Shown piece after piece: positions 1 through 64,000 of a stretch of DNA of 64,000 bases. The notes below the pieces were generated by a model, which saw nothing but the letters and a program-made list of their open reading frames with translations, was not told the DNA's origin and made no database searches. This stretch comes from a bacterium (GTDB lineage Bacteria; UBP7; UBA6624), in assembly GCA_002716355.1 (NCBI GenBank), contig PBAU01000002.1, positions 107,121 through 171,120 of the forward strand. Reading direction: 5' to 3'. The position numbers were made by a program, and so were the translations under genes. Each line of letters starts with the position of its first letter. The first letter of the stretch is position 1.

Positions 1-228
1 AATGCGTATCTTGGAGAGGCTGCAGGAAAATTCACAAGAACGCCAGCTGGCCATCCTGAAGGTTACCTCGAGGCTTTTGCAAACATTTACAGATGGTTTG
101 CCCGTTCGATACGGGGTGAGGAGAATGTTCCTGAATCGTATGCATCCATTGAGGATGGAGTCCGTGGGATCCGTTTCATCGAGGCTGCTATCGAATCATC
201 AGACAGTGAAACCTGGATTGATTTTTGA
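1..228 (+). CDS. Gfo/Idh/MocA family oxidoreductase, C-terminal end (partial)
   Basis: Only the last 75 codons are inside the window, in frame 1, ending at TGA 226-228. The translated tail contains T-P-A-G-H-P-E-G-Y-L-E-A-F-A-N-I-Y, a conserved C-terminal signature of NAD(P)-dependent Gfo/Idh/MocA sugar oxidoreductases, and closes with E-D-G-V-R-G-I-R-F-I-E-A-A. Members of this family oxidise or reduce sugars and inositols; the substrate cannot be read from this fragment. An ATG-started reading frame over the same bases in frame 2 has no family resemblance and is a shadow. The stop overlaps the TTG start of the next gene, so the two are probably co-translated. Confidence 0.85.
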   Translation, partial: NAYLGEAAGKFTRTPAGHPEGYLEAFANIYRWFARSIRGEENVPESYASIEDGVRGIRFIEAAIESSDSETWIDF

Positions 229-1364
229 TTGTGAAAAATTCTTATTTCCTACTTTTTTTAGTCATTGTTTTTTCAGGTTGTCTTAAAACCACTAAAGGAT
301 CAGAAGCTCCTCGCATTGTCGAGCAAACCCTTAAGTCTGAATTGTCACCCTGGGAAGAGGATCAGATGTTGACGCAATTGAATACAAGGGATCTCTTAAG
401 GAGAAAAATGTCTGAGCCTCTTGCTTACGAGCTTTTGGCAAGGCCGAACATCCCGCAAGAAAAACATCGTGACGCAATCAACTATCTTAAAGACATCAAC
501 AATGCAAACTTTGGGGATGAGGTCATCAATGCCAGCATACTATTAAGCGAACGTGGGGTTGCATTGGCCCATCTTGGGGTGCTTCTCATGGAGGCCGAAG
601 AGCTTGATTTTGACAAAACATGGGATGCCATAGGTAAACTTTATACAGATGAAACCCTGACCGCCTATCTTTTTGCCGGACTTCTTCTTTCGGATTACGA
701 CACTGCGAAAAACGCAATAGAGAAAGAAGAGGATGGTGTGTTCATACTGATCAGCTCAACATCCTTGGTTCCTGACGGTGAGGTCCGTAATAAGTTAACG
801 AATTATGCTATCGCCATTCTTTCAGATGCGGAAACAGATGATTTGGATATTCTTGAGGCTGGTATTTTGGCTATGAAGGACAATGAATACGGCCTTGACA
901 TTATGAGGGATTCGTTGATGGCAACTGCAGAAAACCATTCTTCAATAAATATCAGGTTTGCTGCGCTTGAGGCTCTTGGAAATGAAGTAGAAACAATCGA
1001 AATGAAAGCCATTCCGGTAATGAAGTACGACGTCAACTCTTTTTCCGTAAAGCCAGGCCAGCCTGTCAGGATCATCTTAAAGAACGAAGAGTCGATGCCA
1101 CATAATGTTGTTATTATTGAACCAGGATCCTTTCCAGACAAAATCATTGAAGAGCTTGCCGACCTGTATGGCTCTGCAGATGCTTCAGGTTTGGATTACA
1201 TCCCACAAACTGACACGGTTCTTTTCCATACTGCAATGATAAATGTTGACGAGTCTACAGAATTGCTGTTTTTTGCACCTGAGGATGAAGGTGTTTACCC
1301 TTATCTATGCACTTATCCAGGTCATTGGGCAACCATGAACGGCATCATGGAAGTCAAGAATTAA
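225..1364 (+). CDS. Cupredoxin (plastocyanin/azurin-like) lipoprotein
   Basis: Predicted envelope lipoprotein with a C-terminal blue-copper domain. The start is TTG 225 (GTG 231 is an alternative), overlapping the stop of the oxidoreductase. Residues 1-19 are a lipoprotein signal ending in V-F-S-G-C, so Cys19 would be lipidated. Residues about 30-265 are mostly helical and match no family I can name. Residues about 265-379 form a cupredoxin with type 1 copper ligands in order: His293 (M-P-H-N-V-V), Cys362, His367 and Met371 (Y-L-C-T-Y-P-G-H-W-A-T-M). Such domains are known in PVC/FCB secreted dehydrogenases and heme proteins as electron carriers. The domain is clear; the electron partner is unknown. 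The same C-x4-H-x3-M ligand loop recurs at the end of the oxidase subunit at 18139-18882. Confidence 0.8.
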   Translation: MIVKNSYFLLFLVIVFSGCLKTTKGSEAPRIVEQTLKSELSPWEEDQMLTQLNTRDLLRRKMSEPLAYELLARPNIPQEKHRDAINYLKDINNANFGDEVINASILLSERGVALAHLGVLLMEAEELDFDKTWDAIGKLYTDETLTAYLFAGLLLSDYDTAKNAIEKEEDGVFILISSTSLVPDGEVRNKLTNYAIAILSDAETDDLDILEAGILAMKDNEYGLDIMRDSLMATAENHSSINIRFAALEALGNEVETIEMKAIPVMKYDVNSFSVKPGQPVRIILKNEESMPHNVVIIEPGSFPDKIIEELADLYGSADASGLDYIPQTDTVLFHTAMINVDESTELLFFAPEDEGVYPYLCTYPGHWATMNGIMEVKN

Positions 1365-1489
1365 TTCAATTCACATTGGTTGCACAAACCATGTATCTCA
1401 ACATTCCAACTTGAAGGAGTGAATGTTTTGCTTGCTGTATTTGTTTTCAGCATTTTGGGCAGATCATGGACAATTTCTAATTTTATGAA
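1361..1489 (-). pseudogene. 3' remnant of a Fur/PerR/Zur-family regulator gene
   Basis: The minus strand holds a 42-codon open stretch that ends at a stop (complement of 1361-1363) and is bounded upstream by two adjacent stops at about 1490-1495. Its translation ends W-N-V-E-I-H-G-L-C-N-Q-C-E-L-N, which matches the C-terminal dimerisation domain of Fur-family repressors: the pattern [HR]-x-[VLI]-E-I-x-G-[LVI]-C-x-x-C, with the second structural-zinc CxxC pair. The preceding L-E-I-V-H-D-L-P-K-M-L fits the helix normally found there. The DNA-binding half and the first CxxC are absent in all frames upstream, so this looks like a decayed or deletion-truncated gene. The next gene upstream on the strand is unrelated. 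The rest of the 1365-1533 gap shows nothing else. Confidence 0.45.
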
Positions 1490-1533
1490 TTACTATCGAC
1501 AAAAAACCAAATAAATAAAGGCGTTTTCTTGCA

Positions 1534-2160
1534 TCAATCAACAAAAGGTATAAAGTTTGGAAGACAGTCAACCTCAAATGCCTGAGGGCTTGATGATCTA
1601 GCACATTTATCTCCATATTTGCTGACCTGCATGGCGATATAAGCTAGGTCCAATGTTTTCCATAGTATCAAAATCAGGATGATCAATCCAACAAATTTAC
1701 TCAAAATGCTTTCTTTTTTTTGTATTGATGTTGGGTATAGGGTTTCTTCTTGTTTCCTTATACTTTTTACGTCAGCGCCTTTTTCAAACATTGACAATGT
1801 GATTCCAATCCGGTTGTTTGTATAGTTCCATTGCGCTTGAAAGTTTTTCTTTTTTTCAGTGGAGGCGCCCAGATCTCTGAGGCTGGTTGAAATGTCAAGT
1901 AGTTGTTTGATGCCTTTTGCCACTATGCTGGCTCTCTCATCATTGCCACCAATTGTCAATGCCACCGGAATGAGGTTTTTTGCAATCCAATCCTTTTCCC
2001 TCATAAAGGAGCTCTCCTCGTCTGTGTTTGTTTCTGGCATATCATGAGCTCCAGCACAAAGCAGCCAGGGTTCAGCTATTGTTCTTATCCTCTTCCAGTG
2101 TAGCTGGAAATCTTCGAGATTTTGTAATGCTTTTTTTGTTATTTTTTGTTTACTTTTCAT
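1534..2160 (-). CDS. Hypothetical protein with one C-terminal membrane helix
   Basis: A 208-residue protein of no family I recognise. It has a mostly hydrophilic, helical N-terminal 155 residues, one strongly hydrophobic segment near residues 155-173 (F-V-G-L-I-I-L-I-L-I-L-W), and a short tail with two cysteines. I chose ATG 2160, which overlaps the end of the upstream TPR gene by 11 bases; a GTG five codons earlier is possible. No convincing Shine-Dalgarno precedes either. The overlap implies translation coupled to the TPR gene. It is the last intact gene of the maeB-led minus-strand unit and is followed by the Fur remnant. Confidence 0.55.
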   Translation of the reverse strand: MKSKQKITKKALQNLEDFQLHWKRIRTIAEPWLLCAGAHDMPETNTDEESSFMREKDWIAKNLIPVALTIGGNDERASIVAKGIKQLLDISTSLRDLGASTEKKKNFQAQWNYTNNRIGITLSMFEKGADVKSIRKQEETLYPTSIQKKESILSKFVGLIILILILWKTLDLAYIAMQVSKYGDKCARSSSPQAFEVDCLPNFIPFVD

Positions 2161-2671
2161 GGAATAATAAAACACTTAGATTTTCCGCTGCTCCTGGAAA
2201 ATCAGAGTCCTCCTTAACAACCATTTTAAGAAACTTTATTGCATCTTTTGATCTGTCAGTTTTTGCATAAATTATTGACATGTCGTGAAGCGTGTGGATG
2301 TGGTTTGGTTTTATTTTCAAAACTTTGTCAAACATGCTTTCTGCATCCTTGAGATCTCCCTCCGAAAGAGAGAGTTTTCCAATATGGTAAAGGCATGTTG
2401 CCCTGGTGTTCGATTCAGTTTTTTTGCTCAGATCGAATGCAGTTTTGAAGCTTTGTTTTGCGGTAGGGTTGTTAGACCAGTATTGCGCCAAGCCCAACAT
2501 CATCCAGGACTCAGATGATTTTGGATTTTCATCAGTTAGGACCTGTGATAGATCCATAATCTGTTTAAGTAGCTCCAATTGGTTTTCAGCATCACCTTTC
2601 TCAAGTGATAGAAGCATTTTCCTTGCAAGTCCAATCTGCTCTTTATAAGAGTTGTTTTTTTTATCACTCAT
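2150..2671 (-). CDS. TPR-repeat protein
   Basis: A 173-residue soluble protein without a signal peptide. Two to three tetratricopeptide repeats are visible from about residue 55: W-M-M-L-G-L-A-Q-Y-W-S-N-N-P-T-A-K-Q-S-F, then C-L-Y-H-I-G-K-L-S-L-S-E-G-D-L-K-D-A, then L-H-D-M-S-I-I-Y-A-K-T-D-R-S-K-D-A. The W/L/G/Y/A/P spacing is typical of TPRs, which mediate protein-protein contacts. The start overlaps the maeB stop by 8 bases and the end overlaps the next gene, so it belongs to the maeB transcription unit. The partner is unknown. Confidence 0.75.
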   Translation of the reverse strand: MSDKKNNSYKEQIGLARKMLLSLEKGDAENQLELLKQIMDLSQVLTDENPKSSESWMMLGLAQYWSNNPTAKQSFKTAFDLSKKTESNTRATCLYHIGKLSLSEGDLKDAESMFDKVLKIKPNHIHTLHDMSIIYAKTDRSKDAIKFLKMVVKEDSDFPGAAENLSVLLFHEK

Positions 2672-4922
2672 ATTCTTGAGCGGCAGCTAATGCAGCGAGT
2701 TCGACAACTTGCCCAACGCCACAATGCCTCTCAAGAACATGAACAGGATGTTTCATGCCCAGCAATATAGGCCCAACCAAATGAGCCTCTCCTAAAGATT
2801 GTAACAACTTGTAAGATATGTTTGCACTGTCTAAATCTGGACATACAAGAACGTTTACCCTGGATTCATTTGCAAGCGGTGAGAATGGATATGTCTTTTT
2901 GATGATTTTTGTATTCAGGGCAACATCAGCTTGCATCTCTCCATCAGCAGGTATTTCAGGCCATTTGTTCCTGAACAACCTTAAAGCTGCTTGAATCCTT
3001 GCAGCTTCCTCATCCGGACTTGATCCAAAGCTGGCGTGACTCAAGAATGCAACCACAGGATCCAAGCCTATTGATTCTGCAAGATCGGCAAGCAGTTTTC
3101 CTGATTCCGCCAAATCTTTTTTGGATGGCTTTATGCCTATGGTTGCATCTCCAAGAACGATTGGAGATATGTTTTCATTATTTGGAATTATCACATAAGC
3201 CCCTATTGCATGTTCTACCTCTTTTGCTGTAGGCAGAATTTGGAATAATGGTATCAGAGAATGCCTGTAATAAAGATTTTGTCCAACAACCAATCCATGT
3301 GCGTTACCGAGACGAAGGTGCATTGCTCCAAAAATGACAGGCCTTTTTATTCTTTTGTCGGCTTCTTTTTTCGTCAAGCCTTTTCTTCTCCTGAGTTCCA
3401 GGTATTTTTTTGCATACTCTTTTCTATCAGGGTGCTTTACTGGATCTAGTATTTCCATAGCCGAGATATCAACCTTGGATTGTTCAGCGGCAGCTTGAAT
3501 TTTTTTAGTATTTCCTACAAGAACTGGTTTTGCTAAAGCATCTCCAAGCAGTATCTCAGCAGCTTGCAAAATTACAGGCTCATCACCCTCGGGGAAAATA
3601 ATCTTCCTTCCTTTGCGTGCTGCATTTTTAAATATTGGTTTAAGAATCCTTCGACTCGGCTCTATTTTTCTTTGAAGCATGTATACGTATGTGTCAATAT
3701 CAATATGTTTTCTTGCGACTTTAGTTTCTATTGCTGCTCTTGCAACAGCTGGAGCAACATGGTAAAGAACCCTTCTGTCTGTTGGTTTTGGGATTACATA
3801 ATCTGGTCCAAAAGCAAGATCCGCCATTCCGTAAGCATCTTTCACCTCTTTTGTTACTGAGTTTCTTGCTAATTCTGCTAAAGCCTCGCTCGCTGCAACC
3901 ATCATCTCATTATTTATTGCTTTAGCAGCTACATCAAGTGCACCTCTAAATATGAAAGGGAAACCCAAAACATTGTTAACCTGATTTGGGAAATCAGATC
4001 TGCCTGTTCCAACAATAGCATCCGGCCTTGTTTTTTTGGCAAGGTCGTAAGGGATTTCAGGGTCTGGATTAGCCATAGCAAATATTATTGGATTCTTGTT
4101 CATTTTTTTAATCATGTCAGGCGTAACGGTATCCCTTACAGAAACCCCAAGGAAGCAGTCTGCACCATCTAAAGCATCCGCTAATGTTCTTTTATCTGTT
4201 TTTATTGCAAATTCATTTTTGTATTTATTCATGCCATCTTTTCTTCCAGTGTATACAACACCTCTCGAGTCAACAAGTATTATTTTCTCTTTCTTGTGCC
4301 CTAGATGGCAAAGCAGCCTGCCCATGGCAATGCCAGCAGCCCCAGCTCCGGATATGACTGTAGTTAAATCTCCCCATGTTCGATTTGTTAGAGTCAAGCT
4401 GTTGATTACAGCTGCGCCAGTAATGATTGCTGTTCCCCATTGGTCATCATGGAAAACCGGTATATTCAGTTTTTCTTTTAGCTTTTCTTCAACCTCAAAA
4501 CATTCGGGAGCCTTGATATCTTCGAGGTTTATACCACCAAAAGTTGGCTCCAATGCTTGTGTAACATTAATGATTTCTTCTGATGTTTTGGCATTAATTT
4601 CAATATCAAATGCATCAACATTAGCAAATTTTTTAAACAAAACCGCCTTTCCTTCACCAACTGGTTTAAAAGCTTCAGGTCCAATGTTTCCCAAACCAAG
4701 AACGGCAGTACCATTAGATAAAACAGCAACTAGATTTGCTTTATTTGTATATTGGTAAACATCCTGTTTGTTTTTATGTATTTTTAGACAGGGTTCTGCT
4801 ACACCAGGGGAGTAAGCAAGCGTTAAGTCATCCTGGGTCAAACAGGGTTTTGTAACTTTTATCTCAGTTTTCCCCGGTTTGGGGTTTTTATGGTAATTTA
4901 AGGCCTCGTCTTTTAGAGACAT
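2664..4922 (-). CDS. maeB: NADP-dependent malic enzyme with phosphotransacetylase-like domain
   Basis: Converts malate to pyruvate with CO2 release and NADPH formation. At 752 residues it has the usual MaeB length. Residues 1-180 are the malic N-terminal domain (L-A-Y-S-P-G-V-A-E-P-C and V-F-H-D-D-Q-W-G-T-A signatures). Residues 185-400 are the Rossmann domain with the dinucleotide loop S-G-A-G-A-A-G-I-A-M at 191-200. Residues about 425-752 are the phosphate acetyltransferase-like domain, which in this family is regulatory (acetyl-CoA sensing) rather than catalytic. It is divergent from the ABC exporter genes with 54 bases between starts, and is the first gene of a three-gene overlapping unit. 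Together with acs in this window it points to carbon flow between C4 acids, pyruvate and acetate. Confidence 0.95.
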   Translation of the reverse strand: MSLKDEALNYHKNPKPGKTEIKVTKPCLTQDDLTLAYSPGVAEPCLKIHKNKQDVYQYTNKANLVAVLSNGTAVLGLGNIGPEAFKPVGEGKAVLFKKFANVDAFDIEINAKTSEEIINVTQALEPTFGGINLEDIKAPECFEVEEKLKEKLNIPVFHDDQWGTAIITGAAVINSLTLTNRTWGDLTTVISGAGAAGIAMGRLLCHLGHKKEKIILVDSRGVVYTGRKDGMNKYKNEFAIKTDKRTLADALDGADCFLGVSVRDTVTPDMIKKMNKNPIIFAMANPDPEIPYDLAKKTRPDAIVGTGRSDFPNQVNNVLGFPFIFRGALDVAAKAINNEMMVAASEALAELARNSVTKEVKDAYGMADLAFGPDYVIPKPTDRRVLYHVAPAVARAAIETKVARKHIDIDTYVYMLQRKIEPSRRILKPIFKNAARKGRKIIFPEGDEPVILQAAEILLGDALAKPVLVGNTKKIQAAAEQSKVDISAMEILDPVKHPDRKEYAKKYLELRRRKGLTKKEADKRIKRPVIFGAMHLRLGNAHGLVVGQNLYYRHSLIPLFQILPTAKEVEHAIGAYVIIPNNENISPIVLGDATIGIKPSKKDLAESGKLLADLAESIGLDPVVAFLSHASFGSSPDEEAARIQAALRLFRNKWPEIPADGEMQADVALNTKIIKKTYPFSPLANESRVNVLVCPDLDSANISYKLLQSLGEAHLVGPILLGMKHPVHVLERHCGVGQVVELAALAAAQEYE

Positions 4923-4976
4923 GATTGTCCAATTCTAGTATTAGTAATATGATTAACGGTTAAACTCAGAAAGAAA

Positions 4977-6722
4977 ATGAATTCAAGTAGTAAAAAAAGC
5001 GATAATCGATTAAAAATTTTCATTAATTTATTAAAACCTCATTGGAAATCCTTATCTTTAGGTATTTTTATCCTTTTAGTTTTAGACGTGATTCAGGTTT
5101 TATTGCCCTTGGTGACAAAAGAGGTTATTGACAGGATTGAACAAGGTAACTGGGATAACGAAACAACCATACAGGTATTTTGGGTATTTTTGATTGCAGG
5201 AATAGCCACATTGGTTTTAAGGTATTCTTGGCGAGTGTTGATATTCGGAGCATCAAGAAAGGTCGAACGAGATCTTAGGAAAAAGCTTTATGAACGATTG
5301 ACGGGGGTTCCAATGAAGTTTTATGACAAGGTTCAGATTGGAGACCTTATGGGTAGGGCCAGTAATGATATCGAAGCTGTCAGGAATATGTCTGGGATCT
5401 TAGTGATTTGTGCATTTGACGGTATAGTTTGGGGCGTCTTAACGATTGGATTTATGTTTTCGTTAGATTGGCATTTGACGCTTGCAGTCTTGGTCCCATT
5501 CCCATTGATAGTTATTTTTACAAGATATATGGGACAGGCTTTTCATAAGCAGTTTAAATTAGTTCAGGAAGCATTTAGCAAGCTTTCTGCACATGTAGAA
5601 CAGGCTGCAGGTGGCATCCTTGCTTTAAAAGGCTTTCGCCAGGAGTTTGGCGAAGCCAGACTTTTAACTTCGAAAGCAAACGATGTAAAAAATGAAGGTT
5701 TCAAGCTTGCAAATTTAGATGCCTGGTTTGAGCCTGTTTTTAGGGTTGCTGCAGGTATAGGCATCACTGTTTTAATCATTTATGGAGGAGGACGGGTTAT
5801 TTCTGGCTATCTAACAGTTGGGGATTTAGCTGCTTTTTTGCAATATTTTAATTATCTCGTTTGGCCTTTTATGGCGTTAGGTTTCATGGTTAACCTTTAT
5901 CAAAGAGGTACTGCCAGTTTGATGAGGATACAAGAGATGATTGACGAACCTCAGGAGTTGAGGCCCGAAGGCTTTAAACCACAGGTGATTGACATTGAAT
6001 TTAAGAATATGTCTTTTTTGTACTCTGAAGAAAATAATGTTTTAAAGCAGATATCTTTTAAGCTTAAAGAGGGAGAAAAATTAGCGATTGTTGGACCTAC
6101 AGGATGTGGTAAATCAACGATTTTTAAATTGATTACAGCTCTTTATTCTGCAAAGGAAAAAACTATATTAATCAATAATCAAGATATTGAAAACATCAAT
6201 AAAGATTCTTGGAGGAGCATGATTGCTTGGTCTCCACAGGATCCAGTAACATTTTCAGAAACAATTAGATACAACCTTGATCTCGGCAAAAATATAGATG
6301 ATGACAGGTTGTGGGAATCTTTGAAGATTGCCGCTTTGGATTCTGATGTTGAAAAAATGTCAGGAAAGTTAGATTCAAAAGTCGGGGAAAGAGGTATTTC
6401 GCTATCAGGAGGGCAAAGGCAAAGACTTGCTCTTGCAAGAGCGATATGCCAAGATAGAAAATTAATATTGCTGGATGATGCTTTAAGCGCTGTTGATGCG
6501 GAAACTGAGTCAAAAATACTCATTAACCTCATCGATGTCATTAAAGATAAAACAGTTATTGTTTCTACACACAGAATATCTTCAATCTTTTCTTTTGACA
6601 AGGTTTTGCTTCTTTCCAAGGACGGAAGCATGGAGGCTTGTGATAAGCCAGACAGGCTCCTCAAGGAGAATAGAAAGTTTGCTCAAATGTGGAAGTTAAG
6701 CCAAGGAGAGAGTGTCAAATGA
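4977..6722 (+). CDS. ABC exporter half-transporter, MdlA-like subunit
   Basis: A 581-residue fusion of a six-helix exporter membrane domain (residues 1-325) and an ATPase domain. Walker A is G-P-T-G-C-G-K-S-T near residue 372, the signature L-S-G-G-Q is near 476, and Walker B is L-I-L-L-D-D near 498-503. The residue after Walker B is Asp where the catalytic Glu is expected, as in MdlA and one half of asymmetric heterodimeric exporters. The next gene has the intact Glu but an altered signature, so the two should pair as one transporter with a single fully active site. It exports lipid-like or peptide substrates in known homologues; the substrate here is unknown. It overlaps the next gene by ATGA. 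Confidence 0.88.
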   Translation: MNSSSKKSDNRLKIFINLLKPHWKSLSLGIFILLVLDVIQVLLPLVTKEVIDRIEQGNWDNETTIQVFWVFLIAGIATLVLRYSWRVLIFGASRKVERDLRKKLYERLTGVPMKFYDKVQIGDLMGRASNDIEAVRNMSGILVICAFDGIVWGVLTIGFMFSLDWHLTLAVLVPFPLIVIFTRYMGQAFHKQFKLVQEAFSKLSAHVEQAAGGILALKGFRQEFGEARLLTSKANDVKNEGFKLANLDAWFEPVFRVAAGIGITVLIIYGGGRVISGYLTVGDLAAFLQYFNYLVWPFMALGFMVNLYQRGTASLMRIQEMIDEPQELRPEGFKPQVIDIEFKNMSFLYSEENNVLKQISFKLKEGEKLAIVGPTGCGKSTIFKLITALYSAKEKTILINNQDIENINKDSWRSMIAWSPQDPVTFSETIRYNLDLGKNIDDDRLWESLKIAALDSDVEKMSGKLDSKVGERGISLSGGQRQRLALARAICQDRKLILLDDALSAVDAETESKILINLIDVIKDKTVIVSTHRISSIFSFDKVLLLSKDGSMEACDKPDRLLKENRKFAQMWKLSQGESVK

Positions 6723-8506
6723 GAGGAATGAGCACGCTTGATACAGGCGATGTGCCTGTAGTGCCACAGATGACTTTGCTGAAATGGCTTTGGGATAGGG
6801 TAAAGCACCATAAAAAGAAAATTATCGGTATTGTCTTTGCGTTAGTTGGCCTTGTCTCAACAACAGTTTTTCAACCCTTGTTGATAAGAGAGCTGATTGA
6901 TAAGCATTTAGTTGTTGGAGCCAATGCTTCAAGTAGCGAAATATTGGTGATTGGACTCAAGTATTTAATTTTGGTCTTGTTGGCTTTTTATTTAAGTTGG
7001 TGGACCACAAGGAGCTTAGGAAGGCTGGCCAATGAGGTCATGTATGAATTAAGACGAGACTTGTTTAATCGTCTGGTCAGCTTAAAGGTTTCATTTTTTG
7101 AAAAAACCCCTGTTGGTGTAATAGTTCACAGGGTTAGCAATGACGTTCAATCAATCAGCGACTTGTTCACACAAGTATTAACAACCCTCATTAGCGATTT
7201 ATTCTTGATTGTTGGTGTAACTATTGCGATGATCAAAATTGCTCCATCAGTTTCTATGTGGGTTCTCATTCCCTTGCCCATAATAGTGGCAATCATGCCA
7301 ACTTTTTCCAGGTGGGTCTTTAAGCTTTTTGACATAATTAGGAATAGATCAACTGAAATGATCATTTCGCTCAACGAGATATTAAGAGGCTTGGGTCTCT
7401 TGAGGGCTTTTAATTCAGAAAAGGAAACCGATGAGAAATATTTGGAGTTAAATCAGAAAACATATGTTGCACATATGGACAGCATTAAGTCATTCAGTTT
7501 GTTTGACCCATTTGTGTCATTGTGTTTTTACTTCTCAATGGCAATTTTATTTTTAAAAGGAATCCCATTAATTAATGTAGATTCTGGGATTACTGTTGGG
7601 GTGCTAATAGCAATGTTAAGTTATACAAAATCACTTTACCAGCCCATGCATGATATTGCACACAAGATTCATCTTATCCAAAGCAGCCTTGCTGGAGTTG
7701 GGAAGGTGCATTGGTTGATGAACATCAACGATCCAGATGAGTGGAATCATTCCGAAAAGCAAATCAATCCATGGCCCTTGGAGGGAAGCTTTAAATCAGA
7801 AAATCTTGTTTTTGGATACACGGAAGACAAAACAATTATTGATGGAATAGATTTTGAACTCAACAAAGGAAAAAAATTAGCTATTGTTGGTTCAACGGGA
7901 GCAGGAAAATCAACATTGGTTAAATTGCTAATGGCATATTATTCACCAAAACAGGGCAGGATATTTGCAGGTAAGCATTCACACTTTGATGCAAATCTTG
8001 ATTCATGGCGCAAGGGAATTGCATTTTTGCCGCAAGAGGTGACACTGTTCAATCGTTCCATATTGGACAATATACGATTGCATCAAGACATTCCAAAAGA
8101 AAAGATAGAAAACATTATTAAGACGTTGGGCTTCGAAGACAGGATCAACTCAATGAAACATGGTTTGGAGACTGTTTTAGCAGAAGGGGGAAAGGATCTT
8201 TCTCTAGGTGAGCGACAATTGATATCAATCGCTAGAGCTCTTGTTTTTGATCCTGAGGTTTTGGTTCTTGATGAGGCAACAAGTTCCATTGATCCTGAAT
8301 TAGAGCTAACAGTCAATAAGGCCATTAACAAGTTGTTGCAAGGAAGAACAGGAATCATTATTGCTCATAGACTTTCAACGGTAAGGCAGGCTGATGAGAT
8401 ATTAGTTATTGATCAAGGAAAAATTAAAGAAAGAGGGACGCATGACCAGTTGATGAAAAAGAAAGGCCAGTATTATTATTTGATTCGTTTGCAAATGGAA
8501 AATTAA
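6719..8506 (+). CDS. ABC exporter half-transporter, MdlB-like subunit
   Basis: A 595-residue partner of the preceding subunit. ATG 6719 is chosen because it forms an ATGA overlap with the upstream stop and follows AAGGAGAG at 6702-6709; an ATG ten codons earlier lies inside the first gene without a ribosome site. The membrane domain is about residues 25-330 and the ATPase follows: Walker A G-S-T-G-A-G-K-S-T near 391, Walker B V-L-D-E with the catalytic Glu near 520. The signature reads L-S-L-G-E-R-Q instead of L-S-G-G-Q. This complementary degeneration against the first subunit supports an asymmetric heterodimer. Its stop abuts the 3' end of an oppositely oriented tRNA gene. Confidence 0.88.
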   Translation: MRGMSTLDTGDVPVVPQMTLLKWLWDRVKHHKKKIIGIVFALVGLVSTTVFQPLLIRELIDKHLVVGANASSSEILVIGLKYLILVLLAFYLSWWTTRSLGRLANEVMYELRRDLFNRLVSLKVSFFEKTPVGVIVHRVSNDVQSISDLFTQVLTTLISDLFLIVGVTIAMIKIAPSVSMWVLIPLPIIVAIMPTFSRWVFKLFDIIRNRSTEMIISLNEILRGLGLLRAFNSEKETDEKYLELNQKTYVAHMDSIKSFSLFDPFVSLCFYFSMAILFLKGIPLINVDSGITVGVLIAMLSYTKSLYQPMHDIAHKIHLIQSSLAGVGKVHWLMNINDPDEWNHSEKQINPWPLEGSFKSENLVFGYTEDKTIIDGIDFELNKGKKLAIVGSTGAGKSTLVKLLMAYYSPKQGRIFAGKHSHFDANLDSWRKGIAFLPQEVTLFNRSILDNIRLHQDIPKEKIENIIKTLGFEDRINSMKHGLETVLAEGGKDLSLGERQLISIARALVFDPEVLVLDEATSSIDPELELTVNKAINKLLQGRTGIIIAHRLSTVRQADEILVIDQGKIKERGTHDQLMKKKGQYYYLIRLQMEN

Positions 8507-8589
8507 TGCCGGTGGAGGGACTCGAACCCCCACGCCCTAACGGACACTAGTTCCTAAGACTAGCGCGTCTACCATTCCGCCACACCGGC
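8507..8589 (-). tRNA. tRNA-Leu (anticodon UAG)
   Basis: An 83-base minus-strand tRNA with acceptor stem GCCGGTG/CACCGGC, discriminator A, T-loop TTCGAGT, and an anticodon stem CTAGT/ACTAG enclosing the loop CTTAGGA, so the anticodon is TAG and it reads CUN leucine codons. A variable arm of about 12-15 bases is present, as required for a class II tRNA-Leu. CCA is not encoded. The 3' end begins one base after the stop codon of the ABC subunit gene on the opposite strand. Confidence 0.95.
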
Positions 8590-8705
8590 TTAATGATATA
8601 TCCTAATCAAATAAGAGGAAAAAGAGAGCTTTTTTCTAAAAAAAATGATAAAATATTAAAAACCAAAAATTCATTTAAATTGATGGTTTTTTAGCCCTAA
8701 AAAAT

Positions 8706-11531
8706 ATGAGTGATCTTTTTGAATCTTTAGAACGTATACATACAGTTGATCTTTCTGAAACCATGGAGGATGCATATTTAAATTATGCTATGTCTGTCAT
8801 ATGTGGGCGTGCCCTTCCTGAGTCTAGAGATGGACTGAAACCAGTGCAAAGAAGAATTTTGTTTGAAATGGGGAATATGAATCTTTCGCCTGGAAGGCCG
8901 TATAGAAAATCTGCTCGTGTTGTAGGTTCCGTTATGGGTAAATGGCATCCCCATGGCGATGGTGCTATCTATGATGCTCTATCCAGAATGTCACAACCAT
9001 TTTCATTGCGTTACCCCCTTGTTGATGGGCATGGAAATTTTGGATCTATAGATGGTGATAGGCCAGCAGCACAAAGGTATACTGAATGTCGATTGTCGCC
9101 AATCGCTATGGAGATGCTGGCTGAGGTTGAACAGGAAACTGTAGATTGGGCACAAAATTATGATTCTTCAGCTGAGGAACCTGTCCTGCTTCCAAGCAGG
9201 CTACCAACATTGTTGATGAACGGATCAATGGGTGTGGCTGTTGGTGTAAGTACTGCAATACCGCCTCATAATCTCACAGAGCTTTTAGATGGGGCTTTAA
9301 TGCTTCTTGAAAATCCTGAATCCGAAGTAGAAGATTTAATGACCGTGATCAAGGGCCCTGATTTTCCCACAGGCGGTGTCATTCAGGGTAAAGCCGGAAT
9401 TAAATCCTATATTAAAACAGGTGTTGGTTCCATTCGTGTTCGAGCAAAAACAAAAATTGAAAGAGCGGAAGGGAGAAAAAACGCCAAAATTATTATTACA
9501 GAAATTCCATATCTAGTTAAGAAGCAAAGTATTGTTTTGCAAATGCATGAAGCTGCAAATAAGGATCGAATAAGAGGAATTAAGGCAATCAGGGATGAGT
9601 CTGGAAGAAAAGGTATCAGGATAGTAGTAGAAGTTTCAGCAAGACGAGACCCCAAGCTTGTTTTACATTTGCTTTTTAAGCATACTTCCCTACAGAGCTC
9701 ATTCCCTGCTCGAATGATAACGCTTGTTGATGGAGCACCTAAACCTTTACCACTAAAGGAATCTTTGCTAAACTACATCAACCATCGTTCTGCTGTTGTA
9801 AAGAGAAGATCTGCTTTCGAGTTAAGCAAAGCAGAAGCAAGAGCGCATATAGTTGAAGGTTTATTGGTAGCCTTAAAGGATATTGATGCTGTTATTGCAA
9901 TTATTAAGGCAAGCAAAGATAGAGAGGCGGCAAAAGAAAACCTAAGCAAGAAGTTAAAGATATCATCTTTACAATCTGACGCGATCGTAAGAATGCAATT
10001 AGGAACCTTAACAGGGTTAGAGGTTGAAAAATTACAAGCCGAAATGAAAGAGCTTCAGACAGCTATTGATTGGTACAAGAAGATATTGGGGGACGAAACA
10101 ACTTTAAATGGTGTTTTACGAGAAGAGATGGAAGGGTGGAGAGAAAAATACGGTGATGCACGTAGAACTAAAATTGACACAAGAGAGGCTGGTGACGAGA
10201 TGGTTATACAGCCAGAGTTGCAAGTCGTTATTTTCACTGAAAAGAATTACATAAAAAGAATACCTATTACTGATTTCAAAACATGGAGAAGAAGAGGTCA
10301 GGGCATTAAGGGCATTACCTTACAGCAGGGAGATACCGTAAAACAGCTTGATCTTTGCTGGAACACTGATGAGCTTTTCATGTTTACAGACAACGGTAAA
10401 ATATATTCAATTCCTGTCTACGATGTTATCGAGGGGGGCAGAGGGGCAAGAGGTATCCCTGTCCAAAATTACAGAAAGGAGCTTCAGCGTGAGAGAGTTG
10501 TTTGCATCAGAGCTCGAAAACAAGAGAAGGAAAGCCTTTTGATACTTACAGAAAAAGGTCGAGTGAAGCGATTGGCTCAAAAAGATGTTGCAAAAATTAT
10601 GAGACCTGGAAAAAAGGTTATGAGGGTTGACAAAGGTGATCGAATCGTGAATGCTTTATGGGTTGATGGCAATGATAGAGTCTTGACGGTTACGGCAAAT
10701 GGCAAGGCTTCACATCTTCCAGCTTCTGAAATTAGAGTAATGGGAAGAGCTGCTGGTGGTGTTAAGGCAATGACGTTGGAGACCACAAAGCGAGGCAAGA
10801 TAATCGATAAGATTGTTGATGCTGGTATTGTTGGACTGGAAGCCAAGGTTTCAGGAAAATTATCCTCCATTGAGGAAAAAGATGATGGTTCAAAAATACT
10901 AGTCATAGAGCCAAAAGGAATTACAAAGTTTTCTGGGAAAATTATTGATGCAGAGGGAACTAAAGACAACTATACTGTCAAAATAGATACGGGCTTAGCA
11001 CCCTTCCCAGAAAGAAACTTGAAATTCCCAGCAAGAAGTAAGCTATTAGTTGAACCAGGAACAAAAGTAAAAGCACTTGATGAAATTGTTGAGATGCCTG
11101 CAAAGTACCGAAAGCCAGTTGCGCATACTGTTCCACAACAAATGACCCTAGGTATCAAGATGGCTAAAAACAAAGACACAATGATTCTTGCTGGTGATAG
11201 TTTAACCATAGGGGATAGGGTTTTATTCGTAACTGATCAGGGTCTTGGCAAGCTTATGGATGCTCATTTGGTACGTAAAACACACCGGGGTTCAAAAGGT
11301 GTTAAGGTTTATTCAATCAAAACACCCAAAGGATCCAAGAGAAAAGGTGTAGGGAATCTTGCTAGATGTAGAGCTATTGGCAACGAGAAAGAGGTCGGCA
11401 TAGCGACAACCGATGGAAAAATTTATAAGACTGAAATCCAAGAGATATCGCAACAAAAAAGATCTAGTCGTGGCGTTATCGTTATTACGTTAAAGCCTGG
11501 CGACACTGTTGCTGATTTGGCAATTGTCTAA
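8706..11531 (+). CDS. gyrA: DNA gyrase subunit A
   Basis: Breaks and rejoins DNA in the GyrA2GyrB2 gyrase complex. The N-terminal domain has the catalytic Tyr125 in Q-R-Y-T-E-C-R-L. The C-terminal pinwheel has a GyrA-box-like R-R-R-G-Q-G-I-K-G and GyrA-type blades (G-R-G-A-R-G-I-P-V), favouring gyrase over ParC. The 941 residues exceed the common 820-900: about residues 705-815 form an insertion between blades, with a segment A-R-S-K-L-L-V-E-P-G-T-K-V-K-A-L that resembles a barrel-sandwich hybrid fold. The quinolone-region residue equivalent to E. coli Ser83 is Gly86 (H-P-H-G-D-G-A-I-Y-D). No Shine-Dalgarno is evident before ATG 8706. gyrB is not in the window. Confidence 0.9.
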   Translation: MSDLFESLERIHTVDLSETMEDAYLNYAMSVICGRALPESRDGLKPVQRRILFEMGNMNLSPGRPYRKSARVVGSVMGKWHPHGDGAIYDALSRMSQPFSLRYPLVDGHGNFGSIDGDRPAAQRYTECRLSPIAMEMLAEVEQETVDWAQNYDSSAEEPVLLPSRLPTLLMNGSMGVAVGVSTAIPPHNLTELLDGALMLLENPESEVEDLMTVIKGPDFPTGGVIQGKAGIKSYIKTGVGSIRVRAKTKIERAEGRKNAKIIITEIPYLVKKQSIVLQMHEAANKDRIRGIKAIRDESGRKGIRIVVEVSARRDPKLVLHLLFKHTSLQSSFPARMITLVDGAPKPLPLKESLLNYINHRSAVVKRRSAFELSKAEARAHIVEGLLVALKDIDAVIAIIKASKDREAAKENLSKKLKISSLQSDAIVRMQLGTLTGLEVEKLQAEMKELQTAIDWYKKILGDETTLNGVLREEMEGWREKYGDARRTKIDTREAGDEMVIQPELQVVIFTEKNYIKRIPITDFKTWRRRGQGIKGITLQQGDTVKQLDLCWNTDELFMFTDNGKIYSIPVYDVIEGGRGARGIPVQNYRKELQRERVVCIRARKQEKESLLILTEKGRVKRLAQKDVAKIMRPGKKVMRVDKGDRIVNALWVDGNDRVLTVTANGKASHLPASEIRVMGRAAGGVKAMTLETTKRGKIIDKIVDAGIVGLEAKVSGKLSSIEEKDDGSKILVIEPKGITKFSGKIIDAEGTKDNYTVKIDTGLAPFPERNLKFPARSKLLVEPGTKVKALDEIVEMPAKYRKPVAHTVPQQMTLGIKMAKNKDTMILAGDSLTIGDRVLFVTDQGLGKLMDAHLVRKTHRGSKGVKVYSIKTPKGSKRKGVGNLARCRAIGNEKEVGIATTDGKIYKTEIQEISQQKRSSRGVIVITLKPGDTVADLAIV

Positions 11532-12141
11532 TTCCAAGTTTCTTTATGTTGGACTGGATTCCGTTAAAGATTTGTTATTTGATGGTTGCAAATCAATCAA
11601 AGAAATTTTTACTTTTTTGAATTTTCACATGCATGCGCAAGAGGCCAGCTCTCTAATCGAAACAGTTCGAGGCCATTCAGGTGCTATATGTTTTTTCAAA
11701 TCTTCAATTCCAGAAGATTTATTAGAGAAAAAAAATTTATGTCAATCAAAGAAATATCTTTGTATAAAAGTGTATTCTGACAATTTGTATTTCCAAGAAT
11801 TGCCTTCACGAAAAACGATAAAAATTTCTTATCCTGAATTGGATTTAGACAATAACAACGGATTGCTGGGTGTGCAAATGAATCGTATTGCTAAAATGGT
11901 TAATGAGGTTGACAATGCTTTTTTGATAGTTAACCCAATTCAAGATGACAGTTTCCTGCCAACATTTTTAAAACTTGACCAATTGTTTTGGCTCTTGAGA
12001 GACTTGGAGAAAGTTAATCTTGTAGCGATTGAAAATCTTTGTATCTCAGATCCAGAAGCATGGGGGGTGGATGAGGGTTCTGAACCCAATCAATTTCTTA
12101 TGACAATGGCATCTATTGTTACCACAAGGAAAGCTAGTTAA
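11524..12141 (+). CDS. Hypothetical protein downstream of gyrA
   Basis: A 205-residue protein from TTG 11524, which overlaps the end of gyrA; a TTG five codons earlier is possible. I recognise no family. It has no signal peptide or membrane segment. The sequence starts S-K-F-L-Y-V-G-L-D-S-V and alternates beta-like and helical stretches, ending with a helical segment rich in Asn/Leu. Its 3' end overlaps the convergent sco1 gene by 8 bases. The overlap with gyrA suggests one transcript. Expression is unproven and codon content is as AT-rich as its neighbours. Confidence 0.5.
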   Translation: MSNSKFLYVGLDSVKDLLFDGCKSIKEIFTFLNFHMHAQEASSLIETVRGHSGAICFFKSSIPEDLLEKKNLCQSKKYLCIKVYSDNLYFQELPSRKTIKISYPELDLDNNNGLLGVQMNRIAKMVNEVDNAFLIVNPIQDDSFLPTFLKLDQLFWLLRDLEKVNLVAIENLCISDPEAWGVDEGSEPNQFLMTMASIVTTRKAS

Positions 12142-12751
12142 ATATATTTTGATATAGTGATATAAGTTTTTGTTCAAAATTTTTCTCATCAAACCTAACA
12201 ATGGCTCTGACGTAATTTTCTTTGTCAATTAGTAGAAGGTAGTTGGCATGAGCAATGTCGAACAAACCATCATTTTCAACCTCGTCCATTCCGCTCTTGA
12301 AACCATTAACTATTACATTTCTGATATCACTTTCTTCCCCTGTTAAGAAATTCCACCTCTCCTCAATTATTGACATTTCTTGGATGTATTCTTTAAGTCG
12401 TTTAGGGTTGTCATATTGTGGATCAACGGTAATGCTGATAAACTCAAGTTCGATATCGGGATATTTATCTTTAAAATTTTTTAATTTAGATATTTGCATT
12501 GGACACACACTTGTGCATTTTGTAAAAAAGAAATTTACAGCCCAATATTTTCCAGCCAACGTCTTGCTGGAAAACTGCTTTTCATTTTGATTGATTAAAT
12601 CAAAAGAGGGCGCCTTAAAGAGTTCCGGTAATGAATTTTTTCTCATATTGATTGCAAAAAAAATTAATACAATCGGAAGGATAATCATGATTATGAATAT
12701 TGGTCTTATCCATTTCTTTGCTTCATCATAAGTTTTTGGTATCTTCATCAT
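12134..12751 (-). CDS. sco1: Sco1/SenC copper chaperone for cytochrome oxidase
   Basis: A membrane-anchored, thioredoxin-fold protein that delivers copper to, or reduces, the CuA site of oxidase subunit II. Residues 15-35 form the N-terminal anchor. The copper motif is C-T-S-V-C (Cys79, Cys83) and the third ligand is His168 in D-I-A-H-A-N-Y, so all three ligands are present. The length of 205 residues is normal. It is transcribed away from ctaA with 44 bases between starts, placing a shared divergent promoter at the head of the oxidase block. It overlaps the convergent hypothetical gene by 8 bases. Confidence 0.9.
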   Translation of the reverse strand: MMKIPKTYDEAKKWIRPIFIIMIILPIVLIFFAINMRKNSLPELFKAPSFDLINQNEKQFSSKTLAGKYWAVNFFFTKCTSVCPMQISKLKNFKDKYPDIELEFISITVDPQYDNPKRLKEYIQEMSIIEERWNFLTGEESDIRNVIVNGFKSGMDEVENDGLFDIAHANYLLLIDKENYVRAIVRFDEKNFEQKLISLYQNIFN

Positions 12752-12795
12752 GTTGTCTAATTTTATTTTTAAAGTTTAGAATTGAGCCTTGATTA

Positions 12796-13602
12796 ATGAT
12801 ACAAAGAAATCTTAAAATTACAATTTATGCGACAATTTTTCTAATTGCGTTAGGTGCATATACAACCGCAAGCGGATCAGGCATGGGTTGTGCTGATGTG
12901 TATCCCCTTTGCGATAGTGGCTGGTTGCCAAATTTTGATAATCCTGAACAAGTCACAGAATGGTTACATAGGCTTGGAGCAGCTATTGTGGGTCTTTGTG
13001 CATTTTTTGCTTTTTTCAAATCTTTCAAAACACCATTCAGGAAAATTGCCATGACTTCATGCTTGATTCTTTTGTTTCAGGGTGCATTAGGTGCGTTTAC
13101 GGTGAAAACCGAATTGCAGGAACCTTGGTTGATTTTTGCACATCTTTTTACAAGCATGTTGTTTTTGGGCTCGTTAGCAGCATGGTATACAGCTACAGAA
13201 AATTTAGAATTTAATGAAGACACCTTAGCTTTTACAAGAATATCTAAAATTTGTTGCATATTTACAATGTTACAAATTGCAATTGGTGCAATGCATGTGC
13301 ATTTGTTTAAAGGTTCAGCTCATGTTTTGATTACCCATATTGTTTTAGGCTTTCTTGTTACAGGTTTTTCTATGAGTTCAATGGCAAGAGCTAAAAGAAC
13401 TAAGCAGGATCAAAAAATCATCAAGAGAAGTTCATGGGCTGCTTACCTTTCGGTTTTGCAAATACTCTTGGGAGCTGGTGTTTTCTTATCGATGGCAGCC
13501 CCCAGCTACCCACCTTACATCACTTTGCACTTGATGATTGCTGCAATTATTTGGTTTATGCATGTTTCAAATTTTTTCACAAAGGCTGAAGAATCTATTT
13601 GA
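12796..13602 (+). CDS. ctaA: Heme A synthase (CtaA/COX15)
   Basis: An integral membrane enzyme that oxidises heme O to heme A for the aa3-type oxidase. The 268 residues contain about eight membrane segments. Conserved histidines are visible in W-L-H-R-L-G-A near residue 58, A-H-L-F-T near 117 and in the second half (M-H-V-H-L-F, L-H-L-M-I). The N-terminal T-T-A-S-G-S-G-M-G-C and W-P-like region of the family are present, with a cysteine pair (G-C-A-D-V-Y-P-L-C). It is directly followed by ctaB with a 4-base overlap, the usual pairing of heme O and heme A synthesis. Confidence 0.88.
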   Translation: MIQRNLKITIYATIFLIALGAYTTASGSGMGCADVYPLCDSGWLPNFDNPEQVTEWLHRLGAAIVGLCAFFAFFKSFKTPFRKIAMTSCLILLFQGALGAFTVKTELQEPWLIFAHLFTSMLFLGSLAAWYTATENLEFNEDTLAFTRISKICCIFTMLQIAIGAMHVHLFKGSAHVLITHIVLGFLVTGFSMSSMARAKRTKQDQKIIKRSSWAAYLSVLQILLGAGVFLSMAAPSYPPYITLHLMIAAIIWFMHVSNFFTKAEESI

Positions 13603-14492
13603 AAAAAAAATTCCCTTATGTAGATATTACAAAACCAAGAATAACCTTTTTGGTTTTGCTAAGTACTGCTGTAGGTTTTTTTGCAGATACACAAGGTGGT
13701 CCTGGTGAATTTTGGCAATATTTTTTGTTTTTACTTTTGGGAACCGGTTTAGCTTCTGCGTCAGGCAGTGTGTTCAATAACATTCTTGACAGGGATATGG
13801 ATGCTTTGATGAATAGAACGAAAGAAAGGGCCATGCCGACAAAGAAAATTAAGGTCAAAGATGCTTTTTTTTATGCTTTTTTCCTTTTGTTTTCTGGGCT
13901 AATAATTCTTTGGAATTATTGCAATTCCATTTCAGCAGTACTTGCCTTTTTAGCAGTTTTTCTTTACGTTGTCTATACGTTTTTCTTAAAACGAAAAACT
14001 TCATTCTGTACTGTTGTGGGTGGAGCGCCAGGCGCTTTACCACCTTTGGTTGGCTATGCTGCCTCCAGAGGGGATCTGGGTGAGCCATTCGGAATTGCCT
14101 GGATGCTGTTTTATGTCATGTTTTTTTGGCAACCACCACATTTTTGGGCCCTAGCACTTAAGCATAAAGACGACTACAAGAAAACTGATTTCAAGATGTT
14201 ACCAGTTACCGACTCGGTTGATGTAACAAAAAAACAAATTCTTATTTACACAATAGTCATGGCAGTATTTGTTTTTGTGTTTGCAATAGAATTTGTTAAC
14301 CAGTTTTTCGTGCAGGTTTTACTGGTTCTGGCAACGTTATATTATCTTAGAGACACTTTCATGTTTTTGTCTAAAAAAGAAAATAAAAAATCAGCAAATG
14401 CATTATTCAAGACATCAGTATTTTTTATGGGTTTGTTTATGATTTTTTTATTGGTTGAATTTGTGCCCTTGAACCAAATCTCTCGTTTTTAA
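13599..14492 (+). CDS. ctaB: Protoheme IX farnesyltransferase (heme O synthase)
   Basis: A UbiA-family membrane prenyltransferase that adds a farnesyl group to heme B. The 297 residues show the family start Y-V-D-I-T-K-P-R and the prenyl diphosphate motif N-N-I-L-D-R-D-M-D-A near residue 62, then the second motif region P-P-H-F-W-A-L-A and D-D-Y-K-K-T-D-F-K-M-L-P-V. About eight or nine membrane segments are evident. The start is TTG 13599 overlapping the ctaA stop (TTGA). It is part of the oxidase operon and supplies heme O to CtaA. Confidence 0.93.
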   Translation: MKKKFPYVDITKPRITFLVLLSTAVGFFADTQGGPGEFWQYFLFLLLGTGLASASGSVFNNILDRDMDALMNRTKERAMPTKKIKVKDAFFYAFFLLFSGLIILWNYCNSISAVLAFLAVFLYVVYTFFLKRKTSFCTVVGGAPGALPPLVGYAASRGDLGEPFGIAWMLFYVMFFWQPPHFWALALKHKDDYKKTDFKMLPVTDSVDVTKKQILIYTIVMAVFVFVFAIEFVNQFFVQVLLVLATLYYLRDTFMFLSKKENKKSANALFKTSVFFMGLFMIFLLVEFVPLNQISRF

Positions 14493-14524
14493 TTATTGAA
14501 AAAGTTATACAATACCCTTTGGTT

Positions 14525-15511
14525 ATGTTTTTAGATTTCATACTTTCACCGCAAAATTGGCTTGATCCTGCAGGTCCAGTAGCATCAGACCAAAAAGACC
14601 TCTTTCTTTTTACCCTTTATCTGTGTATTGGAATATTCGTTATTGTGGGTGGCTTTATGCTTTATTCAATTTTGAAATTTAAAGCTAAACCAGGTGATGA
14701 GGAATTGCCTGATCAGAGTCATGATGGCACTCAATTAGAAATTGGATTAATGGTTGTTTCTGCAATTTTGGTTGCTGTTATAGCAGTGCCAAATGTTAAG
14801 CTTCTTTACAAATTGGCTGAACCCCCGCGTGGTTCAAACCCTTTGCAGGTTAATGTTATAGGCCATCAGTATTGGTGGGAGTTTGAAATACCTGAATACC
14901 AAATTGCAACAGCAAATGAATTCAAAATACCTATCGGAAGACCAATAGAGTTTAATGTAAGCTCTGTAGATGTTATTCATAGTTTTTGGGTTCCAAGATT
15001 GGGCGGTAAGGTTGATGCCGTGCCTGGTCGCGATAATTATTTATGGTTTCAGGCGGATCAGGAAGGTTGGTATTCTGGACAATGCGCTGAACTTTGCGGA
15101 TCCTCTCATGCAAAAATGAAATTCGAAGTTCATGCTGTTAATGATGAGGAATTTTTAGCATGGGTTGAGAAAGAGGCTGCACCTGCAGAACAGCCAATCA
15201 CAGAGTTGGCGAAAGAAGGAAAGGAGCTTTTCTTAACGAAAATGTGTGTCACATGTCATGCGGTCAAGGGTTACGATGGTGCTATTGGTATAACCGGACC
15301 AAATTTGTCTCATTTTGGAAGTCGTAGAAAGTTAGCCGGTATGTGGGTTGAAAACACCAAAGACAATCTTGAAGATTGGTTGGGTGATCCAGCTAGTTTT
15401 AAACCAGACAACATCATGGCGCTGCAGGGTCCAATGTATATTGATGATAAATTTGCTTTAACTAGAGATGAAATTGAAAAACTTGCAGCATACCTTAAGG
15501 AGCTTTACTGA
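14525..15511 (+). CDS. coxB: Cytochrome c oxidase subunit II with fused cytochrome c
   Basis: Carries the CuA centre and a C-terminal heme c, so the oxidase is caa3-type. Two membrane helices occur around residues 30-52 and 75-98. The CuA ligands are present: Cys187, Cys191, His195 and Met198 in Q-C-A-E-L-C-G-S-S-H-A-K-M, with the upstream His in D-V-I-H-S-F-W. A cytochrome c domain from about residue 225 has C-V-T-C-H (Cys241, Cys244, His245) and a possible Met ligand in N-I-M-A-L. I chose ATG 14525; a TTG two codons earlier is possible and neither has a clear ribosome site. It overlaps coxA by one base (TGATG). Confidence 0.93.
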   Translation: MFLDFILSPQNWLDPAGPVASDQKDLFLFTLYLCIGIFVIVGGFMLYSILKFKAKPGDEELPDQSHDGTQLEIGLMVVSAILVAVIAVPNVKLLYKLAEPPRGSNPLQVNVIGHQYWWEFEIPEYQIATANEFKIPIGRPIEFNVSSVDVIHSFWVPRLGGKVDAVPGRDNYLWFQADQEGWYSGQCAELCGSSHAKMKFEVHAVNDEEFLAWVEKEAAPAEQPITELAKEGKELFLTKMCVTCHAVKGYDGAIGITGPNLSHFGSRRKLAGMWVENTKDNLEDWLGDPASFKPDNIMALQGPMYIDDKFALTRDEIEKLAAYLKELY

Positions 15512-17382
15512 TGTCAGGACATAGTCACAAACTTGCTTTACCAAAATTTCTTTCTTTCTTGAAAAACAGACCTACTAAAGAGAATGGTTTGGTTAGTTGG
15601 CTTACAACAGTTGATCATAAAAGAATCGGAATACTGTATCTTTATACTTCATTTTTCTTTTTGTTTGTGGGTGGTATCGAGGCTTTGTTTGTAAGGTCGC
15701 AATTGTCAGCCAACGATCTAGAAATTTTTGTTGGCTCAACTTACAACCAATTGGTCACTATGCATGCTACAACAATGATTTTCCTTGCAATAATGCCTCT
15801 TGCTGCGGCATTTTTTAACTTTATGATTCCATTACAGATAGGAGCTCGTGATGTTGCTTTCCCAAGGTTAAATGCTTTCTCTTATTTTATGTATTTAGCT
15901 GGCGGGATTGTCTTGAATGCTTCTTGGTTTATGGGGGGCGCTTCAGACGCTGGGTGGTTTGCTTATGCGCCTTTAACATCAGCAACATACAGTCCAACTC
16001 ATGGCGTAGATTTTTGGATTTTGGGTTTGATTCTTACTGGTATTTCTTCTACTGTTGCTGCGATTAATTTCATAGTCACAATAATTAACATGCGGGCTCC
16101 AGGAATGACATTGATGAAAATGCCTGTTTTTTCATGGATGGCTTTTGTCACTGCGTTTTTGCTTGCTTTTGCTCTTCCGGTAATCACAATTGCATTGATT
16201 ATCCTTTTTATGGATCGAAATTATGGCACAACATTTTTTCAGACTGCAGCAGGGGGAGACCCTATATTATGGCAACACCTTTTCTGGGTGTTCGGTCACC
16301 CTGAAGTGTATATTATTGTTCTTCCGGCATTTGGTATAGTTTCAGAAATTATTCCTGTTTTTTCTAGAAAGCCTTTATTTGGTTACAAATTGGTTGTTTT
16401 GTCAGGTGCTGCTATTGGATTCATGGGATTTACAGTTTGGAGTCACCATATGTTTACTGTTGGAATGGGCCCAATTGTTAATTCTGCATTTTCAATTACA
16501 ACGGCAGCTATTGCGATTCCAACCGGAGTCAAAATATTTAATTGGATTTTGACACTTTGGAATGGAAAAATTAAATTTTCTGTTCCGATGATGTATTCAA
16601 CTGCATTAGTGTTCTTGTTTATGGTAGGTGGTTTTTCGGGCTTGATGCATGGTGCAGCTGCTTCTGATTTCCAACAGCATGATACTTATTTTGTTGTTGC
16701 ACATTTTCATTACACCATCTTAGGTGGTGGTCTTTTTGGGTTTTTAGCTGGCACTGTTTACTGGTTGCCTAAATTCTTTGGAAAAATCATGGATGAAGAG
16801 CGTGGCCGAAAAATATTTTGGTGGATTTTCATTAGTTTCAATTTAACATTTTTCCCTATGCATTTCTTAGGCACAAGCGGTATGCCTAGAAGGATATACA
16901 CTTATTCATCTGATATGGAATGGACAGCATTAAATGGTTTCATAACATTAGCTTCATTTGTTTTGGGAATTGCCCTGCTTGTCTTTTTTATAGAAGTTAT
17001 CAAAGCTGTTAAAAGTAAAAATAAAGCTTCAGCCGATCCATGGGATGCTCGTACTCTTGAGTGGAGTATTCCCTCACCACCGCCAGTTTACAATTTTGCC
17101 GATTTGCCCAAGATTGAAAAGATTGATGAATTTTGGGAAAGTAAGGTTTCCAACAAGCCAATCAAGACATTACCAAGGGATCCTCATGGGATTCACATGC
17201 CGGGCAAATCATGGATGCCGCTCATCACTTCAATTGGCTTGTTGATTGCTTCTTTCGGTGCTGTTTATGAATCTGATTTGCGTTACATAGGATTAGGAAT
17301 TTTCTTATTGGCTTATTATGGTTGGGCTCTTGAGGGAGAGGCTGAATATTACCTTCCATACCCGAAGAAGGGGAAAAAGTAA
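15511..17382 (+). CDS. coxA: Cytochrome c oxidase subunit I
   Basis: The catalytic heme-copper subunit that reduces oxygen and pumps protons. The 623 residues include the twelve-helix core with the low-spin heme ligand in T-M-H-A-T-T-M-I-F, the CuB/crosslink motif V-F-G-H-P-E-V-Y-I-I, the H-H CuB pair in S-H-H-M-F-T-V-G, and the heme a3 region H-F-H-Y-T-I-L-G-G-G. After the core, residues about 500-623 form an extension with two more hydrophobic segments, as in caa3 oxidases where subunit I carries part of subunit III. It lies between coxB and coxC with 1-base overlaps on each side. Confidence 0.96.
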   Translation: MSGHSHKLALPKFLSFLKNRPTKENGLVSWLTTVDHKRIGILYLYTSFFFLFVGGIEALFVRSQLSANDLEIFVGSTYNQLVTMHATTMIFLAIMPLAAAFFNFMIPLQIGARDVAFPRLNAFSYFMYLAGGIVLNASWFMGGASDAGWFAYAPLTSATYSPTHGVDFWILGLILTGISSTVAAINFIVTIINMRAPGMTLMKMPVFSWMAFVTAFLLAFALPVITIALIILFMDRNYGTTFFQTAAGGDPILWQHLFWVFGHPEVYIIVLPAFGIVSEIIPVFSRKPLFGYKLVVLSGAAIGFMGFTVWSHHMFTVGMGPIVNSAFSITTAAIAIPTGVKIFNWILTLWNGKIKFSVPMMYSTALVFLFMVGGFSGLMHGAAASDFQQHDTYFVVAHFHYTILGGGLFGFLAGTVYWLPKFFGKIMDEERGRKIFWWIFISFNLTFFPMHFLGTSGMPRRIYTYSSDMEWTALNGFITLASFVLGIALLVFFIEVIKAVKSKNKASADPWDARTLEWSIPSPPPVYNFADLPKIEKIDEFWESKVSNKPIKTLPRDPHGIHMPGKSWMPLITSIGLLIASFGAVYESDLRYIGLGIFLLAYYGWALEGEAEYYLPYPKKGKK

Positions 17383-18134
17383 TGGAGGCTTTGAAGTTGC
17401 AACCTGTAATAACAGCTTTTACTGTATTCGGTATTTTTGTTTGTGTTCTTTTGACTTATTATGCTCTATTAAACCTTTTCAAAAGCTTCCCTCGCATAAG
17501 GTCCAAAAAAGACAAAGAAGCAATTGCAGCTGAGGATGCTGACGTGCATCACCATGTTGATACATACACAGGTGAGCCAAACATAAAGCTTTTTTGGTGG
17601 GTATTTCTAGCTTCTGACTGTATGTTTTTTGGCTCTTTGATTACAGCTTATTTGATATACAAAGGTCAAAGTCTAGTCGGACCTTATCCATTGGATGTTT
17701 TTGATATGGAACTAACCACAATCAGCACATTCATTTTGCTTTTAAGCAGTTTTTTTATGGTTTTAACATTGTCCTCTATCCAAAAGGGTGATTTGGGCAA
17801 GTTTAGATTTTGGTGTTTTGCAACATTCTTGTGCGGGTTGACTTTTTTAGGTTTTCAAGTTTACGAGTTTGAGCATTTCATACATGAAGGACTACGATTG
17901 AAAACCAACCTGTTCGGAAGTACTTTTTATCTTCTAACAGGCACACATGGTGTGCACGTTGCAATCGGTGTTTTATGGCTTTTGGGAATGTTTATTTATT
18001 CCTTTTGGGGTGGCATTACAAAGGAGAGAGCTATAGAAGTAGAAATTGCCGGACTTTATTGGCATTTTGTTGATGTTGTTTGGATTGTTATTTTTTCTGT
18101 AATTTATTTGATGGAGCTACCAATCGGAGGTTAA
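17382..18134 (+). CDS. coxC: Cytochrome c oxidase subunit III
   Basis: A 250-residue membrane subunit. After an extra N-terminal helix (residues 8-30) and a polar stretch with D-V-H-H-H-V-D-T-Y-T-G, the family core begins with F-W-W-V-F-L-A-S-D-C-M-F-F-G-S-L. Conserved features include E-F-E-H-F-I, L-L-T-G-T-H-G-V-H-V and Y-W-H-F-V-D-V-V-W. It stabilises subunit I and its proton uptake. It overlaps coxA by one base (AATGG after the stop) and is followed by coxD after 4 bases. Confidence 0.94.
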   Translation: MEALKLQPVITAFTVFGIFVCVLLTYYALLNLFKSFPRIRSKKDKEAIAAEDADVHHHVDTYTGEPNIKLFWWVFLASDCMFFGSLITAYLIYKGQSLVGPYPLDVFDMELTTISTFILLLSSFFMVLTLSSIQKGDLGKFRFWCFATFLCGLTFLGFQVYEFEHFIHEGLRLKTNLFGSTFYLLTGTHGVHVAIGVLWLLGMFIYSFWGGITKERAIEVEIAGLYWHFVDVVWIVIFSVIYLMELPIGG

Positions 18135-18138
18135 TTTT

Positions 18139-18882
18139 ATGTCGGACAATAAAGACCATGCATCTGTAAAACAATACATACAGGTTGCAATTATTTTAGC
18201 TTTGATAACTTGGCTTGAAGTAGTGATGCCGAACTGGCCTGTTCAATGGGTATTTACATTTGGTTTGTTGATTTTGGCAATTTTTAAATTTGTTTATGTA
18301 ATACAGATTTTCATGCATCTCAAATATGACAATAAGTTTTTCACAATATTATTGTTTTTTGGATTATTTTTAGCTGTAGGCACGATTTCAGCATTAATGA
18401 AAATTTATGATAGGGATTTCACTCTTCCATCGTTTATGGCACAATCAATGGGTCATGAGGAAACTAGCACGGATCATTCAGGAGAATCTGATCAAGCCAG
18501 TGTGGTTGAGGATTGTGCAGAAAGGGTGCCCTTTGATATAGAGATCATCGCTTCCGATCCAATGAATTTTGATATAGACGAGATAGTCGTTCCTTCTTGT
18601 TCAACAATAACCCTGACACTTGTAAATGATTCAAATATGGAGCATAATTTCGTTCTCATTTCTGAAGGGAAAGGAAATGAAATTGCTATGGCTGCAGTTG
18701 ATGCAGGCCCCTTGAATAACTATGTTCCAGAATCAGAAGATGTTCTTTTTGGAGGGGCTCTTGTTAAACCTCAAATTACAGAATCTTTTACATTTGATTC
18801 TCCTCCAATTGGTGAGTATGAATTTTTATGCACTTTTCCTGGTCATTATGTATTCATGAAAGGTTCTTTTACCGTTGAGTGA
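18139..18882 (+). CDS. coxD: Cytochrome c oxidase subunit IV fused to a cupredoxin domain
   Basis: A 247-residue protein with two parts. Residues 1-95 are a prokaryotic oxidase subunit IV with three membrane helices (I-L-A-L-I-T-W-L-E-V; F-K-F-V-Y-V-I-Q-I-F-M-H-L-K-Y). After a polar, acidic linker (about 100-125), residues 128-247 are a cupredoxin with all four type 1 copper ligands: His169 (M-E-H-N-F-V), Cys231, His236 and Met240 (L-C-T-F-P-G-H-Y-V-F-M). Typical CoxD proteins are only about 100 residues, so the cupredoxin is an addition. By topology it would sit on the periplasmic face near CuA and cytochrome c of CoxB, so I infer a built-in electron donor or a copper-holding module. Confidence 0.85.
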   Translation: MSDNKDHASVKQYIQVAIILALITWLEVVMPNWPVQWVFTFGLLILAIFKFVYVIQIFMHLKYDNKFFTILLFFGLFLAVGTISALMKIYDRDFTLPSFMAQSMGHEETSTDHSGESDQASVVEDCAERVPFDIEIIASDPMNFDIDEIVVPSCSTITLTLVNDSNMEHNFVLISEGKGNEIAMAAVDAGPLNNYVPESEDVLFGGALVKPQITESFTFDSPPIGEYEFLCTFPGHYVFMKGSFTVE

Positions 18883-18896
18883 TTGGTGGAGTGTTT

Positions 18897-19304
18897 ATGA
18901 GTAAAAAAGAACCAAAAGTAATTGGTATTGGTGGTATTTTATTCAAATCAAAAAATCCTGATAAAACTAAAAAATGGTATCAAGAAAATTTAGGATTACC
19001 AACAGATCAATGGGGAACAATGTTTAAATCAAGAGATATTGATAACCCTGATCAAGTAAATTATCTTCAATGGAGTCCCTTTGATAAAAAAACTGATTAT
19101 TTTGATCCTTCTAAAAAAGAATTTATGATTAATTATAGGGTTCAAAATATTGAAGAATTTGTGAAAGTTTTAAAAGACAAAGAAATAACTGTTTTAGATG
19201 AAATTACTGAATATGATGGAATAGGTAAATTTGTTCATATTCTTGACCCTGAAGGTAATAAAATTGAACTTTGGGAACCACCAAAGTCCAACACAGTTGA
19301 GTAA
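18897..19304 (+). CDS. VOC (glyoxalase/bleomycin resistance) family protein
   Basis: A 135-residue single-domain VOC protein. ATG 18897 is chosen because GGTGGAG lies at 18885-18891; an upstream in-frame start overlaps coxD. Features are the first beta-alpha unit V-I-G-I-G-G-I-L-F-K, W-Y-Q-E-N-L-G-L-P and the closing D-P-E-G-N-K-I-E-L-W-E-P-P. Family members bind a divalent metal and act on varied small molecules; the function here cannot be assigned. It sits between coxD and ctaG, where an oxidase operon would not usually carry it, and reads as more A-rich (many Lys/Asn/Ile codons ending in A or T) than neighbouring genes, so it may be a later insertion. Confidence 0.82.
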   Translation: MSKKEPKVIGIGGILFKSKNPDKTKKWYQENLGLPTDQWGTMFKSRDIDNPDQVNYLQWSPFDKKTDYFDPSKKEFMINYRVQNIEEFVKVLKDKEITVLDEITEYDGIGKFVHILDPEGNKIELWEPPKSNTVE

Positions 19305-19309
19305 AGCTA

Positions 19310-20122
19310 TTGTTGTTAGGTTTATTTCTTCATCCTAGTTCCGAGCACTCAGCTCTTGATGGTCCTTACATATGGAATCATTCCGTGCCGGTAATATCCC
19401 TTTTACTAGGAATGCTATTTGCTTACTTGTTGGTAGTTGGGCCAAGAAGAAAAGACTGGGTTGAAAACAAATCCTTTCCATCGAAAAATTTTACTTATTG
19501 GCTATTGGGCCTTGTGTCTTTATATTTGGCTATTGCTTCGCCAATAGATCACATTGGTGAAAAGTATTTATTTTGGGTGCATATGGTTCAGCATATCATT
19601 TTGATATTCATATCGCCTATCTTTTTTCTCCTAGCCATTCCACAATGGATGGCAGAAAGACTATTTGCAAAGAACTCAAAATTAGAGAAAATTACTCATC
19701 CTTTTTTTGCTGCTTTAATATTTAATACCATTTTTATTTTTTGGCACATTCCTTATTTTTATGAGTTAGCACTAGTCAATAAAATGGTGCACGATCTTGA
19801 GCATTTAACCTTTGTTATTGGGGCTTTGATTATGTGGTGGCCCATTATTAGGCCAGTCAAAAGTTGGCAAAAGCAACCTGGTTCAAGCTTGCTTCTTTAT
19901 CTTTTTGTAATTGTGACATTTCAGATTCCTCTTTTTGTGCTTTTGACTTTTTCTCCTGATTTATGGTATCCATTTTATGGAGAGGCTTCAAGACTTGAAG
20001 GATGGTTGGATATTTCTGCAATTGAAGATCAGGCCTTAGGCGGATTGATAATGAAGACCATTGCCGGTTTTGCATATTTTGTTGCTTTTGTGTATGTTTG
20101 GTTGAAATGGGCTAAGGATTAA
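19310..20122 (+). CDS. ctaG: Cytochrome c oxidase assembly protein, caa3-type CtaG
   Basis: A 270-residue polytopic membrane protein of the caa3_CtaG family (different from the Cox11-type CtaG), needed for assembly of caa3 oxidase. It shows the family's W-V-H-M-V-Q-H-I-I-L-I-F-I-S-P, I-F-W-H-I-P-Y-F-Y-E-L-A and H-D-L-E-H-L-T-F histidine-rich helices. The start is TTG 19310, five bases after the VOC stop, with no strong ribosome site. The 3' end overlaps the convergent prolyl oligopeptidase gene by 11 bases, closing the oxidase block. Confidence 0.88.
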   Translation: MLLGLFLHPSSEHSALDGPYIWNHSVPVISLLLGMLFAYLLVVGPRRKDWVENKSFPSKNFTYWLLGLVSLYLAIASPIDHIGEKYLFWVHMVQHIILIFISPIFFLLAIPQWMAERLFAKNSKLEKITHPFFAALIFNTIFIFWHIPYFYELALVNKMVHDLEHLTFVIGALIMWWPIIRPVKSWQKQPGSSLLLYLFVIVTFQIPLFVLLTFSPDLWYPFYGEASRLEGWLDISAIEDQALGGLIMKTIAGFAYFVAFVYVWLKWAKD

Positions 20123-23100
20123 ATTCAATCCCCAGTTCATCAAAAACAAAAGCCCATGTATCTGCCAGCTCTTCAACTACCTTATGTAAAGGTTTGCCAG
20201 CTCCATGACCGGCATTTTTTTCAACCCGTAAGAGAGTTAATGATTGCGGATGCAGTTCTTGAACAAGTGCAGCGAATTTTCGTGCATGCAATGGATCCAC
20301 TCTTGTATCATGGTCAGCAGTTTTTAAAAGGAGATTAGGCCATTCTTCAGCTGATGGGACGTTATGGTAAGGGCTGTATGCATGCAGCCATTCAAAATCC
20401 TCTTTTTTGTCAGGGTCTCCGTATTCAGCTCTCCATAAACTTGCAATTAGGAATTTAGGGAATCGAATCATATCCAGCAATGGAACAGAGCACACTACAG
20501 CTTTAAAAAGTTCAGGTCTTTGGGTCATTGTTGCGCCAACCAGTAAGCCGCCATTGCTACCGCCAGAAATTACTATCTTGTTTGAATTTGTATATTTATT
20601 TTCTATTAGCCATTCAGCAGCTGCAATAAAGTCATCAAAAGTATTTTGTTTATTTCCCAACATGCCATCGTTATGCCACGAAGAACCATATTCACTGCCA
20701 CCTCTTAAATTTGGAAGAGCAAAAATTCCACCACTTTCCAAAAACGGGATTATGCTTGATCGAAATCCAGGAGTTTGCGAGATTGCAAATCCACCATAAC
20801 CGTATAGGTATGTTGGATTTTTTCCATCGAGAATAACATTTTTTTTATGGACGACAAACATTGTTACAATCGTCCCATCTTTTGATTCATATTCGACCTG
20901 CTTAACGGTTATGTCATCAGTTTTAGCATTAGATTTATTTTGTTCCCAGATTATTGTTTTGTCTGTTTTGTCATCCCACCTATAGATTGTTGTTGGGGAG
21001 TTGAAAGAAGTGTACGAGTAATAGTAAGGACCCTGCTCTTTTCTTGCGCTAAATGTTCCAATGCTCCCAATGCCAGGAAGCGGAATATCAGATATTTTGT
21101 TTGTTTCAGGATCCAATAACTTCATTACATGGTGTGCTTTTTTCATGTATCTCAACACTATTTTTCCACCTGCCCACCAAGCTTCAAACATGTTTTCACC
21201 TGGTTTTAAAACCAAAGTCCAGCTATTTTTTTGAAGTTTTGCGCTATCAAGCTGAATTTTCCAAAGCATGCCATTTGGACTATTTTCACTTGTTTCACTC
21301 ACGTAAAAAGCATCATTTCTGAAAAGCATTTGACCATAGTAGGTTTTGTGGTCCATTTCTGTAATCGGGATTATCTCATTCGAATCTTTTAAATTTTTGA
21401 TGAAAATTTGACTTGTATCCCAACCATTCCATGCATTTATGATTAGCCATTCGCCATTATCGCTTACCAAAGGTACTGGCCACTCCTCCTTTATCCTGCC
21501 TTCTCCGAAAATGTATTTATCATCTTGCCAGTTATCACCCATTTTGTGAAAATATATTTTTCGATAGTAATCTTCATCTCCTGCAGGTACAGTTCCTGGA
21601 ACAGGCCATCTGCCATAAAAAAATCCTGAATTGTCAGGTAGCCATGCTGGCGAACCCCAACGTGCATATGGAATTTCATCCTTGTATTTATATCCATCTT
21701 TAACTCTTTTGATATGTATGGTTGATTTCTCATCTCCATTTTCGCTAATACCATAAGCTATATGGCTTCCATCAGGAGAAATACTATACCAATCAAGACT
21801 CGTGGTGCCTTTTTCATTCCATGAATTTGGATTAAGAAGAATCGATCCAGATCCATCATTCGGATTCAGTCTTTCTTGAATTGGGTGTTTGCTTGAAGCC
21901 GGATAATCCTTCCAAAAAAGTACAGAGTGATTTTGGCCAGCTTTTCTTTCTGACCAAAACATTCTTTTGCCAAAAAATGTAGGAGCGCCAGTGCTATCGT
22001 TGTTTGTCAGTTTTTCAAAACTGGTTTTTAACTTTTCATGGTTTTTTAAATTATGCAAATAGGTTCTTGTTATTACATCTTGGCTGTCAGACCATTTAAG
22101 AACCTCATCAGACTCTCCATCCTCTAACCACCTGTAGTTGTCTGTAATCTCAATTCCATGCACGTTTTCAACAACAGGTATTTTTTTTGTCGGCAATATG
22201 AATGAAGCAGCAATAAGGCGTTCATCATCTTTCCAATCTTCTTCAATGGATAGGGAGGATGCATGACCTTCCATAGTAAGTGTTTCAACAATTGCTTCTG
22301 CAACATCCGCACCCCTTGCTCTAACTGATCTGCTTTGTTCCATGTGTATAAATTTTCCTGTTGTTTTTTGTGCAGATGTTAAACATGGTTCAGATACTCC
22401 ATTTACATCTCTGCCTTGAACATTAGTGCTCCCACATAAGTGAAGCTTCCTGGTTGCCCCCTCATAGTCATTGCATGTTGTTACATTTTCATTTTCAAAT
22501 CTTTTCGATAAATTGTCAGCTAGCCTAGCAACAAAGCTTTCTTTTGAGGTTTGTAATGATGTGCCATCAGAAAGACTGATCCCGCCTGCAGCCATTCCAT
22601 GAATACTTATAGTTATTGATTCGGGAAAGGTTTCAGTTGTTTTTTTGTGCATTGTGTGAAAAAGTGTCCTATCGTTATGAGCAGGATCGGATATTCCATA
22701 TGCTTTTCTTTCAGGCCTTGAGCATGCCGTTGTTGTTCCTGAACAACCAGAAGGTTTTTGATTTGTGCACCTGTGCGTCCCGCTAATGATTAAAACTTTT
22801 GCATTTGAATTTTTAAATATTTCCAAACCCTGCTTTAAGGTTCCATCAAATATTGGATGTGGTGTCTCCAAGATTAAATCTAATCCTTTTTTTCTCAAAA
22901 GCATCCATGGCCAACCTTTTTTTGAGGGACTCCATTGATAAACCTGATTTTTTTTATCGACACACAATCTGTAACCAGCCTGTTTTGCTTTTTCTGACGC
23001 TAGACCTGGTTGATTTTCAACAAGATGATCAAACGACATTTTCCATAAATTTTTGAGTTGCTTGCTTTCTTCTTGATATATCCCCTCATTAGGCTTCAGT

Positions 23101-23177
23101 ATGCTGTCAGAATTAATATTTTTCCAATCTGAATCTAAACATTCTGGAATCACAAAATTAAATAAAAAAATCCACAT
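20112..23177 (-). CDS. Prolyl oligopeptidase (S9A) with N-terminal hydrolase-like domain
   Basis: A 1021-residue protein; ATG 23177 follows AAGGAG at a good distance, so an upstream ATG is not used. Residues about 335-1021 are a complete prolyl oligopeptidase: W-L-E-D-G-E-S start, beta-propeller, and catalytic Ser874 (G-G-S-N-G-G), Asp957 (D-H-D-T-R-V-D-P) and His991 (N-A-G-H-G-A-G). It would cleave short peptides after proline. Residues about 90-300 are extra: L-E-T-P-H-P, S-G-T-H-R-C, D-P-A-H-N..L-F-H-T-M-H, S-I-H-G-M-A and H-M-E-Q-S-R-S-V-R. This His/Glu pattern resembles zinc amidohydrolases of the N-formylglutamate amidohydrolase type, but that is inference. The N-terminus (W-I-F-L-F-N-F-V-I-P) is weakly signal-like. 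Confidence 0.88.
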   Translation of the reverse strand: MWIFLFNFVIPECLDSDWKNINSDSILKPNEGIYQEESKQLKNLWKMSFDHLVENQPGLASEKAKQAGYRLCVDKKNQVYQWSPSKKGWPWMLLRKKGLDLILETPHPIFDGTLKQGLEIFKNSNAKVLIISGTHRCTNQKPSGCSGTTTACSRPERKAYGISDPAHNDRTLFHTMHKKTTETFPESITISIHGMAAGGISLSDGTSLQTSKESFVARLADNLSKRFENENVTTCNDYEGATRKLHLCGSTNVQGRDVNGVSEPCLTSAQKTTGKFIHMEQSRSVRARGADVAEAIVETLTMEGHASSLSIEEDWKDDERLIAASFILPTKKIPVVENVHGIEITDNYRWLEDGESDEVLKWSDSQDVITRTYLHNLKNHEKLKTSFEKLTNNDSTGAPTFFGKRMFWSERKAGQNHSVLFWKDYPASSKHPIQERLNPNDGSGSILLNPNSWNEKGTTSLDWYSISPDGSHIAYGISENGDEKSTIHIKRVKDGYKYKDEIPYARWGSPAWLPDNSGFFYGRWPVPGTVPAGDEDYYRKIYFHKMGDNWQDDKYIFGEGRIKEEWPVPLVSDNGEWLIINAWNGWDTSQIFIKNLKDSNEIIPITEMDHKTYYGQMLFRNDAFYVSETSENSPNGMLWKIQLDSAKLQKNSWTLVLKPGENMFEAWWAGGKIVLRYMKKAHHVMKLLDPETNKISDIPLPGIGSIGTFSARKEQGPYYYSYTSFNSPTTIYRWDDKTDKTIIWEQNKSNAKTDDITVKQVEYESKDGTIVTMFVVHKKNVILDGKNPTYLYGYGGFAISQTPGFRSSIIPFLESGGIFALPNLRGGSEYGSSWHNDGMLGNKQNTFDDFIAAAEWLIENKYTNSNKIVISGGSNGGLLVGATMTQRPELFKAVVCSVPLLDMIRFPKFLIASLWRAEYGDPDKKEDFEWLHAYSPYHNVPSAEEWPNLLLKTADHDTRVDPLHARKFAALVQELHPQSLTLLRVEKNAGHGAGKPLHKVVEELADTWAFVFDELGIEFNP

Positions 23178-23239
23178 TGTTTTTCTCCTTCTTTTGAATA
23201 ATTTGATTATAAGCAACCCTTTGTAATAGACTTTCTATT

Positions 23240-24112
23240 ATGAAAACCATGCTGGCGTTTGATATTGGCGGAACTAAAATATCGTGCGCTTTGGTAACTA
23301 ACGGAAAAATCCTTTGCAAGCAGGAACAGAAAACAGTCAAATCAGACACGGCTGAAGATTTTGTACAGCAAGTTTTTACAATGGGACAGCCTTGGATTGA
23401 TAAAGCAGATAAAGTCGCTATAGCGACTCTAGGGCTTATTGATCAGGGTTGCTGGAGTGCTCCAACATTAGATTTAAAAGATGGTGAAAATTTTCCTCTA
23501 GCAAAAAAATTAACAAAATTATTTCATAAAGATGTAATTGTTGTTAATGATGCGCAAGCAGCAGCCTGGGGGGAGTATCGGTTTGGAGCCGGAAGAAAAA
23601 AAGATATGCTCTTTATAACTGTTTCTACAGGTGTTGGCGGAGGTCTTGTTTCGCATGGCAAATTGATAACAGGTAAGACAGGACTAGCAGGACATATAGG
23701 ACATATACAGATTGATCCTGATGGTCTGAAGTGCACCTGCGGTAGGAAAGGGTGCCTTCAAGCCTATGTTTCTGGTGAGGGTATTGCCTTTGCTGCACAG
23801 CCTTATTACCCAAAAGCAACTGCAAAAGATGTCTTTGAACAAGCTGCTAATGGTGAAGGGTGGGCTAAGGACATTTTGTACACCTCTGCCTCATTGTTAA
23901 CAACAGCTATTTCCAATGCTAAAAGCATGCTTGACATTGAGATTGCCATTATTGGTGGAAGTGTTGGTTTGGCTGAAGGTTATATAGGGATGTTGCAAAA
24001 AGAAATGCTTAAAGAAGATGATTTATATAGTGTTGAAATAACCAAAGCCATTCTAGGGAAAGATGCTGGCTTGATTGGTGCTGCTTCACTTCCTTCGGGT
24101 TATCAAAACTGA
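23240..24112 (+). CDS. ROK-family sugar kinase (NanK-like)
   Basis: A 290-residue cytosolic kinase of the ROK family, which phosphorylates hexoses such as glucose, fructose or N-acetylmannosamine. It shows the ATP phosphate loop D-I-G-G-T-K (residues 8-13), catalytic region V-V-N-D-A-Q-A-A-A-W-G-E, V-S-T-G-V-G-G-G, and the zinc motif G-H-I-Q..C-T-C-G-R-K-G-C. After the zinc motif the usual Glu of G-C-x-E is Gln (G-C-L-Q-A-Y-V-S-G). Layout resembles N-acetylmannosamine kinases, but the substrate is not decided. It diverges from the oligopeptidase with 62 bases between starts and overlaps the convergent SDR gene by 10 bases. Confidence 0.85.
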   Translation: MKTMLAFDIGGTKISCALVTNGKILCKQEQKTVKSDTAEDFVQQVFTMGQPWIDKADKVAIATLGLIDQGCWSAPTLDLKDGENFPLAKKLTKLFHKDVIVVNDAQAAAWGEYRFGAGRKKDMLFITVSTGVGGGLVSHGKLITGKTGLAGHIGHIQIDPDGLKCTCGRKGCLQAYVSGEGIAFAAQPYYPKATAKDVFEQAANGEGWAKDILYTSASLLTTAISNAKSMLDIEIAIIGGSVGLAEGYIGMLQKEMLKEDDLYSVEITKAILGKDAGLIGAASLPSGYQN

Positions 24113-24912
24113 TCATCCATAAATGAATCTGGTAATAATCTTGCAACAATTGTTTTTAGTTTATGCATAGGGCCAACGATATATCTTGTTTTGGGTTTAG
24201 ATGATTCCAAGGAATCAATAACTGCATCTACAACATATTTGGCGTCAAGAGCTTTTTTTTCTGCTTCCGAAGCACCGTTTAAAAGTGAATTGATTTCATC
24301 TTGGTAAAGTTGAAGTTTTTCCTTAGGGAGTTTTTTCATTTGGGAATCTCCTCTACTGAGAGTTTTGTTCCAAATGGGCGTTTTCATTGATCCAGGTTCG
24401 ATAATTGAAACTTTTATATCCCATTTTTTTAATTCTCTTCTGAACCCATCGCCTATAGCTTCTAGTGCATGTTTGCTAGCTGCATACATGCCCAATAATG
24501 GAAAAACAATCATCCCACTTACAGAGCTTATAAACACAATTCTTCCTTGTGCTTTTCGGATTGCTGGCAAAAAATCTTGTGTTACTGAAATTTGGGATAT
24601 GACATTTACATCCAATTGTTTTCTTGCATCCTCGATAGGCATTAACTCAAGCGGTCCAGGGCAGACTATCCCAGCATTATTAACAAGAGCATCTAAAGAA
24701 TTTCCGATTTTTAAAACAGCTTTTTCAATATGTTCTTTTTTAGTTATGTCAAGGATGATGGGTTGTAGGTTTTTAGACCCTCCAGCTTGCAGGTTTTTTT
24801 TATCTTTTTGAGTCCTGACACCGGCAAACACTTGCCAACCTTGTTGGTCTAAAGAAAGGGCAATTGCTTTTCCAATACCTGTAGATGCACCAGTAATTAG
24901 TATTTTTTTCAC
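24103..24912 (-). CDS. Short-chain dehydrogenase/reductase (classical SDR)
   Basis: A 269-residue NAD(P)-dependent oxidoreductase. It has the cofactor motif T-G-A-S-T-G-I-G-K-A (residues 7-16), the N-N-A-G-I motif near 88, the catalytic Ser in I-S-S-V-S-G, and Tyr-x3-Lys in Y-A-A-S-K-H-A. Overall resemblance is to the retinol dehydrogenase/17-beta-hydroxysteroid dehydrogenase-like subgroup, but the substrate cannot be told. It is a single-gene unit with a 63-base spacer to the divergent membrane protein gene. Confidence 0.9.
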   Translation of the reverse strand: MKKILITGASTGIGKAIALSLDQQGWQVFAGVRTQKDKKNLQAGGSKNLQPIILDITKKEHIEKAVLKIGNSLDALVNNAGIVCPGPLELMPIEDARKQLDVNVISQISVTQDFLPAIRKAQGRIVFISSVSGMIVFPLLGMYAASKHALEAIGDGFRRELKKWDIKVSIIEPGSMKTPIWNKTLSRGDSQMKKLPKEKLQLYQDEINSLLNGASEAEKKALDAKYVVDAVIDSLESSKPKTRYIVGPMHKLKTIVARLLPDSFMDDQF

Positions 24913-24981
24913 TTCCTTTACTCTAAATCATTAAAAATATAAATAAAAAAAATGTAAACTAAAGACTAATTAACTTTGATT

Positions 24982-26199
24982 ATGTTTTTATTTAACATTT
25001 TGCCCATTTTTTCTGATGATGCATATTTAACTGCATACTTTGCTGATTCTTTTGTTGGGGGATCGGGTTTTCCAAATTCAGACACTGTGACTTTATTGGG
25101 TATTACAGACCCTTTGTATCTTTATTTTGTTAGTTTTTTAGTTTATGTTGGCTTGACACCATTAACTGCTATTCATTTGGTTAATTCATTATCTATATTC
25201 TTGATTTTTGCAATAATCAAAAAAGAAAAAGGCACTTCAATTTTTTTCATTGTTTTAGCATTTATTTCACTGTGGTATCAATTGCTTGTAGGTAACGGTA
25301 ATGGATTGTTCATGCTTTTCTTTTTGCTTTATTTGATTGATTACAAAAAACTAGAACCTATTTGGTTATCCCTGGCCACTTCGGTCAGGTTTGATTTTGG
25401 CCTCTATCTTGCATATGTGTTTATAGGCAAGCTCAAAGAAAAAGATTTTCAGTGGTGCCTCAAGGCATTTTTTTCTTTTGTCCCTGTCTTGATGTTAAAT
25501 TTATTTTTTTGGAAAACACCAATTCCAAACACATTGCTTTCTAAAAGATTGATGTACGACAGGTTATTTATGCTGGATTTCGAAGTTCCAGACCATCTTC
25601 AATGGTTAATTTTGTCAATTTGCTTTGCTTTACTCTTCAAGAAGATTAACAAAAAAGTGATTTTAGCTGCGCTAGCTTTTAGTCTTTCCTGGGCCTTTGC
25701 GGGAGTTTCACCTGGAAATGCCTTTTCAATGCTGGGCTTTATGCTTCTATTGGCTTTTGTTTTTTCAAGCCATCAAGACTTTATTGCCTTGCTTAAAAAG
25801 CAAATGTTCAAGATATGCTTAATTGCTTGTGCATTAACACTGCCTCAAACTATAAGAATTTATCAAAAATGGGAAGATCACCATTATGTGACTTCCGAGA
25901 TTAGCAAGTTGATGCCAGAACAAGGCTGCACACTTGTGTATTGGTATTTTGGTTATCTAAGACACCATTCAGATGCGTGCCTGGTTGACGGTTCCGGTTT
26001 CTTTGACAAGAATAGCTTTGAACTTTTAAGTGAAACAAAATCAAATGAGATATTTTTAAGGCTTTCGGAAAAACCCTCTTCCGTAATTCATTTTCACCAA
26101 CCAGATGTCGAACCGCTGAGGTATCTGCCGGAATACCCATTTTCAAGAATAATCAAGGGCAAATATATTCAAGCTATCATATATACAAAAGATTTTTAG
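24982..26199 (+). CDS. Polytopic membrane protein, probable GT-C-type glycosyltransferase
   Basis: About 405 residues with ten or so membrane helices and a soluble C-terminal 90 residues. The N-terminal loop has D-D-A-Y-L-T-A-Y-F-A-D-S followed by a T-D-P-L-Y segment, matching the acidic D-D motif and S/T-P-L pattern at the start of GT-C glycosyltransferases such as the PMT/ArnT-like group. Those use polyprenyl-phosphate sugars at the membrane's outer face. The remaining sequence is too diverged for a firm family, so this is moderate. ATG 24982 is chosen; TTG 24976 is possible. Confidence 0.6.
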   Translation: MFLFNILPIFSDDAYLTAYFADSFVGGSGFPNSDTVTLLGITDPLYLYFVSFLVYVGLTPLTAIHLVNSLSIFLIFAIIKKEKGTSIFFIVLAFISLWYQLLVGNGNGLFMLFFLLYLIDYKKLEPIWLSLATSVRFDFGLYLAYVFIGKLKEKDFQWCLKAFFSFVPVLMLNLFFWKTPIPNTLLSKRLMYDRLFMLDFEVPDHLQWLILSICFALLFKKINKKVILAALAFSLSWAFAGVSPGNAFSMLGFMLLLAFVFSSHQDFIALLKKQMFKICLIACALTLPQTIRIYQKWEDHHYVTSEISKLMPEQGCTLVYWYFGYLRHHSDACLVDGSGFFDKNSFELLSETKSNEIFLRLSEKPSSVIHFHQPDVEPLRYLPEYPFSRIIKGKYIQAIIYTKDF

Positions 26200-26222
26200 A
26201 TAGTAGGATAATAGAAGCCTTT

Positions 26223-26293
26223 TGGCCGGTCGTATAAGGGCAGTACAACGGACTTTGGATCCGTGAGTGGAGGTTCGAATCCTTCCCGGCCAG
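26223..26293 (+). tRNA. tRNA-Gln (anticodon UUG)
   Basis: A 71-base tRNA with acceptor stem TGGCCGG/CCGGCCA, discriminator G, T-loop TTCGAAT, and anticodon stem ACGGA/TCCGT around loop CTTTGGA, giving anticodon TTG. The weak U1-A72 pair and G73 are typical tRNA-Gln identity elements. CCA is not encoded. It lies in a short gap between the GT-C-like gene and the TauE/SafE gene. Confidence 0.95.
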
Positions 26294-26303
26294 TTTTTAT
26301 GTT

Positions 26304-27050
26304 ATGGATTTTGTTCTCGCGATCCTCGTTCTTTTTTTAATTGCTTTTCTTTTTGCTGCCACTGGTCATGGAGGGGGGAGCGGGTATTTGGCACTTTTTT
26401 TGATTTGGGGAGTTCTTCCCATGGAAGCCAAGCTCTATGCTTTGGTTTTAAATGTTCTTGTTTCGTATTTGGCATTTTCGAATTTCAGGAAAGCCGGGTT
26501 GTTTGATTCCTCATTGGCATTTCCATTGCTTATCGGCTCCCTGCCTGCCTTTTGTATTTTCGTAAAAACTGCACCCGGTGAGGATTTTTACAATCAAGTT
26601 GTAGGTTTGTTGCTTTTGTTTTCTGCATTAAGGCTTTTTGTCCCCCATAATAAAAAAAAATACAAACTGAAAAAAAAACCAAAAACATGGATGCTCGTTT
26701 TGCTGGGTTTTTGCATTGGTGGCCTGGCTGGTTTTATCGGTATAGGAGGGGGAATTTTCCTTTCGCCCCTCTTGATTTTTTTCGGATGGGCAGATCCAAA
26801 AAAAACAGCGGCCATAAGTTCAATTTTTGTTTTGGTAAACTCAGCATTAGGGGTTTCTTTACTGCTTCCAGAGCTTGGATGGCTTTGGCAGATCTTTGCT
26901 TTGATCTTGAACGGGTCCTTTTTGCTTGTGGCTGTTGGTTTTGGAGGGTGGCTTGGATCTCTCCATGGTAGCAAAACGTTCAACAAGGTTATTATGAACA
27001 GAGCTTTAGGCGCTATCTTGCTAATAGCATCAGTATTGCTTGTTTATTGA
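26304..27050 (+). CDS. TauE/SafE family anion permease
   Basis: A 248-residue membrane protein with about eight helices in two repeated halves. Each half starts with the family's glycine motif: A-A-T-G-H-G-G-G-S-G-Y near residue 18 and G-F-I-G-I-G-G-G-I-F-L-S-P near 147. Members export or import sulfite, sulfoacetate or related organosulfur anions. The substrate here is not determined. The stop overlaps the start region of the P19-like gene, suggesting one transcript. Confidence 0.85.
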   Translation: MDFVLAILVLFLIAFLFAATGHGGGSGYLALFLIWGVLPMEAKLYALVLNVLVSYLAFSNFRKAGLFDSSLAFPLLIGSLPAFCIFVKTAPGEDFYNQVVGLLLLFSALRLFVPHNKKKYKLKKKPKTWMLVLLGFCIGGLAGFIGIGGGIFLSPLLIFFGWADPKKTAAISSIFVLVNSALGVSLLLPELGWLWQIFALILNGSFLLVAVGFGGWLGSLHGSKTFNKVIMNRALGAILLIASVLLVY

Positions 27051-27052
27051 TT

Positions 27053-27703
27053 ATGATGTTGTTTATGAAAAATTATGCTTTGATTTATTTTTTGATCCTT
27101 TTTGTTGTTTGGTGGAGTGATTCTTACAGCAAATCCAATGTAAGTGATTCTTTTGAATCGGTGAATAGTGCTTCTGTCCAGGAAGAGGAAGAAGGGCCAT
27201 CAACTGAATTGGTTATTGGTGAGCATCAAACCGAATTAGGTATAGTTTTTATTTTTGAGGGCGCTATTAAAGACACTATTTACAATGGTACAAACATTCT
27301 GCCAGAAGATGCAACCGATGTACACCTGGAAGCACGTGTCAATTGGGGAAAAGATAGTATTGTTGGTGCTGTTGAGGGTGGTTTTGTGCCATATTTGGAC
27401 ATCAATGCAACAGTTATGAATGAGAGCACAGGCAATCAGGCGTCTGTTGATCTGATGCCACACTTAAACCTTATTGATAACTTTCATTATGCTTTAAACA
27501 TGAAATTGCCTGGAGCTGTTAACGATATATATACTGTTACATTCACCATACAAGGTGATCCTGCAATTGATACACTTTTGTACCATCATGATTTTGTTCA
27601 AGAGTACAGCAGCATGGAAAAACCAAGTTTGATTCCCGAAGAGCTGACCCTTACTTATAAACATATAGATTTTATAGAAATTGCATCAGCAACAAGAAGA
27701 TAA
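27053..27703 (+). CDS. P19/Tp34-like periplasmic metal-binding protein
   Basis: About 216 residues with an N-terminal export signal (hydrophobic Y-F-L-I-L-F-V-V-W-W) and an acidic linker (E-E-E-E-G). The core matches the periplasmic iron/copper-binding family of Campylobacter P19 and Treponema Tp34: D-V-H-L-E-A-R-V-N-W, G-F-V-P-Y-L-D-I-N-A-T-V, a D-L-M-P-H-L-N loop and Y-T-V-T-F-T-I. The first His and the Met/His loop coincide with the metal site of the family. Known members work with an FTR1-type iron permease; none is adjacent here, only a TauE/SafE permease. Several starts are possible (27047 TTG, 27053, 27056, 27065). Confidence 0.68.
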   Translation: MMLFMKNYALIYFLILFVVWWSDSYSKSNVSDSFESVNSASVQEEEEGPSTELVIGEHQTELGIVFIFEGAIKDTIYNGTNILPEDATDVHLEARVNWGKDSIVGAVEGGFVPYLDINATVMNESTGNQASVDLMPHLNLIDNFHYALNMKLPGAVNDIYTVTFTIQGDPAIDTLLYHHDFVQEYSSMEKPSLIPEELTLTYKHIDFIEIASATRR

Positions 27704-27742
27704 CAACTGTATCTTTTATTGCGATATAATATGAAACCCGTT

Positions 27743-28012
27743 ATGAAAAAAGATTTGCATCCTGAATGGCATGACTGCAAGGTTTCATGTGATTGTGGTG
27801 AGAACTTTACTGTGGGTGCTACCGTACCCTCTTTAAAGGTTGAAATATGTTCTGCATGCCACCCTTTCTTTACTAAAAAGCAGAAGTTTATTGACACTGC
27901 AGGACGTATTGATAGGTTCAATGCAAAATTTGGTCAATCCTCGCTATCCGATATCATGTCGAAAAAAAGAAAAGCGAAAAAAGAATCTTCAGAAAAGTCT
28001 GAAGCGCTTTAA
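27743..28012 (+). CDS. rpmE: Ribosomal protein bL31 (zinc-type)
   Basis: An 89-residue large-subunit protein. ATG 27743 gives the family start M-K-K-D-L-H-P-E-W. The zinc-binding cysteines are present in S-C-D-C-G and I-C-S-A-C-H-P-F, so this is the C+ form. R-I-D-R-F-N-A-K-F is the conserved 3' signature. A lysine/serine-rich tail of about 20 residues is longer than in E. coli bL31. A TATAAT at 27725-27730 sits just upstream and may be the -10 of its own promoter, giving a very short leader. It precedes prfA by 3 bases, a common order. Confidence 0.93.
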
Positions 28013-28015
28013 CAT

Positions 28016-29089
28016 ATGACAAGCCTAAAGGAGTCAGTGGCTCCATTCCATAAGGAGCTTACAGAGGTTGATAAACAATTATCTGACCCTAACGTAATTT
28101 CAAATCCAAGAAAATTAAAAGAATTAGGTTTGCGAAGGAATTACCTAGAGGAGATAATTGGCATTGCAGATCAATACTTTCAAGCTGAAAAATATTTTGA
28201 TGAATTGAAGGAAGCACTTGATGGTGATGATGTTGAGCTAGCAGAGATGGCTGAGCTGGAAATGGAATCAGCTGAAAAAAAGTATCTTGTAACAAAAGAG
28301 AATTTAGAAAATGCTCTTTTGCCGCCAAATCCAGATGCCCATAGAAATGCATTGTTGGAAATTAGAGCAGGTACAGGTGGTGATGAAGCGGGAATATGGG
28401 CTGGAGATCTTTTTAACATGTATCAAAGAGCAGCGACTGCAGAAGGTTTTAATGTAAAGGTTTTAAATAAATCACAAGCTGAAATGGGAGGCTTTAAGGA
28501 GTTGGTTTGCCAGGTTAAAGGTCGAGGATCCTATGGATTCTTTGCTTCTGAAAGCGGTATCCATAGAGTTCAACGTGTTCCTCAGACAGAAAGTCAAGGC
28601 CGACTGCATACTTCTGCAGCAAGTGTTTATGTTTTACCCGAAGCAGATTCAGATGTGAATATAAATATTGATTTAAAAGATTTAGCAATTGATACATACA
28701 GGGCTTCAGGCGCTGGGGGACAGCATGTCAATAAAACTGATTCAGCTGTCAGGATCACCCATATGCCTACAGGCATTGTTGTTCAATGCCAAGATGGCAG
28801 AAGCCAACATCAAAATAAAGAGACCTGTTTGAATATGTTGAAAACTAAACTTTACAGATTGGAAATTGAAAAACAGGAAGCGGAAGGCGCTCAGAAAAGA
28901 AAATCTGCTGTTGGTAAAGGGGATAGGTCTGAAAAGATAAGAACATACAACTATCCTCAAAATAGAGTTACTGATCACCGTGTATCGATCACTAACCATC
29001 AGCTGAGCTCATTAATGATGGGAGAGGTTCCAGGTTTTTTTAAACAGGTTAATACTGCTTTGCGCCGCATGGACCTGGAAGAAATTTAA
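28016..29089 (+). CDS. prfA: Peptide chain release factor 1
   Basis: Terminates translation at UAA and UAG. The 357 residues have the family coiled N-terminal domain, the G-G-Q catalytic motif in S-G-A-G-G-Q-H-V-N, and the codon-recognition tripeptide P-Q-T in R-V-P-Q-T-E-S-Q-G-R, a PxT motif as required for RF1 rather than RF2 (SPF). It is followed by prmC, the methyltransferase that modifies the GGQ glutamine, one base after its stop. Confidence 0.96.
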   Translation: MTSLKESVAPFHKELTEVDKQLSDPNVISNPRKLKELGLRRNYLEEIIGIADQYFQAEKYFDELKEALDGDDVELAEMAELEMESAEKKYLVTKENLENALLPPNPDAHRNALLEIRAGTGGDEAGIWAGDLFNMYQRAATAEGFNVKVLNKSQAEMGGFKELVCQVKGRGSYGFFASESGIHRVQRVPQTESQGRLHTSAASVYVLPEADSDVNINIDLKDLAIDTYRASGAGGQHVNKTDSAVRITHMPTGIVVQCQDGRSQHQNKETCLNMLKTKLYRLEIEKQEAEGAQKRKSAVGKGDRSEKIRTYNYPQNRVTDHRVSITNHQLSSLMMGEVPGFFKQVNTALRRMDLEEI

Positions 29090-29090
29090 A

Positions 29091-29951
29091 TTGTTTATTG
29101 GTAAGGATATTAATGAAACTGTCAAATTGGCAAGAGATGCATTTGAGTCGATTGGGATTGATTCACCTTGGCTTGATGCAGAGATACTATTAGCAGATTC
29201 TCTTAATTTAACAAGAGAGGAGATTTTAGTTAAAGGAAATAACCCCTTCCCCAGTGAGGATTCTAAAAAATGGCAAAATATTGTTTTAAGGAGAATGAAA
29301 AGAGAGCCTGTTGACAGGATATTAGGGAAAAAAAGATTTAGAAAACTAGATTTCAATGTGGTTCCAGGTGTTTTTTCACCAAGACCTGAAACTGAAGAGC
29401 TTTTAAGCCGTGCACTAGAGAGGATTCCCGAAAATGGTTGTTTTTTGGATCTTTGTTGTGGCACCGGATGTATTGGAATTAGCATTGCCAATGAGAGAAA
29501 TTGCCAAGGGGTTTTATGTGATATTGATACAAAAGCTGTATCCCATGCCCAAAGTGAAGCAAAAAGACTATTGCCAAATGCTGATTTAACGATTGTTCAA
29601 AGTGATCTTTTTGAAAATATAGAGGATAAATTTGATTTGATCGTTTCAAACCCACCTTATATTTCGACAAAAGAAAGAAAATCTCTCCCTCCTGAGGTTA
29701 TAAATTTTGACCCTGAGGGCTCTTTGTTTTGCGGTCCTGACGGTTTGCATGTGTGCAAATCAATCATCGACAAAGCACCGAATTACCTTAATAAAAATGG
29801 TTGGCTTTTGATCGAGTATGGCTTTTGTCAAAAAGACAATGTTTCTAATTTGTTTTCTTCAGATTGGACAAATGTAAAGCAACGAAAACCGTGGGGTGCA
29901 CCACGTTCAGAAAAAGATTTTTTTGTAGAAGCTCAATGGAGCCCATCATGA
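29091..29951 (+). CDS. prmC: Release factor glutamine methyltransferase
   Basis: Methylates the glutamine of the GGQ motif of release factors using S-adenosylmethionine. The 286 residues include an N-terminal helical domain, the SAM-binding L-C-C-G-T-G-C-I-G-I (near residue 122) and the N-P-P-Y-I-S catalytic motif near 186. The start is TTG 29091, immediately after the prfA stop. It overlaps the next gene by ATGA. The gene pair prfA-prmC is widely conserved. Confidence 0.94.
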   Translation: MFIGKDINETVKLARDAFESIGIDSPWLDAEILLADSLNLTREEILVKGNNPFPSEDSKKWQNIVLRRMKREPVDRILGKKRFRKLDFNVVPGVFSPRPETEELLSRALERIPENGCFLDLCCGTGCIGISIANERNCQGVLCDIDTKAVSHAQSEAKRLLPNADLTIVQSDLFENIEDKFDLIVSNPPYISTKERKSLPPEVINFDPEGSLFCGPDGLHVCKSIIDKAPNYLNKNGWLLIEYGFCQKDNVSNLFSSDWTNVKQRKPWGAPRSEKDFFVEAQWSPS

Positions 29952-30724
29952 CTGTCATTCACCCCCCTCGCGAACCATTATTTGAAGCTGCGAGAATGAT
30001 GGATTGGGGAGTTCTTTTGCTTGAAACCGAAACCGTTTTTGGAATTGCTACCAAGCCAAAGAATATAGATAAAATTTTTGAAATAAAATCTAGAGACTAC
30101 ACCAAGCCTTTGTCCTGGGTGTTTCCGCCAAAATCTGATTTTATTATCAATCATCTTCAGCCGAAACAAGGCGAATTTTTTGACTCTTATTGGGAGTGTT
30201 CGGAATTTCATAAAGAAATTTTTGACTACTTGCTCACAGCTCAATTATCAATAACAACTGTTATTCCAGGAGAATCAAAACAGGATAAATGTTTGCCCCC
30301 AGCATCTTCAGAAATGGGGATTGGAGTAAGGTTCGGAAATTTTGGCTTGAATCAATTGGCCCATCTTTCAGGACCTTATCTTTTAACAAGTGCTAACAAG
30401 TCTGGCGATCGGTCACCCAAGATGGTAGAAGAGATTGATGATTCAATTCTTGTGAAAGTATCTGGTTTCTACAATCTTAATGATGTGATAATCGATAACC
30501 CGATTGAAGTGGACGAAGATGGTAAATTTATTTGGGAGGAGGACGAGGAGCCTTTGAGCAATTGGTTTGTTGACCAGGTAAACAAATACCATAAAATCTT
30601 AAAAGGAGAACCTTCCCCTGTGGTTCTGCTGTCAGGCAATACAATTAAAACATTAAGGGGAAGCGTTTCAGAAGGTGTTCAGAAAAGCATGACTGAGGCT
30701 TTTCCCGATTTGAAATTTATATGA
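29948..30724 (+). CDS. tsaC: YrdC/Sua5-domain protein, probable threonylcarbamoyl-AMP synthase
   Basis: Predicted to make threonylcarbamoyl-AMP for the t6A37 tRNA modification. ATG 29948 is chosen because it follows GGAG at 29938-29941 and overlaps the prmC stop; a longer frame begins inside prmC. The 258 residues carry the YrdC nucleotide/bicarbonate site: E-T-E-T-V-F-G-I-A, K-S-R-D-Y-T-K-P-L-S-W and T-S-A-N-K-S-G-D-R-S. The domain is diverged, and its C-terminal 70 residues are acidic then basic. The family also includes YciO, whose role is not established, so the symbol is tentative. prmC-tsaC order is common in bacteria. Confidence 0.75.
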   Translation: MTVIHPPREPLFEAARMMDWGVLLLETETVFGIATKPKNIDKIFEIKSRDYTKPLSWVFPPKSDFIINHLQPKQGEFFDSYWECSEFHKEIFDYLLTAQLSITTVIPGESKQDKCLPPASSEMGIGVRFGNFGLNQLAHLSGPYLLTSANKSGDRSPKMVEEIDDSILVKVSGFYNLNDVIIDNPIEVDEDGKFIWEEDEEPLSNWFVDQVNKYHKILKGEPSPVVLLSGNTIKTLRGSVSEGVQKSMTEAFPDLKFI

Positions 30725-31845
30725 AAGCTTTTAAGGCGTTTTTTGAAAAATATTCTGTCTGGTTTATTTCACTTGGTTCCCCTGGGTTGTTTTTATGGGC
30801 TTTTTTTGAAGCTATATTTTTTCCTTTGCCACCAGATATTGGCCTGATTATTTTTGTTAAAGAGAATCCTGAAATTTGGATAAACTTGGCTGCTTTAAGC
30901 ACTGTTGGAAGCGCATCTGGAGCCATGGTTGGTTGGTTAATCGGGTCTGTTTTCAAGGAGAAATTAGAAATTAAATTTGCCAAAAACAATAAATATCAAA
31001 AAATAAAAAGAAATTTACTTAAATATGGAGGCGAAGCAATTGTGTTTGCTGGCTTTACACCTCTGCCTTATAAATTATTTGCAATAACTTCCGGAATGAT
31101 AGGTTTGCCATTAAAGGTTTTATTTTGGTCTTCCATTATTGGCAGAGGAGCAAGGTTTGCTCTTGTTGGATATGTAACTGCAAAATTCAAAGACGGCATT
31201 AGTGAATTTTGGTCTAGTCCATCTGGATTAATTTGGATTTTTGTTATGTTCTTAGCGTTATTTATTTATGCTAAAAGGAAATCTAAAAATAAAGAAAATA
31301 GGCTTTTTAAACCAAAACATTTAGGCGGACATGATAATAAAACATGGTTAGATGAAGGAGCTTTAAGCTACTTGGTAACAAATCTTAAAGTCAAATCTTA
31401 TTTGGACATTGGTTGTGGCCCTGGAGGGATGATTAAGCTTGCTGAAAGCATGGACCTTAAAGCTTATGGGATTGACGGTGACCCCACTTTGAAATTCAAC
31501 AACCTTGATGTCTTGAAACATGATTACACTAAAGGTGAAAGTGCTTTCGATCAAGCAGTTGATCTTGCTTGGAGTGTTGAATTTTTAGAACATGTAGATG
31601 AGCGCTACCAAGAACACTATATGAAGGATTTTCAAAAAGCAAAATATGTTTTTGTCACACATGCTCCAATCGGCAAAACGGGACATCATCATGTTAATTG
31701 TCAATCGAGCGAATATTGGATTGATGTTTTTGAAAAATACGGCTTTAAATATGAAAGAAAACATACTGAAAATGTAAGAATCCATTCAACAATGCCAAGA
31801 GAGTTTGTAAAAGAAACAGGTTTGGTTTTCTCAAATTTAAACTAG
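30721..31845 (+). CDS. DedA/VTT-domain membrane protein fused to a SAM methyltransferase
   Basis: A 374-residue protein with two halves. Residues 1-185 are a DedA-like VTT (SNARE-associated) membrane domain: E-A-I-F-F-P-L-P-P-D, G-S-A-S-G-A-M-V-G-W, and F-A-G-F-T-P-L-P-Y-K-L-F re-entrant loop, matching proteins that flip undecaprenyl phosphate or phospholipids. After a basic linker (A-K-R-K-S-K-N-K-E-N), residues 195-374 are a class I methyltransferase with motif I Y-L-D-I-G-C-G-P-G-G-M, acidic motif G-I-D-G-D-P and V-E-F-L-E-H-V-D-E. Lengths fit two complete domains, so this is a real fusion by sequence. I infer methylation of a membrane lipid or saccharide. It overlaps the preceding gene by ATGA. 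Confidence 0.82.
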   Translation: MKAFKAFFEKYSVWFISLGSPGLFLWAFFEAIFFPLPPDIGLIIFVKENPEIWINLAALSTVGSASGAMVGWLIGSVFKEKLEIKFAKNNKYQKIKRNLLKYGGEAIVFAGFTPLPYKLFAITSGMIGLPLKVLFWSSIIGRGARFALVGYVTAKFKDGISEFWSSPSGLIWIFVMFLALFIYAKRKSKNKENRLFKPKHLGGHDNKTWLDEGALSYLVTNLKVKSYLDIGCGPGGMIKLAESMDLKAYGIDGDPTLKFNNLDVLKHDYTKGESAFDQAVDLAWSVEFLEHVDERYQEHYMKDFQKAKYVFVTHAPIGKTGHHHVNCQSSEYWIDVFEKYGFKYERKHTENVRIHSTMPREFVKETGLVFSNLN

Positions 31846-31861
31846 GATTGTCTTTAAACAA

Positions 31862-32266
31862 ATGGAGGATACTTTTTTGATAATAAAGCCAACAGCCTTT
31901 AAGGCTGGTTCGGCAGAAGGTATTTTGACAATGGTTAAGCAAAATGGATTTGAAATTATTAAGCAAAAAGAAACCCATATTCCTCTGGAAACAGCAAAGA
32001 AACATTATGAAGAGCATTCGGAAAAACCATTTTTTCCAGGACTTATAGAGTTCATTACAAGTGGTAAAGTTATGCTTGTTCATTTGAGAAAAGATAATGC
32101 AATTCTTGATTTAAGAAACTTAATGGGAAATACCAATCCTGAAAAAGCAGAAGAGGGTACGATTCGAAAGATTTTTGGAAGTTCAATGACTGCAAATGCG
32201 GTTCATGGATCAGACTCTATCAGCTCAGCAAAAAGAGAACTGGAAATTTTTTCTTGTTTGTTTTGA
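31862..32266 (+). CDS. ndk: Nucleoside diphosphate kinase
   Basis: Transfers the gamma phosphate between nucleoside triphosphates and diphosphates. It is 134 residues long, close to the usual 135-145. The start F-L-I-I-K-P-T-A matches the family and the active-site histidine is His115 in N-A-V-H-G-S-D-S. It sits 16 bases after the DedA fusion and immediately upstream of the ribonucleotide reductase operon, a functional neighbour that makes its diphosphate substrates into dNDPs. A weak A/T inverted repeat follows (32288-32304). Confidence 0.95.
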   Translation: MEDTFLIIKPTAFKAGSAEGILTMVKQNGFEIIKQKETHIPLETAKKHYEEHSEKPFFPGLIEFITSGKVMLVHLRKDNAILDLRNLMGNTNPEKAEEGTIRKIFGSSMTANAVHGSDSISSAKRELEIFSCLF

Positions 32267-32305
32267 TTTTTCTATAATAAAAGTACACTTTTTTAAAAAA
32301 AAGAC

Positions 32306-32334
32306 TTGAAAAAATAAATTAAACGACATATACT
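32306..32334 (+). promoter_or_regulatory. Sigma70-type promoter of the nrdB-nrdA unit
   Basis: TTGAAA at 32306-32311 and TATACT at 32329-32334 are separated by 17 bases, close to the consensus for the housekeeping sigma factor. Transcription would start near 32341 and leave an untranslated leader of about 100 bases before nrdB. I found no NrdR-box pair in or around it. Confidence 0.6.
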
Positions 32335-32350
32335 TTCAATTACCCAATAG

Positions 32351-32373
32351 CTCTCCTCGCCCTCCGCGGAGAG
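32351..32373 (+). promoter_or_regulatory. Hairpin in the nrdB leader
   Basis: CTCTCC (32351-32356) pairs with GGAGAG (32368-32373) around an 11-base loop. An overlapping perfect 10-base palindrome CTCCGCGGAG (32362-32371) offers an alternative fold. This is the most GC-rich patch in a very AT-rich leader. No run of T follows, so it is not a standard terminator. A regulatory role is inferred only. Confidence 0.35.
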
Positions 32374-32443
32374 AAAAGAGAAATAACTACCTAACGGGTT
32401 TGTTGTGCAATTTTTTGTTTGGAGCTTTTTGGGTATTTTGATT

Positions 32444-33529
32444 ATGGCAAAAATTTATAAAATTGGTAACAAGGATTTCCTCCTAGATGAACAAAAAGCG
32501 AAAGAGGTTTATTCCGCTAAAAAGGTGATTAATGGTCATGAAACAATGACTTTCAATCTTTTGCCATTGAAATATACATGGGCTTATGACATTTATAGGA
32601 ACATGAAGGCAAACCATTGGGAACCTGAAGATATATCAATGCAAAAAGATATTGAACAGTGGAAATCACAAGATTTTCTAAGCGATAACGAGAGATGGAT
32701 AATAATGATGGGTATTGGTTATTTTTCCGCAGCAGAAGGGATTGTTGGTGACAACATACTTCATGTTGTCAGAGAGAATGTGACAGCTCCTGAACTTAAG
32801 CTTGTTTTGGGCAGGCACACACATGAAGAAAACATCCATGCTGACAGCTTGCTTTACATGATTAGCTCACTAGGGATTAACCCTCATGAATGTGAAGCTA
32901 TGTTTGAGCAAATAGGAACAATAAAAAGAAAGAACTCTTTCGTTACCAAGGTGTCACAATCCCTTCGAAGAGACTTGGATTTAACAAAAACAGAAAATAA
33001 GCAACTTTTTGCTAAAAATTTATTTGTTTTTGGGCAATGCATGGAGGGGACTCAGTTTTATGGTTTGTTTGGAATGATTCTTAGCCTTTATAGACAAAAT
33101 AAATTCCCAGGTATTGGCCAGATGTTTAGATACACACTTAGAGATGAATCCAACCATATTGAACTATTGAGAAATTTATTTATGGATCTGGTTTCGGAAA
33201 ATCCTGACATTTGGAATTCTGATTTCAAAGAGGAGCTCAGATCGCTCATGAGCGAAGCAATACGTCTTGAAAAAGAGTTTATCGATGATTGCCTGCCTGT
33301 CAGCTCAATTGGCTTGAGCCCAGATGAGTTTAAGCAGTACATCGACTATATTGCCAATCGTCGTTTGAAGAGTTGTGGACTAGAGGAATTGACGCCAGGG
33401 ATTACCAACCCTCTCCCGTGGCTAGCAGAGCTGATGGACATCAAAAAAGAACAAAACTTTTTTGAGGGAAGGGTTACAGAGTATCAAAAAGCATCATCAT
33501 TAGAAACCGTCGATGATGATGAGCTTTAA
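32444..33529 (+). CDS. nrdB: Ribonucleotide reductase small subunit, class Ic type
   Basis: A 361-residue R2 protein that generates the oxidant for nucleotide reduction. ATG 32444 (A-K-I-Y-K-I-G-N-K) is chosen over an upstream TTG. Metal ligands are Glu98, Glu129, His132, Glu201, Glu235 and His238. The position of the E. coli radical Tyr122 is Leu136 (E-N-I-H-A-D-S-L-L-Y), and the first ligand is Glu rather than Asp. Both features and the similarity to Chlamydia R2 (Phe127, Glu89) place it in class Ic, which uses a Mn/Fe centre in place of a tyrosyl radical. The C-terminal tail (V-D-D-D-E-L) would dock on NrdA. It is encoded 19 bases before nrdA. Confidence 0.92.
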   Translation: MAKIYKIGNKDFLLDEQKAKEVYSAKKVINGHETMTFNLLPLKYTWAYDIYRNMKANHWEPEDISMQKDIEQWKSQDFLSDNERWIIMMGIGYFSAAEGIVGDNILHVVRENVTAPELKLVLGRHTHEENIHADSLLYMISSLGINPHECEAMFEQIGTIKRKNSFVTKVSQSLRRDLDLTKTENKQLFAKNLFVFGQCMEGTQFYGLFGMILSLYRQNKFPGIGQMFRYTLRDESNHIELLRNLFMDLVSENPDIWNSDFKEELRSLMSEAIRLEKEFIDDCLPVSSIGLSPDEFKQYIDYIANRRLKSCGLEELTPGITNPLPWLAELMDIKKEQNFFEGRVTEYQKASSLETVDDDEL

Positions 33530-33548
33530 TTTTTTATGGAGATGAGTT

Positions 33549-36500
33549 ATGGGAAAGAATATATTTGAAGAAGATCAACATTTAGAGAAAATGATCTCTA
33601 TGGGAAAAGATGAGAAACCAAATTTTAATTGGTCAGAATTATTCAAAGAAGAAGATTCAAAAATTCCTTATGCCCTAGTTATAAAAGACGGTAAAGAAGA
33701 AGCTTTTAATTTAGCTGAAGTCGCTAAAACAATCGGAGAGGCTTTGACAGATTTGCTTTTGTCAAAAAAAGAAGAAGATATTTTTAACGAACAAAACAAA
33801 ACATTTGTTTTAAATGTTGTTGATCTTGTTTCTTCGAAATTAGCTAGCAGGATTAAAGATAAAAAATCTTTAAAGCTGACAAAAAGAGAAGTTTCATTGT
33901 TGGTTGAAAAGGTTTTAATAGAAAGAGATGCACATGATGTTGCTAGAAGCTTAGTGTTTAAAAGATCTTTAAACAACCCAAATCGCGTTAATGATTTTTC
34001 TGGAAGAGTGAAGCTTATAAGGAGAAATGGCCAGGTTGTTCCATGGAATGAAAGAAAAATTGAGAGTGCTGTAAGGAAGGCTTTTCTGTCAATGCAGTTT
34101 GACTCTAGTGCAGCTGTTGATATTGCTAAGTCTGTCACAGGCATCGTGATGGAAAGATCGCAAGAGTTCATGGCAATAGAAGATGTTCAGGATTTAGTTC
34201 AGCAAGAGTTGATGCGTAAAGGGCATTACAAGGTGGCCGAAGCATATATTCTTTATCGTGCTGAAAGGAGATTTGCACGTACTTCACCTCAACAGGATCA
34301 AAATGAACAGCCTGCTCTTATCTCAGTTGCAAGAAATGATGGTTCTACCTTTTTCTGGGATGGCGAGGATCTTCGATTAAGAATCAAGTTTGCCTCAATA
34401 GGGCTTGATTTAATGATGACCGATGATGAGGTTGAAAGTGAGTTAAGAAGATCTGTTTTTTCAAATATCACAATGGAAGATTTGAAAAAAACAATTATCC
34501 TGAATGCAAAATCATTAATAGAAAAAGACTCAGGCTTCAACAAGTTTGCTGGAAGAATCCTTTTAACTTATATTTATGAAGAGGTTCTAGGTTGGGATAT
34601 TGTTAAAGATGGAATTGGACAGCTTAAGAAATTCCATGAAATTGCATTTAAGAGAAATTTAGCAAGAGCTGTAGAGATTGAAAGGATAAATCCTGAAATG
34701 TTAAATTACGACCTTGACAAATTGGCTTCCTTTATCGACCCTTCTTCTGATTTAGGTTTTGACTATTTGGGAATTCAGACCCTTTATGATCGTTATTTAA
34801 TTGTTGACAAAACACAAGCATTGCATAAAAGACTTGAGTGTCCACAATTGTTTTGGATGAGAGTTTCCATGGGTTTGTTTTTAGAGGATGATGACAGGGA
34901 GAAGAATATTGTTCAGCTTTATAAAATGTATAAAAGTAGAAGATTTTGTTCATCGACCCCAACGTTATTTAATTCTGGAACTTTACATTCTCAACTTTCT
35001 TCCTGTTATCTTTATAAAGTTGATGACGACCTTAAATCCATTATGGAAAGAGGCATTGCTGAAAATGCGTATTTGTCCAAATGGGCCGGTGGGCTTGGTG
35101 GAAGCTGGACAGCTGTTAGAGGAATGGGTTCTTACATTAAAGGCACGAATGGAGAAAGCCAGGGCGTGATTCCATTCTTAAAGCTTCATAATGACCAACT
35201 TGTTGCTGTTAACCAAGGTGGAAAAAGAAAAGGTTCCGGATGTGCATATTTGGAAAGTTGGCATAGTGATATCTATGATTTTTTGGATTTGAGGAAAAAC
35301 ACTGGAGATGAACGAAGAAGGACTCATGATCTAAATACTGCAAACTGGATTCCAGACTTATTCATGAAAAGGATGGAAGCACGTGAAAAATGGACACTTT
35401 TCCACAGCAATGAAACTCCTGAGCTACATGATTTGTACGGTTCTGATTTTGAGAAAAAATATGTTGAATATGAAAAGATAGCTAAAGAGGGGAAGATTTT
35501 CAGTGAGGAGATCCCAGCATTGGATCTTTGGAAAAAAATGCTGACAATGCTTTTTGAAACTGGTCATCCATGGATTACGTTTAAAGATGCTTGCAATATG
35601 CGTAACCCGCAAGATCATGTTGGAGTAATACATAGCTCCAATCTTTGCACTGAGATTACACTCAATACTGGCGCTGATGAAACAGCTGTTTGCAACCTAG
35701 GTTCAGTTGTTTTAGACAACCATCTTGACTCCGAAGGAAATCTTGATAGAAAGAAGCTAAGGGAAACAATTAGGATTGCCATCAGAGCTCTTGATAATGT
35801 TATTGATATTAATTTTTATCCAACTAAACCAGCATCAAATTCCAATAACAGGCATCGTCCTATTGGACTTGGGGTGATGGGTTTGCAAAATTCTTTATAC
35901 ATGAAGGATATTGCTTTTGGCTCTGAGGCGGCTGTGGACTTTAATGATGAATTCATGGAAGCAATTGCTTATTATGCGTACGAAGCGTCAAGTGACTTAT
36001 CTAAAGAAAGAGGAAGTTATTCTAGCTTTAAAGGCTCAAAATGGTCTAAAGGAATCATGCCGATAGATAGTTTGGAAAGTTTGGAAAAAGAGCGTAATGT
36101 CAAGATCGATGTACCACGATCTAAAGCTATGAATTGGGATACCCTGAGAAAAAAGATCAAAAAACAAGGGATGAGAAACAGCAATGTTTTAGCTATTGCG
36201 CCAACAGCGACAATTTCCAATATCATGGGCAGCTCTCCCTGTATTGAACCAACATACAAAAACCTTTTTGTAAAGAGCAATCTTTCTGGAGATTTTATTA
36301 GCTTGAACCAGTTCCTTGTTGATGATTTGAAGGATTTAAATTTATGGGATCAAGAAATGCTTGACCAATTGAAATATTTTGATGGAGAGCTTGAGGATAT
36401 TGTTGAAATTCCTCAAAACATTAAGGATAAATATAAAACAGCTTTTTCGGTTAGTCATGAATATTTAATTGATGCTGCTGCAAGAAGGCAAAAATGGATA

Positions 36501-36761
36501 GACCAGTCACAATCAGTTAATTTGTTTTTGGCAAAACCAGAATTAAAAACACTTTCACACATGTATAGGCGTGCTTGGCACACGGGCTTAAAAACAACTT
36601 ATTACTTAAGAACCCTTGGAGCTTCAGATATTGAAAAAGCAACAATTGATGTCAAAAAGGAAGTCAGAGGCGTTGTTTCGGGAGAGCAAGATTCACAACC
36701 GCAAAGTGCATGCAGTATTGATGCTTGGATGAATGGTGAAGAATGTGAATCTTGTCAGTGA
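33549..36761 (+). CDS. nrdA: Ribonucleotide reductase large subunit with multiple ATP-cones
   Basis: The catalytic R1 subunit, reducing ribonucleoside diphosphates. At 1070 residues it is much longer than E. coli NrdA (761). Residues about 35-320 hold ATP-cone-like units: A-L-V-I-K-D-G-K-E-E-A-F-N, L-I-R-R-N-G-Q-V-V-P-W-N, and S-V-A-R-N-D-G-S-T-F-F-W. The catalytic core has redox cysteines Cys486 and Cys715, Asn698, thiyl Cys700 and Glu702 (N-L-C-T-E), the radical-transfer pair Tyr1018-Tyr1019, and the shuttle Cys1066 and Cys1069 at the C-terminus. All catalytic residues are intact. The N-terminal extension resembles that of Chlamydia NrdA and fits the class Ic partner. Confidence 0.95.
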   Translation: MGKNIFEEDQHLEKMISMGKDEKPNFNWSELFKEEDSKIPYALVIKDGKEEAFNLAEVAKTIGEALTDLLLSKKEEDIFNEQNKTFVLNVVDLVSSKLASRIKDKKSLKLTKREVSLLVEKVLIERDAHDVARSLVFKRSLNNPNRVNDFSGRVKLIRRNGQVVPWNERKIESAVRKAFLSMQFDSSAAVDIAKSVTGIVMERSQEFMAIEDVQDLVQQELMRKGHYKVAEAYILYRAERRFARTSPQQDQNEQPALISVARNDGSTFFWDGEDLRLRIKFASIGLDLMMTDDEVESELRRSVFSNITMEDLKKTIILNAKSLIEKDSGFNKFAGRILLTYIYEEVLGWDIVKDGIGQLKKFHEIAFKRNLARAVEIERINPEMLNYDLDKLASFIDPSSDLGFDYLGIQTLYDRYLIVDKTQALHKRLECPQLFWMRVSMGLFLEDDDREKNIVQLYKMYKSRRFCSSTPTLFNSGTLHSQLSSCYLYKVDDDLKSIMERGIAENAYLSKWAGGLGGSWTAVRGMGSYIKGTNGESQGVIPFLKLHNDQLVAVNQGGKRKGSGCAYLESWHSDIYDFLDLRKNTGDERRRTHDLNTANWIPDLFMKRMEAREKWTLFHSNETPELHDLYGSDFEKKYVEYEKIAKEGKIFSEEIPALDLWKKMLTMLFETGHPWITFKDACNMRNPQDHVGVIHSSNLCTEITLNTGADETAVCNLGSVVLDNHLDSEGNLDRKKLRETIRIAIRALDNVIDINFYPTKPASNSNNRHRPIGLGVMGLQNSLYMKDIAFGSEAAVDFNDEFMEAIAYYAYEASSDLSKERGSYSSFKGSKWSKGIMPIDSLESLEKERNVKIDVPRSKAMNWDTLRKKIKKQGMRNSNVLAIAPTATISNIMGSSPCIEPTYKNLFVKSNLSGDFISLNQFLVDDLKDLNLWDQEMLDQLKYFDGELEDIVEIPQNIKDKYKTAFSVSHEYLIDAAARRQKWIDQSQSVNLFLAKPELKTLSHMYRRAWHTGLKTTYYLRTLGASDIEKATIDVKKEVRGVVSGEQDSQPQSACSIDAWMNGEECESCQ

Positions 36762-36767
36762 TTTTTA

Positions 36768-37334
36768 ATGTCAGTAAAATCTGATTCCTGGATTAAAAAA
36801 ATGGCTATTGATCATGAGATGATTAGCCCTTTTTCCTCCCAGCAAGTTAGAGAGGAAAAAGGTAAAAAGGTAGTATCTTACGGACTTTCATCCTATGGCT
36901 ATGACATTAGAGTGGCTGATGAATTTAAAATTTTCACAAACATACATTCAAAAGAAATCGATCCAAAAGAAATTAAAAAAGATTGTTTTGTTGAGGTTAA
37001 AGCAGACAATATTCTTGTTCCGCCTAATTCTTTTGCGCTAGCAAGAACTGTCGAGTATTTCAAAATACCTAGACGAGTTATAACATTATGTGTTGGTAAA
37101 TCGACATATGCAAGATGTGGAATCATTGTCAATGTAACACCATTTGAACCAGAGTGGGAAGGTTATGTGACTCTTGAGATTAGCAACACCACACCATTGC
37201 CAGCACGCATTTATGCAAACCAAGGAATTGCTCAGGTTTTATTCTTTGAAAGTGATCAGGAATGCGAAATTTCTTATAAAGATCGAAGCGGTAAATACCA
37301 ATCCCAAACCGGTATAACCCTACCTAGTGTTTAG
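36768..37334 (+). CDS. dcd: dCTP deaminase
   Basis: Deaminates dCTP to dUTP, the precursor route to dTMP. The 188 residues show G-Y-D-I-R near residue 45, G-K-S-T-Y-A-R-C-G and the active-site segment [11 protein letters not shown] near 125, with a conserved C-terminal Y-Q-S-Q-T-G-I. Length and motifs match the monofunctional proteobacterial/chlamydial enzyme. It lies 6 bases after nrdA, forming a nucleotide-precursor unit. Confidence 0.94.
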
Positions 37335-37377
37335 TTTTTTTAGTCGCTACTTTTTTTATCTATAGGAGGATATGTAT

Positions 37378-37842
37378 ATGATAAATAAAGTTATATTGTT
37401 AGGAAGGCTTGGCGGCGATGCAGAGGTTTCACATTATGACAGTGGTAGGTCTCAGGCAAAATTTAGCATGGTGACTTCTCGCAGATTTAAAACCAAGGAT
37501 GGAGAGGATCGCGAAGATGCTCAATGGCACAATGTTGTCATATGGGGGAATGCTGATAGATTGGATTACATCCCTGAAGTTTTTAAGAAGGGAAAGATGG
37601 TTTATGTTGAAGGGATGGTTAAGTATAGAGAATACGAACCTGAACCAGGAAACAAAAGATATTTTACTGATATAGATGCTAGTTGGCCTCATGGCGTATT
37701 AAAAATTGTTTCCTCACAGGGTGCAGAGGCTTCACAAGCTGGTCAAAATGCTGGAAACTCTACATCAGCTCCCACACAAGAGATTGATGTGAACAAGGAT
37801 GTTCCAACTGTTGATTTTGGCGATTTGCCACCTGTGGAATAA
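37378..37842 (+). CDS. ssb: Single-stranded DNA-binding protein
   Basis: A 154-residue SSB protecting single-stranded DNA. ATG 37378 is chosen since AGGAGGA (37364-37370) is 7 bases upstream; the ATG two codons earlier is too close. The OB fold covers residues 1-105 (N-K-V-I-L-L-G-R-L-G-G-D, Q-W-H-N-V-V-I-W-G, V-Y-V-E-G). The linker is Ser/Ala/Gln/Asn-rich. The C-terminus ends F-G-D-L-P-P-V-E and lacks the terminal D-D-I-P-F that recruits repair and replication proteins in most bacteria, which is unusual. The next gene starts immediately after the stop. Confidence 0.93.
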   Translation: MINKVILLGRLGGDAEVSHYDSGRSQAKFSMVTSRRFKTKDGEDREDAQWHNVVIWGNADRLDYIPEVFKKGKMVYVEGMVKYREYEPEPGNKRYFTDIDASWPHGVLKIVSSQGAEASQAGQNAGNSTSAPTQEIDVNKDVPTVDFGDLPPVE

Positions 37843-38310
37843 ATGATTGATTTGGTCCAAGAAATTGGCGATAATTTAAAATCGCAAAATATGATGATCT
37901 CAACAGCTGAATCTTTAACTGGAGGCTTGCTCAGCTCACAATTCTGTGAGATTTCAGGCTCTTCTGAATGGTTTGCAGGAGGGATTGTGTGTTATCAAGA
38001 TGAGATCAAGGAAATGCTGGGTGTTGAAAAATCATTCATGGAAACAAATGGGGCAGTAAACTGCAAAACAGCATATACTCTGGCAAAAAACATCGCATTA
38101 AAGTTCAATACTGAAATCGGTGTTTCTTTGACCGGAATTGCTGGCCCATCAACAGATTCAAAGAATACACCTGTGGGAACGGTTCATATAGGTTTTTATT
38201 CAGAAAAAGATTCTGAATGTAAGAAGTTTTGTTTTAACGGAACAAGAAATCAAATAAGGAAAAAATCTGTTCAAGAAGCAATGAATATGATTTTAAATAA
38301 GATTAAATAA
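37843..38310 (+). CDS. pncC: CinA C-terminal-type nicotinamide-nucleotide amidase
   Basis: A 155-residue stand-alone CinA C-terminal domain, which deamidates NMN to NaMN in pyridine nucleotide salvage. It has the conserved T-A-E-S-L-T-G-G start near residue 20, G-G-I-V-C-Y near 46 and G-I-A-G-P-S near 98. It lacks the N-terminal MoCF domain of full CinA. It abuts ssb and is 11 bases before recA; the cinA/pncC-recA order is widespread. Confidence 0.88.
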
Positions 38311-38321
38311 GGAGAATTAAA

Positions 38322-39335
38322 ATGGCAAAGTCACCAAAGAAAAAAAATAAAAAAGTTGGGGAGTTGGAAAGAGTTGTTAATCAAATAGAAACCAAATACG
38401 GGGAAGGGTCCCTGATGAGGCTTGGGTCTAAGCCTGCCACTGATATTCCAGCCGTTTCCACAGGTTCATTGCAGCTGGATTACATTCTTGGCATTGGAGG
38501 GGTCCCGTGTGGAAGAATTATTGAGATTTTTGGTCCAGAGTCTGGTGGAAAAACGACTTTAGCATTAGAGATAGTTGCAGCTGGTCAAAAGCTAGGCAAG
38601 GAAATTGTTTATATTGATGCTGAAAATGCTCTTGATCCAAAATATGCTCGTGCAATTGGTGTTGATGTAGACAATATGTTTCTTAGCCAACCTGAAACCA
38701 TGGAGGCATCTTTGGAAATATGTGATGAAGTTATCAGGTCAGGTGAGGTTGGTGTTGTTGTTGTGGATAGTGTCGCCGCAATGGTTCCCAAGGCAGAATT
38801 AGATGGGAAAATAGGTGACAAGCATGTAGGGCTTCAGGCAAGATTAATGTCTCAGGCATTACGTAGGATTGCAGGCGCAGCTGCTAAAAATGGTACTATT
38901 GTTATTTTTATTAATCAAATAAGAGAAAAGATTGGAGTTATGTTTGGCAATCCTGAAACAACACCAGGTGGAAGAGCATTAAAGTTTTTTTCTTCTGTAA
39001 GAATAGATATCAGAAAAGCCAAATCTATTGTTGAGGGAGATGAGATTATTGGCTCAAGTCATCGAGCGCGAGTTGTAAAAAACAAAGTAGCACCACCTTT
39101 TAAGAATGCAGAATTCCCATTGCGTTATGGCTATGGAATTTGGAGTGAAGCAGAATTGATAGAGCTTGGAACGCATTACAAACTTATTCAAAAATCAGGT
39201 TCTTGGTATAACGCTAAAGATGGCTCTGTTACATTGGGCCAAGGTTTGCGCAAGGCAGCAAATTACCTTAATGAGGATCTGGATCTAAAAGAAGAAATTA
39301 TTTCTACATTAAAGGAAAAATTAGGTATTAAATAA
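38322..39335 (+). CDS. recA: Recombinase RecA
   Basis: Forms filaments on single-stranded DNA for homologous recombination and stimulates LexA-type cleavage. The 337 residues include Walker A G-P-E-S-G-G-K-T near residues 70-77, Walker [10 protein letters not shown], the conserved G-G-R-A-L-K-F-F and the DNA-binding loop region [15 protein letters not shown] at 38311 precedes the ATG. A lysine-rich N-terminus (K-K-K-N-K-K) is present. I saw no SOS box upstream. Confidence 0.97.
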
Positions 39336-39339
39336 ACTC

Positions 39340-40872
39340 ATGTTATTGTTAATGGAAATGGTTCCAACCCCTTTGATGGTTTTTATTCTTCTGTGTCTTG
39401 GAACCGTAATTGTTCTTTATGTTTTCGCATTGAAGAAATTAAAAACCATCCATAATGAAAAAGTTGATCAAAATATAGCAGAAATATTAGAAGCCAAATC
39501 TAAATTTACAGCAGAAAAAAAGGAAACCCTTGCAGCAAAAGAAGATTTACAAAAAAGACGAGAAGAAATCATCAAGCAAGAATCAAGTGTTTTTGCTGAA
39601 AAAAATATATTGAAATCACAAAAAGAAAATTTCAAATTACATAAAAAAGAATCATTGGAAAGACTTGAAAAAAGAGACCAATCCCTAATGAAGCGAGAAG
39701 AAAGAATATCTGTTGAAGAGGATCAGATTGTTGAAAAGTTAGAGCATGTTGCAAAAATGACTAAAAAAGAAGCTGGTGAATTTATATTGCAATCTGCAAA
39801 AAAGGCAAACAGGCAAGCGCTGAAGGCTTTATTTAAAGAGGGTGAGGATCAGGCTCAGGCTGAAAGCCAGCAGCGAGCGCAGCAGTTGTTATTAGATGCT
39901 GTCCAAGGTATTAGCGTTCCATCTGTTTTGGGTAATGATATTTTAGGAAGAGTTGAAATTTCTGATGAGAATTTTAAGGGTAGAGTGATAGGTCGTGCTG
40001 GTAGAAATATTAAGTATTTTCAAGAGAAAGCAGGTGTTGATTTGATTGTAGATGAAACCCTTTTTCTAACAATCTCATCATTTGATGGGGTAAGGCAGGC
40101 AATTGCAACAATCGCTCTTGAACGTTTGATAAAAGATGGAAGGATACATGCTCCTGCTATTGATAGAGAGGTTAGCAAAGCAACAAAAGAAGTAACAAAA
40201 ATGGTCAATGACTATGGTGAAAAGGCCGCTGAAGAAGCTGGCGTTCCTGGTTTGCATAAGGTTATTATCAAGATGATTGGCAAAATGAGTTTCAGGTCTA
40301 GTTTTGGGCAGAACCTATTGCAACACAGTGTTGAATGTGCAAGAATTGCAGGGCAGCTTGCAAAAGAGCTAGGGTTAGATCAAAGCATCCTTAGAAGAAT
40401 GGCTTTATTACATGATATAGGAAAAATATTACCAAGTGAAGGTGAAACAAACTCACATGCTTTAGCCGGCGCCAAGCTTTTAAAGGAGTATGGTGAATCT
40501 GAGAAGATTGTTAATGCGGTTGCTTCACATCATGGAGAGGAAAAGTGTACAAGTGTTGAAGGTGAGATTTTGAAAATTTCTGATGCGCTTTCGGGAGCAA
40601 GACCAGGAGCAAGGCGAGATACTTATGAGATATATATAGAACGTTTAAAAAGAATTGAGGAAATTGGCAATTCCTTGCCAGGTGTATTGCAGACTTATGC
40701 TGTTAGTGCTGGCAGAGAGGTCAGGGTGATTCTTGACCCTGACAGAACAACAGATGAAGACCCCATTGTTTTAGCAGGTGATCTTTTGAAGAGAATCAAA
40801 AAAGAACTTGATATTCCTGGAAAAACTACAATTACCGTAATTAGGGAAAAAAGGGACTCGCTACAAGGATGA
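39340..40872 (+). CDS. rny: Ribonuclease Y
   Basis: A membrane-anchored endoribonuclease that starts mRNA decay. The 510 residues show one N-terminal membrane helix (about 10-30), a long charged coiled coil (about 35-160), a KH domain (G-R-V-I-G-R-A-G-R-N-I near 212) and an HD domain with L-L-H-D-I-G-K near 355 and A-S-H-H-G-E. This domain order is diagnostic. It overlaps the next gene, ymdB, by ATGA, a pairing seen in many RNase Y-bearing bacteria. Confidence 0.96.
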   Translation: MLLLMEMVPTPLMVFILLCLGTVIVLYVFALKKLKTIHNEKVDQNIAEILEAKSKFTAEKKETLAAKEDLQKRREEIIKQESSVFAEKNILKSQKENFKLHKKESLERLEKRDQSLMKREERISVEEDQIVEKLEHVAKMTKKEAGEFILQSAKKANRQALKALFKEGEDQAQAESQQRAQQLLLDAVQGISVPSVLGNDILGRVEISDENFKGRVIGRAGRNIKYFQEKAGVDLIVDETLFLTISSFDGVRQAIATIALERLIKDGRIHAPAIDREVSKATKEVTKMVNDYGEKAAEEAGVPGLHKVIIKMIGKMSFRSSFGQNLLQHSVECARIAGQLAKELGLDQSILRRMALLHDIGKILPSEGETNSHALAGAKLLKEYGESEKIVNAVASHHGEEKCTSVEGEILKISDALSGARPGARRDTYEIYIERLKRIEEIGNSLPGVLQTYAVSAGREVRVILDPDRTTDEDPIVLAGDLLKRIKKELDIPGKTTITVIREKRDSLQG

Positions 40873-41663
40873 TAAAAGTTTTATCTATTGGTGATGTTTT
40901 TGGGAGACCAGGAAGAAAGCTTTGCAAAACATTGATTCCTGAACTTAGATTAAAACATAAAGCTGATTTGGTTATAGTCAATGCTGAAAACGCAAGTGGC
41001 GGCAAAGGACTTTCTGAAAAAAACTATAAAGAGATAATGGAATCCGGTATTGATTTAATAACGCTTGGCGATCACATGTTTGACCAAAAGTCAATCAAGA
41101 CAATAATGGACAATAAAAGAAATCCAATTATCCGTCCATTCAACTATCCAAGTTCTGAAATGGCCGGAAGAGGCATTTGGACAACATCTTTGAATGGTGT
41201 TGAGGTCAATGTTATTTGCTTGCAGGGAAGGATTTTCATGAGAGAGGGAGCGGATAACCCCTTCAGAGCTTTTGATGAAATTCATGATAAGTTGAATTCA
41301 GATTCAATCAATCTTGTTGAATTTCATGCTGAGGCAACAAGTGAAAAACATGCAATGTTTTGGTATCTTGATGGTCGTGCTTCAGCTGCCTGGGGAACAC
41401 ATACTCATGTTGCTACGGCTGATGAAAGAGTGTATCCGCAAGGGCTTGGCGCTATTGCTGATCTTGGGATGACTGGTCCTGTGGATAGTGTGATTGGTGT
41501 TGATTGCGAAAGCAGTATCAAAAGGTTTACCTCAGGTATCTATTCAAGATTCAAGGTTTCTGAATCTGAAAGGGTTGCGCTAAATGGTGCTTTGTTTGAG
41601 ATTGATGAAAAGACCAAAGAGTGCATAAGCGTCACCAGGATTCGGGAAGAGTCTATAGTTTAA
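40869..41663 (+). CDS. ymdB: YmdB-type metallophosphoesterase
   Basis: A 264-residue member of the TIGR00282 metallophosphoesterase family, which hydrolyses cyclic nucleotides (2',3'-cNMP/cAMP) in studied cases. It starts with L-S-I-G-D-V-F-G-R-P-G-R, with N-A-E-N-A-S-G-G-K-G, L-G-D-H-M-F-D-Q, F-H-A-E-A-T-S-E-K and T-H-T-H-V-A-T-A, all metal-binding or catalytic motifs of the family. It follows rny with an ATGA overlap. It is convergent with acs; the 85-base gap holds a weak A/T hairpin and no other signal. Confidence 0.9.
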   Translation: MIKVLSIGDVFGRPGRKLCKTLIPELRLKHKADLVIVNAENASGGKGLSEKNYKEIMESGIDLITLGDHMFDQKSIKTIMDNKRNPIIRPFNYPSSEMAGRGIWTTSLNGVEVNVICLQGRIFMREGADNPFRAFDEIHDKLNSDSINLVEFHAEATSEKHAMFWYLDGRASAAWGTHTHVATADERVYPQGLGAIADLGMTGPVDSVIGVDCESSIKRFTSGIYSRFKVSESERVALNGALFEIDEKTKECISVTRIREESIV

Positions 41664-41748
41664 TGATTAATGTTGTTTTAAAAAACAAACCAATTTAAAA
41701 TGATTTCTGGATCTGGGATCCCTGTATAGCTATCCTCCCAACTCGTTT

Positions 41749-43620
41749 CTAATTAATTAGTGAATTAATTATTGAAGGATCTGCTAATGTTGATATGTCT
41801 CCTAGATTTTTTGTATCTCCTTCAGCTATTTTCCTAAGTATTCTTCTCATGATTTTTCCTGAACGTGTTTTTGGTAGGCCAGGTGTAAATTGGATTCTGT
41901 CTGGTGATGCATGTGGTCCAATGATTTTCCTAACTTTCATTCGTATTTCTTTTTCAGTATTTTTGTTTACCTCTTTCCCTGTCATCAGTGTCACAAAAGC
42001 ACAAACGCCTTCTCCCTTGATGTCGTGCGGAAAACCGACAACAGCCGCTTCAGCAACGTCATTGTGTTTCCCTATTGCCCCTTCGATTTCAGCTGTTCCC
42101 AATCTGTGTCCAGAAACATTCAACACATCATCAACCCTTCCTGTAATCCAGTAATAGCCATCCTGATCCCTTTTTGCCCCATCTCCAGTGAAATAATATC
42201 CATTGAATTGGGAGAAGTAAGTGTCAAAAAATCTTTGATGGTCTCCGTAAATGGTTCTCATCTGTCCTGGCCATGATCTTTTTATTACAAGCAACCCTTC
42301 TGCGGGATTTCCTTGAATTTCATTGCCGTTTTCATCAAGTATTGCAGGCTCAATTCCATAAAGAGGGTTTGTTGCAGATCCAGGTTTTAATTCTGTGATT
42401 CCTGGCAAAGGGGTTATCAGGATTCCACCTGTTTCTGTTTGCCACCATGTGTCGACCACAGGGCATCTTTGCTCTCCCACAATTTCATGGTACCAAGTCC
42501 ATTCTGGCTCCTTGATCGTCTCTCCGACGGTACCAAGAACTTTTAGTGATTCTCTATTCCACTTGGTTACGAAGTCATCACCTTCTTTCATTAGTGCCCT
42601 GAGTGCTGTTGGAGCTGTGTAGAAGATATTGACTTTATGCTTTTCTACAATTTGCCAGAATCTTCCAAAGTCAGGGAAGTTTGGCACGCCTTCAAACATG
42701 ATTGTCGTTGCTCTATTCGAGAGTGGTCCATAAACAATATAGGAATGTCCAGTAATCCAACCAATATCCGCAGTGCACCAATATATGTCTCCCGGTTTGT
42801 AATCAAAAACTTTTTGGTGGGTATAAGATGCATAAACCATATACCCCCCTGTGGTATGCAAAACACCTTTGGGTTTCCCTGTTGATCCAGATGTATAAAG
42901 TATAAACAGGGGATCTTCAGCATTCATCTTTTCACATTCGCACTTTTCAGACATTGGCTTTATCGATTTATGCCACCAATGATCCCTGTCTTGAACCATC
43001 TCAACATCAGAGCCCGTTCTTTTTACAACTAGTACATTTTGGATTGTCGGACATTCTTTTAGCGCAGCATCTCCATTTGATTTCATTGGTATGTTTGTTT
43101 TCAAGCCTCTGACGCCAGTATCTTGAGTTACTAGCAATTTGCATTCAGAATCATTGATTCGATCCCGCAATGAATCAGAAGAAAAAGCACCAAAGACTAT
43201 TGAATGCACTGCACCAATCCTTGCGCATGCAAGCATTGTTATCATCAGTTCGGGAATCATTTGCATATAGATGCAAACCCTGTCACCTTTTTGAATATTG
43301 ATTGATTTTAGGAAATTAGCACATTTCGAAACTTCTTGCAATAACTCTTTGTAAGAGTATTTTTTATCTTCATTTGGATTGTTGCCTTCCCATATTAATG
43401 CAGTTTCATCGCCTTTTCCGGATTCAATATGTCGATCTAGGCAGTTGTAGCAAGCATTCAGTTCACCTTCTTCAAACCATTTAATGCTTGCAGTTTTGTA
43501 ATCTACACTTGAAACGGTATCCCATTTTTTATACCAATGTATCCTTTCTGCAACCTTTGACCAAAAAACATCCGTGTTTTCAATTGATTCTTGATATTGT
43601 TTTTTGTAGCCAGATTCCAT
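41749..43620 (-). CDS. acs: Acetyl-CoA synthetase (AMP-forming)
   Basis: Activates acetate to acetyl-CoA. The 623 residues contain the adenylation motif [42 protein letters not shown] and the C-terminal catalytic lysine Lys589 in R-S-G-K-I-M-R-R, the residue regulated by acetylation in other bacteria. It begins 2 bases after the M2 peptidase stop, so it is the second gene of that minus-strand unit. Confidence 0.95.
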
Positions 43621-43622
43621 TT

Positions 43623-45227
43623 TTATTCTGGAGCTTTAGCAAAATCCTCAGCCCAACATCTTGGAGATAACTCTTCACCTGTGATTTCTTTTACTAAATC
43701 ATCCCATTTCAATCTAGAGCCAAAAGAAAACATGTTTGCAAGGTATTTTCCAGCTTTTTTGTTTTTAAGCAGGCCACTGCCTGTTGTCTTGACAATATCA
43801 TGCTCAAGTTGACTTGCTGTCATTTCGCCAAGCATGTAATTGTGATAATAAACAGGAGCTGTAGCTATATGGTTTTTTGCAGCCCAATCAGGTTTGTTTC
43901 TTCCTTTTGGCTTGCGAACATCTTGGTATTCCTCTTTCAAATCCCACCATAATTGATTTAAGTCTTGTTTTGGATTTGAGTAAAGTTCCTTTTCGAATCT
44001 ACACATAACCTGCTCCCACCTGCTGAAAGCCAACATTTTGAATCTTTGAGCATTGACCAATTGCACAGCGGCATCATTAACCTCATTACTTGGCGCTCCA
44101 AGGAAATCTATTAGCCATTCTGGTCTTAATGCTTGCCTGCCAAAGATCATTGCTATTGCTTCAGTACTGTTTATGTGTGCCGGGCCTTGTAGAAACCAAG
44201 GTAAGTTTTCTGTGGCAAGAAGGTCATATATAGCATGTCCATATTCATGCAGAACAGTATCACCCCATGTTAAATTATTTCTTAGATTACAAAGCACCCT
44301 CACATCACCATTTGGATCATCAACACCTAAACAAAATGCATGTTGTGATTTTCCTTCTCTTTCATAAAGATCTGATTTTTCAATTGAGCTTCTTATGTCT
44401 AAACCGCAACTGTCAAAAGTTTCAATTGCTAATTTTTCTAAACAATCATCCGCTTTGCCAATAAACCATTTGTCACCCACACTTGTGTCAAAAGGCACAC
44501 TTTGGAAATAGGGGTTTTCATAATGCCAAGGCATTATTTCGTCTTCATTTATATTGTACCTTTGTGCTCTTTCCGAATCGTATTTACGCTTGTGAGCTAA
44601 AAATGGCTCTCTTGTTAATTCATTCAATTCATCTAAAAGATTAAATAGAAAATCTTCATTTACTTCCTGTGTGATCAATCGCATTGAATAATAATTTTTA
44701 AAACCCATTCTTTTTGCTGAGCTGTTTCGTATTTCAACCAGATCTAAAAGCTTGCCTTCAACTTTTTCACCAATAGTTTTTGTTGCCTTCCATGCTTTTT
44801 CACTCAAGGAATTATCAGAACTTTGTTTCAGGATGTCAGATAGATCATTAGATGATTTTTCTTCGCCATCAACAATACCTCTGTGTTTGACATAATCTGA
44901 GGAAATCTGTAGACCTAATTTAACAGTTTTTGAAATTTCCTCATCATTCTTTTGACTTCCTATTGCACCAAGGTAAAGACTTTCTATGATTCTTTGGACA
45001 TCACTGTCATCAATTTTGTCCATTTGGCCATGCCAATTCTTTATCTTAGAAAATCTTTCAGGATTTGCAGCTCTTTTCTCCAATGTTTCAGAAAGAACCT
45101 GAGCAATCTCGCTGTAGTTTTCTTCTCCGGTTGTTTCTTTACCCCACCAAGCAAGTGCAGTGGCCTTCCATAATGGTTTGCTGAATTTTTCTTCTTCAGC
45201 TAGAAATTTTTTAATATCTTTTAGCAT
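43623..45227 (-). CDS. M2-family metallopeptidase (ACE-like peptidyl-dipeptidase)
   Basis: A 534-residue zinc peptidase related to angiotensin-converting enzyme, which removes C-terminal dipeptides. ATG 45227 is preferred: GGAGG lies just upstream within a longer frame. The zinc site is H-E-Y-G-H near residue 327, and the third ligand is the Glu in N-S-T-E-A-I-A-M about 25 residues later; [10 protein letters not shown] between them fits prokaryotic M2 enzymes. No signal peptide is seen, so it is probably cytosolic. It faces thiO across 44 bases containing a palindrome. Confidence 0.85.
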
Positions 45228-45248
45228 AAATATTTCCTCCAAATTTAT

Positions 45249-45264
45249 ATCCTAGTCTTAGGAT
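45249..45264. promoter_or_regulatory. Palindrome between divergent M2 peptidase and thiO genes
   Basis: ATCCTA-GTCT-TAGGAT is a perfect 6-base inverted repeat with a 4-base centre, located in the middle of the 44-base divergent spacer and 8 bases before the thiO start. The short spacer means opposing promoters would overlap it, so it is a candidate operator. No regulator is identified. Confidence 0.35.
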
Positions 45265-45271
45265 AATCTAA

Positions 45272-46345
45272 GTGAAAGAAATTGTAATTATTGGTGGTGG
45301 TGTTGCTGGCATGGCTATTGCATGGGAGGCACAAAAGAACGGTTACAAGGTTTTACTCCTAGAAAAAGATGCTTGTGGAGGTGGAGCAAGCCAAGCAAGT
45401 GCCGGCATACTCTCTCCTGCAGGAAAATCTTGCGGCGATCCTGAGCTCAATCGTTTTATCTGGGAGGGCATCAGGATGTTTCCGGATTGGGTTAAAGAGT
45501 TAAGAGAGGTTCATGATTCTGATCCTGATTTAAAGATGGAGGGTGTTTTGTACCCTGAAGAACCAGAGTTGAAGACAAGAATAGCCAGTCTTGAAGATGT
45601 CAATGTTTCTTATCAGGTTTTGGGAAAAAAAGAAATAAAAAATAATTTTCCATGGTTCGATGTTGAAAAGGCTGTTTTGATTGAGGATGAAGGGCGAATT
45701 AATCCAAGAAAATTAATGTATTTGTTAAAAGACGCACTTTTAAAATCAGGAGTTGACATTCGTGAAAATACCGAGGTTTTAAAAATATCTAAATTTGAAG
45801 AAAATTGGAAAATTTCCATAAAAAATAATGAGTCAATTTTTACCTCAAAGATTGCAATGTGCACTGGTGCCTGGGCCCAAGGTGTTGAAGATTGGGTTCC
45901 ACCCATTAAACCAATGAGGGGTCAAATTATCGAACTTGCTGGAGAGGGTATGGAGTTTCCAACTCATACAGTACATGGAGCAGCTTCATATATGGTTCCA
46001 CAATCCGGGCATTATTGGATTGGAGGCATTGTTCAGGATAGGGGTTTTGATGATTCAATTGATAAAAAAACTTTATTTCAAAAAGTGGCAATCATGGCAA
46101 ATTGGGCACCAATTTTCACTAAAGCGAAATTAGGAGAATCATGGTGTGGATTTCGCCCTGGTTCACCTGATGAACGACCAATTATTGGAGAAAGAAAAGG
46201 ATTGGAGGGTGTTTTTTGGGCAACAGGTCTTTTTAGAAATGGGGTATCGCTTTCCCCTGTAGTTGCTAAAAATTTCATCTCATGGATGAATGGTTCCTTC
46301 AAGCCAAATCAAGATTACCCTTTTTCACCTAATAGATTTTTATGA
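45272..46345 (+). CDS. thiO: FAD-dependent amino-acid oxidase, probably glycine oxidase ThiO
   Basis: A 357-residue DAO-family flavoenzyme. The start is GTG 45272. FAD binding is shown by I-I-G-G-G-V-A-G-M-A near residues 6-15 and G-G-G-A-S-Q-A-S-A-G-I-L-S-P-A-G, the latter typical of glycine oxidase; T-G-A-W-A-Q and G-F-R-P-G-S-P-D-E-R-P-I-I-G are conserved C-terminal motifs. ThiO makes dehydroglycine for the thiamine thiazole. No other thi gene is near, so a related D-amino acid oxidase is possible. It overlaps ispG by ATGA. Confidence 0.78.
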   Translation: MKEIVIIGGGVAGMAIAWEAQKNGYKVLLLEKDACGGGASQASAGILSPAGKSCGDPELNRFIWEGIRMFPDWVKELREVHDSDPDLKMEGVLYPEEPELKTRIASLEDVNVSYQVLGKKEIKNNFPWFDVEKAVLIEDEGRINPRKLMYLLKDALLKSGVDIRENTEVLKISKFEENWKISIKNNESIFTSKIAMCTGAWAQGVEDWVPPIKPMRGQIIELAGEGMEFPTHTVHGAASYMVPQSGHYWIGGIVQDRGFDDSIDKKTLFQKVAIMANWAPIFTKAKLGESWCGFRPGSPDERPIIGERKGLEGVFWATGLFRNGVSLSPVVAKNFISWMNGSFKPNQDYPFSPNRFL

Positions 46346-47568
46346 GTTTTTTTGAAATTAAAAAAAAGAGAATAAGCACAGTTTGTAATGTTGGCGGTGT
46401 TTTGATAGGTGGAGGGAATCCAATTGTTGTTCAGTCAATGACTGATACTGACACTGCAAATATATCAAAAACAGTTGATCAAATAATCTTGCTTGCGAAT
46501 GCTGGTAGCGAGATTGTGCGGATTACTGTCAACAATGATGAGTCTGCCAAGGCCGTTCCAGCAATTATTAAAACTATAAAAAATAGTGGTTGCGATGTTC
46601 CAATTGTGGGTGATTTTCACTTCAATGGTCACATACTTTTGAAAAAGTATCCAGAAATGGCTCAATCGCTTTCTAAGTTCCGTATTAATCCAGGCAATGT
46701 AGGTCGTGGACCCAGGCATGATAAAAACTTTGTTACATTTATTGAAATCGCCAAAGAGTTTAACAAGCCTGTTCGTATAGGTGTAAATGCTGGTAGTTTG
46801 GATGCTGATCTTTTAGCAAAGAAAATGGATCAAAATGCTCAAAATAATTTTCCACTTTCTGCCGAAGAAGTTGAAATCGAATCTTTAGTTGAAAGTGCTT
46901 TGAGCAGTGCTGAAACGGCGATTGATTTAGGTCTTTCTGAAAATATGATTATTATTTCATGCAAGGTTTCTAAAGTTAAAGAAATGGTTGAAGTTTATAG
47001 AAAAATTGCCAACCAATCAAATTTTCCCTTGCATTTAGGTTTAACTGAGGCGGGAATGGGTCTTAAGGGGGTTGCTGCAACATCTTCAGCACTTTCGATT
47101 CTTTTGAATGATGGGATTGGTGACACAATCAGGTCAAGTTTGACACCTGAGGTTGGAGGAGACAGGGCCAAGGAGGTGCGTTTGTGCCAGGAGATATTGC
47201 AGGCTTTGGATTTAAGAAGTTTCAGGCCATCAGTAACTAGTTGTCCAGGTTGTGGCAGAACAACCTCAACCTTTTTCAGGGAGTTAGCTGAAACAATTCA
47301 AGGAAAAATTGATTCAAATATGGCTAGCTGGAAAAATGATTTTCCTGGTGTTGAGAGTTTGAAAATAGCAATCATGGGATGCATAGTAAACGGTCCAGGT
47401 GAATCTAAATCTGCAGATATAGGGATATCCCTCCCTGGAACTGGAGAAAATCCAAAAGCACCTGTTTATGTAGATGGAAAATTAACTCAAACTTTAAGTG
47501 GTTCATCTATATCAAATCAATTTCTTGATATAGTAGAAGAATATATTAAGCAAAGGTGGTCAAAATGA
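46342..47568 (+). CDS. ispG: 4-hydroxy-3-methylbut-2-enyl diphosphate synthase
   Basis: Converts MEcPP to HMBPP in the MEP isoprenoid pathway with a 4Fe-4S cluster. The 408 residues show V-Q-S-M-T-D-T-D at the N-terminus, R-I-N-P-G-N-V, and cluster cysteines Cys301 and Cys304 (S-C-P-G-C-G-R) and Cys347 (M-G-C-I-V-N-G-P-G-E). It is somewhat longer than E. coli IspG (372), with an insertion near residue 165 (L-A-K-K-M-D-Q-N-A-Q). It overlaps genes on both sides (ATGA each). Confidence 0.95.
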   Translation: MSFFEIKKKRISTVCNVGGVLIGGGNPIVVQSMTDTDTANISKTVDQIILLANAGSEIVRITVNNDESAKAVPAIIKTIKNSGCDVPIVGDFHFNGHILLKKYPEMAQSLSKFRINPGNVGRGPRHDKNFVTFIEIAKEFNKPVRIGVNAGSLDADLLAKKMDQNAQNNFPLSAEEVEIESLVESALSSAETAIDLGLSENMIIISCKVSKVKEMVEVYRKIANQSNFPLHLGLTEAGMGLKGVAATSSALSILLNDGIGDTIRSSLTPEVGGDRAKEVRLCQEILQALDLRSFRPSVTSCPGCGRTTSTFFRELAETIQGKIDSNMASWKNDFPGVESLKIAIMGCIVNGPGESKSADIGISLPGTGENPKAPVYVDGKLTQTLSGSSISNQFLDIVEEYIKQRWSK

Positions 47569-47975
47569 CAAAGATACAAGCTATTTACGAAGGGGATCTT
47601 AGATGCAAGGCAGTTCATGATCTTTCCAATTCTGAAATTTTTACAGATGCGCCATTGGATAATTATGGTAAAGGGGAATCCTTTTCACCAACTGATCTTG
47701 TTGCAGCTGCTCTTTTGACATGCATGGCGACCATTATGGGCATTGCAGCTAAAAATTCAAAAATTGATATTTGTAAATTCAACATGAGTGTTGAAAAAAA
47801 AATGTCTAAAAATTTACCTAGAAAAATATCAGAATTACTTGTAGTTTTCAAAATGAAAAATAAATATTCGAAGAAAGAAAAAGAAATATTGAATAATGCT
47901 GCTCTTACATGCCCAGTTCATCGCAGCTTAAATGAAAGTATCGATATTCAGGTCGATTTTGAATGGGTAAATTGA
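47565..47975 (+). CDS. OsmC/Ohr-family protein
   Basis: A 136-residue thiol peroxidase-like protein. ATG 47565 forms an ATGA overlap with ispG and follows AAAGGTGG. The two redox cysteines of the family are in A-L-L-T-C-M-A-T and A-A-L-T-C-P-V-H-R-S. The subfamily with F-S-P-T-D-L-V-A-A-A is close to YhfA/OsmC-like proteins, whose substrates are not well defined, while OsmC and Ohr reduce organic peroxides. The next gene starts 14 bases later. Confidence 0.85.
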   Translation: MTKIQAIYEGDLRCKAVHDLSNSEIFTDAPLDNYGKGESFSPTDLVAAALLTCMATIMGIAAKNSKIDICKFNMSVEKKMSKNLPRKISELLVVFKMKNKYSKKEKEILNNAALTCPVHRSLNESIDIQVDFEWVN

Positions 47976-47989
47976 AAGGGGGTTTTTTT

Positions 47990-49195
47990 ATGAAAAAAGT
48001 ATTATTTTTAATTTGTTTTTTGTTAGGCGCAGGAAGCTTAACGGCATCAGATTTTGATCCCGCTGAAAGGCATAAGGTCCCACTGCAGGAATCCTTTTCC
48101 AAAGGCTCAGAGGATCCCTCTGTAACAATAGTGGAATTTAGTGCCTTTAACTGTCCGCCATGCAAAAGGTTAGCTGGTATCTTTGATGATGTTTTGAAAG
48201 ATTATTCAAAAGATGTTAGATTGGTTTTCAAACATGGTGTTCCAAGAGCTTTAGAGTTAGAAAAAGAAGCTGTTTTGGCAACATGGGCATCAGGCCAGCA
48301 AGGTTATTTTTGGGAAATGCATGACCTTTTATTCGAGTTTAAAGATAGAGGTTTTGAAGCCTATCTTCAACATGCAGAAAGATTAAACCTTGATAAAGAC
48401 AGGTTTGTTGCTGATTTTCAAAGTGATGCTGCACTTTCATCTATAGAAAATGAATGGAGGGTTAGTAGTTGCCTTGGTAATTATGGAACACCTAATTTTT
48501 TTGTTAATGGAAAAAAATACTCTGGAGAACTTTGGACACATGAAAGGATCCGAGAAATTATTGAAAAAGAACTTGTTTTGATGGAAAGCATGGGTAATCC
48601 AAAATATACGGAAATTATGGAAATGTCAGAAGGTGAAGAGTTCTTGTGCGGAAAAAAGGTTTTTAAGATTATTCCAAGCCTTTCAAAAGCCAGATTTTTT
48701 GTTGATGAAATTTTGAGAGAAGAGCCTTTTACAGTCATAGGTGAAACTAATAGCATGTCTGGAACCATAGATGTTGATTTTGACTTTCCAAAAAGGAGTT
48801 CTGTAGGTCAGATAGATATTGATAGTGATAGCTTCATTACTGATTCAAATAGCAGGAATAGAGCGATTAGAAATAGGATTTTGGACTCAGGCACATATCC
48901 TTTAGTGTCTTTTAAAGCTACACGCATAGATGGCCTTCCCGAAAAGGCAACTTTTTATCCTGGACAGAAATACGAGCTTGAAATCAGTGGAGAATTAACT
49001 ATAAAAAACAAAACTTTATTTGAAACCTTTGACACCGTATTGGAAATTGTAGATTTTTCAACCATTAAGGGTTTTGCAGCAGTAGAAGCTTTGTGGGCTG
49101 ATTATGGTGTAAGTGTTCCACAGCCACCTTTTGTTCAATTGATTGAAGATAGCATCAGATTAGAATTTGAATTTGTTGGAGTGTTAGAAGATTAG
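47990..49195 (+). CDS. Exported DsbA-like thioredoxin fused to a YceI-like domain
   Basis: A 401-residue protein. ATG 47990 follows AAAGGGGG and opens a Sec signal (K-K-V-L-F-L-I-C-F-L-L-G-A-G, cleavage after about residue 20). Residues about 30-205 are a DsbA/thioredoxin_4 domain with active site C55-P-P-C58 and cis-Pro loop G-T-P-N-F-F-V-N-G. Residues about 223-398 match YceI: a K-A-R-F-F-V-D-E start, V-G-Q-I-D-I-D-S-D-S-F-I-T-D, Y-P-L-V-S-F-K-A-T, G-E-L-T-I-K-N-K-T and W-A-D-Y-G-V. YceI domains are lipocalin-like barrels that bind polyisoprenoids. The combination in one chain is unusual; I infer periplasmic redox chemistry linked to an isoprenoid ligand. Confidence 0.82.
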   Translation: MKKVLFLICFLLGAGSLTASDFDPAERHKVPLQESFSKGSEDPSVTIVEFSAFNCPPCKRLAGIFDDVLKDYSKDVRLVFKHGVPRALELEKEAVLATWASGQQGYFWEMHDLLFEFKDRGFEAYLQHAERLNLDKDRFVADFQSDAALSSIENEWRVSSCLGNYGTPNFFVNGKKYSGELWTHERIREIIEKELVLMESMGNPKYTEIMEMSEGEEFLCGKKVFKIIPSLSKARFFVDEILREEPFTVIGETNSMSGTIDVDFDFPKRSSVGQIDIDSDSFITDSNSRNRAIRNRILDSGTYPLVSFKATRIDGLPEKATFYPGQKYELEISGELTIKNKTLFETFDTVLEIVDFSTIKGFAAVEALWADYGVSVPQPPFVQLIEDSIRLEFEFVGVLED

Positions 49196-50354
49196 ACCAG
49201 AATTAGAAATACTTTTAACCTCGGCAAGAGATGCATTCTTGCAGGTTTCTGTTTTTGTAGCAGTAATGGTTCTTCTTTTTTCATGGTTGCAGTATAAGAC
49301 ATCAGGAAAATTCGTTTCCATCTTGCAGAAAAACACTAAAACACAACCTTTTTTTGGTGCCCTTCTTGGCTTGACACCGGGATGCGGTGGTGCAATTATT
49401 GTCATGCCGTTATATGTAAAGAAAGTTGTTACTTTTGGTACCGTTATCGCAACACTCGCTGCAACATTAGGCGATGCTGCTTTTATATTGATAGCAAAAG
49501 CACCAAAAGATGCTGCTATTGTTCATATAGTTGCTTTTTTTACTGCTGTTTTTTGGGGTATGTTAATTGACAAATGGCAAATAACACATAATCAGCCCTT
49601 AGGCAAATTTTCCAAAAAATTTCAGGGTTTCAAGAGTGATATCAAAAAAGAAATTGATCCCGTTTCTTTTATAGACTCAATTGAAGGGGAGGAGAAAGAT
49701 GAATCTTTAGGTTACAAGATAACCCATCAAGGTTATGTTTTATGGTGGTGGGTGTGTCTTTTGGGTCTTATTTTGGGAGTAACTCTATTAGTGAAAGCTA
49801 ATGATCCCAATTACGCTCTTGAGTTAACTTTTGACCCCAGCCATAAAGACGCTATTTTTAATTATGTGGGATTGTTTGGAACCTTTTTGTCTGTGATTTT
49901 ATTTGTTGCCGGAAAGCATTTCATAGGGGATGACACCCTCGAGGCTTTAAGGGATAAATTGACATCCTCAAAAGAAACTTTGATACATGCTGCTTCTGAA
50001 ACTGCATTTGTAACTTTTTGGGTCTTGTTTGCATATTTGATTTATGAGTATGGTATGTATTTTTCAAATTTGGATTTTGCACAAATGATTGTCAATTCTG
50101 GCCCATTAAGTATTTTATTTGGCGCTGGGATTGGCTTGATACCCGGCTGCGGTCCACAAATTTTATTTGTAACTGCTTATACCGAAGGTTTATTGCCCAT
50201 GTCAGTATTGATTGCACACGCTATTTCACAAGATGGTGATGCTTTATTCCCGTTGATTGCAAGAAATAGAAAGGCAGCTTTATGGTCAACTGTGATTACA
50301 ACCATTCCTGCAATAGCGATAGGTCTGTTGTGGTTTTACCTTATAGGCAATTAG
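49191..50354 (+). CDS. Putative 10TM heavy-metal exporter (ArsP_2/DUF2899-like)
   Basis: A membrane protein of about 387 residues with two homologous halves, each with a glycine/cysteine loop: L-T-P-G-C-G-G-A near the first and L-I-P-G-C-G-P-Q near the second. This fits the putative 10TM metal exporter family, also annotated as putative manganese transporters. A TTG at 49239 gives 371 residues, but the frame stays open and protein-like to 49191 (R-P-E-L-E-I-L-L-T-S-A-R-D-A). ATT 49191 has GGAG 9-10 bases upstream and overlaps the preceding stop, so I place the start there as a non-canonical ATT; the alternative is TTG 49239. Substrate is unproven. Confidence 0.72.
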   Translation: MRPELEILLTSARDAFLQVSVFVAVMVLLFSWLQYKTSGKFVSILQKNTKTQPFFGALLGLTPGCGGAIIVMPLYVKKVVTFGTVIATLAATLGDAAFILIAKAPKDAAIVHIVAFFTAVFWGMLIDKWQITHNQPLGKFSKKFQGFKSDIKKEIDPVSFIDSIEGEEKDESLGYKITHQGYVLWWWVCLLGLILGVTLLVKANDPNYALELTFDPSHKDAIFNYVGLFGTFLSVILFVAGKHFIGDDTLEALRDKLTSSKETLIHAASETAFVTFWVLFAYLIYEYGMYFSNLDFAQMIVNSGPLSILFGAGIGLIPGCGPQILFVTAYTEGLLPMSVLIAHAISQDGDALFPLIARNRKAALWSTVITTIPAIAIGLLWFYLIGN

Positions 50355-50363
50355 GATACATTT

Positions 50364-51575
50364 ATGTTCTCAAATTTAACTCCAGAATCGAACCAAAGAC
50401 CAGGAAATGACCCCATTTTTGCGCTTAGTGAAGAAGCTAGATCAAAAATTGCTAATGGTGAAAGGGTAATTGATGCCACTTTAGGTTGTTTATTTGATGA
50501 TCGCGGACAGCTTTTAGTTGTTAATGCATGGGATCAGGTTGCTGCTGAAATTCATCCAAGCATGGTTGCTGGTTATGCTCCTATTTCAGGAGTTCAAAAA
50601 TTTAATCATGCAATCATAGAAGATACATTTTCTGATTTTCAACACCTCAAACAGATAAGCGTATCCTCAGCAACACCTGGGGGAACAGGTGCTGTCACAT
50701 CTTCAATTGTTAATTTTTTAGAACCGGGAGAGACGCTTGTCTCCCCACATCTTTACTGGGGGCCATACAGCACAATTTCTAGCTTAAATGGCAGGAGATT
50801 ATTAACTTATCAGACCTTCACCCCAGATTTGAATTTCAATTTAGAAGGCCTTGAGCAAGCGGTGCATAAAACATCAAAAGAAAATAAAAGAGTGTTAACT
50901 GTGATTAATTCTCCATGCAACAATCCAACAGGTTATTCTTTGAGCCCAAGTGAGTGGGATGGAGTTGGTGACATATTGTCCAACGCTTCAAATACTGCTA
51001 GAAATTCGTTGATTATAGATTTGGCTTATTTTAAATTTGGCCCCAAAAACAATCACTGGTTAAGTGTTGTAGAGAAAATATGTGATGATGTGCAGGTTCT
51101 TATTGCTTGGAGTGGAAGTAAATCCTTTACAAGATACGGTGCTAGAGTTGGTGGAATCATTGCCTTGAACAGAGATGCAGGCTCAAGAGAAAAGCTCAAA
51201 AGAGCATTTTCTTATTCCTCTAGAGGGACATGGAGTAATTGCAATCATATGGGTCAATTCATTGCAACAAAATTAATTACTGATGACCGTTATAAAAAAC
51301 AGGTTAATATTGAAAGAAATGCCATTATCGATTTGCTTCAGGATAGGGTTGATGTATTTAATGTTCAGGCACAAAAATATAATTTGGTTTACCCTCGTTA
51401 TGAAGGTGGGTTTTTCGTAACTGTATTCTGTAAAGATCCACAAGATGTTGCTAAAAGAATGAGAGATAAAAACGTGTATTTGATACCTGTAAAAGATGGA
51501 GTTAGAGTTGGCCTTTGCAGTGTTGCATCAAAAGACATTCCAGAACTTGTAGAAGTATTGAATAATTCTTTGTAA
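50364..51575 (+). CDS. PLP-dependent aminotransferase, class I/II
   Basis: A 403-residue fold-type I aminotransferase. The PLP-binding lysine lies in A-W-S-G-S-K-S-F-T-R-Y-G-A-R-V-G-G, preceded by N-S-P-C-N-N-P-T-G and an Asp-x-x-Tyr (I-D-L-A-Y). The N-terminal D-A-T-L-G-C-L-F-D-D and G-Y-A-P-I-S-G are characteristic of an aspartate/aromatic aminotransferase subgroup. The amino-acid substrate is not assignable. It is followed by a hydrolase with a TAATG overlap. Confidence 0.85.
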   Translation: MFSNLTPESNQRPGNDPIFALSEEARSKIANGERVIDATLGCLFDDRGQLLVVNAWDQVAAEIHPSMVAGYAPISGVQKFNHAIIEDTFSDFQHLKQISVSSATPGGTGAVTSSIVNFLEPGETLVSPHLYWGPYSTISSLNGRRLLTYQTFTPDLNFNLEGLEQAVHKTSKENKRVLTVINSPCNNPTGYSLSPSEWDGVGDILSNASNTARNSLIIDLAYFKFGPKNNHWLSVVEKICDDVQVLIAWSGSKSFTRYGARVGGIIALNRDAGSREKLKRAFSYSSRGTWSNCNHMGQFIATKLITDDRYKKQVNIERNAIIDLLQDRVDVFNVQAQKYNLVYPRYEGGFFVTVFCKDPQDVAKRMRDKNVYLIPVKDGVRVGLCSVASKDIPELVEVLNNSL

Positions 51576-52321
51576 TGAATCTTAAAATCCAAGGAAAAGG
51601 GCAACCTTTATTATTAATACCAGGCCTTGGAGGGTGTTCAAAAAGTTTTGATTATTTAATTCCCCATTTGGATAAGTTACAAGTCATAACATTTGATCCA
51701 TTGGGTTGTGGTTCCAGCATGCCAATAGACAAAGCTAGTCCAAATGTTATTTTTTCATCTATTGTTTCCATGATTAAGGATTTGAAATTTGAAAAAATAA
51801 ATGTTTTAGGGACTTCTTTTGGTGGTGTTATTGCCAGGATGCTTGCGGTTGAAAATAATGATTTAATAGATGGGCTTATTCTTGTTGCAACTGAACCTAA
51901 TCCAGATAGGTCAGTTCGACCTAAAAATCAAAAACCAAGAGTCGGAAAGGGTGCTACCGCTATAGAAAGAACAAAAGCTTGGCTTAAAAGCTTTTCGTTC
52001 AAAGATTGGGAGAGTGAAGATAATTTTAGCTTTACAACTGCAGTTAGATATTATTCCAACAATGAACCTCTTCCAGAAACACAAAGGCTGCAAAGGGATT
52101 TTGTTTTGAGGAATAAAAATTTTGGCATGCCTGAAAAAATCAAGCAGAAAACCTTAATAGTACATGGTGATTGTGATTCCTTGGTGCCTTTTAAGAATGC
52201 GGAAATTTTACATAATTTAATTGTGAGATCTGAATTAAAAAAAATTGAATCTTGCGGGCATATGATTGCTTGGGAAAAATCCAGAGAATTATCAATTTTA
52301 ATTAAGGAGTTTTGTAAATGA
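51575..52321 (+). CDS. Alpha/beta hydrolase
   Basis: A 248-residue cytosolic alpha/beta hydrolase. It has the oxyanion region L-I-P-G-L-G-G-C, the nucleophile elbow G-T-S-F-G-G (Ser near residue 87), an Asp in G-D-C-D-S-L-V-P and His in C-G-H-M-I-A-W. The family covers esterases, lactonases and C-C hydrolases; no substrate is evident. The start overlaps the aminotransferase stop and its end overlaps the epimerase start, so the three are likely co-translated. Confidence 0.85.
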   Translation: MNLKIQGKGQPLLLIPGLGGCSKSFDYLIPHLDKLQVITFDPLGCGSSMPIDKASPNVIFSSIVSMIKDLKFEKINVLGTSFGGVIARMLAVENNDLIDGLILVATEPNPDRSVRPKNQKPRVGKGATAIERTKAWLKSFSFKDWESEDNFSFTTAVRYYSNNEPLPETQRLQRDFVLRNKNFGMPEKIKQKTLIVHGDCDSLVPFKNAEILHNLIVRSELKKIESCGHMIAWEKSRELSILIKEFCK

Positions 52322-53349
52322 GGGTATTGGTTATTGGCGGAACTAGGTTTATGGGAATGGGCTTAGTGGATAGATTATTGAAAGATGGCCATGAGCTTTT
52401 CATTATGACAAGAGGCATTTCAAGCAACCCTTTTGAGAATAATGTTCGACATGTTTTTTGTGACAGGTTTGATAGCGAGGCTTTCAAGCATGAATTAACC
52501 AAACTAAAAAATGAATTCAAGGGAGAGCCGGTGTTTGATGCAGTTGTTGACTTTCTCTCATTTAACAAACAACATTCACAGGATTTTATTGATGTTTTTT
52601 CAAGACCTGGTTTAATAGGTCATTTCATACATATATCAACAGGTTCTGTGTATGCGGTCGGAGAAAGGTATCATGATGGGCTGATATCCGAAAAAGATTT
52701 TTATAACCCACTAGCAAAGCCTTGGCAAAATAATATTGAAAGTTGGAATTATGGGACCGGAAAAAGGGAAGCTGAAAATGTTTTGGAAAAAGCATGGAAG
52801 GATTTTTCGTTTCCTGAAACCAGAATCAGGATCCCGATAGTCGAGGGACCTTACGATTACACATTGAGAAGCTGGAAATACCAACTTTGGCTTCAAAGTG
52901 GAAAGCCTATTGACCTGCCCGACGGAGGGAGATTTAAATTCACGCATGTTTTTTCTGAAGATGTTGTTGATGCTATTTTGTCAATAATTAAAATTGGATC
53001 ATCTACATATGGAAATGCTTTCAACCTTGCACAAGAAGAACAACCATCATTGAAGGTTTACCTTACTGAAATGGCAAGGGTGATTGGTATTGAACCAACA
53101 TTCAAAGACGTTTCTTTGGATAAGTATTGGAGCCCCTTGAAGGAAAATAAAGTTTTCTCTAAATCAAAAGCATGGCAGCCATATGCGTCTTGGCTTAAGA
53201 GGGATTCGTGTTTGAGCATTGAAAAAGCAAAAAAATATTTATCATGGACGCCAACACCAATGAGCGATGCACTTAAAAAAACTTGCTTATGGTTTGATAG
53301 TCAAGAAAACCCATTTGCAAAACCATCAGATCAACCTTGGTTGAGTTGA
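52318..53349 (+). CDS. NAD-dependent epimerase/dehydratase (CSP41-like SDR)
   Basis: A 343-residue extended SDR. The NAD-binding loop is G-G-T-R-F-M-G (residues 7-13), and Tyr-x3-Lys occurs in N-Y-G-T-G-K-R-E-A. The G-G-T-R-F start is typical of the CSP41-like branch found in cyanobacteria, plants and many bacteria, where nucleotide-sugar epimerase and RNA-binding roles have been reported. It ends 10 bases before the csoR promoter region. Confidence 0.82.
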   Translation: MRVLVIGGTRFMGMGLVDRLLKDGHELFIMTRGISSNPFENNVRHVFCDRFDSEAFKHELTKLKNEFKGEPVFDAVVDFLSFNKQHSQDFIDVFSRPGLIGHFIHISTGSVYAVGERYHDGLISEKDFYNPLAKPWQNNIESWNYGTGKREAENVLEKAWKDFSFPETRIRIPIVEGPYDYTLRSWKYQLWLQSGKPIDLPDGGRFKFTHVFSEDVVDAILSIIKIGSSTYGNAFNLAQEEQPSLKVYLTEMARVIGIEPTFKDVSLDKYWSPLKENKVFSKSKAWQPYASWLKRDSCLSIEKAKKYLSWTPTPMSDALKKTCLWFDSQENPFAKPSDQPWLS

Positions 53350-53358
53350 TATAGTACA

Positions 53359-53379
53359 ATATACCCATTGGGGGTATAT
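53359..53379 (+). promoter_or_regulatory. CsoR-type copper operator overlapping the csoR start
   Basis: ATATACCC-ATTGG-GGGTATAT is a perfect 8-base dyad, matching the TACCC..GGGTA pattern of CsoR operators. A TACAAT -10 element at 53355-53360 runs into it. The ATG of csoR (53380) follows directly, so the operator's G tract at 53370-53374 also serves as the only Shine-Dalgarno-like sequence. Bound repressor would block initiation of the csoR-copA unit. No good -35 is seen. Confidence 0.75.
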
Positions 53380-53682
53380 ATGAAGAATGATAATTATTGC
53401 GATTCCTTGCCAGAATCTCATGGCCAAGCTTTAAGGAATCTAGCTCGTATAAAAGGCCAAATTGGTGGTGTTCAAAAAATGATTAGGGAAGGCAGTTATT
53501 GTTTGGATGTTTTGACTCAAATTCATGCCGCAAGGTCAGCGCTTGACAGCGTTTCTGCGTCATTAATGGAAAATCATCTTGAAAGTTGTTGTGTCGAAGC
53601 GATCATATCTGATGATAAAGATTTAGCCTTAAAAAGAGTTACTGAGTTTTCTCAGTGCTGCAAAAAATTCATTAAAGGTTAA
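53380..53682 (+). CDS. csoR: Copper-sensing repressor CsoR
   Basis: A 100-residue all-helical DUF156 repressor. The Cu(I) ligands Cys41, His66 and Cys70 are present with the same spacing as in Mycobacterium CsoR (C-x24-H-x3-C). The A-R-I-K-G-Q-I-G-G-V helix is the conserved DNA-contact region. ATG 53380 is used because upstream in-frame codons lie in the operator. It is 2 bases before copA, which it presumably controls with itself: copper binding would release the operator. Confidence 0.9.
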   Translation: MKNDNYCDSLPESHGQALRNLARIKGQIGGVQKMIREGSYCLDVLTQIHAARSALDSVSASLMENHLESCCVEAIISDDKDLALKRVTEFSQCCKKFIKG

Positions 53683-53684
53683 AG

Positions 53685-55799
53685 ATGCCTGAATTCAATT
53701 TTTCTTCTAGCGTTTTTGGGATGCATTGTGCCAATTGTGTAGTGTCTCTAGAGAAGGCTATTTCACAAGTTCCAGGTGTTCAAAAGGCGTCTGTGAATCT
53801 ACATGCTAAAAAAGTTGTTGTTTCCGGAAGTTTCTCTATAGCTTCTGTCAAACAGGTTATTTTAGACAAGGGTTACTCTTTTGAACCACCTAAAGAAGAC
53901 CAAGCAAAAGAGCTTTGGATAGTTTGGTTTTTGGCTATATTGGTATTTTTCGTTAAGGATCAGGCAGGCATATTTGTTTTACTTGTGTGTGCATTAGCAG
54001 GCGATCTCGCTAAAAAGTTAACACATGAAGGGTTGCTGTCTCTTAGAAAAAAAGATTACAAAATGGAAACATTGATTTTTATTGGTGTTTGGGGGGCTGC
54101 TTTACATCATATTGTTTCCTTGTTGTATGGAAATCATGGAATGGGGAAAGAGGGTGTTATTCTTTTGGCAATATACCTTACTGGTCAAAACCTTGAATCA
54201 AGACTTAAGGACAAAGCGGATATTGCCATAAAAGATCTTTTAAATTTGCTTCCCGATGAGGTTGCTTTAATCAAGAATGGCAAAAATATTAAAACAAAAC
54301 TAAAAGACGTCAAGATAGGCGATTCCATTTTAGTTTTGCCAGGTCAATCTATACCGTTGGATGGAATTGTTACCGAGGGTAAAAGTGAGATTAACGAAAG
54401 TTTAATAACTGGTGAATCTGAACCAGTTTTAAAAGTTGTTGATGATGGTGTTATAGGTGGGACTTTGAATATTTCAGGAAGGATATTGGTTAAGGTAAAT
54501 GCTTCTGGTGATAAGGGTTATCTTTCAAAACTTGTTGAGATGGTTGAGAATGCAAGCGCTGCTAATATTCCAGTTCAGGGTCTTGTAGATAGGATTGTCG
54601 CTATTTTTGTCCCTATTGTTTTATGGGCAGCTGGCTTAGCTGGTGTTTTTTGGTTAACTGTTCCAGAAAGGATGATCAAGATAAATCAGTTTTTAATTTC
54701 TAAGTTAGCGATAGACATGGAGCCTTTAAGTTGGTTTATGGTCGTTCTTGCTGTTCTAGTCGTTTCTTGTCCTTGCCCATTGGGGATAGCTACCCCTTTA
54801 GCGTTGTTTATCGGAGCTGGAAGGGGTGCCAAAATCGGTTTGATCATTCGTGACGGAAAGGGTTTAGAGGATTTAAAGAGCTGCAAGGTGTTGATTTTAG
54901 ATAAAACAGGCACCTTAACAACTGGAAACCCAACAGTTCAAGCAATCTTTCCATCTGAAGGGTTTACTGAAGAGGATGTTTTGCAGCATGCTGCTTCAGC
55001 AGAGGAGGGCAGTGAACATCCGATAGCAAAGGCCATATTAAAGAATTCCAAATCAAGAAAAATAAAATGGAAAAAGTTGGAAAACTATAAATATCAATTT
55101 GGTTCTGGAGTCGAAGGTTTAGATGAAAATGGCAATAAGGTTATGGCCGGCAGTATTGCCTGGGCATTATCTGAAACAATAAATATTCCTAATGAAGTTT
55201 CATCAGACTCGACAATTGTTGCTGTGAGTGTTGGCGGTAAGCCAATAGGCTTAATAGCATTGAATGACGAAATTAGAAACAATGCATTTCAAACAATTAG
55301 CAAGATTGAAAAAATGAAGATAAAAATTATTATTGCTAGTGGAGATAGAGAAGAGTCAGTTAAAGCGGTAGCTAATAAACTTTCAATAAAAAAGTATTTT
55401 TATGCACAAAAGCCTGAAGACAAGCTTGCCTTGGTTGGTAAATATCAAAAAGAAAATAACCATGTTGTTTTTGCCGGAGATGGTGTTAATGATGCTCCAG
55501 CTTTAGCTGCAGCTACTGTGGGGATTGCAATGGGAGACGGTTCAGATCTTGCGAAACAGAATGGTGAGCTGGTTTTGCCTAAAGGTAATCTGCTCAATAT
55601 TTATAAAGCAATAGTTCTTAGTCAAAAAACATTCTCGATTGTTGGTCAAAATTTATTTTGGGCAGCTATCTACAATGTTGTTGCAATACCTTTAGCATTT
55701 TTCGGTGTCTTGCACCCGATAGTTGCACAAAGCGCTATGGTTATCTCAGATTTGATTGTTATTTTGAATAGTTTGCGTTTACAAAAAATTAAAATATGA
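53685..55799 (+). CDS. copA: Cu(I)-exporting P1B-type ATPase
   Basis: A 704-residue P-type ATPase that pumps copper out of the cytosol. One N-terminal heavy-metal domain has M-H-C-A-N-C (Cys15, Cys18). The membrane site is S-C-P-C-P-L-G, the phosphatase motif T-G-E-S, the phosphorylated Asp in D-K-T-G-T-L-T, the S-E-H-P motif and hinge G-D-G-V-N-D-A-P. CPC followed by Pro instead of the more common Ala is found in some copper ATPases. It follows csoR in the same unit and overlaps the glycosyltransferase by ATGA. Confidence 0.95.
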   Translation: MPEFNFSSSVFGMHCANCVVSLEKAISQVPGVQKASVNLHAKKVVVSGSFSIASVKQVILDKGYSFEPPKEDQAKELWIVWFLAILVFFVKDQAGIFVLLVCALAGDLAKKLTHEGLLSLRKKDYKMETLIFIGVWGAALHHIVSLLYGNHGMGKEGVILLAIYLTGQNLESRLKDKADIAIKDLLNLLPDEVALIKNGKNIKTKLKDVKIGDSILVLPGQSIPLDGIVTEGKSEINESLITGESEPVLKVVDDGVIGGTLNISGRILVKVNASGDKGYLSKLVEMVENASAANIPVQGLVDRIVAIFVPIVLWAAGLAGVFWLTVPERMIKINQFLISKLAIDMEPLSWFMVVLAVLVVSCPCPLGIATPLALFIGAGRGAKIGLIIRDGKGLEDLKSCKVLILDKTGTLTTGNPTVQAIFPSEGFTEEDVLQHAASAEEGSEHPIAKAILKNSKSRKIKWKKLENYKYQFGSGVEGLDENGNKVMAGSIAWALSETINIPNEVSSDSTIVAVSVGGKPIGLIALNDEIRNNAFQTISKIEKMKIKIIIASGDREESVKAVANKLSIKKYFYAQKPEDKLALVGKYQKENNHVVFAGDGVNDAPALAAATVGIAMGDGSDLAKQNGELVLPKGNLLNIYKAIVLSQKTFSIVGQNLFWAAIYNVVAIPLAFFGVLHPIVAQSAMVISDLIVILNSLRLQKIKI

Positions 55800-56614
55800 A
55801 AATTTCTGTCATACTTATAACCTACAAGAAATTCAATGAATTAAATTTAACCCTTTCTGCTTTAGAAAATCAAACCAAACAAGGTTTTGAGGTTGTTGTT
55901 GCTGAAGACGATGACTCACAAGAAACAAAAGAAATAATAAAAAATTTCAAAAAAAGGGGCAGGTTGGATTTGAAGCATGTTTTTCAAAAGGATAATGGGT
56001 ATCAAAGATCAAAAATAGTAAACAAGGGTATTATTGCATCAAAGGGCGATTATCTTCTTTTCTTGGATAGTGACTGTGTGCCTAGATCTGATTGGGTTGA
56101 ATCATATGCAAAATCAGCAAGAAAAGGATGGTTTTTTTCTGGAGGAAGTGTTGTTCATATTCCCGAAAGAATCCATTCAAAACTTCAATCTTCAGATGTA
56201 AAAGACGATAAAATTTTTAATTATCAATGGTTAAAGGATAAGGGTCTATCATGCAAAAGGACAAAATTAAGGCTTTCAAATCTAGGAATCTTCAGGCATG
56301 CTATGGATTTCCTGACAACACGTTTAGGGGTTTTCACTGGCGGAAATTCTGCATGCTGGAAAAAAGATGCATTATCTGTGAATGGTTTTGATGAGGATTT
56401 TGTAACTTATGGTTCTGAAGATAGGGAGTTTGGAGCAAGGCTTGTGAATTTCGGATTGAAGGGGATTGTCAAAAAGTTTTCTTTTATTGTGGTGCATCTT
56501 GACCATCCAAGACCTTACAGCGATGATGAAAATATCAAAAATCGAAAAATCATGAAGAAGGTTATGTTTTCTAGAAGATCTTGGGCTGAAAATGGCATCA
56601 GAAAATTAAAATAA
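55796..56614 (+). CDS. Family 2 glycosyltransferase
   Basis: A 272-residue GT-A enzyme. It begins I-S-V-I-L-I-T-Y-K, with nucleotide-sugar binding Asp in V-A-E-D-D-D-S, and metal-binding D-S-D in L-F-L-D-S-D-C-V-P. A second acidic motif (G-F-D-E-D-F and S-E-D-R-E-F-G) is the likely catalytic base region. It transfers a sugar from a nucleotide donor to an unknown acceptor. The position behind copA with an overlap is not functionally obvious. It is followed by a 48-base gap before the DUF1800 gene. Confidence 0.85.
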   Translation: MKISVILITYKKFNELNLTLSALENQTKQGFEVVVAEDDDSQETKEIIKNFKKRGRLDLKHVFQKDNGYQRSKIVNKGIIASKGDYLLFLDSDCVPRSDWVESYAKSARKGWFFSGGSVVHIPERIHSKLQSSDVKDDKIFNYQWLKDKGLSCKRTKLRLSNLGIFRHAMDFLTTRLGVFTGGNSACWKKDALSVNGFDEDFVTYGSEDREFGARLVNFGLKGIVKKFSFIVVHLDHPRPYSDDENIKNRKIMKKVMFSRRSWAENGIRKLK

Positions 56615-56662
56615 TAAAGAAACTTTTTTATATTTTCCATAGTACTATATAGGCACAGAAGC

Positions 56663-58663
56663 ATGTTTGAGAAAATTAAATTTATCTTATTTATTCTCCT
56701 TCTTTCTTTTTCTAGCATTACTCAAAAACAAAGTGAACCTTGGGCTAAATTTGGATTAACAAATGAGGAAGCCGCTCGTCATGTTTTAGACAGGTTTGCT
56801 TTTGGCCCAAGGCAAGGGGACATCGAAAAGGTTGTATCTCTAGGAGTTAGCAATTGGTTTGAAGATCAAATATCTATAACTCAGGATGATTCTCAAGTTA
56901 ATGAAATTTTTAAAAAGCTTGATTTCAAATCATTAGAAATGTCTTTAGACGAGATGGCAAATACATATGTTCCGTACGGCCAGATTAATCGCAGGGTCAA
57001 ACAATGGGGCATTGAGTCAGGCTTGGTGACAGAGCAGGATTTTTTGACTATGACAAATGAAGAACAAAGAAGGTTGGCTCTTCTGTACATGGATGATTTT
57101 TCGCTTAAGCCAATTGCAGAACTTGACTCTGAAACATTAGCTCAAAAAATGCTTAGAGCTGCTTATTCTGAAAATCAATTTCAGGAAGTTTTAACAGATT
57201 TTTGGTTCAATCATTTCAATATAGATGCTAGTCAAAATGATGTTCGGCCATATGTTTATTCATATGAGAGAGATGCAATTAGGTCGAATGTGTTTGGAAC
57301 TTTTTCCGACATGCTTGTAGCAACAGCAAAACATCCAGGAATGCTCTTTTATCTAGACAATGGACTTTCTACAGCTGGTTCAGGTGTTGAAACCACTGCT
57401 AGTTTCCATATGGAAAATTTATCAAAAACAAGCAGAAAAAGAGATCTGCCAAAATCTGCAAGGAACCTTTTGAAAAATTCAGGCAGGGGCCTGAATGAAA
57501 ATTATGCTAGAGAATTAATGGAATTACATACACTAGGCGTTGATGCATTTAATGAGGTTGATGGCTATACGCAAAAAGACGTTCAGGAGGTTGCTCGTGC
57601 TTTTACTGGTTGGACATGGATTTTACAAGATGGTTTAAACAGTAGGCTTCCTTCAGATATTCTTCCAATGGGGATGTCCGATCAAGATTCCGGCATGGCC
57701 ACAACGCCTAATGAAACTAGTCGCTCTTTTTTATCCTCACAGCTCGAAAGGCTCGGTTTTGTTCAAGAGGGTTCTTTTGTGTTCAGGGCAAGTGCTCATG
57801 ATGCTGGAGAAAAAAATATTCTAGGACACCATTTTCCAAAAGGAGGAGGTATAGATGAGGGTGAAAGAGTTTTAGAAATATTGTCAAAACATGAATATAC
57901 CGCTAGGTTTTTATCAAAGAAAATAGCGATTAAGTTTGTTCAAGACAACCCTCCCGAGGAGCTGATTGAGCTTATGGCAAGAGCTTACCTGCACAGTTCA
58001 GGGGATTTGAGCGAAGTTTATAGAGCAATGTTTTATTCTGATTATTTTTGGAGAGAAGAGGCAATAAGATCGAAGATTAAGTCGCCATTTGAGCTTATCG
58101 TTTCCACGGTCCGTATTTTAGACAGTAAGGTTACATCCCTAAAAGGGATTTTTAATTCAATAAAAACTATGGGGCAGCCACTATATCGTTACCAGGCTCC
58201 AACTGGTTATCCAGACTCTGCTTCAGCCTGGGTGAACACTGGATCCTTGATTTCTAGAATGAATTTTGGATTATTGATTGGCGGAGACAAGATAAGAGGA
58301 ATTGAATCTGACCTGAAAGCCTTAAACACTTTCAATGGGGTTTTTCATGAGCCTGAAAGTGTTCAGCATGCTTTGGAAGTTTATGCAGGGATAATAATGC
58401 CACATAGGGATTTAAAGGAAACCTTAAGAGTTTTAGAGCCTGTTGTAAATGCTGAAAACTTAAATACCAAGATTGAAATCGCTTCAGAACAATTTAATAC
58501 AGAAAGGTCTATGGGAGGTGGAATGAATGGTGATGGCTTCACAAATGTTTTAGACCAAGATTTTCAAATTGGAGACAACAGAAAAACAAGAAAAGAAAAC
58601 GAAGGTATACTCGGTCAAATTGTTGGTGTTATTTTGGGTAGTCCTGAATTTCAAAGGAGATAG
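56663..58663 (+). CDS. DUF1800 family exported protein
   Basis: A 666-residue member of the DUF1800 family. Residues 1-22 form an export signal (F-I-L-F-I-L-L-L-S-F). Family motifs include A-A-R-H-V-L-D-R-F-A-F-G-P-R near residue 33, W-F-N-H-F-N-I near 180, N-E-N-Y-A-R-E-L-M-E-L-H-T-L-G near 280, F-T-G-W-T-W and Y-P-D-S-A. The family's activity is not established. It is followed 3 bases later by a DUF1501 gene, a pairing found throughout planctomycetes, proteobacteria and others, so the two products probably act together in the envelope. Confidence 0.9.
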   Translation: MFEKIKFILFILLLSFSSITQKQSEPWAKFGLTNEEAARHVLDRFAFGPRQGDIEKVVSLGVSNWFEDQISITQDDSQVNEIFKKLDFKSLEMSLDEMANTYVPYGQINRRVKQWGIESGLVTEQDFLTMTNEEQRRLALLYMDDFSLKPIAELDSETLAQKMLRAAYSENQFQEVLTDFWFNHFNIDASQNDVRPYVYSYERDAIRSNVFGTFSDMLVATAKHPGMLFYLDNGLSTAGSGVETTASFHMENLSKTSRKRDLPKSARNLLKNSGRGLNENYARELMELHTLGVDAFNEVDGYTQKDVQEVARAFTGWTWILQDGLNSRLPSDILPMGMSDQDSGMATTPNETSRSFLSSQLERLGFVQEGSFVFRASAHDAGEKNILGHHFPKGGGIDEGERVLEILSKHEYTARFLSKKIAIKFVQDNPPEELIELMARAYLHSSGDLSEVYRAMFYSDYFWREEAIRSKIKSPFELIVSTVRILDSKVTSLKGIFNSIKTMGQPLYRYQAPTGYPDSASAWVNTGSLISRMNFGLLIGGDKIRGIESDLKALNTFNGVFHEPESVQHALEVYAGIIMPHRDLKETLRVLEPVVNAENLNTKIEIASEQFNTERSMGGGMNGDGFTNVLDQDFQIGDNRKTRKENEGILGQIVGVILGSPEFQRR

Positions 58664-58666
58664 TTT

Positions 58667-59953
58667 ATGCATGATGATCATGATGATGACATAAAAGGAA
58701 TCTGGACCAGACGAGCTTTTTTGAAATCAGGCGGAATCGCTTTGTTTAGTTTGGGTATTGGCGGTAATCCGCTTTTCATAAACAGGGCTGCAATTAATTC
58801 AAAAAATGATTTATTAAATCAAAACAAAACGCTTGTTACGATTTTTCAGAGAGGCGCAATGGATGGCTTGATGGCAGTTCCTAAATTAAACGATAAATAT
58901 TTAATGAATGCACGACCGAGACTTTATATGAATCCAAGTTCAAAAACCGACTCTGTATTAGATCTTGATAATGGTTTTGGCTTCCATCCATCATTAATGC
59001 CCTTAATGGATTATTGGAAAGAGGGAAGCCTTGCTGTTGTCCATGGTATGGGAAGCCCCAACAAAACAAGAAGCCATTTTGATGCACAGGATTTTATGGA
59101 ATCCGGTACGCCAGGTGACAAGGGAACTAGTTCTGGTTGGTTAAATAGAGCTGTAGGTTTAATGGGTCATGAATCACCAACCCCATTTCAATCAGTTGCT
59201 TTAACACCATCATTACCTAAATCATTTTATGGTGAAGAGTCAGCTTTGGCTATATCTGATCTAGATAATTTTGGACTTCCAAGCTATATAAATATAGGTA
59301 ATATTGTTGGCAACACCTTTGAATCTTTATATGAGGATACAACAAAAGAGATACTTAAAGACACAGCAGATGCTACATTTGAAGCCGTTGATCTTTTGGA
59401 GAAAATTAGACAGAAAGATTATGTTGCAACATCAAAGGTTTCTTATCCAAATTCAAAATTGGGTAATTCTTTAAGGCAGATTGCACAGCTTATCAAGGCG
59501 GATGTCGGTTTGGAAGCAGCTTTCGCAGAGCAGGGAGGGTGGGATACCCATGTGCAACAGGGAACAACCCAAGGTTCTTTTGCAGACAACCTTAGAGACC
59601 TTTCTGAGTCTATTTCTGCATTTTGGGAAGATTTAGGTCCATATCAAGACAGTGTCAACCTTATGACTATGACTGAATTTGGCAGAACGGTAAAAGAAAA
59701 TGGTACTGGTGGTACCGATCATGGACGAGGTTCTTGTTTGTTTGTGTTGGGTCAAGATGTTGATGGCCAAAAAGTGCATGGGTATGTTCCTGATTTGGCA
59801 CAAGAAAACCTTGAAGATGGCAGGGATCTTCCTGTCACTACGGATTTCAGAGCTATCTTTAGTGAGGTTTCAGGATCAACATTTGGTATTAGAAATGATG
59901 AAGAGCTGTTCCCAGGATGGGAAGGAGAAAGGATTAAACTTTTTAAAAGTTAA
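58667..59953 (+). CDS. DUF1501 family protein with Tat signal
   Basis: A 428-residue exported protein of the DUF1501 family, a sulfatase/phosphatase-superfamily relative. The N-terminus has a twin-arginine signal, T-R-R-A-F-L-K-S-G-G followed by a hydrophobic segment, implying folded export. A His/Asp-rich start (H-D-D-H-D-D-D) precedes it. Conserved features include R-G-A-M-D-G-L, G-S-P-N-K-T-R-S-H-F-D-A-Q, G-W-D-T-H, E-F-G-R-T and T-D-H-G-R-G-S. Substrate is unknown. It forms a two-gene unit with DUF1800 and ends at a strong convergent hairpin. Confidence 0.9.
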   Translation: MHDDHDDDIKGIWTRRAFLKSGGIALFSLGIGGNPLFINRAAINSKNDLLNQNKTLVTIFQRGAMDGLMAVPKLNDKYLMNARPRLYMNPSSKTDSVLDLDNGFGFHPSLMPLMDYWKEGSLAVVHGMGSPNKTRSHFDAQDFMESGTPGDKGTSSGWLNRAVGLMGHESPTPFQSVALTPSLPKSFYGEESALAISDLDNFGLPSYINIGNIVGNTFESLYEDTTKEILKDTADATFEAVDLLEKIRQKDYVATSKVSYPNSKLGNSLRQIAQLIKADVGLEAAFAEQGGWDTHVQQGTTQGSFADNLRDLSESISAFWEDLGPYQDSVNLMTMTEFGRTVKENGTGGTDHGRGSCLFVLGQDVDGQKVHGYVPDLAQENLEDGRDLPVTTDFRAIFSEVSGSTFGIRNDEELFPGWEGERIKLFKS

Positions 59954-59957
59954 ATAC

Positions 59958-59979
59958 GTGGGCCTGTTTCCAGGCCCAC
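59958..59979. terminator. Bidirectional hairpin terminator
   Basis: GTGGGCCTG-TTTC-CAGGCCCAC is a perfect 9-base, GC-rich stem with a 4-base loop, between the convergent DUF1501 and DUF378 genes. On the minus strand it is followed by a T-rich stretch (GTATTTAACTTTTT), so it works best for the DUF378 side and also shields the plus side. Confidence 0.75.
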
Positions 59980-59988
59980 ACTAAAATC

Positions 59989-60186
59989 TTATTTGTCTTC
60001 TTCTGTTGAGCAAGACCCACCACAATCTTTCATACAAATGATGGCAGAAACACCAACCAATATGTAAACAATTCGTTCGATGGATGCATTGAAGCCGAAA
60101 ATCATGTTGACTAAATTAATATCAAATGCGTGTAGTCCCCAATTCAAACCACCAACGATCAAAAGTATCTGTGCTAACTTTTTCAT
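59989..60186 (-). CDS. DUF378 small membrane protein
   Basis: A 65-residue membrane protein with two helices. ATG 60186 is chosen because AAGGAGG is 8 bases upstream. The motif G-G-L-N-W-G-L-H-A-F-D-I-N-L-V and R-I-V-Y-I-L-V-G-V-S-A is diagnostic of DUF378. The C-terminus adds a Cys-rich tail (C-M-K-D-C-G-G-S-C) that could bind metal, which I do not know as a regular feature of the family. Function unknown. Confidence 0.82.
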   Translation of the reverse strand: MKKLAQILLIVGGLNWGLHAFDINLVNMIFGFNASIERIVYILVGVSAIICMKDCGGSCSTEEDK

Positions 60187-60258
60187 TAAATATCCTCCTT
60201 GTAAAACAAATATTTGAAACAAATTGTAACGCTGAAAAAATAATATATTTATATATTA

Positions 60259-61161
60259 TTAATTTAGATGCTTGTTAAAAAAAGCAACAAAATGATCGTT
60301 TATGTTCTCATTTTCCATATTTTCTTGCAATTTCAAAATACATTCAATATTCAATTCATCCATTTTTTCTTTCAACATAAAACCAAATTTGGGATGGTGG
60401 ATATAAACATGCCCTGGTGAATTTTCTGGCAAGGGTTCATTCTTTTGTCCATAATATAGAAAAACCGGAGCGTCACCTGCATTTAAGTGGCTGACGGGAG
60501 ACGCCCATTCGAAAAATGGATGAAATTTTGGGTTTTCAATATGTTCAAAAGAATTCATGCCATGATGATTCATGCCGTAAAGTTCATATAAGGGTTGGTC
60601 TATATTGTTCGTGTTAAACATTTTCGAAATAACCCTTGGGTCCAATGTTGTTTGAGCACCAATTGCAACAACAGCTTGAACTTTTGCTGACACCCTATGT
60701 GGAAAGATATTTCTTGGATTGTCTTTCGTATTTGAATCATCATTGAATCCCAACCATAAAGATATGGCTCCGCCTGCTGACCCACCAATGGCGCCGAATC
60801 GCGTTGGATCGATATTAAAAACGCTAGACAGGCTTCTTAAGAACTGTACTGCAGCACCTGCATCTTGCATTTGAGCTGGAAATGGTGCCATCCAGCTCAA
60901 TCTATAGTTGACCGCAGCAACAGATATTTTGTTTTCGAGAAGCTTATCCAGAAGCATAGGATTAATGCTTTTTTTATCCCCACCTTTAAATCCACCTCCA
61001 TGGAAATAAATAACTAAAGGTGTTGGTTCTTCTGATTCAGCAAGCCATAAATCCAATTCAGTTCTTTGAAACAGGTTAAAACTGTAGTTTATATTTTTGT
61101 GATTTGGTTCTATAGGCTGTGGAGCAAAGAGTGCTAAAAGGTAAAAAAACGACAATGTCAT
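60259..61161 (-). CDS. Alpha/beta hydrolase (BD-FAE/HSL-like esterase), probably exported
   Basis: A 300-residue esterase. It has the oxyanion motif Y-F-H-G-G-G-F, the nucleophile Ser in G-G-S-A-G-G (near residue 148) and a C-terminal His in N-D-H-F. The N-terminus (L-S-F-F-Y-L-L-A-L-F-A) looks like a short export signal. Related enzymes release acyl groups from esters or carbohydrates. The start overlaps the EF-G-like stop (ATGA), so it is downstream in that unit. Confidence 0.83.
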   Translation of the reverse strand: MTLSFFYLLALFAPQPIEPNHKNINYSFNLFQRTELDLWLAESEEPTPLVIYFHGGGFKGGDKKSINPMLLDKLLENKISVAAVNYRLSWMAPFPAQMQDAGAAVQFLRSLSSVFNIDPTRFGAIGGSAGGAISLWLGFNDDSNTKDNPRNIFPHRVSAKVQAVVAIGAQTTLDPRVISKMFNTNNIDQPLYELYGMNHHGMNSFEHIENPKFHPFFEWASPVSHLNAGDAPVFLYYGQKNEPLPENSPGHVYIHHPKFGFMLKEKMDELNIECILKLQENMENENINDHFVAFFNKHLN

Positions 61162-63104
61162 TTATTTTCAGCTTGGCTTGCCGCAATTACCTTTTTTGTT
61201 TGGTCTGCTGGCAAGGGTTCATACGTATGAAATTCCATATCAAAAAAACCGTCCCCTTTTGCAATAGATCTTAAAGTATTGTCATACTTGTACATTTCCA
61301 TCAAGGGAACTTCAGCTTTGATTGTTGTCAGTCCTTGACCGCTTGCGTCTTGACCTAATATTCTTCCCCTTCTTGCATTAAGGTCTCCAATAATTTCACC
61401 CATTAAATTGTCCGGGACCGTTATATCTACCTTATAGATTGGTTCAAGTATTATCTTTTGACATTGGCTTTCTAACATTCTGAAGCATTGCAAACCTGCT
61501 ATCTGGAAAGATATGTCATTTGAATCAACATCATGTGTTTTTCCGTCAAAAACAGATACTTCTATATCCACAACTTGAGCGCCAATCAAAGACCCTTTTT
61601 CCATGCCTTGAGAAACTCCCTTTTCGACAGATCCAATAAATTTCTTAGGTATTTTTCCACCAACAATATTGTCTACAAATTTAAAGCCCTCATCCCTCAT
61701 CAAAGGTGTAACCTTTAAGGCACATTCACCAAATTGACCAGAGCCACCAGATTGTTTCTTATGTCGGTAGGTTGCATTTCCTGTGCTTGTAAAAGTTTCT
61801 TTATATGGTATTTTTGGAGCTGATGCTATTGCTTTAACTCCAAATTCATTTTGTGCCCTTGAAGAAAGAACGGAAAGTTGTATCTCACCAAAACATTCAA
61901 TAACATTTTGATGTGTTTCAGATTTGTATCCATAAGTAACTGCAGGATCTTCTCTTAAGAGTGTTTTTATTGCATCACTAACCTTGGTTGCATCTTTTTC
62001 TGTTTCTGAATCAATTGCTTCCCATGATGTCGGCTTTGGGAAAGGTATATCGTTAAGTTTTCCTCCCTTGCCTAGAGTGTCTCCACCTAATGCACTTTTC
62101 AACTTGACAAGTGCAACAATGTCTCCAGCTTGTACAGAATCAATACCCTCTCTGTCTCCAATATTAACCTTGTAAAGTTGTGTCAGTCTTTCATTGTCTG
62201 CATTACGACTATTTTTTAAGGTGTCACCTTTATTTATTTTTCCAGAAGCAACTCTTGCATATTGAACTTCACCCATTTTCCCTTCATGGCGCGTTTTGAA
62301 TATCTGTAAAGCAGGATCTGTTTTACCTAGCAATCCAGACCTTTCTGCAAAGATGGAATTTTTTGGACCAGGGAATAGGCTCCCAATGGTGTTTGCAAGG
62401 CTTTCTGTTCCTTTTTGTGAAATAGATGAACAATAAAGAACTGGAACTATTTCTGATTTCAAAACACCATTTGCAAAAGCTTGTTTAAGTTTGTCAAAAG
62501 GCAATTCATTACCTTCAAAATATGCTTCCATCAACTCTTCATCCTGCTCAACAACTTTCTCCAATAATGATTCGGGAAGATCGGATCCTTCCGCAAGTAA
62601 TTCAGTTGGTTCTTGAAAATCATTACCGCTATTGATGTTTGTCTGGAATGGGACTACAGAATCTACTCCAAAATCTTGCCAGCAGTCAGAATTTGCATTG
62701 CTGTTATCCATTCTTGAAACAACAACAATAACTGGAAGTTTGAAAGATTGAGCTTCCTCTAGCAATCTTTTAGAAGCCATATCAACCCCTACAGTTGGGT
62801 CAACAACAAGCAAGGCGGCATCCGCAACTGCTAAGCCGGCAGTTCTATCACATCGAAAATCGTTTGCTCCTGGTGTGTCAATCATTTGGAATCTGTAATT
62901 TCCGAAATCGAAGCAAGCTGGACAGAGGAATAGGCTCATTTTTCTATTTTTTTCCTCCTGGTGAACAGCAATCCTGCTTGTTCCCTTTTGCAATTCACCA
63001 AGTCTGGTTACTGCTCCAGCTTTAAAAGCCATTGATTCAATCAGTAGAGTCTTTCCAACTCCAAGATTTCCTATAACTGCGATTGTTCTTGTTTCTTTTG
63101 ACAT
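61158..63104 (-). CDS. EF-G-like translational GTPase (FusA2 type)
   Basis: A 648-residue paralogue of elongation factor G with GTPase, beta-barrel, and EF-G III/IV/V domains. The P-loop is G-N-L-G-V-G-K-T (12-19). The G3 motif reads D-T-P-G-A-N-D-F at about 77-83: the catalytic His of true EF-G (D-T-P-G-H-V-D-F) is Ala. The G4 motif N-K-x-D is S-R-M-D (130-133). Domain IV and V are present (G-G-K-I-P-K-K-F, L-G-Q-D-A-S-G). It should not be the housekeeping EF-G; its role is unknown. It precedes the esterase and follows the M28 peptidase on the same strand. Confidence 0.85.
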   Translation of the reverse strand: MSKETRTIAVIGNLGVGKTLLIESMAFKAGAVTRLGELQKGTSRIAVHQEEKNRKMSLFLCPACFDFGNYRFQMIDTPGANDFRCDRTAGLAVADAALLVVDPTVGVDMASKRLLEEAQSFKLPVIVVVSRMDNSNANSDCWQDFGVDSVVPFQTNINSGNDFQEPTELLAEGSDLPESLLEKVVEQDEELMEAYFEGNELPFDKLKQAFANGVLKSEIVPVLYCSSISQKGTESLANTIGSLFPGPKNSIFAERSGLLGKTDPALQIFKTRHEGKMGEVQYARVASGKINKGDTLKNSRNADNERLTQLYKVNIGDREGIDSVQAGDIVALVKLKSALGGDTLGKGGKLNDIPFPKPTSWEAIDSETEKDATKVSDAIKTLLREDPAVTYGYKSETHQNVIECFGEIQLSVLSSRAQNEFGVKAIASAPKIPYKETFTSTGNATYRHKKQSGGSGQFGECALKVTPLMRDEGFKFVDNIVGGKIPKKFIGSVEKGVSQGMEKGSLIGAQVVDIEVSVFDGKTHDVDSNDISFQIAGLQCFRMLESQCQKIILEPIYKVDITVPDNLMGEIIGDLNARRGRILGQDASGQGLTTIKAEVPLMEMYKYDNTLRSIAKGDGFFDMEFHTYEPLPADQTKKVIAASQAENK

Positions 63105-63140
63105 AATAGGAATATTCTAAAAAAAATATTTATTTTTTTT

Positions 63141-64000
63141 TTAACTTCCAGGTGTTTCAACATTGGCAAGAGACCAGGTTAATGCTGCAATATGAGCCAA
63201 ACCTTCCTTGAATTCATTTTCATCAATTTTATCTAATGTGTCCGAAGGAGCATGATGGTAGTCGAAATACCTTACACCAATGTTTCTTAATCCAATCAGA
63301 AGAACGCCATGCTCTCTCATTGGACCTATGTCAACACCACTGCCTTCTCCGATTAGATCTAAACCTGTTCCAGCCAATATGCTTTCAAGCATTTCTTTTT
63401 GTGCATTGTTGCCTTCAGCAACCCATCCATTTGGTTTTTCAGCACCAAGATCCGATTCAATTGCAGCAAATGTATTTGCACCATATTCTTTAGAGTATTC
63501 AGTTCCACCCCTTGCGCCATTTTCTTCATTGGTCCAAAGTATTGCTCTAATGGTTCTTTTTGGTTTTAAGCCCAGTCTTTTGATTATGCTTAAGGTTTCC
63601 ATTGCATGTACAACTCCAGCACCATCATCAAAGGCTCCATGGCCAACATCCCAGGCATCCAGATGTCCAGAAACTATAACAACTTCATCAGGATATTTGC
63701 TTCCCTTTATTTCACCAATGACGTTATGTGAAAGTGCATCAGGGTAGGTCTTTGCCGAAAGTTTCATCTGGACCCTTATTGGAATATTCATTTCTTGCAT
63801 TTTTGCCATTGCCATAGCATCTTCAATCGTCACAGCTCCATATGGGATTTTTTTATATTCATTCGAATAGCCCATCCCACCTGTATGAGGAGTGTTTAGA
63901 CTATTGATGGTAATGGACCTTAACAAAGCGCCAACAGCGCCATGTTTTGCTGCCTCGATGGCTCCTGAATATCTAAACTTTGAAACCGCACCATAACCCT
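63141..64000 (-). CDS. M28-family zinc metallopeptidase, 5' truncated by the window end
   Basis: About 286 codons are present; the reading frame is open to base 64000. The 5' portion (G-Y-G-A-V-S-K-F-R-Y, A-A-K-H-G-A-V-G-A-L-L-R-S) is the end of a PA domain. The peptidase core has zinc ligands in G-H-L-D-A-W-D, F-D-D-G-A-G, the catalytic Glu pair in N-E-E-N-G, Asp in E-S-D-L-G-A and His in Y-H-H-A-P-S-D-T. This order matches carboxypeptidase Q-like/aminopeptidase M28 enzymes, normally exported. A TTG inside the frame is not the true start. Confidence 0.9.
   Translation of the reverse strand, partial: GYGAVSKFRYSGAIEAAKHGAVGALLRSITINSLNTPHTGGMGYSNEYKKIPYGAVTIEDAMAMAKMQEMNIPIRVQMKLSAKTYPDALSHNVIGEIKGSKYPDEVVIVSGHLDAWDVGHGAFDDGAGVVHAMETLSIIKRLGLKPKRTIRAILWTNEENGARGGTEYSKEYGANTFAAIESDLGAEKPNGWVAEGNNAQKEMLESILAGTGLDLIGEGSGVDIGPMREHGVLLIGLRNIGVRYFDYHHAPSDTLDKIDENEFKEGLAHIAALTWSLANVETPGS

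Follow-up and report, generated by a model that had tools for sequence, protein, structure and literature searches.

The gene downstream of coxC in the terminal oxidase operon of a marine bacterium encodes oxidase subunit IV (CoxD) fused in the same frame to a complete type 1 copper domain. The best explanation, which we regard as probable, is that this cupredoxin is a tethered electron carrier between a bc-type complex and the heme c and CuA of CoxB, heme having been exchanged for copper. The window, i.e., the whole 64,000-nucleotide stretch that was analysed (G000:C2:107121-171120), belongs to a MAG of 1.26 Mb and 87% completeness (G000) from the candidate phylum UBP7 ("Ca. Bimafiota"). For 'Candidatus Bimafiota', six genomes of 0.83-1.39 Mb are described from saline and marine waters (PMC11382960). 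The features of the window are collected in Table 1.

Table 1. Features of the oxidase locus and of the second cupredoxin gene (positions in the window)
Feature	Position	Strand	Basis
Second cupredoxin protein, lipoprotein-like, possible periplasmic partner	225-1364	+	PF00127, E 7.7e-10; tree
SCO1/SenC copper assembly protein	12134-12751	-	PF02630
ctaA-like and ctaB-like heme A synthesis genes	12796-13602, 13599-14492	+	Read from translation
coxB, subunit II, CuA motif and C-terminal cytochrome c domain (residues 231-329)	14519-15511	+	PF00116, PF00034, TIGR02866
coxA, subunit I	15511-17382	+	PF00115; TIGR02891 above cut-off
coxC, subunit III	17382-18134	+	PF00510
coxD-cupredoxin fusion gene, 247 aa	18139-18882	+	ORF; kept in congener UBP7_UBA7824 (G001)
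COX4_pro (CoxD) domain, residues 16-80	18184-18378	+	Pfam PF03626, E 1.9e-7
Acidic linker, residues 92-131, ~40 residues, net charge -7	18412-18531	+	
Azurin/auracyanin-type cupredoxin domain, residues 132-247	18532-18879	+	PF00127, E 7.1e-9; auracyanin A, E 5.5e-16
Copper ligand His169	18643-18645	+	Auracyanin A alignment and residue check
Copper ligand Cys231	18829-18831	+	Auracyanin A alignment and residue check
Copper ligand His236	18844-18846	+	Auracyanin A alignment and residue check
Copper ligand Met240	18856-18858	+	Auracyanin A alignment and residue check
ctaG, caa3 assembly factor	19310-20122	+	PF09678

The fusion gene is a single reading frame from ATG to TGA, free of internal stops and ambiguous bases. 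Three hydrophobic segments precede the linker, and this part of the protein scored 31.8 bits with PF03626 (Pfam cut-off, 28.9). Together with the position of the gene after coxC in the cox operon, this identifies it as a prokaryotic oxidase subunit IV (CoxD). Its score with the caa(3)-type oxidase subunit IV model TIGR02229 (NCBIfam) was 17.7 bits, below the threshold of 37.25. The C-terminal part scored 36.4 bits with PF00127 over residues 139-247 (Pfam cut-off, 21.2), as expected of a member of the plastocyanin/azurin superfamily (Copper-bind in Pfam). When PDB sequences were searched with phmmer, residues 131-246 matched auracyanin A, and further matches were the auracyanin-type blue copper protein 6kol (2.6e-14), auracyanin B, and azurins at about 1e-9. 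With the azurin equivalog TIGR02695 (NCBIfam), the domain scored 56.4 bits against a cut-off of 105.1; we therefore call it azurin/auracyanin-like rather than azurin itself. The four ligands follow the azurin pattern H...C-x4-H-x3-M and make up a complete type 1 set, each lying exactly where the original prediction had placed it. Its description of a three-helix CoxD joined to a complete type 1 copper domain in one frame was likewise borne out by Pfam, phmmer and the hydrophobic segments. AlphaFold2 models built from the 2-3 sequences usable as input had a low pLDDT (46 for the full length and 54 for the cupredoxin alone). Their secondary structure was compatible with three helices and beta strands, and a fold search with these models returned only noise.

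The operon has the order ctaA-like, ctaB-like, coxB, coxA, coxC, coxD, (glyoxalase) and ctaG, with SCO1 upstream on the other strand. CoxB combines COX2 and Cytochrom_C domains (Pfam), and the CoxB and CtaD_CoxA models of NCBIfam were matched above their cut-offs, which is the profile of a caa3 oxygen reductase. As CoxB has a cytochrome c domain at its C-terminus in addition to the CuA motif, the enzyme is a caa3 oxidase whose usual electron entry is intact. Two neighbouring genes are recorded here as separate observations. A glyoxalase-family gene (18879-19304, 425 bp) lies exactly between coxD and ctaG, is AT-rich (28% GC versus ~36% in its neighbours) and is flanked by GTTGAGT repeats; the congener has an empty site at this place. 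On the minus strand, positions 20112-23216 hold a 1034-aa frame, apparently for a prolyl-oligopeptidase-like enzyme that has ~340 additional residues at its N-terminus.

The same fusion was found in the congener, bacterium UBP7_UBA7824 (G001, contig DLTY01000049.1), an independent MAG that is 62% complete. The two proteins are 92% identical over residues 1-247, and the flanking cox genes are the same. With dS between the two genomes at about 0.6, the cupredoxin domain differs by 29 synonymous and 4 nonsynonymous changes (omega, 0.029); omega was 0.039 for the CoxD part and higher for the linker. The cupredoxin is under selection as strong as that acting on the membrane part. Both genomes are MAGs, which would speak for two genes having been joined by an assembly error or a frameshift, but the architecture is identical in two diverged MAGs with the same neighbours, and the window gene contains no ambiguous bases. 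The 92% identical copy in an independent MAG rules out a frameshift or misassembly, and we give the artefact reading a negligible probability. The fusion is thus real, as the purifying selection on the fused domain also indicates.

We then asked how widely such fusions occur. CoxD was present in 130 of 386 genomes, spread over bacterial families. At least 9 of these 130 carry a CoxD fused to one or two cytochrome c domains; this count is a lower bound because it comes from the long CoxD frames that were examined, and it comprises one further genome of the same family (G002, see below) and eight genomes outside UBP7 (loci L018, L012, L026, L034, L040, L041, L043 and L049). For the copper version, we used a profile (A5) made from an alignment covering both CoxD and the cupredoxin. 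Among 385 genomes, largely the same set as the 386, both halves occurred in one protein only in the congener and in the window gene, among the matches listed. The congener's fusion ranked at the top (E 6.6e-57), where a true fusion is expected. In 392 genomes of one further phylum, no CoxD-cupredoxin fusion was found among the matches listed. The architecture, whose distribution the original prediction had proposed to check, is therefore rare and so far specific to UBP7 in the ~780 genomes searched, among the matches listed. A genome search with PF00127 missed the domain that exists in G001 and is unreliable as a lone negative, so the A5 profile was used in its place. A scan of genome contigs with narrow patterns gave the congener as its sole match, and viral contigs held no relative of the fusion. 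The phylum of genome G331 is represented by 6 genomes only. Neither a CoxD-cupredoxin nor a CoxD-cytochrome c fusion was found described in the open-access literature.

A heme counterpart of the fusion is present in G002, a third genome from another genus of the same family and the sole same-family comparison beyond G000 and G001. Its gene order, coxA-coxC-coxD-ctaG, is that of the window. Its CoxD (245 aa) matched PF03626 and PF00034 and ends in a monoheme cytochrome c domain; the membrane parts of the two CoxD proteins correspond, and the proteins carry different payloads in the same C-terminal position. This heme domain resembles the C-terminal tail of the bc-type multiheme c subunit of G002 (35% identity, E 9e-30) much more than the heme c of CoxB (E 8e-4). 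In the window's genome, the bc-type complex is encoded at G000:C5 (L094 3896-7640) and consists of a Rieske protein, a split b6-type cytochrome b, which is the only cytochrome b match in that genome, and a hexaheme c subunit. The latter, orthologous to the G002 subunit, has five CXXCH motifs and one CAAxH (with an ambiguous base), followed by a clear TAG, and lacks the monoheme tail. Of the 3745 bases of this region, 89 are ambiguous. When the monoheme domain of G002 was used as a query (E<=1), G002 yielded 3 copies, and G000 and G001 yielded 0. The third G002 copy (L144; G002:C72, match 13664-13828, minus strand) lies in a secreted-looking 339-aa frame with a helix-hairpin-helix-like end. G002 also has a second Rieske/cytochrome b cluster at G002:C70 (L099), with a multiheme protein beside a molybdopterin-oxidoreductase-like gene.

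In this family, then, the monoheme domain is found on both complexes or on neither, in the latter case with a cupredoxin on CoxD; the pattern covers two genera, with the bc subunit taken from G000 and G002. Within the family, a heme carrier and a copper carrier appear to have replaced one another, probably with heme giving way to copper. A broader proposal is that the aerobic chain of UBP7 is wired and works without a diffusible cytochrome c, that the CoxD-borne carrier has switched as a whole between heme and type 1 copper within one family, and that the monoheme tail of the bc complex was lost or gained in step. We put this forward tentatively, at slightly less than an even chance. If it is true, a streamlined marine lineage could be saving iron by this exchange, in the way that plastocyanin takes the place of cytochrome c6.

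Other electron carriers in the window's genome were also sought. Among the monoheme cytochrome c families Cytochrom_C and Cytochrome_CBB3, CoxB was the sole match in this 87% complete MAG. NrfD is a marker of ACIII; it had no match in G000 or G001, and ACIII was rejected as the electron source. The only cupredoxin found in G000 besides the CoxD fusion was the 225-1364 protein, predicted from the start as a related cupredoxin lipoprotein. It is real and lipoprotein-like, but the relationship is distant: its domain is only ~30% identical to that of CoxD and is not its sister in the tree, where its nearest neighbours, with weak support (81/80), are cupredoxin domains that belong to larger proteins of other phyla. 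For the CoxD cupredoxin the tree gives no resolved sister, and its deep nodes lack resolution. The ~30% identity and the lack of pairing in such a tree lend no support to the idea that the CoxD cupredoxin arose as a duplicate of the 225-1364 protein.

The 225-1364 protein bears on a different reading, in which the CoxD cupredoxin does not itself visit the bc complex and is a docking or relay site for another periplasmic donor, such as this protein or an undetected carrier of the incomplete MAG. Against this, the 225-1364 gene is unlinked to the oxidase operon and its cupredoxin groups, if weakly, with larger proteins of other phyla. Moreover, the monoheme domain is absent from both the bc complex and CoxD in the window's genome, which points to a link from bc to CoxD. 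We consider the docking reading unlikely.

The original prediction had also offered storage of copper for CuA, and the domain could in principle store or deliver copper for CuA assembly, being of a copper type, on a subunit of a copper-requiring enzyme and with assembly genes in the neighbourhood. The analysis did not bear this idea out: a full type 1 set of ligands indicates electron transfer, SCO1 and CtaG are encoded separately by dedicated assembly genes, and relatives, G002 included, bear at the same position a cytochrome c, which is unable to store copper. We regard it as very unlikely. About as unlikely is a structural or decorative remnant with no redox role. The carrier role is deduced from sequence, but omega is 0.029, every ligand is kept, and electron carriers have been fused to CoxD repeatedly and independently.

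The electron-carrier reading is preferred for these reasons. The fusion, its ligand set and its conservation under selection support it directly, with the homology to auracyanin and azurin. So do the monoheme cytochrome c at the equivalent position of the G002 CoxD, together with the recurrence of CoxD-cytochrome c fusions elsewhere, and the detection of no monoheme cytochrome c other than CoxB in the MAG. As to topology, the loop charges of the fusion fit an N-terminus in and a C-terminus out. Heme c is attached only outside the cytoplasm, on the periplasmic side; since CoxD relatives bear heme c, the C-terminus of CoxD is probably exported to the periplasm. From such sequence features we infer copper binding, reach, electron flow and partners. 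Subunit IV of an A-type caa3 oxygen reductase would thus hold a type 1 copper carrier at its periplasmic C-terminus on a flexible tether. Electrons would pass from the quinol-oxidising bc-type complex, with its Rieske protein, split cytochrome b and hexaheme c subunit, to the CoxD cupredoxin, a one-electron carrier, and on to the heme c and CuA of CoxB. The tethered domain would fill the role played elsewhere by a small diffusible cytochrome c, and in G002 this job appears to fall to the monoheme c domains that CoxD and the bc complex each carry. A tethered carrier replacing or assisting soluble cytochrome c had been predicted. Its electron-carrier part is well supported by the G002 heme domain, the recurring fusions and CoxB as the sole monoheme match, whereas replacement is something we infer for a MAG that is 87% complete.

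Several points count against this carrier model. The candidate partners are all acidic (net charges: cupredoxin, -16; CoxB heme c domain, -3; hexaheme subunit, -24), which makes the docking mode puzzling. The completeness of G000 (87%) and G001 (62%) is such that a soluble carrier could be missed. CoxB has its own heme c, and an extra carrier is not strictly needed. Finally, the heme/copper correlation covers two genera.

We know of no agreed function for CoxD, and electron carriers seem to have been mounted on this subunit again and again. The fusion is real, conserved, rare and functionally interpretable, and the cells seem able to build an oxidase-wired carrier with either metal. Its main value is that a single small marine phylum offers both a heme and a copper version on one and the same subunit. 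The two come from one family, share their gene order and differ chiefly in which metal the tethered carrier holds. With this natural pair, one can test if tethering is by itself enough to make up for a mobile cytochrome c, and if exchanges of this kind are driven by the supply of metals in the ocean.

The closest parallels in architecture are the haloarchaeal ba3-type (B-type) oxidases, in which halocyanin is fused to CbaD, the one-helix subunit IIa (PMC3128077, PMC8305020). In both cases, the heme-copper oxidase has a small accessory membrane subunit that bears a blue copper carrier, read as a tethered redox partner. However, halocyanin-CbaD is archaeal and belongs to a B-type oxidase, with the one-helix subunit IIa after the cupredoxin, whereas the UBP7 case concerns a bacterial A-type caa3 oxidase, with a three-helix CoxD before the cupredoxin and a CoxB that has its own heme c. 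The window gene falls outside the halocyanin-CbaD type, as its fused subunit is the three-helix CoxD and its CoxA exceeds the CtaD/CoxA cut-off. The CoxD-cytochrome c fusions of G002 and the eight other genomes share the subunit, the C-terminal position and an electron-carrier payload, which is heme c instead of type 1 copper. In Sulfolobus, the SoxM supercomplex contains the blue copper protein sulfocyanin (PMC3062577), similarly a blue copper intermediate between a bc1-analogous complex and an oxidase, but as a separate subunit of an archaeal supercomplex and not fused to CoxD. By sequence, the closest solved relatives of the copper domain are the auracyanins of Chloroflexota (PDB 2aan, 1qhq/1ov8 and 6kol/6l9s), which accept electrons from a quinol-oxidising complex (PMC8552683). 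Auracyanins are separate proteins serving ACIII and photosynthetic reaction centres, whereas no ACIII marker was detected in the window's genome. In the ACIII of Flavobacterium, a mobile N-terminal heme domain of ActA is proposed to reach the oxidase (PMC8552683). Like the CoxD cupredoxin, it would be a mobile carrier, anchored in the membrane, that takes electrons to the oxidase, but it carries heme c and resides on the quinol-oxidising complex, whereas the UBP7 carrier resides on the oxidase. Tethered carriers are thus known elsewhere, and what would be new here, judging by the sequences, is a carrier fused to the CoxD of a bacterial A-type caa3 oxidase.
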